A DNA stretch of 55,989 bases. Source: a virus. Numbering within the stretch: position 1 is the first letter of the stretch; the number at the start of each line of letters is the position of its first letter. Positions 1 to 55,989 of the stretch are shown here, piece after piece. A program made the translations under genes and the position numbers. The stretch lies in the IMG/VR virus record IMGVR_UViG_3300045253_000047, positions 1 through 55,989 of that record, one strand, 5' to 3'. The notes beneath the pieces are model-generated. The model had not been told where the DNA came from and ran no database searches. It was given only the letters and a program-made list of their open reading frames with translations.

Positions 1-182
1 CTGTTTTCCCAAAGGGTGGCTTGGCTGTTTCCCCAAAGGGTGGCTTGGCTGTTTCCCCAAAGGGTGGCTTGGCTGTTTCCCCGAAGGGTGGCTTGGCTGT
101 TTTCCCAAAGGGTGGCTTGGCTGTTTCCCCAAAGGGTGGCTTGGCTGTTTCCCCGAAGGGTGGCTTGGCTGTTTCCCCGAAG
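1..182. repeat. 24-bp tandem repeat, left end of contig
   Basis: Seven full copies and one partial copy of a 24-bp unit (ctgtttccccaaagggtgg + cttgg) with a few T/C and A/G variants. On the minus strand each unit encodes one octapeptide (NSQATLRG or NSQATLWG) of the junction gene. The same unit recurs at 55,963-55,989 in matching phase, so the contig was opened inside this array. The copy number is therefore uncertain. Confidence 0.95.
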
Positions 183-302
183 TTCAGCGGCTTCGCCGCC
201 TGATAGTTCGAAGTACTCACTGCCTACGCAGATCGGAAACTTACCCGCCGCGAATGCCGCTCTTAATTCGGCCTGGTTTTTTACTTCAATTCGTTCCTTC
301 AA
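1..302 (-). CDS. Octad-repeat phage protein, N-terminal part (continues at 55,989)
   Basis: This gene starts at a TTG (302-300) that overlaps the TGA of the upstream gene and has AGGAG at suitable spacing. It reads a unique N-terminus (KERIEVKNQAELRAAFAAG, then a GSEYFELSGG segment) into tandem octads NSQATLRG/WG. The frame runs off position 1 and matches the frame entering from 55,989, where the open frame ends in the domain at 55,476-55,871. Such regular octads probably fold as a beta-helix or solenoid. Upstream ATG starts are absent but the frame is open further, so the start is only likely. Function is unknown; the family is seen in other phages. Confidence 0.8.
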   Translation of the reverse strand, partial: MKERIEVKNQAELRAAFAAGKFPICVGSEYFELSGGEAAELRGNSQATLRGNSQATLWGNSQATLWENSQATLRGNSQATLWGNSQATLWGNSQATLWEN

Positions 303-661
303 TTCGCTCTCCTTTTCGTCGCCAATAGTTCGTCTACGTACTTGTGATACTTCGACTTCCGCGTCGGCACGATAACCCCGTCCACTTCAAGGTAGCCGTT
401 GCCGTATCCGTCAAGGTAGAAATCACGCACCGTAAAACTGCCAAGCTCGTGGAACCGGAAGGCCATTTCGTTACGATAACGCCAGCACTCCACCAGATAC
501 CGCTTGTCTTTGATATGTACGGATGCCTTCTCGCTGCACTTGCCGTAGTACATGCACATATCCATCGCGTCTATGATCGGGTCGCGCTTGTCGAGGTCAT
601 CCTGCCGATACGCGGAAGTCACACTGCTTGACATATTCGGTTGCGTCTGATATAATTGCAT
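299..661 (-). CDS. Hypothetical early protein
   Basis: A 120-residue soluble protein with no family I recognise. I chose the ATG at 661 because GGAGGA lies 7 nt upstream; an in-frame ATG five codons earlier has no such site. The protein is rich in Tyr and Arg and has no membrane segment. It is the third small gene behind the early leftward promoter and its stop overlaps the TTG start of the octad-repeat gene, so the two are translationally coupled. Confidence 0.75.
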   Translation of the reverse strand: MQLYQTQPNMSSSVTSAYRQDDLDKRDPIIDAMDMCMYYGKCSEKASVHIKDKRYLVECWRYRNEMAFRFHELGSFTVRDFYLDGYGNGYLEVDGVIVPTRKSKYHKYVDELLATKRRAN

Positions 662-690
662 TGCGTGATCCTCCAAATCTCCTTTCCGCG

Positions 691-722
691 AGCGGCCTCT
701 GCCAACAACAGAGGCCGCTTTT
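691..722 (+). terminator. GC-rich hairpin with short T tail
   Basis: Perfect 11-bp stem AGCGGCCTCTG/CAGAGGCCGCT (691-701 and 709-719) with loop CCAACAA, followed on the plus strand by TTTTGG. By tail it would stop rightward transcription. On the minus strand it sits between two early genes without a U tract, where it could instead act as an mRNA stability or processing hairpin. Confidence 0.55.
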
Positions 723-727
723 GGTTG

Positions 728-847
728 TTAGGCGAACGGGTCTTCTAAGCCCTCTTCAAGCTGACCGTTGCCACTGCATGAGCCGTTGTCATCGAATGGA
801 AGTTGCTCAACTTCCTGCCACTCGTTTGCGTGATGTGCGCTAATCAT
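728..847 (-). CDS. Small acidic early protein (39 aa)
   Basis: Short ORF (begins MISAHHANEWQEVEQLPFDD, ends EEGLEDPFA) preceded by AAGGGGGA 5-6 nt from the ATG. It is strongly acidic and lies between two early genes on the same strand with normal spacing. There is no recognised homologue. Confidence comes from the ribosome site and the operon position, not from similarity. Confidence 0.55.
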   Translation of the reverse strand: MISAHHANEWQEVEQLPFDDNGSCSGNGQLEEGLEDPFA

Positions 848-857
848 GATGTCCCCC

Positions 858-1061
858 TTAATCCTTCGACGACTTGAAATACCCGCCGATAAACGTCAGT
901 AGCACCATAACGGCCACCGCGCCCCAGAATGAAATGTGCGGGCCGTGGAATATTCCGCCAACCACGTAGTTCCACACGAACCGGAACAGCAGCACACTCA
1001 AATACCATAGCCCGCCGATAACCGGTATTGCGATGATGCACCCGATAACTTTTGCTGTCAT
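858..1061 (-). CDS. Small membrane protein (67 aa)
   Basis: Two hydrophobic segments (about residues 5-30 and 46-62) separated by an aromatic stretch, with a short charged C-terminus (FKSSKD). The ATG at 1,061 is chosen because GAAGGGG lies upstream; the longer frame reaches back into the promoter. It is the first gene of the leftward early transcript. Its role is unknown; small inner-membrane proteins in this position often act on the host envelope or in superinfection exclusion, but nothing here shows that. Confidence 0.7.
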   Translation of the reverse strand: MTAKVIGCIIAIPVIGGLWYLSVLLFRFVWNYVVGGIFHGPHISFWGAVAVMVLLTFIGGYFKSSKD

Positions 1062-1098
1062 TGTAATAATCCCCTTCACCCTTCGTTTCGATATACCT

Positions 1099-1127
1099 AT
1101 TATATCACACGTAGTTATATAATGCAA
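1099..1127 (-). promoter_or_regulatory. Early leftward promoter, TTGCAT-17-TATAAT
   Basis: On the minus strand the -35 TTGCAT (1,127-1,122) and -10 TATAAT (1,104-1,099) are 17 bp apart. It would start RNA near 1,092, ahead of the small early genes that run through the contig junction toward the RecT region. Confidence 0.7.
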
Positions 1128-1155
1128 TAGGTTAGGCGAATTATTTTTGGCTATT

Positions 1156-1362
1156 TTATTTGGGGAATATATCACTCATGGAACAACCCAAGCGCTTGCA
1201 CATGAGTTTGAGCGTGACCATGCTTGGATTGCGCTTGCCGCTCGCGACGTAGAGTACGGTTTGTGGGCTACGGTCTATATCCTTCGCCAATCGGTATAGC
1301 GTGATCGGCGGGTCTTGTCGCTCGCAAAGCTCTTTTAATCGGTTTGGTGTTATTGTTTCCAT
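1156..1362 (-). CDS. XRE-family HTH repressor-like protein
   Basis: A 68-residue single-domain Cro/cI-type helix-turn-helix protein (ITPNRLKELCERQDP; TLYRLAKDIDRSPQTVLYV; ends LGCSMSDIFPK). The start METITPN at 1,362 lies 6 nt from a TACAAT -10 box, so the message is probably leaderless. It sits between a leftward early promoter downstream and a divergent rightward promoter upstream, the usual position of a phage switch regulator. There is no C-terminal oligomerisation or autoprotease domain, so it may be Cro-like rather than a full cI. Confidence 0.85.
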   Translation of the reverse strand: METITPNRLKELCERQDPPITLYRLAKDIDRSPQTVLYVASGKRNPSMVTLKLMCKRLGCSMSDIFPK

Positions 1363-1368
1363 GCGGGT

Positions 1369-1397
1369 ATTGTATAACATTCGGTGGTATATGTCAA
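1369..1397 (-). promoter_or_regulatory. Promoter of the XRE gene, TTGACA-17-TACAAT
   Basis: -35 TTGACA (1,397-1,392) and -10 TACAAT (1,374-1,369) on the minus strand. The expected start site falls at or next to the A of the ATG at 1,362, predicting a leaderless mRNA as for lambda cI from PRM. Confidence 0.75.
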
Positions 1398-1422
1398 GAG
1401 GCGGATTATTTTCAGAAAAGGC

Positions 1423-1451
1423 TTGACATGTATAACTAGGGGTTGTATAAT
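1423..1451 (+). promoter_or_regulatory. Consensus rightward promoter, TTGACA-17-TATAAT
   Basis: -35 TTGACA at 1,423-1,428 and -10 TATAAT at 1,446-1,451 with a 17-bp spacer. It drives the plus-strand operon starting at 1,472. The motif TGTATAA occurs three times across the divergent region (about 1,371, 1,429 and 1,445) and overlaps both promoters, so it is a candidate operator for the adjacent XRE protein. Confidence 0.85.
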
Positions 1452-1471
1452 AGGGGCGAGGAGATTAAACG

Positions 1472-2122
1472 ATGCCAACAGGATACACTGCTTTTATTAC
1501 AGAACGCGAAGGCGTTACATTCAAGGATTTTGCAGAACGATGCACGCGGGCCTTCGGTTCTGCGGTTATGCAACGAGACGAACCGCTGGACGCGCCGACG
1601 CGGCACCGGGAGTTTTCATTCTACTGTGTCGAGCGGTTAATCAAGGCGAAGTCTGAATTTGACCGGTTACGGGTTATGTCATTCGAAGAGGCTGATAAAA
1701 TCGCGCTTGACGAATACAATCAGGCTGTCGATAGCGATGCTAAATCTAATGCGGCGAAGGATGCCGACCGCGAGAAGTATAACGCCATTCTGATCGAATT
1801 GCTCGACTGGGAAGCGCCCACGCCTGACCACGCGGATTTCCGGGCATTCATGTACCAACAGCTTACGGAAACAATAAAATACGATTGCAGCCATTACGAC
1901 TTCGCGCCGAAGGAAGTTGCAACTGGCGAGGTCTGGCTAACTGCGAAAATCAAGCGCGTTCGCGAAGATATTGAGCAAGCCGAGAAAGATATTATCGAAG
2001 AAGCCGAGCGCGTATTCAAGGCGAATAAATGGCTCGACGATCTACGCGCCAGCCTTGAGAAGCCATATAAGCGAGACCCGGCACAAGACGCAAAATTGGC
2101 ACGGATCGCAGGTGAAGAGTAG
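1472..2122 (+). CDS. Hypothetical coiled-coil protein, first gene of rightward operon
   Basis: A 216-residue protein with a mixed N-terminal part (MPTGYTAFITEREGVTFKDF) and a charged, probably alpha-helical C-terminal half (KIKRVREDIEQAEKDIIEEA). GAGGAG lies 6 nt before the ATG and the gene directly follows the consensus promoter. It resembles proteins of unknown function seen in phages, but I cannot name the family. Confidence 0.8.
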   Translation: MPTGYTAFITEREGVTFKDFAERCTRAFGSAVMQRDEPLDAPTRHREFSFYCVERLIKAKSEFDRLRVMSFEEADKIALDEYNQAVDSDAKSNAAKDADREKYNAILIELLDWEAPTPDHADFRAFMYQQLTETIKYDCSHYDFAPKEVATGEVWLTAKIKRVREDIEQAEKDIIEEAERVFKANKWLDDLRASLEKPYKRDPAQDAKLARIAGEE

Positions 2123-2179
2123 TCGCCAGCTGCGGCCTACGCGGATTTCGACCGCGCGTGGATGGAGGAGGTGTGAATT

Positions 2180-2542
2180 ATGGTATTTGAGAAGTTTATT
2201 CCTGGTCGTCAACATGGGAGGCTGGCCCCTAAGATCAGTGTCAGGACTCGAAACGCGCGGGTGAACGCGGCTGCCGTAAGGGGATACGGGTTAGGCAGTT
2301 ACCAATACGCCGTGCTTTATTATGACGCTGACGCCACACTAATTGCGTTTAATCCCGTGAAAGAAAAGGAGGATCACGCGGTGAGGTCCAGTAGTAAGCC
2401 GGTGGACGCAAAGGAGTTCAATATAAAGAGCCTTCTCATGGCAAAAGACATACGGATAGGCAAATCTATACTGCGTGACCTTTTACCGGTTCCCGATATG
2501 CCAGGGTTTTACTACTTCAAGGTCAATGAGGAGACACCATGA
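2180..2542 (+). CDS. Hypothetical protein
   Basis: A 120-residue basic protein of unknown function with GGAGGAGG about 7 nt before the ATG. The N-terminal half is basic (RTRNARVNAAAVRGYGLG) and a beta-rich stretch follows (YQYAVLYYDADATLIAF). It resembles small phage or plasmid proteins with a central beta-sheet, but no confident assignment is possible. Its stop overlaps the start of the next gene. Confidence 0.7.
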   Translation: MVFEKFIPGRQHGRLAPKISVRTRNARVNAAAVRGYGLGSYQYAVLYYDADATLIAFNPVKEKEDHAVRSSSKPVDAKEFNIKSLLMAKDIRIGKSILRDLLPVPDMPGFYYFKVNEETP

Positions 2543-2757
2543 AAACAGGCGACACTTTGACCGTCAAAAATACAGGCGTTGCGATAAAGGCGACCGATTA
2601 CGAGAAGCGGTTCAGGTACAACGATTGCGAAACGCGATGGCTGGGGATGGGCGACAAGGTGAAGTATGTCGGGGATGTGCCTGATCGGGAGGATGTGGTG
2701 ATCGTGTCCATCGGCGGCAAGGAGTTCGTGATGAATAGGGAGGCTTTTGGGAAATGA
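2539..2757 (+). CDS. Small hypothetical protein, SH3/KOW-like beta barrel
   Basis: A 72-residue protein whose C-terminal half (LGMGDKVKYVGDVPDREDVV followed by a Gly-Gly-Lys-Glu-Phe turn) resembles the 'GDKV-x-Y' beta-barrel proteins common in phage operons. The ATG overlaps the preceding stop by four bases and the stop overlaps the next ATG, so the genes are tightly coupled. Fold assignment is by inspection only. Confidence 0.7.
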   Translation: MKTGDTLTVKNTGVAIKATDYEKRFRYNDCETRWLGMGDKVKYVGDVPDREDVVIVSIGGKEFVMNREAFGK

Positions 2758-3242
2758 AAATTAAGATTGACGTACCGGATAGGCTTATCGAAGTGGCCGC
2801 TCGAAGATTGGCCGCGAAATATAACACGGATTATATCGCAACTATGGATATGAGCGGTGTTATCAACAATGACCAAATGCAGGAGTGCATCGAAGCGGTT
2901 CTCCCCGGCTATATCGAATTCGAGGCTGACAGCTTGATAGAATGTCTCGTTAATGACACAAGCAAAGAAGGCATCCAAACCATGGACGGGTTCGTGCGAT
3001 CGAAAGCTAAGTTGTGCTGGAATGTATACGGCTATGACGCGGCTACGACGCCTTGCGGGTTTGTTTTTTTCGTTGTGATAGAACCCTCGAATATACCTGC
3101 GTCTATAGACAACACGGAGTACAGCACGAAGGAACTTGCCCTCGCGCGTGCTGCCGAGTTGAACATCGCCTTCGACAAGGAGTACGGCCCGTTCGCGACA
3201 TATGCGGACGCTGTGAAAAAGGCTGAGGAGGTCAACCAATGA
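2754..3242 (+). CDS. Hypothetical protein
   Basis: A 162-residue protein (MKIKIDVPDRLIEVAARRLA...). The N-terminal part looks like a short helix that continues into an acidic domain; the C-terminal part (AELNIAFDKEYGPFATYADA) is helical. No known domain was recognised. Coupled by ATGA overlaps to both neighbours. It is the last complete gene before the transposon insertion. Confidence 0.75.
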   Translation: MKIKIDVPDRLIEVAARRLAAKYNTDYIATMDMSGVINNDQMQECIEAVLPGYIEFEADSLIECLVNDTSKEGIQTMDGFVRSKAKLCWNVYGYDAATTPCGFVFFVVIEPSNIPASIDNTEYSTKELALARAAELNIAFDKEYGPFATYADAVKKAEEVNQ

Positions 3243-3319
3243 AAACAGCTTGGCGTGAGACTAATTTTGCGGATATCGAATACGGCGAAATGCTAGTCAC
3301 CGGTAAACGACTTACTTAC
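3239..3319 (+). pseudogene. Last operon gene, 5' part, split by transposon
   Basis: Starts at an ATG overlapping the previous stop and reads MKTAWRETNFADIEYGEMLV then TGKRLTY up to the transposon boundary. Removing 3,320-7,368 and one copy of the 8-bp duplication rejoins it in frame with 7,377-7,427 to give a 43-residue protein. With the insertion present, translation continues into the transposon end for eight codons and stops. Confidence 0.75.
3312..3319. repeat. 8-bp target-site duplication, left copy
   Basis: TTACTTAC immediately left of the terminal inverted repeat. The identical copy is at 7,369-7,376. Eight base pairs is the duplication length known for the IS1595 family. Confidence 0.9.
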
Positions 3320-3386
3320 GGCAATAAATCACTTGACAAACTATAAGATAGCGCGGTAAAATGGGAGCGGTATACCGGAAAGGAAG

Positions 3387-3415
3387 AAAAGCCGATCCAA
3401 TAAGGATCGGCTTTT
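3387..3415. terminator. Bidirectional intrinsic terminator
   Basis: AAAA-GCCGATCC (3,391-3,398), loop AATAA, GGATCGGC-TTTT (3,404-3,411). A tracts on one side and T tracts on the other make it a terminator for both the rightward operon and the leftward gene at 3,421-4,362. Confidence 0.85.
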
Positions 3416-3420
3416 CGCTC

Positions 3421-4362
3421 TTACTCTTCTTCCTCATCATCGTTATCTTCATTTATAACAACCTGAGCGTCGTTATGGGAACCTTCGGTATGACTGTATA
3501 CATGTGTCACAATCCAATTTTTAGGTATATGAGTTTTGTAAATATCACTCCAATATTTAACCGTCTGGAGGTCAACATCTAATACGTCGCCTTTACCAAA
3601 CCGTTCTTTACCGCTTTCAACTTTAGCCAAGAAGTCGTCGTCTGTAATTTCAACACCAATATGACTCGCTAGAGGATGCAACATTCTCCATTTAGTCCCT
3701 CTAACAAATGATGGCTTAGTGATTACTAGCCGTGTACGATCAGAAGTGACTATTCGTTTAGGCAATTCCAATGATTGTGAAGAGCCAATCATAATTTCCT
3801 GCAATTCGCCTTTATCAGCATGAAAAATCTCATTATCCTGGCGATCACGCAAACTCAAATAATCTACAGTATCATCATTGGCTACAGTGTCCAGTAAATT
3901 GTTAATTGAGTTTGCAACATCCGGTTTTTCGTTGTATATACGCCAGACTTCGGGGGCGACTTCAATATTGTTGTTTTGTACGTTGATAATGACAATGTTG
4001 TTCGTGATAGTTGAAGATTGCGGTTTTTCTTTTTTAAGTGCCTTCGCAAGGTCCATTGAACCTCTCAATACGGCAATTACTGCGGCCACATCCTTGGCGG
4101 CTTCGAAGGTTAATAGATTCTTTAACTGATGAACCACGTCCATCATCAAATGCAAGTCTACAACAAAACTACCCGCTTTAGTTGCTTTGATTCGTATTCG
4201 TAATTCTGCGCCAGTATCCATACCTGCGTTGATCTCATTTAACGCAGTTGATAGAGATAGGAGAGACGATACGAAAGTTTGGGCACTGATATCGTTGGTA
4301 CCCGTACCAAATACAACCTTGAAGTCACCTTCACTATTGGTAACGAGAGGTAAACCAGCCAT
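3421..4362 (-). CDS. Transposon cargo protein, shared-family partner (313 aa)
   Basis: Soluble 313-residue protein with three visible parts. The N-terminal domain (residues about 20-75; ISAQTFVSSLLSLSTALNEI, then the Gly-Ser-Phe-Val-Val strand) is similar in pattern to the N-terminus of the element-2 protein at 9,193-9,993 (IAVSSFLDIMQNTLVVLEGI, then Ser-Pro-Leu-Ala-Val). A helical middle follows, then a beta-rich C-terminal domain from about residue 215 and a very acidic tail (NEDNDDEEEE). A TACAAT box lies 5 nt before the ATG, suggesting a leaderless mRNA. Function unknown; the repeated association with toxin-like genes suggests a stress, defence or addiction role, which is inference. Confidence 0.85.
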   Translation of the reverse strand: MAGLPLVTNSEGDFKVVFGTGTNDISAQTFVSSLLSLSTALNEINAGMDTGAELRIRIKATKAGSFVVDLHLMMDVVHQLKNLLTFEAAKDVAAVIAVLRGSMDLAKALKKEKPQSSTITNNIVIINVQNNNIEVAPEVWRIYNEKPDVANSINNLLDTVANDDTVDYLSLRDRQDNEIFHADKGELQEIMIGSSQSLELPKRIVTSDRTRLVITKPSFVRGTKWRMLHPLASHIGVEITDDDFLAKVESGKERFGKGDVLDVDLQTVKYWSDIYKTHIPKNWIVTHVYSHTEGSHNDAQVVINEDNDDEEEE

Positions 4363-4410
4363 GATCTATTGTACCACTTTAGTTAACGAAATCGGCGACC
4401 AGAAAAGGAG

Positions 4411-4440
4411 AATGCCGCTCGAATATCGAGCGGCATTTTT
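4411..4440. terminator. Hairpin terminator between cargo genes
   Basis: A 12-bp stem AATGCCGCTCGA/TCGAGCGGCATT (4,411-4,422 and 4,426-4,437) with a 3-nt loop and a TTTTTG run on the plus strand. On the minus strand the tail (ATTCTCCTTTT) is weaker but could still stop the gene at 4,443-4,646. Confidence 0.75.
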
Positions 4441-4442
4441 GT

Positions 4443-4646
4443 TCATCTAGGCTTGCGTCCAGGCTTTTGTTTCGGGGTACCATCGACTCTTAGTTTCGCG
4501 CCTTCTTGGGATAGCCGCGCGTCGAGATCGGCTTTAGGAACTGCAAAGAGTTTCCTGCCTAACTCAGCGAAACGGTCAAAGTCAGGGCTAATACCTGGCG
4601 GCGGAATAGTAACCGGATTCGGTTGCGGAGCTTGATGATTATTCAT
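4443..4646 (-). CDS. Small 'FxVPK' cargo protein (67 aa)
   Basis: Proline-rich N-terminus (MNNHQAPQPNPVTIPPP), a central segment LGRKLFAVPKADLDARL, and a basic tail PKQKPGRKPR. The pattern F-x-VPK-x-[DE]-[LI]-D-x-R followed by a KxGRxKK-like tail also occurs in the element-2 protein at 10,461-10,667 (FTVPKSEIDRREAEW ... KRGRPKK). The ATG at 4,646 is preferred over an upstream start because a TACAAT box is 6 nt before it. Likely a DNA- or protein-binding accessory of the cargo module; role not known. Confidence 0.75.
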   Translation of the reverse strand: MNNHQAPQPNPVTIPPPGISPDFDRFAELGRKLFAVPKADLDARLSQEGAKLRVDGTPKQKPGRKPR

Positions 4647-4743
4647 TACGGGTATTGTACCATAATACGGGCCTAACGGAAACGGTTGAATTTCCGATAA
4701 TGAAAGTTGGAACAATTCAAAAAAAATAGTTGGTAGACATGTA

Positions 4744-4772
4744 TTGACAAAAAGGAATGTATGTTCTATAAT
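4744..4772 (+). promoter_or_regulatory. Consensus promoter, TTGACA-17-TATAAT
   Basis: -35 at 4,744-4,749, -10 at 4,767-4,772, in an A/T-rich stretch unlike the surrounding DNA. A second weaker pair (TTGAAT about 4,851 and TATACT about 4,874, 17-bp spacing) follows. They would transcribe the toxin-like gene group at 5,073-6,291. About 300 nt of leader separates them from the first clear coding region. Confidence 0.8.
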
Positions 4773-5072
4773 AAAGTCGTGTGATTATGGTCAATAAAAA
4801 TTGTGAAAGAAAAATAAATATTGAAAAAACGCAAAAAAAATTGAATTTTGTCAATAAGCAGTCTATACTATAGACATAGTAAGTTGTCAAGTGTTACCCG
4901 GCGCAATCGCTGCGCTCGGGTCGATTTTATTGACTCGGTCTGATGGGAAGAGTTTGAAAAGCCATAATACGGGTATTGATGGAAATAAACATTGGCAAAC
5001 TTCTCGTATTTTACGTGTATTAGGCGGCCCCGTTTCTGCTCATTCGTACTCATGTTACGGGGGTTTGCTTAG

Positions 5073-5435
5073 TTGGCCGATCAATTGCGATGGAGTAGTC
5101 AACGCGAGCTTTACATTCATTATGAGCGCCATGGTGGGGCTTTCGGCGCAACGTCCGCGAATGATTACGAAGCACTTGCGATTAAGTTTTTGACATCAAC
5201 TCCAAGTTGTTTGCCTGTCAAATGTAACGCTTGCCCCGGATGTAGTTGTCAAGCGTATAATACATTACACGAGTGTATCAGGAAAGGTGGGGCGGTTTTA
5301 CGATATGACACAGTTTCGACTTACCTTGGCATATTTCAACCTGGTATATGTATAGTTACATATTACAAAGCCGATGAATCGTTCTTCAGGGGTCATACCC
5401 CAATATCGTATTTTCACAATGAATGCCTAAAATAA
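5073..5435 (+). CDS. Probable RNase-type toxin domain (BECR-like)
   Basis: Reads from a TTG (or an internal start) into ELYIHYERHGGAFGATSAND then YEALAIKFL, and later GAVLRYDTVSTYLGIFQPG and CIVTYYKAD. The order 'HYE(K/R)HG-x-x-FG ... A-x-x-F(L) ... (L/V)RYD-x-x-(T/N)-x-(F/L)G ... (I/V)xTYYK' matches the C-terminal toxin fold of contact-dependent and secreted RNases (BECR/RNase-toxin type); His in HYERHG and the Arg/Tyr motifs are the expected catalytic region. A Cys cluster (CNACPGCSC) sits in the middle. It overlaps the next gene by 13 nt. No good ribosome site precedes the TTG, so the true N-terminus is uncertain and it may be a domain cut from a longer toxin. Confidence 0.65.
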   Translation: MADQLRWSSQRELYIHYERHGGAFGATSANDYEALAIKFLTSTPSCLPVKCNACPGCSCQAYNTLHECIRKGGAVLRYDTVSTYLGIFQPGICIVTYYKADESFFRGHTPISYFHNECLK

Positions 5436-5812
5436 TGAACACTTACAATTGCCCTGTTTGCGGATATAATGACCTGTGGCGTCCAGCAACCGAAAACATG
5501 ATATGTCCTTGCTGTGCAACGCATTTTGGATTAGATGATGCCTACTATACGGTTGACGAATTAAGAACTAGATGGATAAGCAATGGTGCCATATGGTTCA
5601 GTAAATACACGGTTGCGCCTCCGTATTGGTCGGCAATTAGCCAATTGAGAGCTAATGGGTACGATTGTACAGACAGTGATTTGATCGCGATAATGAAGGA
5701 TAATTACAAAAACAACTCGGCGGTGCTGTTTATGCCCATACGTAACGAGAGGCCAGTTGCAACTAACTCGAAATTTGAGTCGAAAACTATTTCGTATGCC
5801 TTAGCAGTCTAA
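5423..5812 (+). CDS. CPCC-type zinc-binding protein, likely immunity partner
   Basis: 129 residues with CPVCGYNDLW, then ICPCCATHFGLDDA, LRTRWISNGAIWFS and PPYWSAISQL. This order (CPxCG ... CPCCxxxFGxDDA ... LRxxWxxxGAxWFS ... PPxW) is the cysteine-rich CPCC family, often placed next to toxin genes as an immunity protein. The four cysteines probably bind zinc. The overlap with the toxin-like gene supports a two-gene toxin-immunity unit. An alternative start at the second Met (MNTYNCPVCG) is possible. Confidence 0.75.
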   Translation: MPKIMNTYNCPVCGYNDLWRPATENMICPCCATHFGLDDAYYTVDELRTRWISNGAIWFSKYTVAPPYWSAISQLRANGYDCTDSDLIAIMKDNYKNNSAVLFMPIRNERPVATNSKFESKTISYALAV

Positions 5813-5814
5813 CT

Positions 5815-6291
5815 ATGCCAAAACTTGTGCTATTTGCAGCTTGCCGTAACGCCGTAATCGATCAAGAAGATAATACGGTAACGCTTGTATGTATTCTTAA
5901 TGGATTAACCGTTCCGGGCGGCATACCGGATGGTCGTTCCACCGCTATCGATTGGGGGGCGGTTTCAGTATGGGCACCTGATCCCTCAGATTTAAACGAT
6001 GAAATTTTTGAACTTCGAGTGCAGGTAAGACTACCAGACGATTCGCTGCATGGTGAAGCCATAGCGCCTTTTACTATGACGCAAGATCGATTTCAATCGG
6101 TCATAAAAGGCGCACGATTACCACTTTGGCAATCTGGTGACATTAATTTTGTACTTTGCATGAGATCAATTACCAGGGAAACGGACTGGAAGCAATACGG
6201 AGAATTTCCCACAATCGTTACTCACGGGCCTCCAAGGCAAACTCATGAGGATACAAACGAGGAGACTGAAAACAGCGACCCTTCAATATAA
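5815..6291 (+). CDS. Cargo protein of unknown function (DUF6941-like by pattern)
   Basis: 158-residue beta-rich protein beginning MPKLVLFAACRNAVIDQEDN followed by TVTLVCILNGL. The start 'LFAAC-x-x-(A/V)-I-(I/V)D ... L(V/I)-x-(I/L)L' followed by a domain with a 'W-x-x-x-G' and a C-terminal hydrophilic tail resembles a family of small bacterial proteins of unknown role. The name is by memory of the pattern and may be wrong. Spacing of 3 nt to the CPCC gene places it in the same transcript. Confidence 0.65.
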   Translation: MPKLVLFAACRNAVIDQEDNTVTLVCILNGLTVPGGIPDGRSTAIDWGAVSVWAPDPSDLNDEIFELRVQVRLPDDSLHGEAIAPFTMTQDRFQSVIKGARLPLWQSGDINFVLCMRSITRETDWKQYGEFPTIVTHGPPRQTHEDTNEETENSDPSI

Positions 6292-6327
6292 CAAAGAGCT
6301 TTCCCGGATAAGTGGGAAAGCTCTTTG
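6292..6327. terminator. Bidirectional intrinsic terminator
   Basis: Perfect 14-bp stem CAAAGAGCTTTCCC/GGGAAAGCTCTTTG with an 8-nt loop, between the convergent cargo gene and the transposase gene. Confidence 0.85.
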
Positions 6328-6346
6328 TGTCTCACGGACTATCTGT

Positions 6347-7321
6347 CTAGCGATACTGGAACATCCAACCGTAAAAATCTTGTGAGCTTTCGGTGAGGCG
6401 AATCCAAGTTAACCGCTTTCCAGACACTTGGCTTAGAACTTTCAGGAAACGCCCTGCATCGTTTGTTCCGCGCTCGTTAAACCGATAAGCTTGTTCGTCT
6501 ACGTACCGATCAAGGTGAAACGGCATCACTGCAACGTAAGTACCTTTAATCCCGCGTTTTAACAAGCTCCAGAAGTTTTCCATACCATTCGTATGAACTA
6601 CGCCGTTCGCGTACGTTACGGTATGGTCAATAAAATCGTGAACGAACTCTTGGCCTAAGCCGTTGTATCCCTTGTGAGCGTCTGTGTAGACGTAGGAACC
6701 GGTTACAACGTAGTTCTTGACGTTATCCTGCAAAGTCTCCGCGTCCGTGCCTTTTACGACCTTGGCCGCAACGCGGGATTTGCGACCAGTTTGGCCGCGC
6801 TCGATAACACCTTGAACGATGGCTTTACCAACTGCCCCGCGCCCTTGTCGTAACTTCTTGTTCTCGTGCTTGTTCTTCTCTAATCCGCCGACGAATGTTT
6901 CGTCTGCTTCAATCGTGCCTTCCATTTTCTGGAATGAGCCATCTTTCATAGCTTCTCGGATACGGTGAAGCATGAACCAAGCCGTACGCTGGGTAACGCC
7001 AAGATCACGGCCTAGCTCGTAAGAGGATATACCGTTCTTGCAATTGGCGATGAACCATATCGCGGCAAGCCATTGATCGAGACCGAGCGGGGAGTCCTCG
7101 AATATGGTTCCGTTCTTTACCGTGAAGTCCTTGCGGCAGTCACGGCAACGATACCGGAAATACGCTGGCATGAAGTGAGCGTTTTTCGACCCGCAGCGAT
7201 GGCAAACCGGTTCACCGTCAGGCCATACGAACATAGCGGCAATGGTATGCGCGTATGCCTTATCCGAGAACATCACTATCGCTTCTTTAAGCGTCTGGGG
7301 TATAGTCAATTCGTTTTCCAT
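6347..7321 (-). CDS. ISXO2-like (IS1595 family) transposase, element 1
   Basis: 324 residues, full length for the family. A zinc ribbon lies at about residues 40-63 (CHRCG ... CRDCRKDF), a helix-turn-helix-like region at about 98-122, and an ISXO2-like DDE nuclease core follows: IEADET (D140), VYTDAHKGYNG (D214) and NGMENFWSLLKRG (E248). It cuts and joins DNA at the element ends. The ATG is 5-6 nt from a TATAAT box, so the mRNA is probably leaderless. No frameshift or lost catalytic residue is seen, so the enzyme looks active. It is a diverged paralogue of the transposase at 8,216-9,181. Confidence 0.95.
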   Translation of the reverse strand: MENELTIPQTLKEAIVMFSDKAYAHTIAAMFVWPDGEPVCHRCGSKNAHFMPAYFRYRCRDCRKDFTVKNGTIFEDSPLGLDQWLAAIWFIANCKNGISSYELGRDLGVTQRTAWFMLHRIREAMKDGSFQKMEGTIEADETFVGGLEKNKHENKKLRQGRGAVGKAIVQGVIERGQTGRKSRVAAKVVKGTDAETLQDNVKNYVVTGSYVYTDAHKGYNGLGQEFVHDFIDHTVTYANGVVHTNGMENFWSLLKRGIKGTYVAVMPFHLDRYVDEQAYRFNERGTNDAGRFLKVLSQVSGKRLTWIRLTESSQDFYGWMFQYR

Positions 7322-7326
7322 GTCTT

Positions 7327-7355
7327 ATTATAGCAGGAAACTCTTAGTTTGTCAA
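7327..7355 (-). promoter_or_regulatory. Transposase promoter, TTGACA-17-TATAAT
   Basis: -35 TTGACA (7,355-7,350) lies inside the right inverted repeat; -10 TATAAT (7,332-7,327) is just outside it. Transposase binding to the end would therefore block its own promoter, a common autoregulation. Confidence 0.85.
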
Positions 7356-7368
7356 GTGATTTAGTGCC

Positions 7369-7427
7369 TTACTTACCGCCAACTGACTGCCGAGTACGTA
7401 ACATTCCACGAACAGACAAACCTCTAA
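7369..7427 (+). pseudogene. Split operon gene, 3' part (with right target duplication)
   Basis: After the second TTACTTAC copy (7,369-7,376) the frame RQLTAEYVTFHEQTNL ends at a TAA (7,425-7,427). Joined to 3,239-3,319 it restores a 43-residue protein without a shift. It is separated from its promoter by the element, so this part is not expected to be translated. Confidence 0.7.
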
Positions 7428-7432
7428 AATAC

Positions 7433-7468
7433 CGAGGGCAAACAGTAAACTTTGACTGTTTGCCCTCG
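7433..7468. terminator. 14-bp perfect hairpin after the split operon
   Basis: CGAGGGCAAACAGT/ACTGTTTGCCCTCG with an 8-nt loop, six bases after the restored stop codon. There is no long T tract on the plus strand, while the minus strand continues with GTATTTT. Position suggests the original end of the rightward operon. Confidence 0.6.
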
Positions 7469-7544
7469 CATACATTGACCACTAACCAGACCATTTAGAA
7501 TTAAAATGCGACATTGACCGCAAATTTGATCATTGACGGTCAAT

Positions 7545-7590
7545 GGGGGTTGACTCCCCCCCCCCCCCCCCCTCGATTATCGGATATAAT
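7545..7590 (+). promoter_or_regulatory. 17-C homopolymer between -35 and -10 motifs
   Basis: TTGACT (7,550-7,555) is followed by 17 consecutive C (7,556-7,572) and TATAAT (7,585-7,590). The present spacing is 29 bp; a tract of five C would give the optimal 17 bp. GGGGG just upstream can pair with the C tract. This may be a length-variable promoter or a sequencing or assembly artefact. Confidence 0.45.
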
Positions 7591-7599
7591 GACTCAAAT

Positions 7600-7745
7600 G
7601 TGCTTATAAAGCAGAATACCTCACCCTCCTAGGCGGCAAACCAAGGGGTGAGGTATCCATAAAGACCAGCTAGAGAACGGTTAATATGAGGCGATTTCCA
7701 ATTGGAAGTCGCGCCCTAATTGGCGTGTTCACTAGAATGCTGATG
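7600..7745. ncRNA. Candidate structured or antisense RNA region
   Basis: No convincing gene lies between 7,428 and 7,880. The segment holds an 11-bp hairpin (7,616-7,626 with 7,646-7,656) and a near-perfect hairpin GCGATTTCC/GGAAGTCGC (7,691-7,712). A leftward promoter at 7,752-7,781 would produce an RNA across it, ending at the 11-bp hairpin, and the C-tract promoter would produce the opposite strand. Shape and function are inferred. Confidence 0.35.
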
Positions 7746-7751
7746 TTCTTT

Positions 7752-7781
7752 ATTATACCCGTAAGATCACTACCAAGTCAA
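7752..7781 (-). promoter_or_regulatory. Leftward promoter, TTGACT-18-TATAAT
   Basis: -35 TTGACT (7,781-7,776), -10 TATAAT (7,757-7,752). It faces into the noncoding hairpin region, with no gene downstream for more than 350 bp. Confidence 0.6.
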
Positions 7782-7879
7782 GTCTTTTAGGAGAATGATC
7801 GTTTGACCGAAGAGACTGATCTGCTTGCTAACTACACGCAAGCATACGCCCCTACAGGCTGCAACGTCAAAATAGGCGG

Positions 7880-8164
7880 CTAGGAAGCCTTCGGCCCTTC
7901 ACTTGCTACTGGCGATGGCAATTGTCCTGATTCAATCAGCTTATTGTGAAACGCCAGTAGCCGACTTGTTATCAAGGAATCAACATCGGACATGTTGATT
8001 CCTTGATTGTCTAACTCAGGTTGAATCGGTTCGTCTGGCTCCCCTTCGGCTGCCCCTGGAATTCCAGCTTGGTTGCATAGTGGCAATTCAACAGCTTTAT
8101 CGCCGTCAAAAACGAAGTCGCCAGTATCGCGGTTCCATCCTAATAGATCGGATTGATTTTTCAT
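7880..8164 (-). CDS. Hypothetical protein beside element 2
   Basis: 94 residues (begins MKNQSDLLGWNRDTGDFVFD) with a Pro/Glu-rich middle and a helical end (SLITSRLLAFHNKLIESG). The ATG is only three bases from the outer end of element 2, whose inverted repeat supplies a TATAAT box 7 nt upstream on this strand. Either the transposon now drives the gene or it removed an older, longer 5' end. No family recognised. Confidence 0.6.
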   Translation of the reverse strand: MKNQSDLLGWNRDTGDFVFDGDKAVELPLCNQAGIPGAAEGEPDEPIQPELDNQGINMSDVDSLITSRLLAFHNKLIESGQLPSPVASEGPKAS

Positions 8165-8180
8165 TTTGGCAATTATATAC

Positions 8181-8209
8181 TTGACTTAACGAGATAAACC
8201 TGCTATAAT
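8181..8209 (+). promoter_or_regulatory. Transposase promoter, TTGACT-17-TATAAT
   Basis: -35 lies in the left inverted repeat (8,181-8,186), -10 at 8,204-8,209. The ATG at 8,216 is at the expected start site, so a leaderless mRNA is predicted. Confidence 0.85.
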
Positions 8210-8215
8210 AGGAGT

Positions 8216-9181
8216 ATGGAAAGAGAAGTTAAAATACCACAGACCTTGCAGGAAGCGATTACGCTTTATTCAAACCTTGACAACTGCCTTGATATCCTGG
8301 TTGCTATGCGCTGGGGTGCCGATGACGTGAGTTGCCCGTATTGCGGCGCGACGCCGTGTACCTTCATGGAGAAGGCACAGCGATGGGCCTGTAAGGGTTG
8401 TCGGAAGCAGTTTTCAATCAAAGTCGGAACATACATGGAGGATTCTCCCATGGGTTTGGATAAATGGTTGACAGCTATGTGGTTAATCGGGAACGCGAAG
8501 AACGGAATCTCTTCTTGCGAGATTTCCCGAGCAATCGGGATTACCCAAAAGAGCGCGTGGTTTATGCTTCATCGTATTCGCCTCTCGTTCGGCGAAGGAA
8601 TGCCGTCTGATATGGACGGAACCGTAGAAGCCGACGAAACATACATGGGCGGACTTGAGAAGAATAAGCACAAGAGCAAGCGAACCGAAGGCTCTCAGGG
8701 GCGAAGCGCGAAGAGTAAGGCCGTTGTTATGGGACTACTACAGCGGGGCAATGAAAAGACCGCGAGCCAAGTCAACGCCTCTGTTATTGCAGACGCGGGC
8801 GCGAAGGAACTCAAGGGCCGTATTAACAAGCATGTGAAGCCAGGGGCCGAAGTCTTTACCGATAATTGGGCAGGATACAAGGGTTTGGATAAAACCCATA
8901 TCCACGCGTTTGTAGATCATGCGGTAGAATACGTTAATGGCCGGGTGCATACGAACGGGATGGAAAATTTCTGGTCTTTGCTAAAGCGGATGGTGAAGGG
9001 AACTTACGTGCAGGTTTCGCCGTGGCATCTACAGCGGTATGTCGAAGAAGAGGGGTTCCGCTTTAACGAGCGGAAAGAAGACGATGCGTCCCGGTTCATA
9101 AAGACCATTGGGAGTATTCAGGGTAAGCGGCTTACCTACAAGCAGCTTACCTTCCCCTCGTGGGCGTTCAAAGAGGCTTAA
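8216..9181 (+). CDS. ISXO2-like (IS1595 family) transposase, element 2
   Basis: 321 residues with the complete family layout: zinc ribbon at about residues 40-63 (CPYCG ... CKGCRKQF), helix-turn-helix-like middle, then VEADETYMGG (D140), VFTDNWAGYKG (D216) and NGMENFWSLLKRM (E250). All three catalytic acids are present. It cuts and inserts the element 2 ends. It shares architecture and many blocks with the element 1 enzyme, but the two have clearly diverged, as have their inverted repeats, so they are separate transposons and not a recent duplication. Confidence 0.95.
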   Translation: MEREVKIPQTLQEAITLYSNLDNCLDILVAMRWGADDVSCPYCGATPCTFMEKAQRWACKGCRKQFSIKVGTYMEDSPMGLDKWLTAMWLIGNAKNGISSCEISRAIGITQKSAWFMLHRIRLSFGEGMPSDMDGTVEADETYMGGLEKNKHKSKRTEGSQGRSAKSKAVVMGLLQRGNEKTASQVNASVIADAGAKELKGRINKHVKPGAEVFTDNWAGYKGLDKTHIHAFVDHAVEYVNGRVHTNGMENFWSLLKRMVKGTYVQVSPWHLQRYVEEEGFRFNERKEDDASRFIKTIGSIQGKRLTYKQLTFPSWAFKEA

Positions 9182-9192
9182 AGCCAAAGATC

Positions 9193-9993
9193 ATGAGCGA
9201 CAGACTGACAATTCGAGTGGCGGGGAAGAATGAGCATATTGCTGTTTCATCCTTCCTCGACATTATGCAAAATACATTGGTTGTCTTGGAAGGGATAACT
9301 AAGAGTTTGCGCACGTCTGATACAAACGCGGTTGAATGGCGCATTGTGTCAGCCAGCATGAATAGTCCGTTAGCGGTCACAATAGAAGGGCATGTTGACG
9401 GCAATCCTTCCCCCGTTCCTGAAAACGTTGTACATGCTTGCATGAGAGGCTTTAAGCAGATAGAGGAGTCCGATGAAAGTACACCTCAGTATTTTAATGT
9501 TTCAATGCTTGATGCCGTAAAAAAAATAGGCTACGTGTTATTAAATGATGGGGTAAGAGCTGTCACGTTTGTTCCCGATGATATGAATCCCGTGACCCCT
9601 ACGCCCCAGTTCTATGCTCATGTAATGCAATTGATACCCCAGGGTTACTCCGAAATTGGATCACTTGAAGGCCGTCTTGAAGTCCTATCCATTCACAGGA
9701 AGAATTATTTTGCCGTTTATGATCGGTTTACGGGCAAGCGCGTAGAATGCACATTTGAGAATGCAGACCTGCAAAAAGCCAAAGAAGCTTTTGGGCGTCG
9801 TGTGAATATCTATGGCCGAATTAGATATAACCGAGAATCCCAGCCCGAGTCAGTATCCGTAGAACCGAATGGAATCGAAGTTATTCCAGAACAGCACGAG
9901 TTACCGCAATTTGCAGATTTAGAAGGGCTAGATATCACCGGTGGCGTAGACCCCGCCGAATACGTAAGGAGTTTACGGGATGACGCTAGGTGA
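9193..9993 (+). CDS. Cargo partner protein of PIN module (shared family)
   Basis: 266 residues from the ATG at 9,193 (MSDRLTIRVAGKNEHIAVSS). The N-terminal domain (residues 1-75) follows the same pattern as the element-1 cargo protein at 3,421-4,362: a first strand, a long helix, then a strand pair containing S-x-(N/G)-S-P-L-A-V. The C-terminal part (about 165-225; GRLEVLSIHRKNYFAVYDRF, then KAKEAFGRRVNIYGRIRYN) looks like a small beta-barrel nucleic-acid-binding or OB-like domain. It overlaps the PIN gene by 14 nt, as toxin partners do. Antitoxin or sensor role is inference. Confidence 0.85.
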   Translation: MSDRLTIRVAGKNEHIAVSSFLDIMQNTLVVLEGITKSLRTSDTNAVEWRIVSASMNSPLAVTIEGHVDGNPSPVPENVVHACMRGFKQIEESDESTPQYFNVSMLDAVKKIGYVLLNDGVRAVTFVPDDMNPVTPTPQFYAHVMQLIPQGYSEIGSLEGRLEVLSIHRKNYFAVYDRFTGKRVECTFENADLQKAKEAFGRRVNIYGRIRYNRESQPESVSVEPNGIEVIPEQHELPQFADLEGLDITGGVDPAEYVRSLRDDAR

Positions 9994-10459
9994 CAAAGTG
10001 TATTGGGACAGTTGTGTATTTATCCATAGGATACAGAAAACAACCGATCATTACGCCATTCTTAAGAGTATTACCGATGATGCAGAAGCTGGACGCATCA
10101 CGATTGTTACCTCTACGCTTACATTGGCCGAAGTGGTCAAATGTGATACAACCTTACAACCAACTGAACAAGAACGCCTTGTATCTGAGTTCTTTAAAAA
10201 CCCATATTTGGATATAAGGCAAGTTGACCGCAAGGTAGCAGAACTCGCAAGGACTATAGTCCGAAATAATCGGCTAAAGCCGCCAGACGCTATTCATATT
10301 GCAACGGCGGCACTTATGAATACCGCTGAGTTCAATACCTATGAGGATAAGATGTTGGGTTGCAATGGGAATATTTCGGTGTTATCGGCCCCCATCATTA
10401 AACCTTGTTGGCGAGATGGTCAAGGGGATATGTTCGCGGCGGCTTCGGTAGGAGTATGA
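9980..10459 (+). CDS. PIN-domain ribonuclease (toxin-like)
   Basis: 159 residues with the PIN acid set in order: D10 (VYWDSCVFIH), E51 (LAEVVKCD), D103 (KPPDAIHIATA) and D123 (TYEDKML). PIN domains cut RNA with a metal cluster held by these acids and are the usual toxins of VapBC-type modules. No VapB-like small DNA-binding antitoxin is upstream; the partner is instead the 266-residue protein it overlaps. It could therefore be a three-gene system rather than classical VapBC. Confidence 0.92.
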   Translation: MTLGDKVYWDSCVFIHRIQKTTDHYAILKSITDDAEAGRITIVTSTLTLAEVVKCDTTLQPTEQERLVSEFFKNPYLDIRQVDRKVAELARTIVRNNRLKPPDAIHIATAALMNTAEFNTYEDKMLGCNGNISVLSAPIIKPCWRDGQGDMFAAASVGV

Positions 10460-10460
10460 T

Positions 10461-10667
10461 ATGTCAAACGAATCGACACAAAATAATATCGGTCAGCCAG
10501 CCCATCACTCAATGCTAGACATAATCAAGCAAGCATTCACCGTGCCTAAGTCTGAGATCGACAGGCGCGAAGCAGAATGGCGAAAAGCGCAGCATAAGCG
10601 AGGGCGACCGAAGAAGGCGAAGAAAATATCTTTACATAATGGCGGCGCGTTGACGAATAATGAATGA
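10461..10667 (+). CDS. Small 'FxVPK' protein downstream of PIN gene
   Basis: 68 residues; MLDIIKQAFTVPKSEIDRRE in the centre and a basic KRGRPKKAKK near the end. It is the counterpart of 4,443-4,646 in element 1 by motif and by position in a cargo module. The basic tail suggests nucleic-acid contact. Its ATG is one base after the PIN stop codon and its end overlaps the next gene, so it is co-translated. Confidence 0.85.
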   Translation: MSNESTQNNIGQPAHHSMLDIIKQAFTVPKSEIDRREAEWRKAQHKRGRPKKAKKISLHNGGALTNNE

Positions 10668-10962
10668 GCCGATTAAATGGCACCGCTGCCCTCAATGTAA
10701 TGCCGCCTGCCCTGATAATTCGAAGTTTTGCGGAGAATGCGGAATCGCACAAGACGGCTCGGCAGATTATCAGTTACGCCAACTCAAGGCTCACGAAGAT
10801 CGACTAGCGAAAAAGATTGCGGATGAAAATTGGCGAAAACTCACCGACCCGATCCCGTGGAACCCAGCAAGTTTGATAATGCTTTGGACAGGTATAGGCC
10901 TGCTTATTATAATGGTGGTAGGTCTAATCTACATATCGACACATTCAAGCGCGGCCCCGTAA
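10660..10962 (+). CDS. Zinc-ribbon membrane protein, element 2 copy
   Basis: 100 residues: a double-Cys zinc ribbon (HRCPQCNAACPDNSKFCGEC), an amphipathic charged middle, then one membrane helix (about residues 70-92; LIMLWTGIGLLIIMVVGLIY). It is a close paralogue of 27,302-27,589, in which the ribbon, the linker RHEDRxARK and the membrane helix are kept. As tail anchor with the ribbon in the cytoplasm it may act in sensing or signalling. Function unknown. Confidence 0.85.
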   Translation: MNEPIKWHRCPQCNAACPDNSKFCGECGIAQDGSADYQLRQLKAHEDRLAKKIADENWRKLTDPIPWNPASLIMLWTGIGLLIIMVVGLIYISTHSSAAP

Positions 10963-11017
10963 TCTTCATTTCTAATTCAAGTTGTTAAGTCAAGTATATA
11001 ATTGCCAGCATGATTAA

Positions 11018-11131
11018 CCGTTCACCGGATTCACCCGCCATGAAGTTGACCCGCTCGAACGCGCAGAAGTCACCTTACCCGCGAAGGTGCTGTTGGCGCT
11101 GCTGGATTTAGCGGAAGGGGGCAAGGCGTGA
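11018..11131 (+). pseudogene. C-terminal gene fragment beside element 2
   Basis: The open frame (HEVDPLERAEVTLPAKVLLA then LLDLAEGGKA, stop at 11,129-11,131) looks coding and its stop overlaps the GTG of the next gene, but no start codon exists between the upstream TAA (11,015-11,017) and the fragment. The 5' part was probably removed when element 2 arrived or when its flank was deleted. Confidence 0.6.
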
Positions 11132-11448
11132 AGTTTAATGTTAATATGAGGCGCGATGACGATTACCGCGTCGAGTTCAACAGTACCGGGAACGGCCTAC
11201 CGTTCGACGAAGCCGCGATGTCCGAGTTCCGCGAGAGTTATTACCCGTTTCACACGCTGGAGCAACACGCGGAACATCTGGCGCAATTTACGGCGAGGTT
11301 CGGCCATGGGTTCATTGAAGGCTATTGCCACGTCATGTACAATGGGGAGAGGTTCCCGCCAGGCGACCCCGAATTGGATTACGACATCAACATTGTCACG
11401 ATCTCAGAGGGCGATTGCGAAACTGAGGCGACGGAGGTTAAGGAGTGA
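11128..11448 (+). CDS. Hypothetical phage protein
   Basis: 106 residues from a GTG that overlaps the preceding TGA (GTGA). Contains MKFNVNMRRDDDYRVEFNST and a soluble mixed alpha/beta body rich in aromatic residues; acidic end. No family recognised. Part of the plus-strand operon interrupted by element 2, coupled to the next gene by an ATG/TGA overlap. Confidence 0.7.
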   Translation: MKFNVNMRRDDDYRVEFNSTGNGLPFDEAAMSEFRESYYPFHTLEQHAEHLAQFTARFGHGFIEGYCHVMYNGERFPPGDPELDYDINIVTISEGDCETEATEVKE

Positions 11449-11672
11449 AAATACGCAGTGTAACGCTTAGTGACGAAGATACACCGGAGTCCGTGACTGT
11501 GGAATTAACACTCAAGGAAGCGGCTGTTATTACTAATCTTCTCGGCACGATGAGTCCGGTCGAAGCAGATAAGATAATGAGCGGCAGTGGCCCGATATTG
11601 TCAGAGATTTATGCCTGTTTTACGGGAAGCTTCTTTAACCGGTTCTTTGAGAACGGAGTAGATGACGCCTGA
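11445..11672 (+). CDS. Hypothetical small protein
   Basis: 75 residues (MKIRSVTLSDEDTPESVTVE) with a beta hairpin followed by two helices. The layout (strand, LTLKEAAVITNLLG helix) resembles a family of small phage proteins in which the helix begins 'LTxxEAxxIxxLLG'. Role unknown. Last gene of the plus-strand operon before a hairpin terminator. Confidence 0.7.
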   Translation: MKIRSVTLSDEDTPESVTVELTLKEAAVITNLLGTMSPVEADKIMSGSGPILSEIYACFTGSFFNRFFENGVDDA

Positions 11673-11720
11673 TTAACAGCTCGCCGGGTTGTGCGCCAAA
11701 AACAGTTCCCGCACAAGTTG

Positions 11721-11748
11721 GAGACTTTCGTAGTGCCACGAAAGTCTC
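11721..11748 (+). terminator. Terminator between convergent operons
   Basis: 11-bp stem GAGACTTTCGT/ACGAAAGTCTC with loop AGTGCC, followed by TTCTCACTTG. It ends the plus-strand operon and may also limit the late leftward transcript after the endolysin. Confidence 0.65.
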
Positions 11749-11772
11749 TTCTCACTTGTCAAGTCACGCAAG

Positions 11773-12297
11773 TCAATCCGTCGAGTAACCAAGCGGATAC
11801 AAGTCGGTGCATATGCGTTCGAGGACAGGTGTAATCGCAAGCCGAGAATTAGGCCCGACGCCTCCATGTGACTCAACCGACCACCACGTCCCACGAATAT
11901 TCACGATAAACCAAACATGCCCTATTGTTTCACCCCGCGTCCCTGCCCTGCAAAAACAGGCGTAGACGATTGTGGGGTCGAGGTTCGTGGTGTAGTCACC
12001 GGGGGCGGGTATGGCGTGATGCTTGAATCCTTGTGATTTCAAGTAGTCGTTCTGGTTGCTGCTACCATCAGGAACGGTGAGGTTGCAAACGTGATAAAAA
12101 GCATAGCGCGCAAAACCAGAGCAATCGACATGTCCAGGCGGCGCGAACGTAGGGGGCGATGCACTGAGAGGTACGGCTTTCGCGCCTAGCCCATAGCGGA
12201 CGCCCATCGCTTGCATTAGATGCACGATGGACAGTAGCTTGCCCTTGCTGATTGAGAGGCTGCTATAGCCGGTGATCGGCTTGCCTTGCTGGATCAT
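11773..12297 (-). CDS. NlpC/P60-like endolysin
   Basis: 174 residues. HVDCSGFARYAFYHV holds the catalytic Cys in the D-C-S-G-F motif (about residue 59). ETIGHVWFIVN supplies the active His and SHGGVG follows as the third conserved region. Such papain-like amidases or endopeptidases cut peptidoglycan cross-links or stem peptides. There is no signal peptide, so release should depend on the nearby holin-like gene. It is the last gene of the leftward late operon. A structural role as tail-tip lysin is an alternative. Confidence 0.85.
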   Translation of the reverse strand: MIQQGKPITGYSSLSISKGKLLSIVHLMQAMGVRYGLGAKAVPLSASPPTFAPPGHVDCSGFARYAFYHVCNLTVPDGSSNQNDYLKSQGFKHHAIPAPGDYTTNLDPTIVYACFCRAGTRGETIGHVWFIVNIRGTWWSVESHGGVGPNSRLAITPVLERICTDLYPLGYSTD

Positions 12298-12513
12298 TCT
12301 TCATACCGCCTTCCGTGTAGCTCAACTTCAACGCGCCGTCGCTGTAAATACACCTTGTCGATCATTCCCCAATAATGCCACCGGGGAAGGTATTTCGGGT
12401 CACGTCGCCGAAACCGGTACTTCGCCGTGAAATGCCTTCGGATACCACGGCTCCTCGCCTTGTCATTCGGTTAGGTTTACTTCTTTCTTTGCTTGCGTGA
12501 GATCGTGGCCCAT
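12294..12513 (-). pseudogene. Two-frame small gene before endolysin, probable frameshift
   Basis: A 16-codon ORF with a good AAGGAG (12,513-12,463: MGHDLTQAKKEVNLTE) runs into a second frame that has no start codon but reads as real protein: RGIRRHFTAKYRFRRRDPKY, then WGMIDKVYLQRRRVEVEL. The second frame's stop overlaps the endolysin ATG. Moving by one base near 12,468 joins them into one protein of about 70 residues. Either a one-base mutation or sequencing error, or a +1 frameshift, explains the pair. Confidence 0.5.
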
Positions 12514-12524
12514 AGCGTTACTCC

Positions 12525-12779
12525 TTATCCTGCCTTCGGCTCGTCGGCATTGTCGAAGACGACTCCGCTCGCTAATACAGCCGCTTTCACGTCGTCAACG
12601 TGCAGTACTTCGCGAAGGTTCGGGTACGGGTCGGTTCCCGTGACGAGGGCAATTCGACCATTGCAGTAATTGTTCCCTGCTACGGCGTCATACAGGATGC
12701 CCACGACGGGCGTTCCGTTGGTGGGGAACAACATAACCTTGTCACCGACTTTTGCCTCACGGCCATTCTTGTAATGCAA
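12525..12779 (-). CDS. Small beta-barrel phage protein
   Basis: 84 residues beginning MHYKNGREAKVGDKVMLFP with the 'YKNGxEAKVGDxV' opening common to small phage proteins of a KOW/SH3-like shape, and a helical tail. Function unknown. It lies between lysis genes but its biochemical role is not suggested by the sequence. Confidence 0.75.
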   Translation of the reverse strand: MHYKNGREAKVGDKVMLFPTNGTPVVGILYDAVAGNNYCNGRIALVTGTDPYPNLREVLHVDDVKAAVLASGVVFDNADEPKAG

Positions 12780-12791
12780 TTTAGTTTCTCC

Positions 12792-13118
12792 TTATCGTAA
12801 CATCTTTACGCCCCATGGCGTCATACATGATACCCTGTAATCATCGGCAAAGACATTGCCGCGAACGTGTTTTGCAGGGCGGCTGAACGTTGCAACGGCG
12901 TAAATATCGCCGTTGGCCGGGTCTATAAATGCGCCTGCCGCGGCATTGTCGCTTACGATCTTTACCCACTTCGGGCCTACCCTGACGGAAAGTACCGGGA
13001 GCGGGTTTCTTTCGGGCGTGTACCCTTTTCGTTTGAACTCAGCTTGGGTAAGAGCCGAATAACCTTGGCACAAACCGGCCACCCTTCGAAGCAACTCTTC
13101 AAGCGCGTTGTTTTCCAT
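12792..13118 (-). CDS. Hypothetical phage protein
   Basis: 108 residues; N-terminal helix (LEELLRRVAGLCQGY) followed by a beta-rich part VLSVRVGPKWVKIVSDN, GAFIDPANGDIYAVAT, ending GNVFADDYRVSCMTPWGVKM. The layout (strand-K-W-V-K-I-V ... FID-x-x-x-G-x-I-Y ... ) is that of a family of small phage proteins of unknown role. TATAAT stands 6 nt before the ATG, so it has its own leaderless promoter. Confidence 0.75.
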   Translation of the reverse strand: MENNALEELLRRVAGLCQGYSALTQAEFKRKGYTPERNPLPVLSVRVGPKWVKIVSDNAAAGAFIDPANGDIYAVATFSRPAKHVRGNVFADDYRVSCMTPWGVKMLR

Positions 13119-13124
13119 GCCTCA

Positions 13125-13154
13125 ATTATACCCGATTATGGTATACTCGTTCAA
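13125..13154 (-). promoter_or_regulatory. Promoter TTGAAC-18-TATAAT between divergent genes
   Basis: -35 TTGAAC at 13,154-13,149 and -10 TATAAT at 13,130-13,125 on the minus strand, 6 nt from the ATG at 13,118. On the other strand TATACT lies 6 nt before the ATG at 13,154, but without a clear -35. Confidence 0.6.
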
Positions 13155-13420
13155 TGGAACAGATTAAAATAAAGTGTAAACGTTGTCAAGGTTCGGGCGT
13201 TGTCGATTTATCGAACCTCCTCGGTGCAACATTAGGCGACCTTAACGAAAACGCGCAGACGACGGACGACCTTATGGATAAGGCGGCTCGTGACGGGCGC
13301 GATATCAATATGCCAGCTTTGTGCATGAGGCTCAAATTCCTCGAACGGCTAGGATTGGCCCGCAAGGAAAAGACAACTCACCCTACGGGCGGAGCGTGGT
13401 ATCTGTGGTTCCGAGTGTAG
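13154..13420 (+). CDS. Small Zn-knuckle and winged-helix-like protein, opposite strand
   Basis: 88 residues; begins MEQIKIKCKRCQGSGVVDLS with one CxxCxGxG zinc knuckle as in DnaJ, then a helical region (ALCMRLKFLERLGLARKE) that could be a winged helix ending in a basic wing. It is on the plus strand inside a minus-strand operon, has its own -10 box next to the start, and overlaps the end of the holin-like gene tail to tail by 38 nt. Such isolated genes in phages are often accessory. Confidence 0.6.
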   Translation: MEQIKIKCKRCQGSGVVDLSNLLGATLGDLNENAQTTDDLMDKAARDGRDINMPALCMRLKFLERLGLARKEKTTHPTGGAWYLWFRV

Positions 13421-13673
13421 GCCCGTCCGTTCCCGTCTGCGCTGCCACCGACTTCGTGTCCGCCGATGACAGCCCGCTCGTTCCAGGGTTGAGTGAGCGG
13501 CAGTAGGAAACGATGGCAAGCCCGACAGTACTCACCTCTGCGGCAGTCGTGGGGGTAATGTGCAGTCCGGGAATGGCGACCAGCTTCGGCCAAACGGCGA
13601 GGAACAGCGTGCCGACACCGATTACGATAGTGCTGATTGCGGTGATCTGTGAGGGTGTGAATGGTTGTTTCAT
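13383..13673 (-). CDS. Holin-like membrane protein
   Basis: 96 residues with two membrane segments (about residues 8-31 and 43-60; ITAISTIVIGVGTLFLAVWP and EVSTVGLAIVSYCRS) and a hydrophilic, Thr/Ser/Gly-rich C-terminal tail. This size and layout, and a position two genes above an endolysin and directly after a spanin-like coiled coil, fit a class II holin. Sequence alone does not prove pore formation. Confidence 0.65.
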   Translation of the reverse strand: MKQPFTPSQITAISTIVIGVGTLFLAVWPKLVAIPGLHITPTTAAEVSTVGLAIVSYCRSLNPGTSGLSSADTKSVAAQTGTDGPTLGTTDTTLRP

Positions 13674-13684
13674 GATGGTTTCTC

Positions 13685-14158
13685 CTAGTACGTCTTGACC
13701 TTTACCAGTCCTTGGCAGTCCTCAAGCTCATGCTCAAGCGAACGGATGCGGGCGTCCAGTTTGCGAACGCGGTCATCGGCAGTCATTTCCTTGTGGGTCG
13801 CGAGAGCTTGCTCCGCCGCCTTCAATTCGATTTTCAAATCCTCTATCCGCACATGAGCGCCTTCAATCGTGACCCTGTTCATTTCTATGCGTTCGTCTTT
13901 TTCAGCGAGGCGGATTTCCATCCGGTGCATACTCTCCTCAAGTGTCGCGATGCGCGATTGCAGGTTCTGGATTAAATCGCCGGTCGCCTTGTCGAGGAGT
14001 GTCTCCTTTGCCGTGATTGCGACGATCTCGGCTTCGGTATGCTTTATGCGCCCCTCGGCGGCATCCTTGCGCCTCGATAAGTAGGTAGTCAGCAGTATCG
14101 TAGAGGACGACACGACTACCGCTATACCGCCCGATTCAATGGCTTGGATAGGTAACAT
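13685..14158 (-). CDS. Membrane-anchored coiled-coil protein (spanin- or holin-like)
   Basis: 157 residues. One membrane segment at the N-terminus (about residues 8-27) followed by more than 100 residues of heptad-patterned coiled coil (LQSRIATLEESMHRMEIRL, KIELKAAEQALATHKEM). An N-in, periplasm-reaching coiled coil beside a holin-like gene fits an inner-membrane spanin, provided the host has an outer membrane. No partner lipoprotein was found. Confidence 0.6.
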   Translation of the reverse strand: MLPIQAIESGGIAVVVSSSTILLTTYLSRRKDAAEGRIKHTEAEIVAITAKETLLDKATGDLIQNLQSRIATLEESMHRMEIRLAEKDERIEMNRVTIEGAHVRIEDLKIELKAAEQALATHKEMTADDRVRKLDARIRSLEHELEDCQGLVKVKTY

Positions 14159-14230
14159 TAGTGGTCTTTCGACTTACAGTAGTGAGCCGCCGTCTTACTT
14201 CCAGCGGCTCGGTTAATTGTACCCTATCGC

Positions 14231-14659
14231 CTAGGCGGGCAATATCTTGAGATAGTATGCGTTCGTGTCTATGACGGTTCCATTCGAACGGGTCACGCGG
14301 AGACGCACGTGGTAATTACCTGCGGGCGGCGTGGTGACACCTGATGTCGCCCAGGTGAATTGGAGAAGCGCGGGGGCCGTGACTTGCACGACCGTAACCG
14401 CGCCATCCGCAACACCGGTGACGGATACGCCGGTATCATAATCCTCGATCATGGCGACGGCGGATAGATACCCGGTAATGTCGATACCGGTCATTACCCA
14501 TTGCAACCCTTCGGCGTTCTCCCCTGCGTACATTATGAGCGGAGCGCCTGGGTTAGACGCGGCGCTCGTGCGCGTGAGCGCGACAAAGGGAGCGGAGCTT
14601 GTACCCGCGCCCCCTAAGTCGTCGCCTAGATTGTCACCCATTCCATCATCAAGAGGCAT
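14231..14659 (-). CDS. Tail or baseplate accessory protein
   Basis: 142 residues with an acidic Gly/Asp-rich start (MPLDDGMGDNLGDDLGGAG) and an immunoglobulin-like beta body (GNYHVRLRVTRSNGTVIDTN). The body resembles the N-terminal domain of BppU-type baseplate proteins, in which 'GxYxxxLxVTxxNGxVI' closes the fold. It is placed just after the fibre genes in the late operon. Receptor binding is inference. Confidence 0.55.
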   Translation of the reverse strand: MPLDDGMGDNLGDDLGGAGTSSAPFVALTRTSAASNPGAPLIMYAGENAEGLQWVMTGIDITGYLSAVAMIEDYDTGVSVTGVADGAVTVVQVTAPALLQFTWATSGVTTPPAGNYHVRLRVTRSNGTVIDTNAYYLKILPA

Positions 14660-14669
14660 GGCGGACTCC

Positions 14670-16568
14670 TTAAGGGATCGTTGAAGATCGCGACGTTACC
14701 GGAGGCGTTGCCGCCGTGCCAGCGTAGACTGTGTTATTGGTAAAGAGTTGAGTTGCCTCTTGGTTCTTGTAGGCTGTCGAAAGCGTGTGCGTTCCTGTAT
14801 TAAACGAGTTCGCCGCCGTTCCAAGCAGGAACGAGAGCGAATAATCGAAATATTGTGCAACTGTGATTGAGCCGTCCACGACCGTGCCGAGCAACGCAGA
14901 GGCGTTCGCGGCGGCTGTTGGCGGAACAGTATAACCCGAAGCCGCAAGCCGTGAGGAGATAGCCGCGTCAAGATCGGTGCCGACTTTAATACCCGCAGTT
15001 CCCGCGCCATATGCGCCAGGAAGTGAAACGCCCCATGGATCGACATAAGCGCCAGCCGAATTAATCTTGTTGCCGATAGTTGAAGCAGTATTCCACGATG
15101 CCGCTGTCGCACCTAATACGAGCGTGGCAGGGTCTTGACCGCCAGCATACGATCCCACCGTAACATTGCCACTAGCGAGGCGCGAAGAGGTCGCAACGTC
15201 GGCATTGTCGATCTTTGCCGCGCGAGCGGTCGTGTACCCTTGCGCCGTGAGGCCGGTCTGGGTATCGGTAGCTATTGCTGTATGTTCAGATCCAGACAGT
15301 GAATAGCCCGTCTTATCAGATACCGTCGAAGCCGTGTAACCGGTTTTATCATTATTGGTCGTAACGGTCACGCCAGCGGTGACACTTCCTACCGCGCCAG
15401 AGACAGAGGCAACTGATCCAGTCACATTACCTTGCACAGAAGAGGAAACGACCTGATTAGAGGCATTTGTCGCGACCTTCTGAGATGGAGTAACCAAAAT
15501 GCCGGTCGCGGCATCCGTTTGAATAGACGTGTGCTCCCCCGATGTTAGGGAGTAGCCTGTCTTATCCTGAACCGTTGAAACGGTGTAGCCGGTCTTGTCG
15601 GAGACTGTAGACGCGGTGTACCCTGTCTTATCAGACACGGTTCCCGCCGTCACCGCGAGATTGGTGTCCATGGCAGGATGCGGGTTTTCCATTACAGAAT
15701 AGACACTGGTGTTATCTGGGTTGGTTGTCCATGCCCTACTTACTGTTGCTACCAGTGTTCCTCCTACGTATCCCGTTATGACCCGAGATTGGCCTGCCCC
15801 TGTTCCGCTCGTGATCGCAACGTAATTCCCTTTATAGATGTCTGTGGTGGCCGACGCGCCCGCTGCCAGTGTGATTGTTGAAGCGGCCCCTGCTTGGGCA
15901 GTGCCGGAGTTGGCCGTGAGTAGCGAGGAGGGCGCGTTCGTCAAAGTGGTGACGGTGGGGATTACGACTGACGGTTGACTCGGCTGGAGCAGCACTCGGC
16001 CCGAACTGTCTATATTCGTAGTCGCCCAATTCGTTGGAGGTGCGAGGCTGTTAATCGTCGCAACGTTTTGGCCGGTCGTAAGCGGCATCGCCCCACTTGT
16101 AGGATTAAGCTGCCCCGTGCTCGATCCGTACGTAAGCAAGCCGCCCGATGCCGCCGCTGTAGCCGTAGGGAGTGCCGACAGCCCGAGATTGGTAGCCGCC
16201 TGCGGGTCATATGCCACTACTGTGTAAAATACCGGTATGGCCTGATCTGCTGTTCCGGCAGTCGCGTAAACAAGCAGCGGCCCCAGCGTATTGGTATCGG
16301 TCGCGTTCGCGGCGATCTTGTACCAGCCGTTTCCGATCTCCGAAACCGCGCCAGCAGGAGATGCGAACGCGCCCGCGTTTTTACTGATTGTCACCGTTGG
16401 GGAAAGTCCCGTCGCGGGAGATGTGTGGTCAGAGGTCAACACCATCGCGAAGACGAGAGGCACTTCCGTTGACGATTTTAGGATCGCGTCCGCCTGCGCT
16501 CTGGTAATAAGCAAAAACTGCATGATAAGCGACCATGCTATAGCTATTCTAAATGGTGTGCGTTTCAT
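14670..16568 (-). CDS. Tail fibre/adhesin with DKTGY repeats
   Basis: 632 residues. Hydrophobic signal-like N-terminus (residues 1-27), then a fibre opening (STEVPLVFAMVLTSDHTSPA, PTVTISKNAGAFASPAG), and in the middle about six imperfect copies of (S/Q)DKTGY(S/T)xSxx and GxEHTxIxTD, alternating with Gly/Ala/Thr-rich stretches. Repeats of DKTGYxL are common in phage and bacterial fibres that trimerise. It probably binds the host surface. A signal peptide in a tail fibre is unusual, so the true start may be later (QFLLITRAQADA). Confidence 0.7.
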   Translation of the reverse strand: MKRTPFRIAIAWSLIMQFLLITRAQADAILKSSTEVPLVFAMVLTSDHTSPATGLSPTVTISKNAGAFASPAGAVSEIGNGWYKIAANATDTNTLGPLLVYATAGTADQAIPVFYTVVAYDPQAATNLGLSALPTATAAASGGLLTYGSSTGQLNPTSGAMPLTTGQNVATINSLAPPTNWATTNIDSSGRVLLQPSQPSVVIPTVTTLTNAPSSLLTANSGTAQAGAASTITLAAGASATTDIYKGNYVAITSGTGAGQSRVITGYVGGTLVATVSRAWTTNPDNTSVYSVMENPHPAMDTNLAVTAGTVSDKTGYTASTVSDKTGYTVSTVQDKTGYSLTSGEHTSIQTDAATGILVTPSQKVATNASNQVVSSSVQGNVTGSVASVSGAVGSVTAGVTVTTNNDKTGYTASTVSDKTGYSLSGSEHTAIATDTQTGLTAQGYTTARAAKIDNADVATSSRLASGNVTVGSYAGGQDPATLVLGATAASWNTASTIGNKINSAGAYVDPWGVSLPGAYGAGTAGIKVGTDLDAAISSRLAASGYTVPPTAAANASALLGTVVDGSITVAQYFDYSLSFLLGTAANSFNTGTHTLSTAYKNQEATQLFTNNTVYAGTAATPPVTSRSSTIP

Positions 16569-17275
16569 TTAATCATCCTTTTCCGGCGAGAAGTCACCGT
16601 TGCTAACGGCTTGATACTGATTGATACAACGTCCGAATTTCCGACGGTATTTAATGTCCACCCTGCGGTAACACTTCCCGGCGTAACTGTGGCCGAATTG
16701 GCGTACTCGCTCGCGATTGCCGTAGCTGTTCCAGCATTCTGCGAGCCTATAGTATAGCCCGTTCCTGCCGTGTACACTGGCGCAATCCCTAATGCGATAT
16801 TATAACTCATTACCAGCGCGTTCGCCGTGATTGTCGTGACGGCACCGGAAGGCGTCGTGGTTGCCGTGTTTACCGTCTGCGCGAGCGCTTCGAAAGGTGT
16901 TGTGGTCGTGCCTGAAAAACTGTCGATACAGGTTCCGCAAGCATTAGTAGAAGCTATCGTAACGGTAATGGTTTGGCTTGTTTGAATGCCTGCGGAGTAT
17001 GCCCACCAGACATCCTCTGTCGTGCCGTTCGTGTATGCGGAGGCCCATGTCAGGCCGCCCCCGGACACAGAAGAGACGGCGACACTTGACGCTCTCACAA
17101 TAAATATGGCGACTGCTTCATTTACCGCATGAGTGGTCAACGTCGTGGTGAAAGTGGTGCCAGAAGTCGTGCGAGCGGTCGCCACGGAAGTATCATGAGC
17201 AATCGCCGCATGAGCTTTCCATGGGATAGCCAACATGAATAGCCATATCAGAATAGGCCAAAGTCGAAGTTTCAT
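16565..17275 (-). CDS. Tail protein or adhesin with signal-peptide-like start
   Basis: 236 residues from the ATG at 17,275, which has GAGGAAA upstream. It starts MKLRLWPILIWLFMLAIPWK and then AHA, which looks like a cleavable signal peptide. The rest is Ser/Thr/Ala-rich and beta (TTFTTTLTTHAVNEAVAIFI, SQTITVTIASTNACGTC). It lies between two fibre genes. The export signal conflicts with a simple virion role, so it may be a surface protein made by the infected cell, or an N-terminal hydrophobic tip. Confidence 0.6.
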   Translation of the reverse strand: MKLRLWPILIWLFMLAIPWKAHAAIAHDTSVATARTTSGTTFTTTLTTHAVNEAVAIFIVRASSVAVSSVSGGGLTWASAYTNGTTEDVWWAYSAGIQTSQTITVTIASTNACGTCIDSFSGTTTTPFEALAQTVNTATTTPSGAVTTITANALVMSYNIALGIAPVYTAGTGYTIGSQNAGTATAIASEYANSATVTPGSVTAGWTLNTVGNSDVVSISIKPLATVTSRRKRMIK

Positions 17276-17285
17276 AAGTTTCCTC

Positions 17286-17621
17286 TCAAAATACAGAACT
17301 GGACGACCCGCGCCGCGCAGGCCCAACGTCAAATACACAATGCCCGGTTGTGGCGGTTCCTGTACTAACCCAGCTGATCACGTTACCGGCTTGGACGGTC
17401 GCACTTGCAGGGCAAGTAACCTTAAAAAATAGCACAACATGGGGGAGCGATCCATCATGTCCCGCGTCAACGACATTCCACCCGTTTGTTGTATTAGCGT
17501 CCGCAATAAATCCGCCACCGGAGTCCTTTATTGACCATATCGTACTCGGGTCAAATGTACCATTGCCGCCATCCGATGGAATAGTGGCGGTTGAATGCCT
17601 TGGTATCTTCGGGTTAGACAT
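17286..17621 (-). CDS. Hypothetical tail-region protein
   Basis: 111 residues starting MSNPKIPRHSTATIPSDGGN with the ATG overlapping the previous stop (TAATG). Beta-rich with Gly/Asp turns and ends with VFDVGPARRG. It has no recognised domain. The position among fibre genes suggests a structural or assembly role. Confidence 0.6.
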   Translation of the reverse strand: MSNPKIPRHSTATIPSDGGNGTFDPSTIWSIKDSGGGFIADANTTNGWNVVDAGHDGSLPHVVLFFKVTCPASATVQAGNVISWVSTGTATTGHCVFDVGPARRGSSSSVF

Positions 17622-18661
17622 TACATTGTACACCAGGCCGTTAGGAAGACGCTCCATTCATCGGAGCTATTCACGTTCCCGTAGACTACTTGCATTAAGT
17701 CGCCAGACACACCGGAAGTCGTTGTAAAGCTGTTTGTACTCATACCGTGCGATCCTGCCGCGAGCGACAGATTAGAGGCAAAGATATTCGATCCGTTCTT
17801 TGCTATGTTCATAGTGGCCGGCGAAGTTACTGGTGCTGTCTTCGCGCGGAAGTCGACTCGTGTAAAATGCCACGTCAATGAACTGGTTCCGTCCAACATA
17901 TTATACGGCAATTCGAACTCAAAGTCATCAGTGGTTGAAGCTGTGGGAGTGACAATCTGAATGAGCGTGAAATATCCGCCGCGATAGATTACGGGGTCGA
18001 GTGGGATGTCTGCGGCCACAATGTCGCCCCAGTGAGGCGCGACGGCTCCGCCTGAAACCGGCCCGCGATAGAACGCATTCGCACTCTGCGCGTCCGCTGT
18101 GACCGCCAGCGTGCCGTTTGCAGTAAGGGGCGAACCTGTGACCGTGAAGCCGCTCGGCATCGTGAGGCCAACCGAACCGATAGGCCCAGTCGCGCCAGTT
18201 GAGCCTGTCGCGCCCGTAGGCCCGGTCAAGTTCATAATGACTGACCATGTGCCGGACGTTTTCAGATAGACAGCGCCGTTGGACGTTCTCAGGTAGTAGT
18301 CACCGTTATTCCCAGTTCCGCCCGATGGGACGCCCGAACCGGAATACCATATCGTTCCCTCAAGTATGTTCCAGGTTGCCCCAACGCTTTCGAAATACTT
18401 GAGAACCGATGGACTGCCGCTCGTGTCTAACCAAAGGTACGCCGTGTTAGCCGGGGGTGAACTTCCCGGTATGATAGGCCCACTGTAGACAATCGCGTCA
18501 AGTAGGCGCGAGTCAGCACTCGCGATCAGGTACAGCGCGTCACCGGGAGCGCCACCGTCAGGCGTTCCGCCGCCCCCACCACCGCCGCCCGGAACGGGTA
18601 TGCCATCGCCACCAGTGAAGTCATTGCCGCCGATTATACCGAAGTCGCTAGGTGAAGCCAT
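17621..18661 (-). CDS. Tail fibre with collagen-like segment
   Basis: 346 residues. A Gly-rich run (GGGGGGGG at about residues 25-32) and a collagen-like stretch GPTGATGSTGATGPIGS (147-163) join an N-terminal region with repeated TAYLWLDTSG and TIWYSGSGVP to a C-terminal head that looks beta. The 'WLDTSxxxxxLK(Y/Q)F' start is common in siphovirus fibres. Collagen repeats trimerise as rods, so this is likely a trimeric fibre that carries a receptor-binding head. Confidence 0.75.
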   Translation of the reverse strand: MASPSDFGIIGGNDFTGGDGIPVPGGGGGGGGTPDGGAPGDALYLIASADSRLLDAIVYSGPIIPGSSPPANTAYLWLDTSGSPSVLKYFESVGATWNILEGTIWYSGSGVPSGGTGNNGDYYLRTSNGAVYLKTSGTWSVIMNLTGPTGATGSTGATGPIGSVGLTMPSGFTVTGSPLTANGTLAVTADAQSANAFYRGPVSGGAVAPHWGDIVAADIPLDPVIYRGGYFTLIQIVTPTASTTDDFEFELPYNMLDGTSSLTWHFTRVDFRAKTAPVTSPATMNIAKNGSNIFASNLSLAAGSHGMSTNSFTTTSGVSGDLMQVVYGNVNSSDEWSVFLTAWCTM

Positions 18662-20062
18662 TTAATCAGGTATCCAGGTGACGCCCCCGTCAAGTGTGTG
18701 ACAGGCTTTCGAGAACCATACGCCATCGTTCGTTGAGACGTAGACCTGCAAAAGCTGAGTATTCGCGCCGTCGCAAGCGACCACGACAAGCCGACTACCA
18801 CACGAAAAGCCGGTGCAGATATTAGCGTCGATATTGATAAACGCGAGGTTTGAGCCGTCCTTCGTCGATGACCACTCCATATACCGGGCGTGATCTATGA
18901 AAAGGTGATCGTCTTTCGAACTGTAGAGGATGCTTTTATTGATGCCGCTTCCCTCGTGCTTAATCCAATAGATGTTATCGGCATCCCCGGCCCATAGCAT
19001 TTGTTCCCCGAACCCGAAGAAGTTGGAATTGATCGTGAAGCCGTTGACGGTATATGAAAACCCGGTTTGATACCCATATGTTCCTGAAAGCGTGGAAACA
19101 AGACCGAGGTAGCCGAGTCCTCCACTGCCCATGATATTAGGGTTGCGATCTGTGACCAGTGAGCCGAACGCCCAATTGTCGGATCGGTAATCATCGCGAG
19201 ATATAGACGCGCCATCCGTGGAAAGTGCGCGAAGGTGATTTATCGGGGGCCGTCGCGGTTCATGGTAATGAAAATCATACGACCCCGTCCAGTTCGCGCT
19301 AAATGACCATACGCCGGAGGATTTATGGTACACATCCCAGTTTGACACATTAAGGTAGTTTTGATTATCAAGTCCTAATCCGCTTGACGGCACGCCTGCG
19401 CCTTGCTGCGAAATAATAGGGCCGAAACTGCCGGGGATTGCCGACGCAAGTTGCGTCGTATCGCTCGACCATGTGTTACCGCCATCCGAAGAAACAACTC
19501 CGTACGCGTCTACACTTGCGCGTGAGCTATGCGCGTTCGTTTGAAGTTTGTACCCTCCAGCGGTTTTGCCTCCCGATCCCAGAGAACCTTGATTGCCGCC
19601 GCGTGTTACCCAAACGCTCCCGGAATAGAACTTCTTTGCCGCGCCTCCGATTGCCGTGTTGTCTATCGTGTCACCGCTCAACGTCGAAGCGTTCCGCCAT
19701 ATGAGGCCGCGCCAGTCGTCACATAATCGGCCTGCTTTCCAGTCTAAAGAAGTGGAAGGCGTCGAATACTTGCCGTTGACATAAAGCTGGCCGCCCGGCA
19801 GTGCTATAAATGTGTCAACGAGCGGGACATCCGTACCGGTGCCGATTGTTGAGCCTGAGCTATTCTGAGGCCCGACATCCTTACCACTGCTGAACGTTTG
19901 GCCGAAGTCGAGGCTGATAGAATAACGCAGCGGGTAGCCGTGGATCGAGCCGAGCGCGTCTTCATAGGTGTAATTGATAACGAGTGCCAAACGGGGCGAG
20001 CCGCCGCCCGAAGGCAGTATCATCGCGCCATAAGGCTGTACCGCATAATGAGCTACCGGCAT
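18662..20062 (-). CDS. Asp-box (BNR) beta-propeller tail protein
   Basis: 466 residues with Asp-box-like motifs SxDxGxT(W/F): SLDFGQTFSSG near the start, SSDGGNTWS in the middle, STNDGVWF and TLDGGVTW at the end. Such motifs repeat in sialidase-type and other beta propellers that bind or cut glycans. Catalytic residues of a sialidase (Arg triad) cannot be assigned. Likely role: recognition of host surface sugars. Confidence 0.7.
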   Translation of the reverse strand: MPVAHYAVQPYGAMILPSGGGSPRLALVINYTYEDALGSIHGYPLRYSISLDFGQTFSSGKDVGPQNSSGSTIGTGTDVPLVDTFIALPGGQLYVNGKYSTPSTSLDWKAGRLCDDWRGLIWRNASTLSGDTIDNTAIGGAAKKFYSGSVWVTRGGNQGSLGSGGKTAGGYKLQTNAHSSRASVDAYGVVSSDGGNTWSSDTTQLASAIPGSFGPIISQQGAGVPSSGLGLDNQNYLNVSNWDVYHKSSGVWSFSANWTGSYDFHYHEPRRPPINHLRALSTDGASISRDDYRSDNWAFGSLVTDRNPNIMGSGGLGYLGLVSTLSGTYGYQTGFSYTVNGFTINSNFFGFGEQMLWAGDADNIYWIKHEGSGINKSILYSSKDDHLFIDHARYMEWSSTKDGSNLAFINIDANICTGFSCGSRLVVVACDGANTQLLQVYVSTNDGVWFSKACHTLDGGVTWIPD

Positions 20063-21337
20063 TTAATACGCCCTCTCCGCCGTCGTGATGACCGTGAACG
20101 CGCCCGCTGTGGCCGTTCCTGCTACCGCTATGGCTGTTGGTGTCGAATTCATTCTATCACCTCCGGTCGAAGGCGTCAAGGCTAGCTGTGTCCCTGCTAC
20201 AGCGTTATCTGCGGTAGCCGTCCATGTATGAGAGATGCCCGCTTGGTTAAGTGCCGTCACCGTTACCGCGCAGGTTCCATTAATGGTTGTGCCGACAAGG
20301 ATCGCAGGGCCGAGAACAGGCGCGATCGCCTGCGCCATGGGAAAGCCGCCGAGGAACGTATTATTGGAATTGCCTTGAATGGTATGCTCAACAAACGTAC
20401 GCGGAGAGGTGCCACCGGTGAGGCTGTCAGTCGTGGTGAACTTGCTATGCGGGACGCCCGCAAAACCTGCCGCGCTCGTGATCGTGATCGGTGTACCCGG
20501 CATCGCGCCGCCCGCGCATGTGACGTTCCCGCTACCGACACTGGAAAGCCCCTGTAAAGCCGTCTGTAAAGAGCCTGCCGAGATATTATAAGCGAGCGCC
20601 GAAGTAGTCACTCCCGCGAATGTCATCGTGAACGTTCCGCCGGTCGGAGCGCCGGACATCATCAGTGTCTGAACGTCGTTAATCGTCGTGGTCGGAACGG
20701 GAACCGCGTACCCATTCACCAGAGGGAAATTCGTTGCCGTGTTTGCCGATAGCGTTCCTGCATTCGCGCCCGTGATCGTGAATAGCCCGAGCAAGATACC
20801 CGAAGGGGCAAACACACACGACGCGGGCAGATATTTGCTCCCGCCGTAGGCGTAGAAGTAGGCCGCCGCAAAGTACGGGCTGAACAGTACAGAGAACGGC
20901 GTAATGGCGTTATAGTAAGCCGCGTAGCTAGGAAGATCGACCACGCCCGCGATGCCGTCCACTGCCGCGTATACCGCGATTTGCTTTCGATACCCTTCAA
21001 GGCAGGATTGAAGCGCCGAAACGAGAATGCTTGACCGGTTAAGGATGCCCGTTCCCTGTCCAAACGAGCCGCCGCCTACGCCGTTACCGCCGAAGGCCGA
21101 ATTGGCCGGGAGTCCCGCCGCGTTCGTTGAGATGCCGCTGCCGGATTGATAGATGCCTCGTACGTACGGATACCACGCAAGCTGTTGATCTATGTCGGCG
21201 CTGAATATCGCCGCCAAGTCCGTGACCAGGCTCGTAGCCTTTTGCTTGGTAAGGTCGATACCCGGCGTGAATAGATTGTAAAGTTGCCCGGTGTGATCGG
21301 TAAGGAGTTTCAAGCTGCTTGTTGAGATTAGGGACAT
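20063..21337 (-). CDS. Baseplate or tail protein with Ig-like module
   Basis: 424 residues. The N-terminal part (about 1-150) is mixed helix with aromatic Tyr-rich stretches. A module near residues 215-300 (GGTFTMTFAGVTTSALAYNI, then LQTALQGLSSVGSGNV) is the same kind of domain as in the head decoration protein at 33,217-33,981 and recurs in many actinophage-like proteins. The C-terminal third is Thr/Ala/Val-rich. Exact tail position cannot be assigned. Confidence 0.6.
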   Translation of the reverse strand: MSLISTSSLKLLTDHTGQLYNLFTPGIDLTKQKATSLVTDLAAIFSADIDQQLAWYPYVRGIYQSGSGISTNAAGLPANSAFGGNGVGGGSFGQGTGILNRSSILVSALQSCLEGYRKQIAVYAAVDGIAGVVDLPSYAAYYNAITPFSVLFSPYFAAAYFYAYGGSKYLPASCVFAPSGILLGLFTITGANAGTLSANTATNFPLVNGYAVPVPTTTINDVQTLMMSGAPTGGTFTMTFAGVTTSALAYNISAGSLQTALQGLSSVGSGNVTCAGGAMPGTPITITSAAGFAGVPHSKFTTTDSLTGGTSPRTFVEHTIQGNSNNTFLGGFPMAQAIAPVLGPAILVGTTINGTCAVTVTALNQAGISHTWTATADNAVAGTQLALTPSTGGDRMNSTPTAIAVAGTATAGAFTVITTAERAY

Positions 21338-21347
21338 AATTTCACCT

Positions 21348-23624
21348 TTAGAGGTTCTGTGACCATCGGCTAGTTATCACAGACCGCATAACGGACGGGT
21401 CAGTATTGCTGTAACTCGACTGAATACTCTCCACGGAGAGCGGGATATTCATTTGCAAGTCCGGGGCATCCACGTTGACGGCTATCTGGTCGAGGGCAAA
21501 GAGGTTCGGCAGAAAACACGCCTCATTCGTCATCGTGATAGCCGGGACTGTGATTTTCTCAAGTGCCGCCAGCGCAAAACCTGCCGTAAACACCGGATCA
21601 ACGAACAGCCGTGAGACCTGTACCCATGGTTGGTTGAAGCCGTGCATATTGGCGGTAAAACCGGGGACAAAATCGTCTATATTGAGATAGGTTCCCTGCG
21701 GGCTGTTGGTCGATAAGTCCTTGCCAAAGAACGCCACGCCGGTACGCCTGTCGCTGGTGTCCACGTTAAAAGCTAGCTTGCCCCATATCGCAGATAGAAA
21801 GTCACTGTTTGCCGGATCGCCGCTATCCTGGAATTGGAACGTCCCTTTGAACGGCGTTTGATAGATGCCGGGATAGTAGGGGAACGATTGCAAAACGGCT
21901 TCTGAGTTGAAGAACGCGACCCCGTGAACGAATGACAATATTTCAGATACGCAGTCGATAAAGTGGGTATTCGGCCCGAAGGTCATTGCAGGGGACGTTC
22001 CCACCCCGAGCGTTAACTTAAAATGCGGGCATCCGGCGGGGTTAGGGCCGAAATCGCACGTTTTGAACATGTCGCCGATATAGGCATCAGACAACCCGGC
22101 CATATTGCAGAGGAACCGGATCGCCGAAAGGAAACACCAACCATCCAGCGGCGGCAATACCCCGCAGTCACGTTCCAACGGGAACCACATATCCTCGACG
22201 ATGCAATCAAACTCCCGGCGCGGATCGGCTTTCCACACACTCGACTTCATGCCCGCCCATCCGATGAGATAATCAATCGGCGCGGTTAACGGCTGCATCG
22301 TGCCGTCATTCGCTTGAGCCATGAGCCAGCGGCTATATTTAATGGCTCTGTGCGCCCCTGTGAGCGATGAAAAGTCTCCATACGTGTTATCGAACTTGAG
22401 TCCTACCTGCGTACGCACAAGGCCGCTCTGACGGTCAAAATATTGGTTCTCTTCGATCTCGGCAATTCGCGAGGATATGTCCACGATGTCAGATACCACG
22501 GCGGTATTGTCAAAAACCGGCGGAATGCGTACCTGGATTGTCTTTATAATGGGCGACGACGCGACCGAAGTCGCCATCGGATCGGATGTACCATAGATTT
22601 GAAGCATGTATTTTAGCCGCGTATACGTGAAGTCGAGATTGCCGAGCGTGCCGACGAATGCGGTATCATCGCCGAAGAGCGAGTCGGGTAAATACACGCC
22701 CGCGCCACCGTCATCTTGCAGCACAAACGGTATATCGAACTCGGGGGAAACGATGTAGCCAAACGGTTTGAATAAGATCGGGTAGTACCCAAACCCTGCG
22801 GAGCCGTTCATGCCGTAGTACCGGAGCTTACCCTGCACCACGGAGATATTATTCGTCTGATCGTACGTCAACCCATCGCCGGCCGCCGCCGCAAAATTGG
22901 GCGCACGGAGAACGAGCTTTTCCTTACCGTTGGCGATATTCACCACGAGCGCATTTTGACCGGGAAACGGCAACCATTCGACGATAAACGAGCGGTTCTG
23001 CTCTTCGAACAATACCGAGCAGTCTGCGACTTCCGTGCCCACGACACCATTGACGCCCCAATCACCCCAGTACCACGCGCCCGCGTCGTCTACCGTCGCC
23101 ATTTGCAGAAACGGCGGCTTCCCATCCTCCAAAACGAGCCGGACGGGTACATCGTTATTGTCATCGGACGGCGGATCGTCGCCACCCATAAGCAGTACGG
23201 TGTAATAGTTGGCCGCGCCGGCCGTTGCGCCTACGGGCAGTTGGCCGCGCTGTAATCGCACGTAGAAAGCTGAGTTTGCCGCGAGTTGGCTGTTTGTGCG
23301 GATGTCAAAAGGATTGTCCGGCGCCGCGTTCGTCATAAGCAATTGCAGCTTCTGAGTTGCGCTGTCCGTGCCTTCCGTCCAGTCCGTGCTGCCGGTAGTC
23401 GGAAACTCGTAATTCGATAGCCGCGTGTCGGTGAGGTTCGCAAACGGTTCAAGGATAATAACGCCCGCTTCGGGAATGATGCGGAGGCCGGACAAAGAAA
23501 TGCCCGGATTACCTGCTAAAGCTTCCGGGGCATCGCTTCGCATATATGGAGGTGTCTTTTGAAAACCAAACGCCGCCGCTGGGTTGTCAACAAGAACCTG
23601 ATAGCCTAGTCGTAAACCTGCCAT
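21348..23624 (-). CDS. Large tail hub- or baseplate-like protein
   Basis: 758 residues, directly after the tape measure in transcription order, where siphophages place the distal tail and tail-associated lysin/hub proteins. Regions of alternating beta strands and a central segment with cysteines (PLDGWCFLSAIRFLCNMAGL) are seen. No peptidase or glycosidase motif could be recognised. The assignment rests on position and size. Confidence 0.6.
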   Translation of the reverse strand: MAGLRLGYQVLVDNPAAAFGFQKTPPYMRSDAPEALAGNPGISLSGLRIIPEAGVIILEPFANLTDTRLSNYEFPTTGSTDWTEGTDSATQKLQLLMTNAAPDNPFDIRTNSQLAANSAFYVRLQRGQLPVGATAGAANYYTVLLMGGDDPPSDDNNDVPVRLVLEDGKPPFLQMATVDDAGAWYWGDWGVNGVVGTEVADCSVLFEEQNRSFIVEWLPFPGQNALVVNIANGKEKLVLRAPNFAAAAGDGLTYDQTNNISVVQGKLRYYGMNGSAGFGYYPILFKPFGYIVSPEFDIPFVLQDDGGAGVYLPDSLFGDDTAFVGTLGNLDFTYTRLKYMLQIYGTSDPMATSVASSPIIKTIQVRIPPVFDNTAVVSDIVDISSRIAEIEENQYFDRQSGLVRTQVGLKFDNTYGDFSSLTGAHRAIKYSRWLMAQANDGTMQPLTAPIDYLIGWAGMKSSVWKADPRREFDCIVEDMWFPLERDCGVLPPLDGWCFLSAIRFLCNMAGLSDAYIGDMFKTCDFGPNPAGCPHFKLTLGVGTSPAMTFGPNTHFIDCVSEILSFVHGVAFFNSEAVLQSFPYYPGIYQTPFKGTFQFQDSGDPANSDFLSAIWGKLAFNVDTSDRRTGVAFFGKDLSTNSPQGTYLNIDDFVPGFTANMHGFNQPWVQVSRLFVDPVFTAGFALAALEKITVPAITMTNEACFLPNLFALDQIAVNVDAPDLQMNIPLSVESIQSSYSNTDPSVMRSVITSRWSQNL

Positions 23625-26600
23625 TATCCACCCGCACCCGGAAGAACGCCAGCCAGCCCCTGCGTACGCGCTGCCGTGGTCTGAATATGCCCCGTCTGCC
23701 GCTGAGGATTGCCGGAGCCGGTATCCACCTTGATACTGAGCGTCACGCCGCCTAACGCCTTTTGAAGCGCGTCAGCGAATCCGTGAAGCAACGCCTGTAT
23801 GCTCTGGTTGCCGGGAAGGATGTCACCCATCGACTTACCCGCCGTCGCTAGCTGCCCCTCCTCCATGATCGCCGTGTGGCCGCTCGAATTGCGGAAGTAC
23901 CCGAAATTACGCGCCGCAACCGATCCGTACCCGTCCTTTTCCGTCTGCATCGCCGATTGCGCCCTGGACGGTAGGAGCCGTTCGCTGAACGATCCGCCGC
24001 CGATTGCGATTGACGGCAGGTTGTCAAAGAAGCTCTTATCCATCTCGTAACCGATTTCGGCACGTTTGCCGAGTAGCTGATTGCGCGTCTGGGATATGTA
24101 CGGCTGTAGGAAATCAGGAATAGTGCCGCCGAAGTCCTTCTTGATACCCGCTATCTGCTTGTCGAAGTCGGAAACGGCCTGGTTTGCAAGCGAGAAGCCT
24201 TCCCCGCGTAGCTGGTTGAGATTGCCCTGTTCTAAGAACGATTTGCCCGCCCGGTCAAGTTGGCCCTCGATGTCGATCTGTCGCGCTTGTGTGAGAGGCG
24301 CGAATGAGAATTGCGTCTTCTCAATTTGCAGTCCCATCGCCTGTTGAGTGAGACGGCCCGTTTCTGCGAGTGCGTTCGCGCGATCCGCAGGAGATAGTCG
24401 TGGATCATTCGCCGCCGCGCTATAAAGAGAGAACTTATTTGAATTGGCATCGAACGCCGCGTTAAGCCCCGCAATCGCCGCGCCGGAGCCGCCCGTCATT
24501 CGCGCTATCGAAGAACTGGACGTACCGACCGCTGTGTAGCTCGCGTCAATCGAACTGGACGTGCTGTAGAACGCCTTCGCTTCTTCGTTCGGCAGTTGGT
24601 TCAATGAGGCGCGTACGGAAGTCAGTTCCTGCGTCTTCTTAATCGTATCATCGAGGGTTAACCCTCCGCGTGCTAGCTCGTCCGATAACTCCTTCATCTT
24701 GGCTGTGTAGGCGTCAGACAGGCCGGCGAATGCGCCCGCATAGCTGGATGGATCGCCGTAGGTTTGTGAGCGTGACACGCCAAGCGCGGCTTGCCCGATG
24801 CCTGTCTCCGTCTCACCAATGCGTTGTTGATAGTCCGACGCCCGATAGCTGTACTGATCCATCGCCGCTTGATTGCGTAAGTCCTGCGCCTGCGTGCTGA
24901 GTGTCGCCCGCTCCTGCGGGGAGAATAGTGGGTTGGTCGCCTCACGGTCGCGCTCACTCGCAAACCCGAGCCGATTATTGATTATGTCCTGCTCTTGGCT
25001 CGCGCCGCCTTGGTAGCTGCCACCGCGTAGGATGTATCCTTGGAGGTTGCCGCGCGTCTGTGATAGCCCAAGTCCTGCGGTCGCCTCCTGCTCGCCTGCG
25101 TAGGTTGTGGCCGCGAGGCGGTTAATTTGGAACTCACGTGTGTTATCCGCTTCGTATTGCGCTTCAAACGAAGACAGTTTCGATAATAATGCTGGATCGC
25201 CGGGTTTCCGTAGCAATCCCTGCCGCAGTATATCTTCGGTGCTGGATATTGCTCCACGGTCGATATCAAGTTGACGCCCGAAACCAATAGCCGCGCTGGA
25301 TATAGCCGAAGAGCCGCCCGTGATCGCAGTTCGCTGTAACACCTCCGACATACCGGCCATCTCATAGCCAGCCGTCTCCGATGTGGCCGCGTTCGCTCGT
25401 GCTTGTTGATACTCGCCACGGATAGCCGCGTTCAGATCGGCAGGAGCGCCATTTGTCCATTGAGCTTCCGTGCCGAGACGCGCCCGCGCCTGGTTGACGG
25501 CTTCCGGGTCGAAACTGCCACCCATACCGATAGCGCGTTGCCACCACGGCACGGAGTCAACGGACGTTACAAGAGATTTATCTTTCGTGTATTGCGGGTT
25601 TTGCGCTTCGAGAGTAGAAGCATTCGCCGCATAACTCAGGGCCGCGTCCATGCCCGCGTAGTCGCCGGAGACAGCGGCAAGCGTGCCGATGCTACGGTAA
25701 TCACCTGAAGACAAGGAAGTCGGGTCTGTGCCGAACCGCACACGCTGTGCAGCCAATTGGGGGGTACTGTCGAGGTATCCGAGTAGTGCGTCCGATTTTT
25801 CGCCAAACGCCGTACCTAGTCCTATTTGGAACTGACCGAAGCCAGCAGCCGCGCCAGCCGATACCGCACCGGTTTGTCCCACCTTCGTTAGAAACTCGGC
25901 AAGCTCTTTCGCCGCTGGCGTGGCCGCATTCTTGAGAGCTTCCGTAAACTCGTTAATGGCATCGACGCCACCACGCCCCGCACCTAGTGAGTTACCTGCC
26001 CGCTCCTGCGCGAAGGTGTGACCGCTCGCGTACGTGTCGATAGCATCTTCAATGCCACTTCCGACAGATTGACCTATGAACGCGCCGCCGGCTACTCCGG
26101 CAGGCCCGAACTTGCCACCTAGCGCACCGCCCGCAAGAGTGCCAATAATCGGCCCAAGCCCGGTAATCGCCTGTTCCGCTTGCTGACTTGGCAGGTAGGA
26201 CTCGCCGCTTAACATTGGCCGGAAGGCCCGCGTCTCGGCACTGATCGTCGCCATTGAGCCGAAACCAGCCGCGAAACCGAACGCACCATTCTTCCAGAAC
26301 GGCTTTGACGGGTCGCCTTCAAGCCCCGCGCTCATTTCGGCGATTGTCGCCTTTTCCTGTTCCGCCGGCGTCAATAGGCCCAACTCGGCGCGATCCGCTT
26401 GTATGGCGTCAGCAAGCCCGGAACGAGGCCCGGAATACTCCATCGACTGCAACGCTTCTAAACGGCGCTCCGCTAGCGTAGGCATCTTTACTGCCATCGG
26501 CTTCGGCGCGTTCATCCGGTTCATTTCCGCTTCCCAAGCGAGCCGCTTGGCGTCATTCGACGCGGCGAACTCGGCATCGGAAGTCGAGAACGTTGGAGGT

Positions 26601-27088
26601 GTGTATTCGTTTTGCGAGGCGAATGGGATATCGAAAACCGACGTGCTCATGTAGGGCTGTGAAGCCGCCCGAGCGTTGGCCTGTTCTATTGCCGATGGAA
26701 CGTACGGAGGAGGTTCGGGGGGGGCCATCGGCGCAGCGGCGGGGCGGAATATGTCCGTCATGTACCGCTGCTTCTGCGCGTTCGTCATTAAATCTGCATT
26801 ATACAGATGTTCACGCAAACCGGCGTCAAAATCTTCGCGTGTGCCTTGATAGCTGTTTATGTAGTCTTCTGTCGCTGCTACGCGCCGTTGTCCGATTGTA
26901 GGAGGCCGTCCAGCCGCCGCCGCTTCATTCGCCGCCTGGTTTGCCACTGCCGCGTCAACGTCTGCTACGGGGTTGCCGAGAGCCGCCGTGCCAGCGTTAA
27001 GGTTCGCTTCCATTGCGTCAAGCGCACTCGTGGTATCAACCTTGACAGTCGAGCCGAGTATATTAGGATCGGGTGGAGTGATTGCCAT
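23624..27088 (-). CDS. Tail tape measure protein
   Basis: 1,154 residues, the longest gene of the window and located between the frameshifting tail chaperone and the distal tail genes. It is Ala/Gln/Glu-rich and mostly helical, with a Gly-rich segment near residues 290-360 (GGALGGKFGPAGVAGGAFIG), which may be the membrane-inserting part, and a C-terminal GGS region. The length sets tail length in siphophages, about 0.15 nm per residue, so this predicts a tail near 170 nm if the family rule holds. Confidence 0.85.
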   Translation of the reverse strand: MAITPPDPNILGSTVKVDTTSALDAMEANLNAGTAALGNPVADVDAAVANQAANEAAAAGRPPTIGQRRVAATEDYINSYQGTREDFDAGLREHLYNADLMTNAQKQRYMTDIFRPAAAPMAPPEPPPYVPSAIEQANARAASQPYMSTSVFDIPFASQNEYTPPTFSTSDAEFAASNDAKRLAWEAEMNRMNAPKPMAVKMPTLAERRLEALQSMEYSGPRSGLADAIQADRAELGLLTPAEQEKATIAEMSAGLEGDPSKPFWKNGAFGFAAGFGSMATISAETRAFRPMLSGESYLPSQQAEQAITGLGPIIGTLAGGALGGKFGPAGVAGGAFIGQSVGSGIEDAIDTYASGHTFAQERAGNSLGAGRGGVDAINEFTEALKNAATPAAKELAEFLTKVGQTGAVSAGAAAGFGQFQIGLGTAFGEKSDALLGYLDSTPQLAAQRVRFGTDPTSLSSGDYRSIGTLAAVSGDYAGMDAALSYAANASTLEAQNPQYTKDKSLVTSVDSVPWWQRAIGMGGSFDPEAVNQARARLGTEAQWTNGAPADLNAAIRGEYQQARANAATSETAGYEMAGMSEVLQRTAITGGSSAISSAAIGFGRQLDIDRGAISSTEDILRQGLLRKPGDPALLSKLSSFEAQYEADNTREFQINRLAATTYAGEQEATAGLGLSQTRGNLQGYILRGGSYQGGASQEQDIINNRLGFASERDREATNPLFSPQERATLSTQAQDLRNQAAMDQYSYRASDYQQRIGETETGIGQAALGVSRSQTYGDPSSYAGAFAGLSDAYTAKMKELSDELARGGLTLDDTIKKTQELTSVRASLNQLPNEEAKAFYSTSSSIDASYTAVGTSSSSIARMTGGSGAAIAGLNAAFDANSNKFSLYSAAANDPRLSPADRANALAETGRLTQQAMGLQIEKTQFSFAPLTQARQIDIEGQLDRAGKSFLEQGNLNQLRGEGFSLANQAVSDFDKQIAGIKKDFGGTIPDFLQPYISQTRNQLLGKRAEIGYEMDKSFFDNLPSIAIGGGSFSERLLPSRAQSAMQTEKDGYGSVAARNFGYFRNSSGHTAIMEEGQLATAGKSMGDILPGNQSIQALLHGFADALQKALGGVTLSIKVDTGSGNPQRQTGHIQTTAARTQGLAGVLPGAGG

Positions 27089-27110
27089 TTTGCAACTTTC
27101 GGCGTATAAT
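27082..27110 (+). promoter_or_regulatory. Promoter TTGCCA-17-TATAAT
   Basis: -35 at 27,082-27,087, -10 at 27,105-27,110. It overlaps the start of the tape measure gene on the other strand and drives the two plus-strand genes at 27,142-27,589, a typical self-contained moron layout. Confidence 0.7.
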
Positions 27111-27141
27111 GGTGTCTATAGGGATAAGGAGATCAAACGAG

Positions 27142-27300
27142 ATGCCAGTCAAAACACGATTAGAAATATGGAACGAAAGAGTTGAAGCAATATCTGAGGC
27201 GGTTATGGGGTTCCTTATGCTGGAACTATTCATCGTTTTAGGAGCTATGCTTGCGGGTCTTATTTATATCGTGGTGATGGCGCTCATTAAGGGGCATTAA
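27142..27300 (+). CDS. Small single-helix membrane protein (moron)
   Basis: 52 residues from the ATG at 27,142 (AAGGAGATCAAACG upstream). A charged N-terminus KTRLEIWNERVEAI then a long hydrophobic helix (MLELFIVLGAMLAGLIYIVV). It is on the opposite strand to the late operon and is followed two bases later by a zinc-ribbon membrane protein. Function unknown. Confidence 0.65.
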   Translation: MPVKTRLEIWNERVEAISEAVMGFLMLELFIVLGAMLAGLIYIVVMALIKGH

Positions 27301-27301
27301 A

Positions 27302-27589
27302 ATGACAAACGTAATCAATTGGCATCGGTGCAAGCAGTGCAATAAGCCGTGCCACGATAATTCAAGGTTTTGCGGGGAATGCGGGATAGCTCAAGAGGGA
27401 CTTGCCCTTGACTTGAACATGCCGCAACTGATGCGCCACGAGGATCGGCAAGCTCGGAAGAACGCGGATGCGGCGTGGAGTTCGCTATTCATTCCGATAC
27501 CATGGAACGGCCCACGGATCGCCGCACTTGCCACCGCGCTCGTTTTGCTCGCCATCATGGTAATCGGCTTAATGCTACTGCCGAAGTGA
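27302..27589 (+). CDS. Zinc-ribbon membrane protein, moron copy
   Basis: 95 residues, zinc ribbon WHRCKQCNKPCHDNSRFCGE, a charged linker (MRHEDRQARKNADAAW), and a membrane helix (residues about 75-92). It is a paralogue of the element 2 protein at 10,660-10,962, matching at the ribbon and in the 'IPWN' before the helix. It overlaps the end of the T reading frame by 15 nt. A copy outside a transposon implies movement or separate acquisition. Confidence 0.85.
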   Translation: MTNVINWHRCKQCNKPCHDNSRFCGECGIAQEGLALDLNMPQLMRHEDRQARKNADAAWSSLFIPIPWNGPRIAALATALVLLAIMVIGLMLLPK

Positions 27590-28209
27590 GTAGATCGCGT
27601 TAAGCGTCTCGGTCTGAATATACGCTTCGTAAGTTTCGCGCGTCGATAGCATGAACGCCGCGAGGTAGCTATCGACCGTCAGGGGCAAGTCTAGGACGTG
27701 CTCCCATCCGTTACGGGCTGCGTCGTGCCAGAGTCGGAAGGCGCGGCTGCATCCGTAGGGGCATCGCCCGCACCCGTCTCGGTATTGCTCCCATTCGTCC
27801 TCAAAGGCTTTTTTAGCGACTCCCATTCCCCCTCAGTTGGAACGCCTCGCAAATTCCGGTTGCCGAACTCAATCAGCACATCGGCGGGGAGGTTCGCAAC
27901 GTTCGCCGCATTCAATGGCAATACCTGCCCGTTCGCGTCTTTCAAGTCCCATCCCTTGATAAGCTGCTGGGCGAGTGACATTCCCTTGGACAACGCAACG
28001 GCGCGAGGATCGGCGGAGCCGTTCACTATGAGGCCAGACTGAGCCACAACGCGCCCCGCTTCGATCTCGTTGCCAGCGGTGCAATCGTCGTGGTCAAACT
28101 CGTAGGTGAAGACCTTCGCCGGGTCGATATCGTTGGCTGCTATGTAGTCATCGGAAATAAGCCGGACTTTGCCGCCGAGGGTGACGGTGTTGATTTTCAT
28201 TGTCTGCAA
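27575..28209 (-). CDS. Tail assembly chaperone GT, -1 frameshift product
   Basis: Slipping -1 at A_AAA_AAG (plus strand 27,808-27,814) fuses the first 134 residues of the G-like frame to 77 residues of the second frame (AFEDEWEQYRDGCGRCPYGC ...), giving about 211 residues. The second frame alone has a weak start. This copies the lambda G/GT arrangement, in which the short and long forms bind the tape measure and recruit the tail tube. The ratio is set by slippage. Confidence 0.85.
27691..28209 (-). CDS. Tail assembly chaperone G, unshifted product
   Basis: 172 residues (MKINTVTLGGKVRLISDDYI after a short lead). It begins at a TTG (28,209) with AAGGAG 9 nt upstream, or at the ATG three codons later. 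It lies between the tail tube gene and the tape measure, the expected place. Its C-terminal tail is Thr/Asp/Gly-rich and disordered. The heptamer A_AAA_AAG inside codons for ESLKK allows the longer product. Confidence 0.85.
   Translation of the reverse strand: MQTMKINTVTLGGKVRLISDDYIAANDIDPAKVFTYEFDHDDCTAGNEIEAGRVVAQSGLIVNGSADPRAVALSKGMSLAQQLIKGWDLKDANGQVLPLNAANVANLPADVLIEFGNRNLRGVPTEGEWESLKKPLRTNGSNTETGAGDAPTDAAAPSDSGTTQPVTDGSTS
27808..27814 (-). promoter_or_regulatory. Slippery heptamer A_AAA_AAG
   Basis: In the G frame the codons are CTA AAA AAG; the last A of CTA begins the canonical heptamer. After a -1 slip translation continues GCC TTT GAG. It is the standard bacterial slip site, as in dnaX. 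Confidence 0.88.
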
Positions 28210-28222
28210 TTAATTTTTCTCC

Positions 28223-29164
28223 TTACGCATACGTAGCAACAACCGGATAAGACGCCGAAGCGGTCGCGCCAGCCGATGTGCTGAACAGGGTATAGTTCGC
28301 GCCGATGCTGTTGAAGTCATTCGGCATAAGGTTACGCCCGCGCCCGTCATAGGAGACTGAGGCGTCCAGTGTCAGCGTTGCCGTTGCGTCAGCAGTCGGC
28401 ATAATCATTTGAATGGGGTAGGTTCCAACCGCCTGGGGAATAGGCGTCGTCGCACCTGACAACTGGCTGAGCGACAAAGACCCTGCAATCGGGCCGGGAA
28501 CGCAACCGGAGGCGATACGGTTGGTCGCGCTCTTAATCGACGGCTGAATTTGCAATCGGTTGTCCAGGGAGAATCCGAATGATCGAATACTGTCATACGT
28601 TGTCGGGCTGCCCTGCCCGTCAGTAAAGCTCATCTGATCGAAAGACGAAATACCCTTCCCGTTCAGACCGACTGTTCCCGGAGGTGTCAGTGTCGGCACT
28701 GTTAAAGTCGCTTTTGGGTCGAGTACCAGTCCGCGAATGCTGAACCGGATGAGGCAATCGCTGCCGCGTGTGCCGAAGCGTCCGGTAATCTGCAAACTTG
28801 ACCACCAGATACCGGATGCCTTAATCGCTGTACCGCTCGCGTAGGGAACGAGGTTCATAAGCCACGGCGCAAGCTGACCGGCAGTGCGGGGGCCGAAGGC
28901 TGCTGTCACGAATGCGGCGAAGCCACGATCGCCCATTACGAAGCCGTCAATCTGCAACGTGCCGAGCGCCAGACCCAGAGAGCGAACGTGCTGCAAAGCC
29001 GCCGCGTCCACTACATCCGGGTACGCGGTATTGTCGATGTCACCGAAGCGGATTGTCTCCGCTGCGAAATTGTAGACGGTGCCGACCGATGCAGCGTCAA
29101 CGGCAAAAAGGCCGTCTCCGTCGAATGCCATACGGGCTGAACCCGGCGTGAAAACTACTGCCAT
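28223..29164 (-). CDS. Tail tube (major tail) protein
   Basis: 313 residues, beta-rich with Gly turns (SARMAFDGDGLFAVDAASVG; FGTRGSDCLIRFSIRGLVL; SLDNRLQIQPSIKSATNRIA). It precedes the G/GT chaperone and the tape measure, where siphophages encode the tube subunit. No named domain was matched, so the call rests on order and fold. Confidence 0.75.
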   Translation of the reverse strand: MAVVFTPGSARMAFDGDGLFAVDAASVGTVYNFAAETIRFGDIDNTAYPDVVDAAALQHVRSLGLALGTLQIDGFVMGDRGFAAFVTAAFGPRTAGQLAPWLMNLVPYASGTAIKASGIWWSSLQITGRFGTRGSDCLIRFSIRGLVLDPKATLTVPTLTPPGTVGLNGKGISSFDQMSFTDGQGSPTTYDSIRSFGFSLDNRLQIQPSIKSATNRIASGCVPGPIAGSLSLSQLSGATTPIPQAVGTYPIQMIMPTADATATLTLDASVSYDGRGRNLMPNDFNSIGANYTLFSTSAGATASASYPVVATYA

Positions 29165-29177
29165 GATTTATAACTCC

Positions 29178-29762
29178 TTAGCCGCCGAGAGCGCCCGTGC
29201 GGGCTTGATCGCTTGGTATTTGTGCGTAGTGCGTAAGCAGAATGCCTTGGCATCTGGTAACGCCTTCCGAGCTTGTCACCGGGAACCTCATAGGCATCGC
29301 CGATGATAGGTAGCACTCATTGAATTGTTGGCTGTCTTTGAGAACGCTGTTCCCGGTATTCGGGTTGACTGCGTGAATTACAGAGTTCTTCCGACTGGTG
29401 AGAAGGTCGCCGAAGTTGTCAGCAATGGAATCGAATAATAGCGCGTAGTCTTCGGGGAAACTGTCTCCCACCCATGGCGTTTTGACCATGATCTTGGTTG
29501 AAAAGTAGATGATGTAAATGCCGCCCGTCGCGATCTTCTCCCAGTGCTGAGAGCCGCCCGCGATGCAGATCGTCGGCTCGCTTATATCCATCTTGTCATA
29601 GCCGATAACGTTTGCATCATTGAAGGAAACATGACGTGCCGAATTGTCGGTAATAAGGCGTCCCATATCGACATTGACAGCGGGGACGCCTTCCGTAAGA
29701 ATGAGGTTACGCAAACATAAACGAAGTGCCTGGCGATAAGGCCAGAGCGTAGATATAGACAT
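29178..29762 (-). CDS. Tail terminator or completion protein
   Basis: 194 residues (MSISTLWPYRQALRLCLRNL, then FSTKIMVKTPWVGDSFPEDY). It lies between the virion morphogenesis protein and the tail tube, the place of tail terminators that cap the tail and join it to the head. Homology not proved. Confidence 0.65.
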   Translation of the reverse strand: MSISTLWPYRQALRLCLRNLILTEGVPAVNVDMGRLITDNSARHVSFNDANVIGYDKMDISEPTICIAGGSQHWEKIATGGIYIIYFSTKIMVKTPWVGDSFPEDYALLFDSIADNFGDLLTSRKNSVIHAVNPNTGNSVLKDSQQFNECYLSSAMPMRFPVTSSEGVTRCQGILLTHYAQIPSDQARTGALGG

Positions 29763-30277
29763 TAACCTGCATCCTCGCGTATCTCAATACCGTCTAAATC
29801 CTGCCCGGTGACTTGCGCGATATACTGCCGCAATAGCTCGTGTATCTGTTCAATCTCTTCGTCTGTGATCGCCACAAGGACGCGAGCGGGCATACGTCCC
29901 GGAATGCCTTCGTCCTGATACTGCGGGTAGGGCGTCGGGAATGATGACAGGTCGATACCCGTCGTCACGCTGTCAGAGGTCAGCAGCATCGTTTCGCCGA
30001 CTTCGGCCTGTAGATGACCATGGCGTACCAAAGACTGCTCAGGAAAGCCGCCACGCGCCTTCTCCCGTAATGTGGAGGCCGCTAGAGGTGCCCACGGTTC
30101 GCCCCACGGATCGGTACTCGCTTCGAATGATTCCTGCTGCTTCTGTGAGAGAAGCATACCGATTTCGTCCAACTCGGGCGCGAAGTCGGCTAAAAGCTCC
30201 ATCAGCGGGCCGTAATCGCCATCGGGTATTAATTCCGGGTGAACGACTATCGTAAAGATCGCGGTACTACTCGGCAT
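29762..30277 (-). CDS. Virion morphogenesis protein (Mu gpG-like)
   Basis: 171 residues. The stretch QQESFEASTDPWGEPWAPLA followed by STLREKARGG and LVRHGHLQAEV is the characteristic pattern 'F-x-x-(E)-x-x-P-W-G-x-x-W-x-P-L ... T-L-x-x-K ... (L)x-x-(T/H)GxL' of the Mu gpG/phage_tail_S family. These proteins act in tail or head-tail joining. It overlaps both neighbours by one to eleven bases. Confidence 0.85.
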   Translation of the reverse strand: MPSSTAIFTIVVHPELIPDGDYGPLMELLADFAPELDEIGMLLSQKQQESFEASTDPWGEPWAPLAASTLREKARGGFPEQSLVRHGHLQAEVGETMLLTSDSVTTGIDLSSFPTPYPQYQDEGIPGRMPARVLVAITDEEIEQIHELLRQYIAQVTGQDLDGIEIREDAG

Positions 30278-30500
30278 GATGCTCTGTACCGGTCAGTCCG
30301 ACGTTTACAGCCGACATCCCCGCCCATGAGGGCGCAGGAGATTCTACGGCAGCCACGGGAGCAACTTCCTGAACTGTCTGAGTCTCGTTTGGTGGAGGCG
30401 CGGAAATACCTTCCTGCTTCGCATTACACGACGGGCAGCGACCATCCTCTGTAAGTTCGCCGTTCTGGTGGTATCCGCAGTTTGGGCATATATTGTTCAT
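30267..30500 (-). CDS. Zinc-ribbon protein in head-gene cluster
   Basis: 77 residues from the ATG at 30,500 (AAGGAAAAT upstream). One compact zinc ribbon (CPNCGYHQNG ... RCPSCNAKQEG) and a Pro/Val/Ala-rich tail. It is embedded between morphogenesis genes and overlaps the gene downstream by 11 nt. Function unknown; ribbon proteins of this size often bind DNA or other proteins. Confidence 0.7.
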   Translation of the reverse strand: MNNICPNCGYHQNGELTEDGRCPSCNAKQEGISAPPPNETQTVQEVAPVAAVESPAPSWAGMSAVNVGLTGTEHHAE

Positions 30501-30510
30501 ATGATTTTCC

Positions 30511-30936
30511 TTATGTCTGATCGACCGGCCAGTATTCTTTGCGTACGCCGGGAGTAGGTTCATCCGCCGTCTCGGTTGTCGCACTGTCTGGTAACGCCTC
30601 ACGGTATACCGTCATAGTCAGCGTGTGGATAACGCCGCCGATGTCGCTAGGCGGCATCTTGGCGACCGTGTAATCAAGGCTGCGGGTATCCGTTGAAAGC
30701 GTGATCGTGTCACCCTCTACGGGTAGGCCAGAGGCAAAATCGGACGGCGATACAGTCACGCGCCGTATATCGGCGTTTGCAGCGTTAATGCCGATCTCAA
30801 TAGCAACGTCCCCAACCTCGCGCCGTTCGAGCGCATTGATAACGGCGGGGTACGAGTTACCATTCCAGACGATGCGTGCGCCGTAGTTCGTGCGGAACTG
30901 CCGCATCGTGGTCGCGAATGTATCAGCGAGTGGCAT
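30511..30936 (-). CDS. Head-tail connector-like protein
   Basis: 141 residues, beta-rich with the segment ARIVWNGNSYPAVINALERR and ending EYWPVDQT. The Pro-rich C-terminus and the position between the connector set and the morphogenesis protein fit a small stopper or neck protein. Family not identified. Confidence 0.6.
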   Translation of the reverse strand: MPLADTFATTMRQFRTNYGARIVWNGNSYPAVINALERREVGDVAIEIGINAANADIRRVTVSPSDFASGLPVEGDTITLSTDTRSLDYTVAKMPPSDIGGVIHTLTMTVYREALPDSATTETADEPTPGVRKEYWPVDQT

Positions 30937-30939
30937 GGG

Positions 30940-31254
30940 TTATTCCGTAGGCGCGGCAGGCAGATCAGTTGTGGGCGGATCGGCGATGGGCGTTGCCGAA
31001 GCCCGTACGGTTGCAATCGCCTGAGTGATCGCCTGATCGACATACGATCCGACAAACGGCCAGATGATGTCAATTGCCCATCCGATCTTACCGCGTATCG
31101 CGTGTTTGATAGTGCCGTCTTCCTGGGAGAGCAGTTGTGCATCAGTCGCGCCGGGATTTATGGCAAGCTGAACGGTCACGAGAGCCACAATGGTATTGGC
31201 GACTTCGTTAATGCCGAACGCCTTCAAAATTGCGAGTATAGTCTGATTATTCAT
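30940..31254 (-). CDS. Hypothetical protein with hydrophobic helices
   Basis: 104 residues, first half hydrophobic (AILKAFGINEVANTIVALVT, then IGWAIDIIWPFVGSYVDQAI) and a Pro/Thr-rich tail. Could be a membrane-associated late protein or a small head-tail part; no motif decides this. Confidence 0.6.
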   Translation of the reverse strand: MNNQTILAILKAFGINEVANTIVALVTVQLAINPGATDAQLLSQEDGTIKHAIRGKIGWAIDIIWPFVGSYVDQAITQAIATVRASATPIADPPTTDLPAAPTE

Positions 31255-31263
31255 ATGGTTTTC

Positions 31264-31710
31264 CTATATTTGAAAATAGGGTCTTCGCCGTATTGGCGAG
31301 CCACTGTAAGCCGTGTCGTTTGGGTCTGGTGAGAAGTTCGGTACGACTGTCGGGTTTGCCGTGATCATCGCACCCACCAATACGCCAATGGCTCCGTTTG
31401 CTATACCCTCGATCTTGGATATTTCTTCGTCACAGACCTTCCGCATCGCCCGGAAGTTCAATCCTTGTTGACTGAGTTTTACTTCCTGTTGGTCATCTGT
31501 CACGTCCACACTGAGAGCGCTGCGGCCTATGAGCACATTAAGCAGTTGGCGTAAAGAGTATAGGTATTGCAGACGAGGTGCGACAAGTGCTTTATCGGCG
31601 AAGGAGTCCCAAACGTCGGGAACAATCTGGAAAAGATCGTCGGAAGGCTGAGTAAGGTTCAATTCGATCCTTAGCAGCCTCACCGATGTAGTTTTGTCAA
31701 ACTGTTCCAT
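31264..31710 (-). CDS. Head-tail connector-like protein
   Basis: 148 residues, helical (TSVRLLRIELNLTQPSDDLF, then LQYLYSLRQLLNVLIGRSAL) and ending PIRRRPYFQI. The all-helical form and the position after a small decoration-neighbour gene fit a gp6/adaptor-like connector. Not proved. Confidence 0.6.
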   Translation of the reverse strand: MEQFDKTTSVRLLRIELNLTQPSDDLFQIVPDVWDSFADKALVAPRLQYLYSLRQLLNVLIGRSALSVDVTDDQQEVKLSQQGLNFRAMRKVCDEEISKIEGIANGAIGVLVGAMITANPTVVPNFSPDPNDTAYSGSPIRRRPYFQI

Positions 31711-31713
31711 AGA

Positions 31714-32115
31714 TTAGACCTTTGGCGCATCTGTGCCGAGAGGGGTTCCAGGGGTTGATACGGGCGCGGAAGTGACTGCCTCATTAACCGTCTCCGCAAG
31801 CTCCGAAGGCGATGCGTCAACGTGTGGTGTGATGCCGATATGCTTCAACGCGCCCAAAAGGAACGTCTCGACCTTCGACAACTCACCGACAAAGAATTCA
31901 CGCTCGGGGTCGCTTACGGGCACTGCGGCGGCGGCGGCTTCCGCGTTCGGAGTGATGCCGCTCACGATCTCGATTGCGCCCTGCGCGAGAAGGCGAGACA
32001 CTTCATACCCAGTCTCCTCGGCAATGAAAGTCTCACCTTTTGCGAATGCGCCTACCTGGTCAACGAGTACGCGGCATACCGTTTGCGACGTGTCTGTTTT
32101 CTTGGCTCCTGCCAT
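31714..32115 (-). CDS. Hypothetical late protein between capsid and connectors
   Basis: 133 residues. N-terminal beta part (TVCRVLVDQVGAFAKGETFI) resembles the 'V-x-V-L-x-D-x-x-G-x-x-x-K-G-E' opening of small phage proteins, a helical middle, and a disordered Thr/Pro-rich tail. Transcribed directly after the capsid gene. Role unknown. Confidence 0.6.
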   Translation of the reverse strand: MAGAKKTDTSQTVCRVLVDQVGAFAKGETFIAEETGYEVSRLLAQGAIEIVSGITPNAEAAAAAVPVSDPEREFFVGELSKVETFLLGALKHIGITPHVDASPSELAETVNEAVTSAPVSTPGTPLGTDAPKV

Positions 32116-32125
32116 TGATTACTCC

Positions 32126-33154
32126 TTAAACCGTCATAATGACGATAGCAGACGGGAAGTACAGTACCGGGCCACCGTTGTGGCCGTCGTGAACTTCGAA
32201 CTTCGGCGGGACAACCTTGTCTTCGATGATAACCTTGGTATACGGGCCGGTGCCGAAGCCGGGGTTGTTGATATTGGGTACCGTGCGGTATCCGCCGATG
32301 CGGACACCACCAGGACGCTTACCGATTACGATTACCTTATTGTTCGGTATGAACAACTGGAATGACCCTGCAGTATTCCCGTCCGTACCATCCGAGAGAT
32401 ATCCCTCGTCGTAGACGGCAATCTGCGGGAGATCGTCCATCGCAAGCAGTCGGTTAATGTCGGGCAAACTGTTCGCCGTCGCCAATCCCGCCACGCGCCG
32501 ACCGTAGAAGTCAGCAGCGTTGGTATTGGACAAGATCGCGTTAACAGTGGCACGGTTCATAAACGCGACTGCGCCCGCACCGAAGTTCACGCTATGCCCA
32601 CGCGACTTGAGTTGAACGGCGCGGAAGTCGGCGAGCGGTGTCGCTGTTGCCGCCGTTGCCCACGTGACGCCCGCTGAGAACGTCTGTGGCGAGTAGGTGT
32701 CCGTAGCCATGACAGCGCCGTTCGGCCCTGCAACGGAGTACGTACCCTGGAGGATCGACCACAGGATTTGCTCGATCCGGTCAACGCGCCGCCCCAGAAG
32801 ATGCCGCTGCGCGCCCATGACAAGATCGGTCAGCGGTATCTGATTACCGAAGGTGCCATACTGACGCCGAGTGAGGATTGTCTGCTCGTCGAGCAGTTTG
32901 AACTCACCGTATACCCCAGGCTGTGCCATATATCGTTTCGCACCGACCATGTTCACACGCGTCGGAGCGCCGTCAAGTCCGCGAATCTGCTGGAGTCCTT
33001 GGAAGTTATCTTCCTGCTCCCACATGAGCAGATATTCCTCGCTCGTCTCCATCGGCATGTACTGAAAGATGGGGCGATCCGCTTCGAGACGCGGAATTAA
33101 ATCCTGCTCGATCTGCTTAAGCTCTGCGCTTGTTGGTATTCCAAATGTAGCCAA
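32126..33154 (-). CDS. Major capsid protein (lambda gpE-like, HK97 fold)
   Basis: 342 residues. It has the gpE-family features: a helical N-arm (PTSAELKQIEQDLIPRLEAD), the conserved LLMWEQEDNFQGLQQIRGLD region, and a C-terminal part with PGFGTGPYTKVIIEDK and YFPSAIVIMTV. It forms the icosahedral shell. No N-terminal propeptide is apparent. It sits between the decoration gene and the connectors; a hairpin upstream (33,179-33,202) may set its expression. Confidence 0.9.
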   Translation of the reverse strand: MATFGIPTSAELKQIEQDLIPRLEADRPIFQYMPMETSEEYLLMWEQEDNFQGLQQIRGLDGAPTRVNMVGAKRYMAQPGVYGEFKLLDEQTILTRRQYGTFGNQIPLTDLVMGAQRHLLGRRVDRIEQILWSILQGTYSVAGPNGAVMATDTYSPQTFSAGVTWATAATATPLADFRAVQLKSRGHSVNFGAGAVAFMNRATVNAILSNTNAADFYGRRVAGLATANSLPDINRLLAMDDLPQIAVYDEGYLSDGTDGNTAGSFQLFIPNNKVIVIGKRPGGVRIGGYRTVPNINNPGFGTGPYTKVIIEDKVVPPKFEVHDGHNGGPVLYFPSAIVIMTV

Positions 33155-33178
33155 AGTAATATTCTCCTATAAACAAAC

Positions 33179-33202
33179 AAGCTGACGGGTTTAGGCCAGC
33201 TT
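33179..33202 (-). terminator. Weak intergenic hairpin before capsid gene
   Basis: AAGCTG/CAGCTT stem with a 12-nt loop, followed on the minus strand by GTTTGTTT. It lies between the decoration and capsid genes and may act as an attenuator or RNA-end marker. Confidence 0.4.
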
Positions 33203-33216
33203 GGAAAGCGCAAAGA

Positions 33217-33981
33217 TTAAGGCAGGCAAAGAATGCCGTTTGATACGTTGCCGGATACGAACCGCGCCTTAAGTACCGTCACGGCGTTGCTGTCCAGTCC
33301 GACAAGATCGGTCGTCTGGAAATAGCCGCTTATCCAGACCGGCGCGGTCAGATAGGTCTGCCCGAACTCGCCACCCGCCTGTGAAGACGTGGAGGAGAAG
33401 GTGACATTGCTGCTCGCGTCCGTCTGCATGTCATACATGGCAATCGCCTTCGGTGTCTGCGTGCCGTCTGTGTTGGTGGAGAGGTACGGGCCGAATACGC
33501 CGGCGCTCACAGTGCCAGTAGTGGTCGAAGCGATGGTCGTACCCGTGCCGCCCGTCGTGCTGTCCTGTAGCGTCCAGGCAACCGGCTTCGCGCCGTAGGC
33601 GTTCCCGGCAGTGAGCAGGATTGTACCGATGCCTGCGGTCAACGCCACTGCAGTAGGTACAAAGTTGTGGCCACCACCCGGAGCGCCGAAGGCGGTATCA
33701 ATCGCGGTCTGAATATTGGCAAGCAGTGTCGCGTTCGTTGCGCTCCATGTGATTGCACCGGTGACAATGCTATTGGTCGTGAGCGTAAACGTACCGCCCG
33801 AAGTCGAAGCTGTGATCGTGATCGTCGAAGTGGCATTCACGCCACCGACTTCCGCGAGGATTGTACCGCGCGGGATGTTCTTCGATGCCTGGAAGGTCAC
33901 GGCAGTAAACCGCGCCAAGTCGGGGTAAATCGCCGGTTCCAGTTTGAGGTTAGAGAAAGTTGTCTGTGCTGATGTCGGCAT
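33217..33981 (-). CDS. Head decoration protein with inserted Ig-like module
   Basis: 254 residues. The N-terminal strand (LEPAIYPDLARFTAVTFQAS, KNIPRGTILAEVGG) and the C-terminal YFQTTDLVGLDSNAVTVLKA flank fit the lambda gpD-like decoration family, but a module of about 110 residues (GGTFTLTTNSIVTGAITWSA ... ALTAGIGTILLTAGN) lies between them. The same kind of module is in the tail protein at 20,063-21,337. It stabilises the capsid at local threefold axes; the extra domain could contact host surfaces or sugars. Confidence 0.75.
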   Translation of the reverse strand: MPTSAQTTFSNLKLEPAIYPDLARFTAVTFQASKNIPRGTILAEVGGVNATSTITITASTSGGTFTLTTNSIVTGAITWSATNATLLANIQTAIDTAFGAPGGGHNFVPTAVALTAGIGTILLTAGNAYGAKPVAWTLQDSTTGGTGTTIASTTTGTVSAGVFGPYLSTNTDGTQTPKAIAMYDMQTDASSNVTFSSTSSQAGGEFGQTYLTAPVWISGYFQTTDLVGLDSNAVTVLKARFVSGNVSNGILCLP

Positions 33982-34527
33982 TTACTTGCCCTCCTTGAGA
34001 ATTATCTTGCCTTCGGGTGTCATGGCAAGCAGTTCGGCCCGTCGTTCGGCGCTCATCGGTTTATCCGACGCCGCCTGCGGGTTTTCGCGCGTTCCACCGG
34101 TCGCGCCAGCGTCGGGGATTACGACGGTAGCGCCAGCCGCACCGTTTGGCATCTCGCCTAATAGTGCGTGCGACGGCCGCTTGGCCTGTCGTGCCACGAG
34201 AGCCTCAACGCGAGATGCCCCGCCGTGATTGCTGTCATCGGCGTACGCCTGCATGTAGGATGCAATCAAGCCTTCACGCTCAACGGCATGAGCGCGAGCG
34301 CCCGCAATCTCGCCATTGGCGAAGGCTTCCGCGTCCTTGCGAACGACGGTTGCCTGTAGTGACGCGACCTTGGCCTGTTCAGCCGCGAGAGCCGCCTGCA
34401 AAGCGATGGCTTCCGGTGTTGGAGCAGTGGCCGCTGCGGCTTGCGCCGGGGCTGTCACGGTTGTAGCTACGGCATCATCGGGTACACCCGCGAGCCATTC
34501 CTTAAATGCGGCAATGGGACTTGCCAT
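33982..34527 (-). CDS. Nested in-frame scaffold (Nu3-like) translated from inside the protease gene
   Basis: An internal ATG (MASPIAAFKEWLAGVPDDAV) is preceded by AAGGAG at 9-nt spacing inside the S49 gene. The product is the last 181 residues: an Ala/Gln/Glu-rich helical body and a C-terminal tail ending ILKEGK, as expected for a scaffold. Lambda C/Nu3 is encoded in the same way. Internal starts are inferred from the ribosome site; no experiment supports it. Confidence 0.7.
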   Translation of the reverse strand: MASPIAAFKEWLAGVPDDAVATTVTAPAQAAAATAPTPEAIALQAALAAEQAKVASLQATVVRKDAEAFANGEIAGARAHAVEREGLIASYMQAYADDSNHGGASRVEALVARQAKRPSHALLGEMPNGAAGATVVIPDAGATGGTRENPQAASDKPMSAERRAELLAMTPEGKIILKEGK

Positions 34528-35427
34528 AGTTTCTTTCTCCTTGTTTGCTATGTCAGCCTTTGCCGACTTGGAAAGTATCGCCCCCGATTGAATGAGTGCG
34601 ATAACGTCGTCTTCATGCGCGATCCGGTCAATTAAGCCGTTCGCAAGTGCCTCTTCGGCGGTGAACATGCGGCCATCCGCGAGAGCGGCCACCGCGTCAT
34701 TATCCATTCCGCGACCTGTCGCAACGGCACTAACGAACATGCCCGCGAGCTTGTCAACGATGTCCTGCTGTTTTGATTTGAGATTATCAGACACCTTCGC
34801 GCCCGGTGTGATGCCGCCCTTGAATTTCCCGCTCGTGATCTCGTCGATATCCACGCCCGCATTCACCGCCGCACGGGAGCTATCTCTAACCGATGTAACA
34901 ACGCCGATGCTGCCCACCCATGCGGTAGGAGTGCAGACGATCTCGGAACACTGCGAGGCCACCCAGTAAGCAGCGGACGCGCCCACGCTGGACACGAACG
35001 CGATAAGCGGCTTGGATTGCGCGAAGTCAGCAAACGCCTTCCCTAGATCATCGGTGCCGTTCACATCGCCGCCGCCGCTCGTGATGTAGACAATGCCCGC
35101 TTCGATATCGGCGTCCTTGTCAGCCGCCCTCACCTGGGCGCGTACCTCCATGGTCGAAGTGCCGCCGATGATCGACTGCATACTGTTTGCCTGCCGCGTC
35201 ATCGGGCCGTCAATCGTGAACACGGCCATATTGCCGACGCGCTCGAAATTACCTTCGCGTGAGGGCTTGCCCGATCCTGACGCGCGAGCCGCCTGATATT
35301 CCCGCATGTGAGCGCCTATGTCCACATGCTCCATGATAGAGAGGTATCGTTGCGCCTCGCCGCTCTCGATTGCCCATACTGAGCCGTACGCGCCGAGCAG
35401 GGCCGCCTGAGCGTTATTTAGTGGCAT
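33982..35427 (-). CDS. S49-family capsid protease/scaffold (ClpP-like fold)
   Basis: 481 residues. The first ~290 form an S49/SppA domain: GGGDVNGTDDLGK, then FVSSVGASAAYWVAS with the likely nucleophile Ser151, and a Lys region (SGKFKGGITPG, Lys201-Lys203) as expected for the Ser-Lys dyad. The rest is an Ala/Gln-rich scaffold domain with its own internal start. It cuts capsid and scaffold during head assembly. The stop is directly before the decoration gene; the start overlaps the portal gene by 14 nt. Confidence 0.9.
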   Translation of the reverse strand: MPLNNAQAALLGAYGSVWAIESGEAQRYLSIMEHVDIGAHMREYQAARASGSGKPSREGNFERVGNMAVFTIDGPMTRQANSMQSIIGGTSTMEVRAQVRAADKDADIEAGIVYITSGGGDVNGTDDLGKAFADFAQSKPLIAFVSSVGASAAYWVASQCSEIVCTPTAWVGSIGVVTSVRDSSRAAVNAGVDIDEITSGKFKGGITPGAKVSDNLKSKQQDIVDKLAGMFVSAVATGRGMDNDAVAALADGRMFTAEEALANGLIDRIAHEDDVIALIQSGAILSKSAKADIANKEKETMASPIAAFKEWLAGVPDDAVATTVTAPAQAAAATAPTPEAIALQAALAAEQAKVASLQATVVRKDAEAFANGEIAGARAHAVEREGLIASYMQAYADDSNHGGASRVEALVARQAKRPSHALLGEMPNGAAGATVVIPDAGATGGTRENPQAASDKPMSAERRAELLAMTPEGKIILKEGK

Positions 35428-36967
35428 TATTTGCGCCTCCTGTCTTTGCTGGTACTGCGGGAGCAGGTTTCGCCGCGAGTGCCGTTGCTGCCGCTTGCTT
35501 CTTTTCGATCCATCCCGCCGCGCGGGCCGGTAGCCCTAAGTCCTGGTCGATATGGTCATACTGGCTATCATCGAGGTATCCGGCAGTCGCCAGCGCCGCA
35601 ATCGCCGTTGCCGCTTCGGCAAAGTCCTGGCTCTCTGTATCGCCAAGCGTGACAATCGGCATCAGGTCAAGCGCGTCCTCACCGAAGTTGTATTTGACCA
35701 ATGGCCGGAGTATGTCCGTCACGATCATGTCAACCGTGGTTTGCTTGCCGTACGCCACGATAAGCGCCATGATGTCCTGGTGGACTTCGCCGGCGCTCTT
35801 TGACTGGTGTTTGGCCTCATTGCTTGCCAGCGTCTGCAAAAGTATGCGCTTGGATATTTGACTGTCGAGATACGCCACGAATGAGGAGAACGCCACGCCG
35901 TCACGCTTCGCCTCGAATATCTCAATCTCGCTCCCATACGGCAGCGCCAACGATGACGCGTTCTTCCAACTCTCAAGCGCCGTGAGCATCGCCTGTTCAG
36001 GCTGAATGACTACGCCGGTAGGATTACCGTTCGCGTCCACCACGGGAACCGGCTGGGCCTTCTCGCTGACGGTGCCAGCCACGGACGGCGTAGCGAACAA
36101 GGTCGCATATTTCAGCCATTCGCCATAAAGCTGCTGTTTCAGCCACCACGGGGTATACGCGCCTCTCAGGTGAGATGTACCGCGCGGGTCGCCATTCTTC
36201 GAACGCCACGTAAACACCGCGAACTTCTCGCGCGGTAGCAGGTTCTGCACCTTGCCGGGATCGCCGTAGTATCCGCCTATCGCGACAGGGTATCCTTGCC
36301 CTGGTATCAATCCCATGAGGCCGATCACGTTGGAATATGCGTCGATTACAAACGCAGTTGACTCCCGCGACTTGACCTTGATCGCTTTCAACGCCAGCAT
36401 GTTAGCGAGTGGGCCGGTATCGGGAACCTCATAAATCAACTCTGCTACTTTGTTACCGTAAGCAATACCGTTAAGCATCTCGTCAAGCGTCTGCATGATG
36501 GGGCGCTGTAGCCGATCGAGGCATCGTGAGCAAAAATCGGCAATCGTCTTCGACTGATCGGATGATTGGCGCGGCTTGTTTCCAAACAGGGACGGGGTAG
36601 ATTTATCGTCTTTTTCGTCTTCTTTGGGCAGGATTTTCAATTCGTCGCGAAGGATGCCCATTTTCAGCGTGTCGAAATCGGCTGCTACCTGGGCATCCAG
36701 CAGCATCCGCTCGTAAAGGTCGGGGCCGAAATCACGGGTTACATCGTCGATATACCACGGCAGGGATTGCAGGAACCGCGTCAGCCAAAGATCGCCTCCA
36801 GCTGCAACGTATTCAAGGCGCGGGTCAGCTTGCACACTACCAGAGATGATCGTCTCACCCTTCACGAGTTGAGACGTGCCGGCGATTGGAATCTGAGTTT
36901 TGACCTGCTCGACTATCGCGACCGAGTTTGTCCCCTTCTTTTCAAGCGTGGTATCTGTTTTAGCCAT
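35414..36967 (-). CDS. Portal protein (Mu gp29/DUF935-like)
   Basis: 517 residues from the ATG at 36,967, which overlaps the terminase stop (TAATG). Pattern includes LMGLIPGQGYPVAIGGYYGD, KFAVFTWRSKNGDPRGTSHL, RGAYTPWWLKQQLYGEWLKY, and QTLASNEAKHQSKSAGEVHQ. These blocks fit the Mu gp29-like portal family. It forms the dodecameric ring at one capsid vertex through which DNA enters. Ends in an Ala/Pro-rich tail. Confidence 0.9.
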   Translation of the reverse strand: MAKTDTTLEKKGTNSVAIVEQVKTQIPIAGTSQLVKGETIISGSVQADPRLEYVAAGGDLWLTRFLQSLPWYIDDVTRDFGPDLYERMLLDAQVAADFDTLKMGILRDELKILPKEDEKDDKSTPSLFGNKPRQSSDQSKTIADFCSRCLDRLQRPIMQTLDEMLNGIAYGNKVAELIYEVPDTGPLANMLALKAIKVKSRESTAFVIDAYSNVIGLMGLIPGQGYPVAIGGYYGDPGKVQNLLPREKFAVFTWRSKNGDPRGTSHLRGAYTPWWLKQQLYGEWLKYATLFATPSVAGTVSEKAQPVPVVDANGNPTGVVIQPEQAMLTALESWKNASSLALPYGSEIEIFEAKRDGVAFSSFVAYLDSQISKRILLQTLASNEAKHQSKSAGEVHQDIMALIVAYGKQTTVDMIVTDILRPLVKYNFGEDALDLMPIVTLGDTESQDFAEAATAIAALATAGYLDDSQYDHIDQDLGLPARAAGWIEKKQAAATALAAKPAPAVPAKTGGANNATK

Positions 36968-38487
36968 TATGTGTACTGCTTGTACTGTTGCCACGACGGG
37001 CGAGCGGACGGGGCGGTATTACGATTAAGAGCGGCTATGCCAGCGTTAGGCGACAATGTGAGAATACCGCGCGGTGGCCCTGCAACGGCTGCACCACGCC
37101 TTCCCCACGCCTCCATGATGCCATACCGGGCGCAATCGTAAAAGTCATCGCCTCCGAGCCCCTCCTCGTCCGTATCGACTTTGAGAACGTCTTCGGGCCG
37201 GTGGGGGTCGTGCTGCAAGCTTGGGATCGTTTCAATCAGTCCCGCGCACCGCGAGGTAATGAACAGTCTCGGCTCAATCCGGTTGGCCTCGCTGTCCACA
37301 TCGCCGAAGCGGTTAAGCATCTCACCAGCGCCGTTGAGCCTGTCCATGTTGGCACTCGTTAGGATAATGCCGCATTCCGCGTATGCGTCCGCAATGGTCG
37401 CCCCGGTTACTCCTCGTTTTGCAAACACGTCATCACCAGCTACAAAGCCGGTGAGCTGGTGTATGACGATACCGTTTCGGTCAAGCATCGCGAATATTGA
37501 GTCTGCGTGCCGAGCCGGCAGCCATCCGCGTTCCGCGTGCTCATCTAAAATGAATATCGTGCCGTCGTTATCCTGCGCTATGAGGTGGCAAACCGTGTAA
37601 TGCGTGAAACCGTAGTCGAGAGCGCACCACACGCGCCAAGAACGCGGGATCGTGCCGATATGGTCAATTATGTGCGTCTCGCGCCGGAAGTTGGTGAAAT
37701 ACTGCCCCGCCGCTATATCCCAGTCACCATGCCGCCAAGCCTTGAGTTGCCATCCGATGAGGCTGTCCAGTGTCGCGCGGTACTCGGGGTTAATAAACGC
37801 GTTGTCGTCGATTGTGGATTGAATAAAGCGGGTCGTCGTCTCCGTGCCGTTTCGATACGGTTCGATGAATTTCGCCTTATAGTAGGCGTGTCCGATATTG
37901 CCGGGGTTCGTGGTCGAATACATCCGGGGCCGGAAATTGCGCTTGGAGGTACGGTTACAAGTGCGGATAGATTTATACTTGGAGCTTGAGAGCGTGGTAC
38001 ACTCCTCCACCCCGATGGCGTCATACTCAAGGCCGAGGTACGCGTCGATGTCGCTCTCCGCCTGGTAATGGCCGAGAATGATACGGGAGCGGTTGGGGAA
38101 ATCGAGAACGCCGTCACCGCGCCGGTACGTGCATTTTACGTGCTGCAATACCCGCATCCGCAAGTCTTCGAAGTTCTCCCGGTTGGCCTTCCCCACCTTA
38201 CGGAGCATCAGGCATTTAAGCTCTGGCACCCTTACGCAGTCATCAGCGCCCATCTGGGCAAGCATCCAGTGAGATTTAGCCCCGCCTCTCGCGCCGCCGA
38301 AGCCGATCTCCGTGGGGCCGTCCGCATCATCGCACATGCGAGCCGCCGCGCTTGCGAGGAGTTGCTTAGTCTGTAGCACGATGCCAGCGCGTAGAAAGTT
38401 TTCTGCCTGATCTTGAGGGCATCCTGCCGCCTTCGCGTCTCTCAGATACCTCTCAAGTTTCGGGTTGGGGGTCGTCGGCATAGACAT
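36967..38487 (-). CDS. Terminase large subunit
   Basis: 506 residues with a complete ATPase (Walker A GGARGGAKS at 64-72; Walker B-like YDAIGVEE near 155-162; coupling motif STTNPGN) and a C-terminal nuclease domain in which VWCALDYGFTHYTV provides Asp291 and later Asp residues the metal site. It packages DNA into the procapsid. The Mu-like portal suggests headful packaging, but this sequence does not show it. Confidence 0.95.
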   Translation of the reverse strand: MSMPTTPNPKLERYLRDAKAAGCPQDQAENFLRAGIVLQTKQLLASAAARMCDDADGPTEIGFGGARGGAKSHWMLAQMGADDCVRVPELKCLMLRKVGKANRENFEDLRMRVLQHVKCTYRRGDGVLDFPNRSRIILGHYQAESDIDAYLGLEYDAIGVEECTTLSSSKYKSIRTCNRTSKRNFRPRMYSTTNPGNIGHAYYKAKFIEPYRNGTETTTRFIQSTIDDNAFINPEYRATLDSLIGWQLKAWRHGDWDIAAGQYFTNFRRETHIIDHIGTIPRSWRVWCALDYGFTHYTVCHLIAQDNDGTIFILDEHAERGWLPARHADSIFAMLDRNGIVIHQLTGFVAGDDVFAKRGVTGATIADAYAECGIILTSANMDRLNGAGEMLNRFGDVDSEANRIEPRLFITSRCAGLIETIPSLQHDPHRPEDVLKVDTDEEGLGGDDFYDCARYGIMEAWGRRGAAVAGPPRGILTLSPNAGIAALNRNTAPSARPSWQQYKQYT

Positions 38488-38881
38488 GATCTAACGCTTT
38501 TTCGATGGCTATAGGCAGCTGGTTGACCTGCATGATATCGCTCGGCAATCCCCTGAGCGTGTTCATTTTATCGGTCGCAATAGCGGCCCCAGTCATAAGC
38601 TGCAAATACGTTGCATCCCCAATTGCTACCCCCGCATACTCAAGAGCTTCGTACGCCATCTTCTCAAATATGTCGGCAAGGTCGCCTTTTTTCTTCTCAG
38701 TTTTGGCGGGCACGTCTTTGCTTATGCCTTCTCCGTCAATCCACCGCTGTAGTGTGCTACGGGGTACTTGACAGTCCTTGGCGGTTTTCCGCTTGTTGCC
38801 GTTATTGGCCGCGAGATACGCGAGTGCTACAGCGCGATCATCCTCAGTATATTCTCGCTTAGGTTTTCCTACTACTCCCAT
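38453..38881 (-). CDS. Terminase small subunit
   Basis: 142 residues: an N-terminal helix-turn-helix (DRAVALAYLAANNGNKRKTA, then KDCQVPRSTLQRWIDGEG) that would bind the packaging site, then a helical oligomerisation region. Its position directly before the large subunit and the 35-nt overlap support this. The HTH resembles those of small terminases of the 'REYTEDD(R/K)AxALAYL' type. Confidence 0.85.
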   Translation of the reverse strand: MGVVGKPKREYTEDDRAVALAYLAANNGNKRKTAKDCQVPRSTLQRWIDGEGISKDVPAKTEKKKGDLADIFEKMAYEALEYAGVAIGDATYLQLMTGAAIATDKMNTLRGLPSDIMQVNQLPIAIEKALDHVYADDPQPET

Positions 38882-38942
38882 AATTCACTACACTTGTTCG
38901 GTCAAACCCGCTAAACCCAATGTCAGCGCGTTTTTCGTGGCA

Positions 38943-39248
38943 TTACTGCGTCGCTGTGTCTACGTAAACGCCATCTTTCGCCGTGAGTTTCATGCGTGTT
39001 GCAAACGTCGGCACGTCCATGCGCTCACTGTACGGCTGTGCTACCCTGTGCTTCTCCGTGAGATACCCTCGCCATGGTTCGCCCTTATCGGCTGCGTTGG
39101 CTAGCACCATGCCGCACTGTCGGGCTGATAGCTCAAGTATGGTTCGGTCACGCCGTGAGAGTTGCAGGGTGACAGCTTCGGGCGATTGCCGCCGTGCATC
39201 GCGTAGAGCGCGTTTCGCTAAGGTTCGCTTGGAGGGGGAATTGCTCAT
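38943..39248 (-). CDS. Hypothetical protein, first gene of late operon
   Basis: 101 residues, strongly basic N-terminus (SPSKRTLAKRALRDARRQSP) and a helical middle. It starts 14 nt after a hairpin terminator and is read into the terminase genes. Possible DNA-binding packaging accessory; not recognised. Confidence 0.6.
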   Translation of the reverse strand: MSNSPSKRTLAKRALRDARRQSPEAVTLQLSRRDRTILELSARQCGMVLANAADKGEPWRGYLTEKHRVAQPYSERMDVPTFATRMKLTAKDGVYVDTATQ

Positions 39249-39261
39249 GGTGCCTCACATG

Positions 39262-39290
39262 AAAAAAGCCGCTCTTTCGAGAGGCTTTAG
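39262..39290 (-). terminator. Intrinsic terminator at end of noncoding unit
   Basis: On the minus strand AAGCC-T-CTC GAAA GAG-C-GGCTT followed by TTTT (plus strand 39,262-39,290). It has a GAAA tetraloop and a good U tract, and is placed after the tRNA-like gene and just ahead of the late operon. Confidence 0.75.
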
Positions 39291-39367
39291 GCGGAATCGT
39301 CATTTAGATGGAGGGTTAGACCTCCGGCAGAGGTGAAGCGCATTGTCCGCTTCTGGACTGTGCAAAT

Positions 39368-39443
39368 TGGTCAGGGGTGACGGGTTTGAACCACCACCAA
39401 GAGGCGTACACCTCTCTGCTCTCCCAGTTTGAGCTAACCCCCG
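39368..39443 (-). tRNA. tRNA-like gene with non-standard anticodon arm
   Basis: 76 nt with encoded CCA. The acceptor stem CGGGGGT/ACCCCTG (one G-U pair), positions 8-9 TA, D stem GCTC/GAGC with GGG in the loop, and the T arm GGTGG-TTCAAAC-CCGTC all fit. The anticodon arm does not: the best stems, AGAGG/CCTCT or GAGAG/CTCTT, leave loops of 6 or 8 nt (TGTACG or GTGTACGC), so no identity can be given safely. It could be a degenerate tRNA, an expanded-loop tRNA or another tRNA-like RNA. Confidence 0.6.
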
Positions 39444-39454
39444 TTATAACGGGA

Positions 39455-39630
39455 ACGGCTTTTCAGCATCCACATTCCCGCTCAAAACGTCCTGCGGCTG
39501 CTTTAAGGCGATTACTCCGCAGGATATGGGGTGGTTTTTGGTTCCGGGCGAACCCGTACTGCGTTTCCACCCCAATTCGGTAAAATATTGCCGCTGATCG
39601 GGCGAAGGTGAACCCTACAGCGGCCTTACG
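39455..39630 (-). ncRNA. Candidate structured RNA of four consecutive hairpins
   Basis: Reading leftward from the promoter at 39,636-39,664: CCGCTG/CAGCGG with inner GGG/CCC, then TGGGGTGG/CCACCCCA with inner CGGG-TTCG-CCCG, then TCCTGCGG/CCGCAGGA, then CGGGAA/TTCCCG, before the tRNA-like gene. No ORF fills this region. It could be a structured RNA or, on DNA level, a packaging region next to terminase. Confidence 0.45.
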
Positions 39631-39635
39631 TGGAT

Positions 39636-39664
39636 ATTATACAGCGGTTTGCCAAATAATACAA
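39636..39664 (-). promoter_or_regulatory. Promoter TTGTAT-17-TATAAT for noncoding unit
   Basis: -35 TTGTAT (39,664-39,659), -10 TATAAT (39,641-39,636) on the minus strand. Transcription would start near 39,629 and run through the hairpins and the tRNA-like gene to the terminator. Confidence 0.65.
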
Positions 39665-39725
39665 TAGGCTGTCAATACTCATTTGGGAACAGCTTGAAAC
39701 CGATTAACTATTGTCAATACTTTTT

Positions 39726-39866
39726 GGCAATTATATACTTGACTTAACAACTTGAATTAGACCAGCCATGCTTCATTAAGCGCCGTAATCAAACGTGAGG
39801 TCGAAGAACTTTCGACGATATACACGGACGCATGGCGAGGATACAACGGCCTATCCAAGGAGGTTC
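39726..39866 (+). mobile_element. Remnant of an IS1595-type element
   Basis: 39,726-39,761 (36 bp) is identical to the reverse complement of the right end of element 2 (10,971-11,006), including 13 bp beyond the inverted repeat. About 20 bp later an open frame reads AVIKREVEELSTIYTDAWRG then YNGLSKEV, which matches the transposase core around the second catalytic Asp (VYTDAHKGYNGL). The rest of the transposase is missing. No second end was seen nearby. Confidence 0.75.
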
Positions 39867-39868
39867 GA

Positions 39869-40357
39869 ATGAAGCGACTATTATTACTGTTTCTAGCCGC
39901 CGCTTGCCTTGTTGCCCCTAGCAATATCGCGTGCGCCGCGCATCACAAACCCAAGCCACCCGCCAAAGTTCCACAAGGGCAAAACGTGACGGTATGGGTC
40001 AACACCAAGACGGGCATTTATCATTACGAGGGAGAGCGATACTACGGCAAGACGAAGAACGGCAAGTACATGACTGAGAAAGACGCAATCGCCGCGGGGT
40101 ACCGCCTGGGCGTCCTCACCGGGCAGTATCGGCACCTGATCGCGTATGACCCCGTGCTGGTTCGCAATGACCACGCAGGCGCGACGGCGGCGGGTTATGA
40201 TGCGGAAGGTCAGTTCGTCAATTTCAACGCTCAATCTTCCGCCCTCACAAAACCCGCCGGCATGTCCATCGGAAGTGGTCGCCACCATAGAACAAGCTCC
40301 CTGTATTCGCTATTTTCGTGGAATGTGTACAGTGAAGGTTCGTCGGAGTGCGCGTGA
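39869..40357 (+). CDS. Small secreted protein with TGIYHYxGxRYYG motif
   Basis: 162 residues. Signal peptide MKRLLLLFLAAACLVAPSNI with cleavage near ACAA. A conserved-looking segment (VWVNTKTGIYHYEGERYYGK then KNGKYMTEKDAIAAGYR) matches a family of small bacterial secreted proteins with a Cys/His or Tyr-rich pocket, then a long C-terminal tail. AAGGAGG lies 5 nt before the ATG and is formed by the end of the transposase remnant, whose frame continues into this gene. It is probably cargo left behind by an old transposon. Confidence 0.75.
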   Translation: MKRLLLLFLAAACLVAPSNIACAAHHKPKPPAKVPQGQNVTVWVNTKTGIYHYEGERYYGKTKNGKYMTEKDAIAAGYRLGVLTGQYRHLIAYDPVLVRNDHAGATAAGYDAEGQFVNFNAQSSALTKPAGMSIGSGRHHRTSSLYSLFSWNVYSEGSSECA

Positions 40358-40581
40358 AGTATCTGCAATTCTTCGCTTATAGGCACCGGCTCAACTTTAA
40401 CATCACGCCATCGGAGCACGTCCAGCTTCACCCTCAATTCATCGCACTCCGACCGGCGCTCCTTGAGTGCCGCCGTCAGTTCCGCTTTCGTGACCACGGC
40501 GCATAGCTGCTTAATGGCGATCCGAGCCTTCCGTATCTGTTCATCTTTCGTTTCGCGGTATTCCGCAGGTATCTCGGTCAA
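40231..40581 (-). CDS. Hypothetical helical protein
   Basis: 116 residues from a TTG (AAGGAG 6 nt upstream). The N-terminal half is charged and helical (IRKARIAIKQLCAVVTKAEL then RRSECDELRVKLDVLR), the C-terminal part is short and overlaps the secreted gene by 127 nt on the opposite strand. No family known. Transcribed after dnaB-like helicase. Confidence 0.6.
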   Translation of the reverse strand: MTEIPAEYRETKDEQIRKARIAIKQLCAVVTKAELTAALKERRSECDELRVKLDVLRWRDVKVEPVPISEELQILHAHSDEPSLYTFHENSEYRELVLWWRPLPMDMPAGFVRAED

Positions 40582-40591
40582 TGTTTTCTCC

Positions 40592-42007
40592 TTAAATTGG
40601 TGTCGGCCCGTCTAAATCAGCCAGTGGTACGAATGCCGCGAGGGGGGCAATAAATCCCACCTTCACAAAGCCAGTCGGCCCGTTTCGATATTTGCCCACG
40701 ATCAAAAACGCCTCCTCTGGAACCATTGTTGACGCGGGCTGAATGGCATAACTCTCCTTTTTTTGATAATACGATTCCCGGTACACGAACCAAACGGCAT
40801 CCGCCGCCGCTTCGCTCCCACCGGAGTCCCGGAGGTCTGATATTTGCGGAACCTTGTCTTGACGCTTCTCAATACCGCGTGAAAGTTGGGACAGCCCCAC
40901 CACGGGAATATTGAACTCTTTCGCCATTCCCTTGAGTCCATTCACGATCTCGTCGATCTGCAAAGAACGAGATGCGGCTTTCGGGTTCCCTGGCATAAGC
41001 CCGATATAATCGACGAATACCACATCCAATCCCCGCGTACGCCTCACCTTACGGCACATCAAACGCATTGCCCCAACGGATAAATCCGACCTGTCACAGA
41101 TTAAGATCGTCGACTCGTAGAGTTCACCGAACGCCTTATTGAGCCTGTCCACCTCGTCTTCGGTCGCGTACCCGGAATTTACTTTGTGCATGTTCACCTT
41201 CGCGCGAGAACAGGCCAACCTTAAAAGTAGTTGCTCTTTGCTCATTTCGAGCGAGAATATCAGCACAACCTTTTTTAGCTTCAAGGCAATGTGCTCGGCT
41301 ATTGAGAGAACGAGACTTGTTTTCCCCATCCCCGGCGCGGCGGCTATTATTATAAAATCTGTCTTTTGCAGCCCGTTCGTGAGCTTGTCAAAGTCTTTTA
41401 GCCCGGTGCTCAGCCCCGAAATACCATGCCCCTGCGCTTCGGCAATACGGTCGGACAAACTAATCGCAAAGTCTTCGATCGCGAACACATCGCCCGATGT
41501 TTCCTTGCCAGCCATCACCGCGCCCATGATTGCTTGGCACTGGTTAACAACCTCTTCGATGTCGTCAGTGTCCACATCACCTTTAGCCAAGCAATTTATC
41601 TCGTAAGCGGCCACTATAATATTCCGCAGGATGGACTTACCACGAACGATCTTTGCATACCAGTTCGCGTTATTCGCAATCGGAACAGTTTCTAAAAGTG
41701 CTGTGAGATACGGGGTGCCCCCGATGATCTCTAATTTACCACGGCGGGTTAACTCCTCAAGGAGCGTCATGTAATCGACCGGCGTTCCCTTTTCACTGAG
41801 GTAAACCATGCTATCAAAAATCGTCTGGTGGCTGTCCCGGTAGAAGTCCTGCGTGGAAACGATCTCAGTTACCACGTCAATCGCTTCTCGGCTAATCGCC
41901 ATCGCCCCGAGTACCGACTGTTCATTTTCAATCGACTGCGGCGGGATATACATCGGGAATTCCATCGCCTGTTCGACCCTGACTTTTGGCTTTGTCCACC
42001 CAGCCAT
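40592..42007 (-). CDS. dnaB: Replicative DNA helicase, DnaB family
   Basis: 471 residues with the N-terminal DnaB domain (PPQSIENEQSVLGAMAISRE, VDYMTLLEELTRRGKLEIIG) and a complete RecA-like core: Walker A AAAPGMGKTS at about 222-231, Walker B LDVVFVDYIGLMPG and the arginine-rich DSGGSEAAAD region. It unwinds the fork as a hexamer. It follows a DnaD-like initiator gene, which may act as its loader. The start may be at a later Met (MEFPMYIPP). Confidence 0.95.
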   Translation of the reverse strand: MAGWTKPKVRVEQAMEFPMYIPPQSIENEQSVLGAMAISREAIDVVTEIVSTQDFYRDSHQTIFDSMVYLSEKGTPVDYMTLLEELTRRGKLEIIGGTPYLTALLETVPIANNANWYAKIVRGKSILRNIIVAAYEINCLAKGDVDTDDIEEVVNQCQAIMGAVMAGKETSGDVFAIEDFAISLSDRIAEAQGHGISGLSTGLKDFDKLTNGLQKTDFIIIAAAPGMGKTSLVLSIAEHIALKLKKVVLIFSLEMSKEQLLLRLACSRAKVNMHKVNSGYATEDEVDRLNKAFGELYESTILICDRSDLSVGAMRLMCRKVRRTRGLDVVFVDYIGLMPGNPKAASRSLQIDEIVNGLKGMAKEFNIPVVGLSQLSRGIEKRQDKVPQISDLRDSGGSEAAADAVWFVYRESYYQKKESYAIQPASTMVPEEAFLIVGKYRNGPTGFVKVGFIAPLAAFVPLADLDGPTPI

Positions 42008-42008
42008 G

Positions 42009-43166
42009 TTATTGCACCATTCCCGCTTGCGTGGTCGGCATACGACCTAAAAAGTACGTCCAGTCTTCGCTCCATACCGTGCCGTCGTCTTTGACGTGAG
42101 AGCCTACGGGGATCGCTTTACCATTCGCCATAGTGCCTGGACTGGTCGTAAACCGCATACGCGCCTTCTCCGTGTCGATCTGGTTGAAATAGACATCGAC
42201 CCCGGCGAACGGCGTATCACCCTCCCACCGCCTCATTCGCATCCACGGGGCAAAACCTTTGAAGCTACGCAGTGCGTCCTTCGGCACCTTGCCTTCCGGG
42301 AACCTGCCGCGCACCTCCGTGATCGCCGCCGTAATCGCCTCGCAGTCGGCATCGGTCGGCTTCACGCTGTCCCACGCCCTTACCTCGTCGGGGGCGGAAT
42401 CCTTGCGGGGGAATATCTCGCGAATGGCTAAGTACGCCTCCGGCTTCCACTTTGGTAATGCCCCGGATTGCTTTGGAGCACGTGTAGCCTTCTTCGTCTC
42501 CGGTGCTGCTACGGGTACGGCGTCCGCGTTGTTCAATAGTGCCGTGACTTCATCCGGTATCGGCTCATTGCTCTCAACGTCAACCAGTGCAAAGTCCCCT
42601 AGGGGGGGCGTAGGGGGGGGATTCACAAGTAAGCCCAAGGAAGGAGAAGGAGAAGGAGAAGGAGAAGGAGAAGGAGAAGGAGAAGGAGAGACGGCCTTTT
42701 CCGCTATTTCGCGCTGACTTTCAATGTTATTCAATGAAACACTGTTTTTAGCGTCAATACCTGTCAATTGTGACATAGTTTCAACACTTCCGCTGATTGA
42801 CGGCGTTTCTTGCTGGTTGTTAATGAAATCCGTTGTTCGTCGCTTTTCGAGCTTGATATACGTTTGGTACTTGTAAAATGCCTTGATCGGGAAGTAAACA
42901 AGTGAATTCACGCGATCCCAGGAAATCAGTTTTACGCGGTCAATACACTCCAGTGCCGTGGATATATCCTTCGGCTCTAGGTCGCGCCGGTGGGGGAATA
43001 CGACGGCTAATAGCGTCTCTGGGTCGCCTGTAATAATGGCGTCGTCTCCGGCGTGTAGGATCATGCGCTGGTACAGATTTGACGCCATATCGCCGCATTC
43101 CCGTTCGAGTTTTGCGACTGCTGTATCTATCGAAATATCGGAGCTAAGGTAACGTCTTCGGCTCAT
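42009..43166 (-). CDS. Replication initiator/helicase-loader-like protein with (Ser-Pro)n linker
   Basis: 385 residues from the ATG at 43,166 (MSRRRYLSSDIS). The first ~120 residues form a winged-helix, DnaD/replisome-organiser-like domain (AKLERECGDMASNLYQRMIL; HRRDLEPKDISTALECIDRV). A linker holds a (Ser-Pro)8 run encoded by tandem GGAGAA hexamers, then PPPTPP. The C-terminal domain resembles replisome-organiser C-terminal regions (EAYLAIREIFPRKDSAPDEV). It likely melts the origin or loads the helicase. Linker length is likely variable. Confidence 0.8.
   Translation of the reverse strand: MSRRRYLSSDISIDTAVAKLERECGDMASNLYQRMILHAGDDAIITGDPETLLAVVFPHRRDLEPKDISTALECIDRVKLISWDRVNSLVYFPIKAFYKYQTYIKLEKRRTTDFINNQQETPSISGSVETMSQLTGIDAKNSVSLNNIESQREIAEKAVSPSPSPSPSPSPSPSPSLGLLVNPPPTPPLGDFALVDVESNEPIPDEVTALLNNADAVPVAAPETKKATRAPKQSGALPKWKPEAYLAIREIFPRKDSAPDEVRAWDSVKPTDADCEAITAAITEVRGRFPEGKVPKDALRSFKGFAPWMRMRRWEGDTPFAGVDVYFNQIDTEKARMRFTTSPGTMANGKAIPVGSHVKDDGTVWSEDWTYFLGRMPTTQAGMVQ
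42643..42690. repeat. Hexanucleotide tandem repeat (GGAGAA)8
   Basis: Seven perfect GGAGAA units and one GGAGAG. On the coding strand they give the Ser-Pro repeat of the initiator linker. Changes in copy number keep the frame and alter linker length only. Confidence 0.9.
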
Positions 43167-43171
43167 TGTTA

Positions 43172-43675
43172 CTACCTTTCTGTTATTGGCTTCCACTCTT
43201 CGACCGTCTTTGTGTGTTTCTGACTATTACAAGCGCGGCAGGCTGGCACGAGATTATCTAGGTCATTAGTACCGCCCCTGCATAACGGCATCACATGATC
43301 TATCGTTAGCTTAATGGTCGATCCGCAATAATTACAAAATCGCCCGTGTAATTTATAAACTACGGGAGCCATAAGTTTCCTGATATTGTTCCACTGTCGC
43401 CGCAATGTATCGCAGCGCTCATTTTCTTTCCAGTTGACGAAGAACAGTTTCCCGTCTTCACCTCTGGTTAGGATATTCTCGGATTCGAGGTAGTCCACAA
43501 AGGAATAAAAATCCTCTTCCGATAGACTGAGGAACGCGGCTATATCTTCGTCGTCACCATCAAGTATGCCGCGCCGTTTAGATTCACCGGCATGGCACAT
43601 GAGCATTATTAAGTCCCACTTCTGACTTTTGGACAACTCAGGTAATCCGCTCGGTCTTAGGAAGTCAGTGGGCAT
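43172..43675 (-). CDS. HNH endonuclease with N-terminal winged-helix-like domain
   Basis: 167 residues. The C-terminal part is a full HNH/McrA core: FCNYCG, LTIDHVMPLCRGGTND, DNLVPACRACNSQK. The N-terminal part (LPELSKSQKWDLIMLMCHAG, AAFLSLSEEDFYSFVDYLES, ENILTRGEDGKLFFV) looks like the N-terminal domain of the adjacent replication protein family, so the nuclease appears fused to a replication-protein-like domain. It may be a homing nuclease, a recombination aid or a packaging-associated HNH. Confidence 0.85.
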   Translation of the reverse strand: MPTDFLRPSGLPELSKSQKWDLIMLMCHAGESKRRGILDGDDEDIAAFLSLSEEDFYSFVDYLESENILTRGEDGKLFFVNWKENERCDTLRRQWNNIRKLMAPVVYKLHGRFCNYCGSTIKLTIDHVMPLCRGGTNDLDNLVPACRACNSQKHTKTVEEWKPITER

Positions 43676-43731
43676 TAGGAAACTTGTATCATTTTGTATA
43701 CCTCTATTATACTATAAACTAAGCTGTTTTA

Positions 43732-43947
43732 CTATTTAATTTGTTCCCATTTATCCACGCGACGGAACCCGATAACAGCCGCCATATTCTCGGATATTTT
43801 GCGGTTGCGCTTGAGGATGTCGCCAACGTACTGAGGGCTTACGCCGTTCGCTTCGGCCCACGCCCGCATGGAACCCGCCTCTTCGGTCAGCCTGCGTAAA
43901 CGGTCGAGGACGTAATTTGTGTCTACTTCATATTCAATGGTTGCCAT
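43732..43947 (-). CDS. Small helix-turn-helix protein
   Basis: 71 residues from the ATG at 43,947 (ATIEYEVDTNYVLDRLRRL). Helix-turn-helix pattern SMRAWAEANGVSPQYVGDIL with AEANGVSPQYVGD as recognition core. It resembles the protein at 44,352-44,606 in layout (short N-terminal helix, 'AxAxxHxxxxxFL' HTH). Probable DNA-binding regulator. GGAGAA lies upstream. Confidence 0.75.
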   Translation of the reverse strand: MATIEYEVDTNYVLDRLRRLTEEAGSMRAWAEANGVSPQYVGDILKRNRKISENMAAVIGFRRVDKWEQIK

Positions 43948-44134
43948 TGTCGTTTTTCTCCAATTCGGCAATTGCCGCGTCAATATCATCGCTCGCTTCG
44001 TCGAATGATTCGCTTGTGCCAGAAGCTAAAAAGTTCCTGATAGGTTTACTCAGGTCTTCGGCTGGAAAGACGGCCCAATTAAAGTTTTTGCTGAATAAGG
44101 CATTCTCAACGATGCCTTTGTATTTCGCGCTCAT
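43934..44134 (-). CDS. Hypothetical protein
   Basis: 66 residues from an ATG that overlaps the previous stop (ATGA). Aromatic N-terminal helix (ALFSKNFNWAVFPAEDLS) and acidic end. Overlaps the next gene by 14 nt. Unknown function. Confidence 0.6.
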   Translation of the reverse strand: MSAKYKGIVENALFSKNFNWAVFPAEDLSKPIRNFLASGTSESFDEASDDIDAAIAELEKNDNGNH

Positions 44135-44135
44135 G

Positions 44136-44351
44136 TCACAATATGCGCCCTTCCGGGTAGCACTCGGACGGAAGTTCGAATACATCGCCCTGGCTGTATT
44201 TGGTCGCGTACTCGTGGACGCCTGTCACGTCCTGCTCACGCTCGCGCTGTGCTTCATGGCGAGCCATAACCGCCTTCGGTATTTTAGGGATACCTAACAG
44301 TGAAGGCTCAAGCGTAGACCGATATGCGTTCTCCTCGGGGGTAGTATCCAA
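44136..44351 (-). CDS. Hypothetical protein
   Basis: 71 residues, helical and charged, e.g. MARHEAQREREQDVTGVHEY. No recognised domain. Coupled in a run of five short genes on the minus strand between 44,606 and 43,732, typical of phage regulatory or inhibitor clusters. Confidence 0.6.
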   Translation of the reverse strand: MDTTPEENAYRSTLEPSLLGIPKIPKAVMARHEAQREREQDVTGVHEYATKYSQGDVFELPSECYPEGRIL

Positions 44352-44606
44352 TTACTTCACACTTTCTGCGCTCGGGGGCGCGGGTCTAATACTTACATTA
44401 TACAGAATAATGGGGTGATACCCAAGGTGAAGAGCGAGCCGCTTGGATATCTGTTCACGTCCCCGGCGCATACCGTTCAGGAAGTGGGGGTGAAAATTAT
44501 GCTTCATCGCCCATGCGCGTTCGGTCAAGCCCTCCTCCACTATCCTGCGCTCCAGTTCGGCCAGGATGTCGTCGGCGGTTGCGTATTGGGTGGTGTTAGT
44601 TGGCAT
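44352..44606 (-). CDS. HTH-like small protein
   Basis: 84 residues with an HTH-like pattern (RRIVEEGLTERAWAMKHNFH, PHFLNGMRRGREQISKRLAL). It shares layout with 43,732-43,947, and each may bind DNA. It overlaps the gene upstream by 11 nt. Confidence 0.65.
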   Translation of the reverse strand: MPTNTTQYATADDILAELERRIVEEGLTERAWAMKHNFHPHFLNGMRRGREQISKRLALHLGYHPIILYNVSIRPAPPSAESVK

Positions 44607-45261
44607 TCAGTTCCTCCTCGGTCGGCATGGTTTCGTCGAGTGGCCGGTAGGCGATTACTTCGGCTGTTCGGTACTCGTTACCTTCGCTGTCGTGCCACAC
44701 ATCCCCGGACATGTGGCCGTTGTGAATAAACGGCTCATCGTCGTTAATCTCAAACTCAACGATGAACTGGTAATAGCTGTCTTCGGGCACCTCGCGTAAT
44801 TTACGCTTCACCCGACCCTTCGCCAGTAGCCGGGTTAGTTCGGCATCAGGCGGCAACCCATCCCGTCCCACGTTCTTCCAGGCGTGTTTTGCGCGTTCGG
44901 CGGCGAGTTCTTCCGTCATCGCCTCTAGCAGACACATGAGAGTTGTTTTTTCGCCCTCCAGTCGTCTACATTCCGTAGATAACTCAGGCGCACTGGGTAT
45001 CATAACCTCCGACTTGTAATCCTGCACCTCACCGGGATTGTCTATCAGGTCGTTATATAGTGCGGCTTGCTCGGCACTTTCAAACACGGGCACAAACCCG
45101 CGCACTGTAACGGCGCGCTGATCAACGCCCATGAGAGACGTGGTGAGAAGTTGTAATCCCTCTTCGACCACGCGGGCAGTCGTGCTCTTTTTGTCAAGCG
45201 AGAAAGTCACTGCGACATTCCCGAAATTCAACCCTTCCAGGTCAAACGTAGTGATCGGCAT
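44596..45261 (-). CDS. Hypothetical protein, central coiled coil
   Basis: 221 residues from MPITTFDLEGLNFGNVAVTF. N-terminal beta region, then a coiled coil (CRRLEGEKTTLMCLLEAMTE then ELAAERAKHAWK) and a beta-rich C-terminal domain (YQFIVEFEINDDEPFIHNGH, YRTAEVIAYRPLD). Unknown role; early-gene position. Confidence 0.65.
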   Translation of the reverse strand: MPITTFDLEGLNFGNVAVTFSLDKKSTTARVVEEGLQLLTTSLMGVDQRAVTVRGFVPVFESAEQAALYNDLIDNPGEVQDYKSEVMIPSAPELSTECRRLEGEKTTLMCLLEAMTEELAAERAKHAWKNVGRDGLPPDAELTRLLAKGRVKRKLREVPEDSYYQFIVEFEINDDEPFIHNGHMSGDVWHDSEGNEYRTAEVIAYRPLDETMPTEEELNAN

Positions 45262-45301
45262 AATACGACCTTTCAAGCCCCGCGATTGCGGCGGCGATTA
45301 T

Positions 45302-46060
45302 TCAGTTGACAGCGCAGGCGTCACAGCCCATGTCGAAGTTGAATGCAGGTTCATCCCCTGCGAGCTTCCTGCGGCCCTTGCGCGAAGGCTGAGAGGCCAG
45401 TATGGGTAATTCTATCAGCCTCGGCATGTCTTTATCCTGCATCCATTTTAAGCCGGTTCGCTCTTCAAACTCCATGGCCTCCTTGAACTCTTCGGGGTAG
45501 TGGTATTGCAGGGCTACCCAGTCGGGTCTACGGAAATTCTTGCATGGAAGGCAATTAGCGTGGTTAAAGTGCTTGTAAATGCGTGGCGGGTCGATACCCT
45601 TCTCCCGGAAGTATCCAAAGCATTGTTCTTTTGACACTCCCCATTCAATGAGCGGGAACCATAATTCCAAGTGCGGGTATTTCCAGTGATAATGCATCCT
45701 GTCGGCTCTGTCGGCTTCGTCAATATCGTAACCGAAAGCAAAACGGGCAGGGTCGGAGAAGTTCTTTAAGAACTTCTCCCCCGGTTTGATCTTCATATAC
45801 TTTGAACATGAAGTTAGTTGCCGAGCAGGTATAAAGTCTTCTTGTTCGAAAACCTCCCATAAGTCTCGCCCGTCGCTGATCTCGACAACGTTTAGTTGAA
45901 ATATCTCAGCCACTTCAACGCCGAAGCGATACGTGTCCTTGTCCTCGCGCTTGGTATCGTTAAAGACACATATCGGGTCATGGCAAGTCTCCTTGAGCCG
46001 ACACGCGATATAAGCCGAGCAGATACCGTAACTGTATTTTACGATGTCGTACATGGTCAC
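45302..46060 (-). CDS. PAPS-reductase-like adenine nucleotide alpha hydrolase
   Basis: 252 residues. The PP-loop place (usually SGGxDS) reads KYSYGICSAYIACR, which is degenerate. It contains CHDPICVFNDTKREDKDTYR, a Cys cluster (CLPCKNFRRPDW), and the LTSCSKYMKI region of phage PAPS-reductase-like proteins. These are thought to act in nucleotide or DNA modification, or as sulfur carriers, but the altered loop may mean lost or different chemistry. Confidence 0.8.
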   Translation of the reverse strand: MTMYDIVKYSYGICSAYIACRLKETCHDPICVFNDTKREDKDTYRFGVEVAEIFQLNVVEISDGRDLWEVFEQEDFIPARQLTSCSKYMKIKPGEKFLKNFSDPARFAFGYDIDEADRADRMHYHWKYPHLELWFPLIEWGVSKEQCFGYFREKGIDPPRIYKHFNHANCLPCKNFRRPDWVALQYHYPEEFKEAMEFEERTGLKWMQDKDMPRLIELPILASQPSRKGRRKLAGDEPAFNFDMGCDACAVN

Positions 46061-46069
46061 TCTATTCTA

Positions 46070-46200
46070 TTGACTTTGATGGGAGGTTACGGTAAAATGT
46101 ACGCGTAACCTCAAGAGATATGGTTCGATGGGCGGCACACCCAGTTCGGACAAGCTTTTCGCCTCAGCCATCCCCGGTTGGGGCGTTTTCGCTTTCTCAT
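46070..46200 (+). ncRNA. Candidate small RNA or leader upstream of the PAPS-reductase-like gene
   Basis: The gap 46,061-46,233 has no gene. It holds TTGACT-17-TAAAAT on the plus strand (46,070-46,075, 46,093-46,098), a GAGGTTAC/GTAACCTC hairpin (about 46,084-46,113) and a CCCC-GGTT-GGGG hairpin followed by GCGTTTTCGCTTT (about 46,173-46,200). Together they could make a roughly 100-nt RNA, or form the 5' leader of the leftward gene. Confidence 0.4.
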
Positions 46201-46233
46201 AGTATCACAACGGGCGGAATAAATCAAGCGGTG

Positions 46234-46776
46234 TTATTTTATGCTGGCTGGCAATCGCGCACCCCAATTAGACTGAACCTTATCTGTTAATGACGAAGGG
46301 TTGGCGTATTCGTGCCCTATCGCTGTCACTGCGTACCGGCGATCCCAATCTTTATTCTCGGTACAGGTAATAAATGCGCCATAGTCTAACTCTCTAAAAA
46401 CAGGCTTAGCAACTTTAATATGTCCGCCTAGTCCCCTAATCAATATAAAATCGCTAGCACTTCTTTGCAGATAAGCGTTCGGGTTAGTGCTAAGTAAATG
46501 GAGTAGTTTCTTAGCTGTGTCCGTAAGGGTGAATGTATTTTTGTCATACTCGGTTATCGCTTCAATGCCTGCGGCAGTTATAAATACTTCCTCACGAACA
46601 GAGTATGGCCCGATCATGCCACCCTTCATAAGTGCGAAGAAGTCAAAATCGGAAAGTTTATGACAATCCGAATGAATAGTTATTTTACCGGGGGAAACAC
46701 GCACCATTCCCACTTTCGGGTTCCTGCGAAGGTAACGCAAAGTCCCCCATTGAGAGGCACTAAGCTCTATGCTCAT
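46234..46776 (-). CDS. Hypothetical protein, paralogue of next upstream gene
   Basis: 180 residues beginning MSIELSASQWGTLRYLRRNP. The first ~70 residues align with the protein at 46,773-47,108: 'xQWxxLRxLxxxxxxxx(L/V)... HSxxCxxxxxSD(F/Y)xALxxxxxIG... (Y/F)ITxAGIxA(I/V)'. It may be a winged-helix-like fold (tandem duplicated). C-terminal extension of ~100 residues is absent from the short copy. Function unknown. Confidence 0.65.
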   Translation of the reverse strand: MSIELSASQWGTLRYLRRNPKVGMVRVSPGKITIHSDCHKLSDFDFFALMKGGMIGPYSVREEVFITAAGIEAITEYDKNTFTLTDTAKKLLHLLSTNPNAYLQRSASDFILIRGLGGHIKVAKPVFRELDYGAFITCTENKDWDRRYAVTAIGHEYANPSSLTDKVQSNWGARLPASIK

Positions 46777-47108
46777 TCCGCGCCCCCCCCTTTGTCATGC
46801 GCCTTAACTGCCGCGATGCCTGCGACCGTGATATAGTCCCTCTGCTCGCCCCACGACTTACCGATAAACGCGGCTTCCCGAAGTGCCCAATAATCGCTCT
46901 CAGTGGCCGTAGGGCACGCCTCCGAGTGGATGACGTGCGGTTGTCCAGTGCTAGGCGTGATAAGCTCAAGCCATGCGTGGCGGTGCTGTTCCAAGTGCCG
47001 CAGGATTGACCACTGCTTCTTTGTTAAGTTGTTGCCTCCATTGTCTACTGCACAAGTTTCTACTACGTGGTTTGCGGTGGTGTCTGGTTGTGTTGTGTCT
47101 ACCGTCAT
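46773..47108 (-). CDS. Hypothetical protein, short paralogue
   Basis: 111 residues from the ATG at 47,108 (MTVDTTQPDTTANHVVETCA). C-terminal 75 residues correspond to the N-terminal domain of the downstream gene. Start overlaps the previous stop (ATGA). Tandem duplication followed by divergence is the simplest explanation. Confidence 0.65.
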   Translation of the reverse strand: MTVDTTQPDTTANHVVETCAVDNGGNNLTKKQWSILRHLEQHRHAWLELITPSTGQPHVIHSEACPTATESDYWALREAAFIGKSWGEQRDYITVAGIAAVKAHDKGGGAE

Positions 47109-47284
47109 GATTTCTCCTTCAGGGTGTGCACTCGTATCCATTCGCGCCCCGAACGCCACTCGTTATCCGCTGACATCGTGTACCCCACGGGTATCTTCTG
47201 GTACACGGCTCGCTTGCCCCGCACGACCCACACGCGGATGTTGTGGCGACCGCGCCCGAACCTCACGCGATACAGCTTAACCAT
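47105..47284 (-). CDS. Small basic protein (59 aa)
   Basis: Begins MVKLYRVRFGRGRHNIRVWV, ends WIRVHTLKEKS. Basic, beta-rich, and closely packed between two genes on the same strand: its stop overlaps the next ATG and its start lies within the end of the zinc-ribbon gene (47,277-47,534). The size falls just below common ORF cutoffs, so it is easily missed. Confidence 0.65.
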   Translation of the reverse strand: MVKLYRVRFGRGRHNIRVWVVRGKRAVYQKIPVGYTMSADNEWRSGREWIRVHTLKEKS

Positions 47285-47534
47285 CCGTCCAGCCTAGTGG
47301 GTGCTCTTTGACAGATCGCAACGGGACTCTCCCACAAGAGCCGACGCCCTGTGATGTGGTGAGATAGCCGTTCTGATCCGTCCCGCAGTCTTGGCAAACG
47401 CTCCCGCGAAGGTTCGTCGAAAAGCACTTGTAGCAGTCGGCTTTCGGCGGGGCGTATACGGTTTGCTTATGGCCGCAGCGGAAGCATATTCCACCGCTCA
47501 CGGCACTCGCTCTGCACCTCTGGCAATCGTTCAC
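47277..47534 (-). CDS. Double zinc-ribbon protein
   Basis: 85 residues from a GTG. Two ribbons, CQRCRASAVSGGICFRCG and CYKCFSTNLRGSVCQDCG, followed by a short tail. May bind nucleic acid or a host protein. Start is a GTG with an AAAGG upstream. Confidence 0.75.
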   Translation of the reverse strand: MNDCQRCRASAVSGGICFRCGHKQTVYAPPKADCYKCFSTNLRGSVCQDCGTDQNGYLTTSQGVGSCGRVPLRSVKEHPLGWTDG

Positions 47535-47560
47535 GGTGTCAATCCTTTGACGGCCTCTCT

Positions 47561-47632
47561 CTATAGCTTGTCGATGCCCTGTGTGTGCTTATCGTCGATG
47601 TAGCGGCGGTTGACGGGTACGATGTGTTCCAT
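47561..47632 (-). CDS. Very small ORF (23 aa)
   Basis: MEHIVPVNRRYIDDKHTQGI DKL. Its ATG overlaps the stop of the upstream gene (TAATG), which argues for translation, but the product is short and has no known relative. Confidence 0.35.
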   Translation of the reverse strand: MEHIVPVNRRYIDDKHTQGIDKL

Positions 47633-48153
47633 TAGCGGGCCTCTGGCAGTTCGTCCCACGTACGACCGTCTAGGATGCGCCCAGCAGCCTTTTTGCCGAC
47701 CTCGATCATTGGGATAGAGTTAGTCCCCGCTGATTCGTACGTGCACCCAACATGACCGTCATGGTTCACGAGGAATGCGGGTGGCTTCGCTATCCTGCCG
47801 AGTAGTGCCTTGTACTTGTAGGCGCAAAATGCGTAAGCCTCGGGGCAGCAATCAAATATTGGTTGTCCGTCATATCGGCTTATAGTCTCATCACACTGGA
47901 AGCCAAAATCAAAGAATAACTCACCCATGCGCTTCTTTTGCCATTCGTTACCCTCGTCGGTGTACTCAAATATGCCGAGATCGGCGGGTATTTTCAGGTT
48001 CTCACGGTAATGGCCTTCACCCCTACCGAGTACGGTATCGAATAACTCAGCCTTCACCAGTGCCTTGTACGCGCCCAACCGTGTCGCGAATCCCTTGTTT
48101 TTGCCAGCTACTTCGGCGAAGTATCTTTTGACTAGGCGGGTTTGCACTCTCAT
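47632..48153 (-). CDS. Hypothetical protein
   Basis: 173 residues with several aromatic and Cys-containing patches (CDETISRYDGQPIFDCCPEA, YAFCAYKYKALLG). No recognised domain. Packed between two neighbours with overlaps of 1-4 nt. Confidence 0.65.
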   Translation of the reverse strand: MRVQTRLVKRYFAEVAGKNKGFATRLGAYKALVKAELFDTVLGRGEGHYRENLKIPADLGIFEYTDEGNEWQKKRMGELFFDFGFQCDETISRYDGQPIFDCCPEAYAFCAYKYKALLGRIAKPPAFLVNHDGHVGCTYESAGTNSIPMIEVGKKAAGRILDGRTWDELPEAR

Positions 48154-48695
48154 GGCGTAAACCTCTCGAATTCGATCCGGTACACCTCGGGGTCATCCTC
48201 CCAGCGGTCGCCGGGAGGTTTGTGTAATTCGTCCCAAAGTATAGCGTAGTTCCCAACAGGGGATGTAAAGTAAGCGTTATATTCGCCGTATTCCTCAGCG
48301 TCCCACGTCATGCCTTCTAGCCTAGCGTCATCGTCGGTAATATCCTGCAACTGCTCTTTACGCACATTCACTACACGGACAAGCGTGCGGGACACCCATC
48401 GCGGCATAAACCGGGCGTGTCGATACTTGCCTGCCCAATCGGGCTTCGGGCCTGTGCCGTCGAGGTAATGTATACGGGCATCATAGCCATCCAGGACTTC
48501 ATGGGGTAATAATTGAGATGGTTTGAGATTGTCGTACTTATCACTTACGCACCACGCTTCCCGCACCCACAGCACATCGCCCACTTCGAGCCGGCAGGGT
48601 TTGCCGTGGGACAATCGCCGGGTAATGTCTTTGCGGCCTTCGCGTTCGGCGCGTACCATTTCGGGGCTGAAACTGACTGGTTTTTCTTTGCTCAT
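48150..48695 (-). CDS. ASCH-like domain protein
   Basis: 181 residues: PVSFSPEMVRAEREGRKDIT then RRL, VGDVLWVREAWC, ARFMPRWVSRTLVRVVNVRK, LQDITDDDARLEGM, ending FERFTP. The set (K(P)ISFSP-x-M-x-x-A ... GRKxxTRR ... GDxLWVRExW ... MPRW(A/V)SR-x-x-L) is a common phage family with an ASCH-like fold, proposed to bind RNA or modified bases. Overlaps the RuvC-like gene by four nt. Confidence 0.8.
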   Translation of the reverse strand: MSKEKPVSFSPEMVRAEREGRKDITRRLSHGKPCRLEVGDVLWVREAWCVSDKYDNLKPSQLLPHEVLDGYDARIHYLDGTGPKPDWAGKYRHARFMPRWVSRTLVRVVNVRKEQLQDITDDDARLEGMTWDAEEYGEYNAYFTSPVGNYAILWDELHKPPGDRWEDDPEVYRIEFERFTP

Positions 48696-49417
48696 AATGT
48701 CGCCTCTCTCTTTCCTATCGCCGCCGCCCGTGCCTTCTTCGCCGCCTTCACAGCTTTCGCCTCACCACGTACCTGTTCCGGTTCTTTGGCAACTTCGATC
48801 AACACTTCCTGCCGCCGCCTGATAACCGGGTCGGTGCCGCTCAACCAGTGGTAGCCAATATCACCAAGCCAAGCCGCGTCTGCTTCGTTGTCCGTGCGTA
48901 TGACCTTCCCCCACCGTTCGCGGGCAAGCTCCTTCACGCGCTTCTTGTCGGCTACACCTTCGCCTCTGGCCCACTTTTTGAGACGAGCACCTGCGACCTG
49001 TCGAAACGGTATCCCGGCTTCTTTGACTGCGACTTCGATAATCCCTGCGATCTTGTGCAGGATGATGGACGCGCCGGCCGCTGCCGGGTTACGTGGGACA
49101 ATCGGCAGTTCGATCAGTACGGCGTCCATGCCTTCAATAGCCTGTCGAATAAACGCTTCCCAGCGGGTGAGTTTTTCGTCTACACTCACATTTTGTAGGT
49201 CGTAACGCATGATGTTATAGAATCCGTTTGGCATCATATGCGAATGGACAATGCAGACCCCCGTGATAGAAGAACTCTGGTCAAGCGCAAGGAGCTTAAA
49301 TGGCCCCGTGCAGACCGCAGGGGGTAATATCAAGGGCTTTGGGCCTTTACGCGCTGTCCGTGGCGCTGGTGGCTCTGTGGTGGGTTTTATGCGGGCGGAG
49401 CCGCGTGGGAGGTTCAT
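48692..49417 (-). CDS. RuvC-like Holliday junction resolvase
   Basis: 241 residues: a Pro-rich N-terminal tail, then an RNase H-like core: LLALDQSSSITGVC (first Asp), DAVLIELPIVPRNP (Glu), and TDNEADAAWLGDIGYHW (last acids). Length and order fit RuvC-like phage resolvases, which cut branched DNA before packaging. Basic Ala/Lys-rich C-terminus may bind DNA. ATG overlaps the stop of the preceding gene. Confidence 0.85.
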   Translation of the reverse strand: MNLPRGSARIKPTTEPPAPRTARKGPKPLILPPAVCTGPFKLLALDQSSSITGVCIVHSHMMPNGFYNIMRYDLQNVSVDEKLTRWEAFIRQAIEGMDAVLIELPIVPRNPAAAGASIILHKIAGIIEVAVKEAGIPFRQVAGARLKKWARGEGVADKKRVKELARERWGKVIRTDNEADAAWLGDIGYHWLSGTDPVIRRRQEVLIEVAKEPEQVRGEAKAVKAAKKARAAAIGKREATL

Positions 49418-50082
49418 TCGTCGCTGCCTTCTGGACGGCCAACACTAATCCCTGTTGTCCCCATGCCGCATATAGCGTAATCGACACGGAAGGCCAACCC
49501 AATATCAATCATGTTGTCATACGTGCTGCCTTCTGCTAATGCGAGTAGGTAAAGGTGCGAAGTTAGATCGGTAGGCCGCTGGTGTATATGAGGTTCAGTA
49601 AGCGCGTGAATTGAACCCGTCCACAGGCCGCCAACCTTCGGCAGTAACTCAGGGTCAATACAGGCGTATTTACCGAATAAAACAAACCGCGAAGTATTTG
49701 TTTCCCACTCCATCGTTCCGAGTTGTGGGCTTTTACTGTACTTATCCAGCATATCAGGTATGCTTGGGAATTTATCAGGGCCTTGGCTTAATATCGTGCG
49801 ACCGTCCGCGAGTTTTACTGCAACGCGATAGGTTGCGGCCTCGCTCGGAATCTCCATGCGGAGAAGGTCAACCCCGCTTATATGCACCCGGATGGCGGAC
49901 TTGGTATCCGTCGCGCAAATATACCACTTAAGAGAGCTGTTCGGCGCGCCCTCAGTACCAGGGATAGCACTGACTTCAAATGCGTTACGTAGCCGCCCAC
50001 TTGTCGACTCGTTCCCCATCGCGCCCTTAAGTAGGGCGATTAAACCCTTTGGCATCTTTACTGTTTCGTAAATCTCTTTCAA
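49414..50082 (-). CDS. Possible sliding-clamp-like protein
   Basis: 222 residues from a TTG coupled to the preceding stop (TTGA). It has the arrangement of beta-strand pairs seen in clamp-type proteins, with ATDTKSAIRVHISGVDL, AVKLADGRTILSQGPDKFPS, IPDMLDKYSK. Similarity to DNA polymerase III beta is suggestive only. An alternative is a phage protein of unknown role that shares this fold. Confidence 0.45.
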   Translation of the reverse strand: MKEIYETVKMPKGLIALLKGAMGNESTSGRLRNAFEVSAIPGTEGAPNSSLKWYICATDTKSAIRVHISGVDLLRMEIPSEAATYRVAVKLADGRTILSQGPDKFPSIPDMLDKYSKSPQLGTMEWETNTSRFVLFGKYACIDPELLPKVGGLWTGSIHALTEPHIHQRPTDLTSHLYLLALAEGSTYDNMIDIGLAFRVDYAICGMGTTGISVGRPEGSDE

Positions 50083-50933
50083 CTGTTCTCCCCTTCGCTT
50101 TCTGTAAATAGGTTCTGTTGACCCGGCGTGTCACTCGGGTTGTAGTTCGTGATAATCAGGATCGGCGCTGCTACCCGGCCTTCGGAAGCTCGCGCCAAGG
50201 CCCGAGCTACCCCGTACACAAAAAAATTATAAACAAACAAAAACTCTCGCGTCTCGGGCGTGTCATTGATCGTGAGTAGGAACCGACCTTCGATTGCTTT
50301 CAGCTTGTCGCGTAAGGCTATGTGCTGTTCCATACCGAACGCCTCAGCATACCCGCAGGTCCCGAGATACGGCGGGTCACAAAAGAAGATCGTTCGCGGC
50401 TGGTCGTATCGCTTAATCACTTTCGAGAAGTCGGAGTTCTCAATGAAGACGCCGCGCAATCGTTTAGATGCTTCATCGAACTGATATAAGGATTTTATCA
50501 GGAACAAATCGCCTCGCGATTTGTTCCTGAAGCCGAATCCCGGCTTCTGGGTGTCTGATAAATCCGCACCGAACGCCATTTGAATAAGCAGGTAGTACCA
50601 TACGGCCCGCTCCATCTCGCACTTGCCTTCCGGTTCCCACTGCCGAAGCTCCATGAACATTTCCCGGCTGTAAAGATACTGGTGAACGCCTTCAAGCAAT
50701 TCAGCCTTCCGCCACTTCATCACGCGCCAAAGGTTCACAAGGTGGCCGTCCGCATCGTTCAAAACTTCGACCGCGTGAGACTCTTTGCCGAAGAGTACCC
50801 AGGCGGCCCCGGCAAAAACCTCAACGAAGCACTCGGCGTCGGCGGGTAACAGGTCGATGATAACCTTACGCATCTTTGACTTGCCGCCTACACGCTTGAC
50901 AGGGCTATCGACCATTGGTTCAGCGGTTTTCAT
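50079..50933 (-). CDS. dam: DNA adenine methyltransferase (Dam/D12 class)
   Basis: 284 residues from the ATG at 50,933, whose ATGA overlaps the short upstream ORF. Key motifs: VKRVGGKSKMRKVIIDLLP (SAM start), FVEVFAGAAWVLFGK (motif I), and FFCDPPYLGTCGYAEA (DPPY, motif IV). Methylates adenine N6, probably in GATC-like sites, either for self-protection, regulation of packaging or evasion of restriction. A restriction partner is not seen nearby. Confidence 0.9.
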   Translation of the reverse strand: MKTAEPMVDSPVKRVGGKSKMRKVIIDLLPADAECFVEVFAGAAWVLFGKESHAVEVLNDADGHLVNLWRVMKWRKAELLEGVHQYLYSREMFMELRQWEPEGKCEMERAVWYYLLIQMAFGADLSDTQKPGFGFRNKSRGDLFLIKSLYQFDEASKRLRGVFIENSDFSKVIKRYDQPRTIFFCDPPYLGTCGYAEAFGMEQHIALRDKLKAIEGRFLLTINDTPETREFLFVYNFFVYGVARALARASEGRVAAPILIITNYNPSDTPGQQNLFTESEGENS

Positions 50934-51001
50934 ACCTCCCGCAACCCCAGTAACACATCCGCGCTCACGTTCAGCCAAGCGCAGAGCTTGATAAATGTCA
51001 T
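50930..51001 (-). CDS. Mini-ORF like the end of an HTH domain (23 aa)
   Basis: MTFIKLCAWLNVSADVLLGL REV. The motif 'LxxWLNVSxDxLLGL' is the end of an XRE helix-turn-helix. The start overlaps the TGA of the XRE gene (ATGA) and the stop overlaps the methylase start. It has CGGAGG upstream. It may be the relic of a second HTH domain or a regulatory link. Confidence 0.45.
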   Translation of the reverse strand: MTFIKLCAWLNVSADVLLGLREV

Positions 51002-51219
51002 TCGTCCTCCGATAAACTTAGTAACCAGTCCGATGACTGACCCGTCCATTGGCAGTATTTTCGGAATGTGGCGAGTGTCGGCTTGCGGCCATTCTCAATA
51101 TTGGAGAGCGTGCAAATATTAATGCAGCTTTCGAATGCCGCTTCTCTCAGTGTCAATCCCCGGCTAGTCCGGTATTGCCTGCATTCGTCTCGTATATTTG
51201 GTATAGTTTGGTTATCCAT
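50998..51219 (-). CDS. XRE-family HTH regulator
   Basis: 73 residues from the ATG at 51,219. Complete HTH: CRQYRTSRGLTLREAAFESC then INICTLSNIENGRKPTLATF. Its ATG is exactly at the predicted start site of the promoter at 51,227-51,255, so it is likely leaderless. It heads a unit with the methylase gene and may control it. Similar in size to the XRE protein at 1,156-1,362. Confidence 0.85.
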   Translation of the reverse strand: MDNQTIPNIRDECRQYRTSRGLTLREAAFESCINICTLSNIENGRKPTLATFRKYCQWTGQSSDWLLSLSEDE

Positions 51220-51226
51220 ATGATGC

Positions 51227-51255
51227 ATTATACGCGTAACAGGATGGCCTGTCAA
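51227..51255 (-). promoter_or_regulatory. Consensus promoter TTGACA-17-TATAAT
   Basis: -35 TTGACA (51,255-51,250), -10 TATAAT (51,232-51,227). The predicted start site is one base from the ATG at 51,219. Confidence 0.85.
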
Positions 51256-51258
51256 TAC

Positions 51259-51354
51259 CTATTTTGAAAAGTGCGTGACCGCGAGGCACACGAGCACGAG
51301 CAGCACGGCCCCAACGGCTTCAAGGGCGAGGGCGAAGATTATGCCACGGATCAT
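51259..51354 (-). CDS. Very small membrane peptide (31 aa)
   Basis: MIRGIIFALALEAVGAVLLV then LVCLAVTHFSK: one membrane helix with short charged ends. AAAGGG lies 9 nt before the ATG. It ends just before the promoter of the XRE/methylase unit. Function unknown. Confidence 0.55.
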   Translation of the reverse strand: MIRGIIFALALEAVGAVLLVLVCLAVTHFSK

Positions 51355-51382
51355 TATAGAAACCCTTTCGCGATTGCACACA

Positions 51383-51523
51383 TCAGCGGCGGCGGGACAG
51401 TGCCACCATAGCCGCCTTGATCGCACGGCACTCGGGCGCGGCTGGGTTGTTGCCGTTCTCCTCCATGGCTTGGCACCACTGGATAGCAAGTTCGCCGTGT
51501 TTTATGGAGGCGGCTAGGTTCAT
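51383..51523 (-). CDS. Small hypothetical protein (46 aa)
   Basis: MNLAASIKHGELAIQWCQAM ... AIKAAMVALSRRR. The ATG overlaps the preceding stop (ATGA), and the helical, charged composition is that of a real coding region. Too short for the usual cutoff. Confidence 0.6.
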   Translation of the reverse strand: MNLAASIKHGELAIQWCQAMEENGNNPAAPECRAIKAAMVALSRRR

Positions 51524-51792
51524 TTTTCAACCCTCGGGCAATCATTGCCACACCATTTGCCGGTTCGCACATCCGACGAAGGCACACGGTCAACAGTGAG
51601 GCCAGATCGTAGCCATTTCCCAATTTCCCGCGCCGTCTCTTTGCCCCACTCTTTCGCCGAAGCGTGTTCGACCTTGCAACTCATCGCCGCCACGATATGG
51701 CCGCATTCGGCAATGGCGATATAGGACATCGAGACTTCTTCGCCGCCTTCTAAATCAAGCGTGTCAGTATCGGGCATTGTTGCTGGTTTCAT
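51520..51792 (-). CDS. Hypothetical protein
   Basis: 90 residues with a His/Cys pattern (AIAECGHIVAAMSCKVEHAS ... CGNDCPRVEK) that may bind a metal. GAAAGGA upstream. Unknown role in the early operon. Confidence 0.65.
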   Translation of the reverse strand: MKPATMPDTDTLDLEGGEEVSMSYIAIAECGHIVAAMSCKVEHASAKEWGKETAREIGKWLRSGLTVDRVPSSDVRTGKWCGNDCPRVEK

Positions 51793-51796
51793 AGCT

Positions 51797-51940
51797 CTAT
51801 CCTTTCGATACGCCTATGCCCACGAGTACGCAGGAGACGCCGAATATGAGAAAGTCGCGCAGGTGGAACATCATGTGCGCCCCGGTGAGCACGTAGATCA
51901 CGCCGAGACCGCCGATGAGTAGGCAAGCGGGTTTAAACAT
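51797..51940 (-). CDS. Small two-helix membrane protein (47 aa)
   Basis: MFKPACLLIGGLGVIYVLTG, then FHLRDFLIFGVSCVLVGIGV: two short membrane helices with a polar turn (AHMMFHLRD). Coupled closely to its neighbours; below usual ORF length. Confidence 0.6.
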   Translation of the reverse strand: MFKPACLLIGGLGVIYVLTGAHMMFHLRDFLIFGVSCVLVGIGVSKG

Positions 51941-52109
51941 GCGCCTCACCTTTCGCTTTCCCGATGGCGACCGTCAATTCGTTTAAGTATTTCTTGAGAC
52001 GCCGTGTGTTGAATGCGGTCATATTCAATACAGTGCTCTGGTCTATCACGATGTCGATGTACTGTTCGAAGTTCTCAGCAGCTTCGATCAGCGCGGCAAG
52101 TTTATCCAT
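51933..52109 (-). CDS. Hypothetical helical protein
   Basis: 58 residues (MDKLAALIEAAENFEQYIDI ...), acidic N-terminal helix and a basic second helix; ends KAKGEAHV. Overlaps the gene upstream and downstream by 8 nt. No known domain. Confidence 0.6.
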   Translation of the reverse strand: MDKLAALIEAAENFEQYIDIVIDQSTVLNMTAFNTRRLKKYLNELTVAIGKAKGEAHV

Positions 52110-52518
52110 GGGTCTCACCTTTCGCAGCGGCGATTGCGGCCTTGAGTCGTTCGATTGCGCCGTTGAATGAACAGCCCGGTATCTCGCCGTACAGGTAATC
52201 CGCTGCCGCCAGTAGTTCCGCGTTCACGTCCACCGGGTCGGACACCGGCTTCAACGCGCTAGCCAGTTCGCCGATAATCGCAAGCTCTCGCCGGTTGTTG
52301 GCAAGGTGTCCTTCGTATGTCATGTTCTTGAGGTACTCGATACGGTCAAGCGCAAGCATGACCACCAATTCGGATTCGTCAATTTCTTTTGCCGCCGCTT
52401 CATACTCCTCCCTGCCGGGTGAGTAACGGTCATTGGCAACGCGCCATTTCGCGCGTGCCTCTGCGTTGTCCTTGCGTGCCTGTGCGAGTTCGGCATAGGC
52501 TGTTTCTAGCTCGTTCAT
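52102..52518 (-). CDS. Hypothetical coiled-coil protein
   Basis: 138 residues from an ATG overlapping the previous stop (ATGA). Long helix with heptads (MNELETAYAELAQARKDNAE), then a C-terminal part (LKPVSDPVDVNAELLAAADY). Its final stretch (ERLKAAIAAAKGETHG) resembles the end of the adjacent 58-aa protein, suggesting repeats of an 'AIxxAKGExH' ending. Confidence 0.6.
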   Translation of the reverse strand: MNELETAYAELAQARKDNAEARAKWRVANDRYSPGREEYEAAAKEIDESELVVMLALDRIEYLKNMTYEGHLANNRRELAIIGELASALKPVSDPVDVNAELLAAADYLYGEIPGCSFNGAIERLKAAIAAAKGETHG

Positions 52519-52847
52519 GATTTGTCTCCTTTCCCGTTGTCCATCAACAAGCAGATTATCACCCCGGCGCAAGCTACCACCAGTAACGCCGATAGCCGCC
52601 CCATGTGAAATTCCAGGTTGACCATTGATAGTACCGCCGCCGTTCCCGCGCATACCCAAGTTGCGAACCACTCGCTGGACGTGTTACCGAAGCCGAACTG
52701 CCGAGTGTCGCCCTCGTTGTACTGTTCGCCCGTCTCGTCGTGCAGGGCGCTCTCCTCGTGAGACAGGGGCGTTATGCCGGGAACGCGCTCCGGTGGTGGG
52801 ATGGCGCGGACGATGGCCGGGTCGAATGATTCGTTTGGGGTGGGCAT
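52515..52847 (-). CDS. Hypothetical membrane protein
   Basis: 110 residues: soluble acidic N-terminal half (MPTPNESFDPAIVRAIPPPE) and two membrane segments in the C-terminal half (WFATWVCAGTAAVLSMVNLE; LSALLVVACAGVIICLLMD). The start overlaps the RecT stop (TAATG). Role unknown. Confidence 0.65.
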   Translation of the reverse strand: MPTPNESFDPAIVRAIPPPERVPGITPLSHEESALHDETGEQYNEGDTRQFGFGNTSSEWFATWVCAGTAAVLSMVNLEFHMGRLSALLVVACAGVIICLLMDNGKGDKS

Positions 52848-54901
52848 TATTTGCCGCCTTTCGACTGCGACTTACGGTAGACTGCGAGACACGTGGGGCA
52901 ATACTGCGGGTCGCCATCGGCCAGATTGCGTATCTCGGCTTCCGTGAGCGGACGGCGCTCGCCGGGGCAACGGTGGTTCGCGCACCATGACGGCGGCAGG
53001 TTGTCCCCGGTCGTATCGTCGGCGAACGGGTCGTCGTGTACCGGCTCCTCTTCGGGCGTCAATGCGAATTCACCTTCGATATGCGGCGGCTCTTCGGCGG
53101 GAACCTCGCTGTCACGGATGCCTTCAGCGATCTTGATAAGTTGCTCCAATTGCGCTAAGGTTAGGTCAGCGGCTTTAATGTCGCCCACCAATTGCCCCCG
53201 AGACTGGAAATAGAGCGTGGTCTGCTGCTCGTTGAAATTCTCACGTAGGGCACCTAACCACTTTGCGGCCTTCTTACGGCTTTCTATGTCGGGGGCAACT
53301 TGTGGACGGACGGCGGCTTGCGGTTGAATAATCTCCCCGGTTGCAACGTCCACCGCGCCGACTCGGGCATCTGGAATGCTGCCGGTTTCCGTTTCGTCAA
53401 GCCACCCGAGGCCGCATATAGACAAGGTGACACGGCGCTTTGCCTTGGTATTGCCCGTAATCATAACACGTCCACCCTGCCGCATTACCCATGTGCCGTA
53501 CTGAGTTGTAGGGCACCATGCGGGGGCAGGTTTTATTGGGTCGATATTCAGAAACGCGCCTGCTATATGTCGGGTAGTCATAACTTTTTGCACATTGCAA
53601 TTACCTTTGATTGTCATAAGGTTTCCGAGAGCTTCCCCCTGCAATGTGCAAAGTATCTGGAATGCTTCGAGCACGTCCTTGTCTGTTTGGGCAAAATTCC
53701 TGCGACTGTCCGACTCCGCCATTTCCATAGCTTCAAGCATTGCTGCTCGCGCTGGCTCGTTCAAATGGCACGCGATACGAGCGAGATCAGCCCGACTTTT
53801 AAACCCTGCTTTATTCAAAAGATCGCGAGATGATTGAGCCGGGAGATAGTACCAATGCTGTGGCAATGTGTCGTACGTTCGGCCAGACATCGGGAAAGTG
53901 CGTGACGATGCCTTACTAACGCATTCGTACGAGGCGTTATCATATCGTTTAACTAATGCCGCAATTAACGGTAAGTAGAGTTCTTTAGATTGACATATTC
54001 CAATTCTCTTAAAGGTGCCTCGGGTTTGAATTGTACCGTCCGTGACGGCCCATCCTAGTATAGCGGCTTCGTCAGGCGTTAATAGTGAGGCGTCATTAGT
54101 AATAACCGGAGCCGAAAGTATAATCCTATGGCTAGTTTTTATTTCGGACGCTTTTACTAAACCACGGCTTTCTTGCCTGTTCTTATAAGGCCCTCGTACT
54201 GCACGATCGCCTGTACTGCGAGTTTTATATTCGGGCCGCTTCACAGCCCAAGAATGGTCAGGAGTGCAGATTACTCCAAACAAGCCCTTATCCGTATAAA
54301 GACGTACCATCGGTAATTCTTGATGAGTGGTAACGTTCAATAGCGGAGTCCATCGGCATGTGTCGGTCGCGCAATCATATGCTAGCACTTCTTCGCCGAT
54401 GATTGTGTTATCGTATGTAACAAACCCGCGCCGAGTTAGTATTTCACTATCCAGTGGAACACACTCGGCCTTCATAAAAGCGTTTGCCCGATTCTCGCCT
54501 TGGAGCTTGCCAACGTCCACCGCGCCGGTCGCAACGTCGGTTCTGCCGTCCGGCGTTTCCGCGTACGCCTTAATCAAAAGCGTCCCGTCGTACCAGACTT
54601 CTTCGAGCTTGGTAATACTGATCCGGTGTCGAGTGCGAAGCTGGTCGGTCGCGTCCTTCTTGGCGTAGAGCTTCATTTTACCGTTGAGAACGATGTACTC
54701 AAAAGGCTGCGTGAGTGGATTAAGCCCGATGGACTTGCATACCGCCCGGTAGTAATCCACGCGCTCCTCGGCGCTTACTTTCGATAAGTCACCCTGCACG
54801 AGTAGATGTTCAATCGCGGAAATATCCATCGCGGCTACTTCCCGTTCCGCCATTCCTAAGTCGGTCGCTTTTGCAACGGCCATTTGTGTTCCTGCGCCCA
54901 T
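52847..54901 (-). CDS. recT: RecT-type ssDNA annealing protein interrupted by an intein
   Basis: 684 residues. Extein parts are a RecT family protein: N-part residues 1-146 (EERVDYYRAVCKSIGLNPLT, LYAKKDATDQLRTRHRISIT), joined after splicing to TKAKRRVTLSICGLGWLDET at residue 485, which continues the usual 'KAxTKAKRRxTLxxCGLG' block. The C-terminus has a zinc finger (CANHRCPGERR ... CPTCLAVY). It anneals single strands for phage recombination. Without splicing the intein would break the central fold, so excision is required for activity. Confidence 0.92.
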   Translation of the reverse strand: MGAGTQMAVAKATDLGMAEREVAAMDISAIEHLLVQGDLSKVSAEERVDYYRAVCKSIGLNPLTQPFEYIVLNGKMKLYAKKDATDQLRTRHRISITKLEEVWYDGTLLIKAYAETPDGRTDVATGAVDVGKLQGENRANAFMKAECVPLDSEILTRRGFVTYDNTIIGEEVLAYDCATDTCRWTPLLNVTTHQELPMVRLYTDKGLFGVICTPDHSWAVKRPEYKTRSTGDRAVRGPYKNRQESRGLVKASEIKTSHRIILSAPVITNDASLLTPDEAAILGWAVTDGTIQTRGTFKRIGICQSKELYLPLIAALVKRYDNASYECVSKASSRTFPMSGRTYDTLPQHWYYLPAQSSRDLLNKAGFKSRADLARIACHLNEPARAAMLEAMEMAESDSRRNFAQTDKDVLEAFQILCTLQGEALGNLMTIKGNCNVQKVMTTRHIAGAFLNIDPIKPAPAWCPTTQYGTWVMRQGGRVMITGNTKAKRRVTLSICGLGWLDETETGSIPDARVGAVDVATGEIIQPQAAVRPQVAPDIESRKKAAKWLGALRENFNEQQTTLYFQSRGQLVGDIKAADLTLAQLEQLIKIAEGIRDSEVPAEEPPHIEGEFALTPEEEPVHDDPFADDTTGDNLPPSWCANHRCPGERRPLTEAEIRNLADGDPQYCPTCLAVYRKSQSKGGK
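53450..54463 (-). mobile_element. Intein with LAGLIDADG-like homing domain in recT
   Basis: 338 residues, Cys147 to Asn484, followed by Thr485 (the +1 nucleophile). Splicing blocks: A CVPLDSEILTRRGF; B GVICTPDHSWAV (TxxH); C-terminal VMITGN|T. The penultimate residue is Gly, where most inteins have His. Between them, ILGWAVTDGT (first motif, Asp288) and AMEMAESDSRRNFAQTDKDV (second, reduced motif) resemble a LAGLIDADG nuclease. It probably splices; nuclease activity is uncertain. Confidence 0.88.
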
Positions 54902-54903
54902 GA

Positions 54904-55476
54904 TTATTTCCCTACTTTCTGTATACCGGTGTTAATTTCGAACTTCGTCCACGGCGGCGCGACTTCGAATAAATCGGCGGGTAGCTCGATCTTACTTTTC
55001 TTGAGAGTGTTAAGCGCGAGTTTCTCAACGGTCTTTTCACTCACTGCCTCCGGGATGGCCTTCTTTGCCCATACGAACGCGCCAGCCTCATTGAGTATGG
55101 TAATCGCCCCGCCGTCGTAATCCGTGAGCGACAACGCACCGAACGCCGTAAGGTACGTTTTGTCCTTCTGCTTGCCGATCTCAGCCGTCGCAAACTCCTG
55201 CAACTCAGCGCGGAACCGTTTATCAAGGAACGTGAGCGCGTTCTGTTCCCGTTTGGCTTCACGGTCAAGGTTCTCGTTAAGCGCCTTCCGCCGAAGCTCC
55301 ACGCTCGCTAGAATGGCCTCATGCCGCTGCATCCGCTCCAGCACCCATTCCGCCGATGGCCTGTCGGTCACGTGGAATTCCGGCTTCGGCTGGTGCACCA
55401 ACTCAAGGCACTCGCCCGTGTCCGCGTCAATCCAGTAGTCACCCGAAATGACCTTGTTAATTGTTGTCTCTTCCAT
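54904..55476 (-). CDS. Gam-like host-nuclease inhibitor
   Basis: 190 residues: helical N-part (RMQRHEAILASVELRRKALN) and beta C-part (TYLTAFGALSLTDYDGGAIT, ILNEAGAFVWAKKAIPEAVS). The 'FGALSLxDYDGG... LxEAxAxxWAKxxxPE' order fits the Gam-like family that binds DNA ends and blocks host nucleases. It is next to recT, as lambda Gam is next to Exo/Bet. Moderate certainty. Confidence 0.65.
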   Translation of the reverse strand: MEETTINKVISGDYWIDADTGECLELVHQPKPEFHVTDRPSAEWVLERMQRHEAILASVELRRKALNENLDREAKREQNALTFLDKRFRAELQEFATAEIGKQKDKTYLTAFGALSLTDYDGGAITILNEAGAFVWAKKAIPEAVSEKTVEKLALNTLKKSKIELPADLFEVAPPWTKFEINTGIQKVGK

Positions 55477-55989
55477 TACGCCTTGACCTCCAGCCGTACG
55501 CCATTCTTATCGACTTCGTAAGTCGGCTTGCAACAGCCCCGCGCTTTTACCTTATCAGGGTAATTGCCGTCAGGGTGAACCGCAATATCAGTCAAGCGGA
55601 CAGGGCAAGCGAGAAACTTCGTGGCATCGTTATTGAACGCCATCGCCATCATAGGATGTGGCGAGAAGTGCAAACCGCCACCACATTCTTCTTTGCCGCC
55701 GTCCCAATCGGTTGCTACCGGTATCAATCCGGGTGAGTAGTCACACCCTCGCGGGCTGATATACTTATCGTTCACCGCTTTGTACAGCAGAGCGACACCA
55801 CGGACTACTTCAACTCCGTAGAATTCACACCATGCTTTTGCCGTCTCACGCTTCGGCGGTCGTATCTGCACGCCTCCTTCGACTGTTACCTGATCGGAAA
55901 GAACAGTAACAGCACAGTATTTCGCCGCTTTGATCTTCGATTTTTGGGATGCAATTGCTTGGCTGTTTCCCCAAAGGGTGGCTTGGCTG
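55476..55989 (-). CDS. Octad-repeat phage protein, C-terminal part (continues from 1-302)
   Basis: Continues in frame from the junction: NSQAIASQKSKIKAAKYCAV, then a conserved domain (YKAVNDKYISPRGCDYSPGL, CGGGLHFSPHPMMAMAFNND, ATKFLACPVRLTDIAV) and ends VRLEVKA. A shorter internal ATG at 55,871 would give only the last domain. Octad beta-helix plus this Cys/His-containing domain is a layout seen in other phages; the function is unknown. The two halves must be joined to represent one protein of roughly 250 residues. Confidence 0.8.
   Translation of the reverse strand, partial: SQATLWGNSQAIASQKSKIKAAKYCAVTVLSDQVTVEGGVQIRPPKRETAKAWCEFYGVEVVRGVALLYKAVNDKYISPRGCDYSPGLIPVATDWDGGKEECGGGLHFSPHPMMAMAFNNDATKFLACPVRLTDIAVHPDGNYPDKVKARGCCKPTYEVDKNGVRLEVKA
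55963..55989. repeat. 24-bp tandem repeat, right end of contig
   Basis: One full unit and the first three bases (CTG) of the next. Phase matches the array starting at position 1, supporting circular closure through this repeat. Confidence 0.95.

Follow-up and report, generated by a model that had tools for sequence, protein, structure and literature searches.

A phage octapeptide-repeat gene cut at the ends of its contig, and the rule-like variation of repeat arrays among its relatives

What does it mean when a viral contig begins and ends in the same short repeat? The IMG/VR record IMGVR_UViG_3300045253_000047, all 55,989 bp of which make up the stretch analysed here (the window), starts and stops within copies of one 24-bp unit and is classed as 'linear', without an end repeat. 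An original prediction had read these ends as a single octapeptide-repeat gene that crosses the contig ends of a circular or circularly permuted genome. Are the two ends indeed one gene, and what might be the role of a protein with such an array? The features on which the answer depends are collected in Table 1.

Table 1. Features of the array gene and its immediate neighbours in the window
Feature	Position	Strand	Remarks
5' part of the split gene	1..302	-	TTG start at 302, N-cap (LKERIEVKNQAELRAAFAAGKFPICVGSEYFELSGG...), then octads
24-bp tandem array, 7.6 copies	1..182	-	coding (QATL[W/R][G/E]NS)n
Array remnant, 33 bp (1.3 units)	55957..55989	-	other contig end; 100% identical to 19-51
3' part of the split gene: last octads, linker, DUF7666-type domain	55476..55988	-	profile and phrog_15773 matches
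GTG-initiated sub-ORF within the 3' part	55476-55871	-	
Upstream ORF, 125 aa	299..676	-	no family match; stop overlaps TTG start
Downstream ORF	54904..55476	-	weak match to Mu Gam-like end-protection proteins, phrog_2205, E 1.2e-6

The array at the left end is reported by TRF with 96% matches and a score of 329, and the final 33 bases of the window match a part of it exactly on the same strand, so that the same unit does stand at both ends. Read on the minus strand, the joined window runs in a single frame from the TTG, which is preceded at 6-8 nt by a Shine-Dalgarno-like AAGGAG, through octads of the form GNSQATL[W/R] to the stop at 55476. The further claim that both ends are in the same phase does not hold for ends that are simply abutted: the motif spacing across the join is then 27 bp (55977 to 56004) and the protein reads NSSQATL. 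Collapsing the 3-bp terminal overlap CTG gives a spacing of exactly 24 bp. Both values are multiples of 3 and the frame is kept either way; N-cap and repeats precede the domain in one ORF, with contiguity at the join resting on this collapsing or abutting of the ends. The intact frame that had been put forward is therefore open and is also the correct one on both sides, since both remaining minus frames run into stops in the flanks. As proof of one gene it is nevertheless weak, because the 24-bp unit is free of stops in all six frames.

A stronger argument comes from comparison with complete homologues. A family profile (A4) of 23 intact relatives matches window 3-293(-) with its model positions 3-100 (E 3.1e-23) and window 55482-55988(-) with positions 125-293 (E 1.3e-78), that is, both ends match co-linearly, in the correct order and on the correct strand. 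The joined protein aligns over 97% with gp76 of the Gordonia phage Spooky and over 96% with gp59 of the Mycobacterium phage Che8, two intact homologues from isolated phages with the same order of parts. On this sequence comparison, it is the intact relatives and not the open frame that provide the decisive proof of a single gene. As far as sequence can show, the window ends are the N- and C-terminal halves of one gene that the assembler cut within the array, and the octads do link the N-terminus to the C-terminal domain as originally predicted. The co-linear profile match, the intact relatives and other contigs of the family that are split alike also support the proposed circular or circularly permuted genome, closing through the array. 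Its total of about nine units is what the assembly displays and not a measured copy number, in line with the earlier warning on this point. Closure itself is an ordinary result. Synteny adds no proof to it, as the window's neighbour genes were not found beside the array gene in other loci except for one methylase; a megablast search of the structural region against known phages returned no match.

Could the ends instead derive from different phages, or from different loci of one phage that carry similar repeats? Such arrays are present in many phages, repeats are classic chimera points, and the 'linear' label of the record would fit. Against this, the two ends complement each other as halves of a single family model, their terminal units agree in all of 33 bp, and the same split recurs in seven relatives. 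Moreover, the window unit is nearly private: the search for NSQATL octads elsewhere that had been suggested yielded, in a scan of IMG/VR, only one confirmed relative, a different protein with 74% identity. We thus regard a misassembly as extremely improbable.

How often do assemblies break at this place? Among 80 viral contigs carrying the family domain, 27 end inside the ORF of the array gene, on the array side, and one ends within 600 bp downstream of it; random placement of ends would give about 1.8. Among the 70 contigs of 20 kb or more, 19 end inside the ORF, compared with 1.0 expected. Of the array-broken contigs, 11 measure 38 kb or more, and in seven of these (L019, L022, L024, L032, L038, L051 and L061) the array is present again at the other end; a profile search additionally detects the N-terminal half in six of the seven. 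None of the shorter contigs closes in this way. The terminal sequences overlap exactly by 107 bp in L022 (3300005445_000005), by 127 bp in L038 (3300036852_000350) and by 76 bp in L061 (3300012987_000001). Scanning with an array sequence added two further contigs that carry an array at each end (191 kb, L134/L153; 52.6 kb, L136/L157), and eight genomic contigs came from a contig scan with the closer alignment A3, six of them likewise starting within 400 bp of the match. These recurrent array-end contigs, several with the array at both ends, indicate that the window is one instance of a general effect, in which the assembly of a circular or circularly permuted genome halts within its array. The breaks can be ascribed to array length and surface residues that change very fast in many phages. 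This explains why many phage contigs terminate in one gene, and genomes labelled 'linear' can be closed at it. IMG/VR lists L022, L038 and L061 as linear despite their exact terminal overlaps.

What kind of protein is encoded here? The C-terminal half places it in phrog_15773, matching positions 119-279 of the 288-position profile at E 1.1e-31. In this family an N-cap is followed by strand-turn repeats of eight residues (24 bp) or ten (30 bp) and then by a DUF7666-type domain. With Pfam DUF7666 (PF24703) the window reaches 22.3 bits, below the cut-off of 27 that is passed by its relatives Che8 gp59 (46.8 bits) and bbp36 of the phage BPP-1 (41.7 bits); 54 of the 56 aligned members match at E <= 0.1. 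Judged by these profiles, the protein is a member of a known but unnamed family. Our literature search found no mention of DUF7666 and no measured function for any DUF7666-octad protein.

AlphaFold2 models the C-terminal half of the window with a pLDDT of 96 and the intact relative L025, whose octads read NSTATLWG, with 90.5; each octad of the latter forms one strand of four residues and a turn of four. This confident model supports the beta-solenoid that had been proposed from the repeat. Along the strand, conserved A and L alternate with the variable position, and the variable residues should therefore face outward, side-chain exposure being derived from this alternation and DSSP rather than from coordinates. 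We picture the protein as an N-cap, a beta-solenoid with one strand-turn octad per 24-bp unit, and the C-terminal domain. Alternating conserved residues, V/A or A/L, would form the solenoid core, and the positions that lie between and follow them, at which the units differ, would be exposed. With the full L025 model Foldseek returned weak beta-helix matches only (pectate lyases, SufB/D), and none in the PDB was confident for the solenoid. For the C-terminal domain, ADP-ribosyltransferase-type folds (PARP10, PARP14, PARP1, CNFy, C3, KptA) make up most of the top 50 PDB matches, at E >= 0.2 and a TM of about 0.3. In alignment A5, K70 and H107 are invariant and E158 nearly so, and these three could sit at places equivalent to the catalytic triad of these enzymes; the canonical H or R of an H-Y-E or R-S-E triad is not seen in A5, and a PDB sequence search with the domain profile gave no match. 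The models hint weakly at a remote ADP-ribosyltransferase-like fold.

The part most worth following is the variation of the arrays, which across many phages is rule-like, non-synonymous and two-state. We registered 70 arrays, 49 with a period of eight residues (24 bp) and 21 with a period of ten (30 bp). Position 1 of the unit (V/A/I/M) and position 3 (A/L/T/S) vary in none of them. Position 2 varies in 58 of the 70, mostly V/E or T/R, position 4 in 65 (W/R, S/Y and others) and position 5 in 59 (G/E or G/D), with the last position of the unit varying in 23. At the probably exposed positions 2, 4 and 5, variable in about 83-93% of arrays, the choice is usually limited to two residues, and the same residue pairs recur among phages although the repeat DNA differs.

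Along the same lines, the distinct codon variants within the 70 arrays comprise 255 non-synonymous and 31 synonymous ones, where 75 synonymous would be expected under random single-base changes. The binomial P of this deficit, 9e-11, is naive, since variants from one array, or from related ones, depend on each other; in 50 of the 70 arrays there are no synonymous variants at all. The window array, with W5/R3 and G6/E1, has no synonymous change either. An extreme case is L056, where only four codons differ among 67 decads, with two states each in eight combinations and without any synonymous difference. Most arrays come from metagenome assemblies, which may collapse repeats. Records that would be isolate genomes by their IMG/VR names share the pattern, for example with pair differences of 963 non-synonymous versus 28 synonymous (L077), 264 versus 0 (L089) and 137 versus 14 (L040), and so do named mycobacteriophages, which argues that it is not a metagenome artefact only. 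A salt-bridge ladder between units is not supported by charge-product correlations at lags 0-4, almost all of which have |z| < 3, the exception being x2-x5 within the octad unit (z 4.9); the order of charges along the arrays is close to random. VIPR guide RNAs, phage tandem repeats with variable positions and a 5-nt period (PMC13142463), were rejected as a match, as they are non-coding with the period YNNGG, whereas codon structure and 24- or 30-bp periods dominate here.

Can the turnover of these arrays be observed directly? L029 and L031 are identical in their C-terminal DNA and in 300 bp downstream, but their arrays have 16 versus 9 units. Similarly, L078, L080 and L081 share identical C-terminal DNA and carry about 7, 3 and 4 units with different residues, and L069 and L070 have almost no array. 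The in-frame variation in copy number that had been anticipated is thus seen between relatives with identical flanks. In L073 (Nitzel) and L090 (Soul22) the array gene is apparently frame-shifted or broken within the repeats; the annotation of Nitzel has two genes at this site. The simplest mechanism of turnover is recombination from unit to unit, which between near-identical units would both change the length and shuffle a small set of residue choices. As synonymous changes are missing, selection would appear to keep the variants in exposed residues, and probably also those in length.

Variation that is confined to fixed codons, with third bases mostly invariant, could also be written by a targeted mutator such as a diversity-generating retroelement, and BPP-1 carries a retroelement. 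The window, however, gave no match in a search for reverse transcriptase (RVT_1), and the changes at the fixed sites are A/T, C/G, C/T, A/C and A/G rather than adenine-only. A mutator is for these reasons a highly unlikely source of the variation, and we retain recombination between units together with selection.

Where would such a protein act? In relatives, the array gene lies next to RecE-like and other exonucleases, Erf-like annealing proteins, HNH nucleases, Cas4 and methylases, and these recombination-type neighbours make an early intracellular protein more likely than a tail fibre. PADLOC and NCBIfam gave no usable match. The array is also modular. L154 and L155 (2354-3271, +) combine the same N-cap and W/R repeats with another C-terminal domain without a Pfam match, and in L127 (2033-2800, +) window-like NSQATL octads form the C-terminal end of an unrelated protein that includes MCDFLSALVFSDGK. 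Elsewhere in the window, a 684-aa ORF at 52847-54901 (-) resembles a phage protein for DNA binding or recombination into which an intein has been inserted, the insert starting at '...NAFMKAE/CVPLDSEIL' and ending at 'VMITGN/TKAKRR'; the ORF had no match among the profile models searched. A perfect 6-bp repeat, GAAGGA in 8.3 copies, lies in a long ORF at 42640-42689.

From this anatomy and by analogy with the repeat protein gp54 of phage Tweety, we infer that the most likely use of the array would be as a fast-evolving binding surface, tuned by its length and the composition of its face, which would work inside the host cell beside the phage recombination genes. Its probable target would be a host or prophage defence; more generally, it is probably a quickly re-tunable surface used against bacterial hosts or rival phages. 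For the explanation as a whole, from the split early gene and its beta-solenoid to an array that is recombined, selected and probably directed against defence, we see a modest balance of evidence in favour.

A simpler reading takes the array as a spacer, ruler or rigid stalk, in which length alone matters and residue differences are neutral. Tweety gp54 escape mutants differ in repeat number, the present arrays vary strongly in length, and charge pairs between units are close to random in order, as such a reading would have it. Yet neutral drift predicts about 75 synonymous variants among the 286, not the 31 seen, and cannot easily accommodate arrays without any, nor the same exposed positions and residue pairs varying in unrelated DNA; we consider the ruler possible but rather unlikely. 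A virion role, with a gp5-like triple-stranded beta-helix of octads serving adsorption or puncture, is very unlikely. It draws on the octad period, a weak match of L025 to Pfam Gp5_trimer_C (E 1.6e-5, below the cut-off) and a match to the baseplate hub phrog_430 (E 1.2e-6). The genes, however, lie among exonuclease, annealing-protein, HNH and methylase genes and not among tail genes, 21 of the 70 arrays have a ten-residue period, and variable region 2 (VR2) of BPP-1, in bbp36, does not appear to reflect host tropism, with bbp36 itself being dispensable (PMC2884959). A more far-reaching version of the binding surface would be a protein recognition code. Three or four exposed positions per octad or decad, usually with two residues each, would spell specificities that are written by unit recombination and aim an ADP-ribosyltransferase-like or other effector at changing intracellular targets, for example defence proteins. 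Arrays of the same kind do carry different effector domains (L154/L155, L127); we hold this code to be quite improbable.

How does the binding surface compare with systems already described? TAL effectors offer a well-known case of near-identical DNA repeats in which a few differing codons set the specificity. The likeness lies in repeats that differ at few codons; their fold and length are different, and the present array has no known code or ligand. With the C-terminal triple-stranded beta-helix of T4 gp5 the arrays share the octad period and a weak profile similarity, but gp5 is a trimeric virion needle, the array genes stand outside tail modules, and the matches remain below the cut-off (for Gp5_trimer_C at best 25.5 bits against 30.9, in a relative), placing the protein outside the gp5-like group.

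Closest in architecture are Che8 gp59 and Spooky gp76, members of phrog_15773 with N-cap, octads and DUF7666 domain; they are about 32-34% identical to the joined protein, and the gp59 repeat reads GSAHV[V/E]A[W/R] compared with GNSQATL[W/R] in the window. BPP-1 bbp36 likewise combines DUF7666 (E 1.7e-10, above cut-off; hhalign probability 95) with a 24-bp octapeptide array, of 13.8 copies, and lies upstream of an exonuclease. In contrast to the window, its domain order is reversed, with DUF7666 first, its repeat is GTATAG[Y/E][R/S], and it falls into phrog_18079. In BMP-1, a sister phage of BPP-1, the same repeat has 9-20 copies depending on the isolate (PMC2884959), a published precedent for in-frame changes in copy number. 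VR2, whose role was reported as unknown, can now be grouped by its domain with phage proteins that are widespread.

Tweety gp54 acts in counter-defence, and the number of its repeats tunes this activity (PMC2884959, PMC9262239, PMC8549241); its escape mutants have a changed repeat number (PMC9262239, PMC8549241). Like the present arrays, its array is in frame and variable in copy number, with third codon bases invariant and first and second ones variable (PMC2884959, PMC9262239, PMC8549241). It belongs, however, to a different family, with tetrapeptides AA[GWQ][SY], no DUF7666 and unrelated flanking domains; its homologue in Che8, gp57, is in phrog_3416 without a Pfam match, and the array protein is not a member of that family. 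Che8 (L010, 1276-2139 and 2495-3301, +) carries both kinds, gp57 with AA-x-x tetrapeptides and gp59 with octads, as two distinct in-frame variable-repeat genes two genes apart. By analogy, the role of the array protein may be similar to that of bbp36 with its VR2 and of Tweety gp54. If the arrays do tune counter-defence in the manner of Tweety gp54, they would give phages a general means, independent of retroelements, of redirecting a protein, and this reading can be tested in laboratory phages of M. smegmatis.
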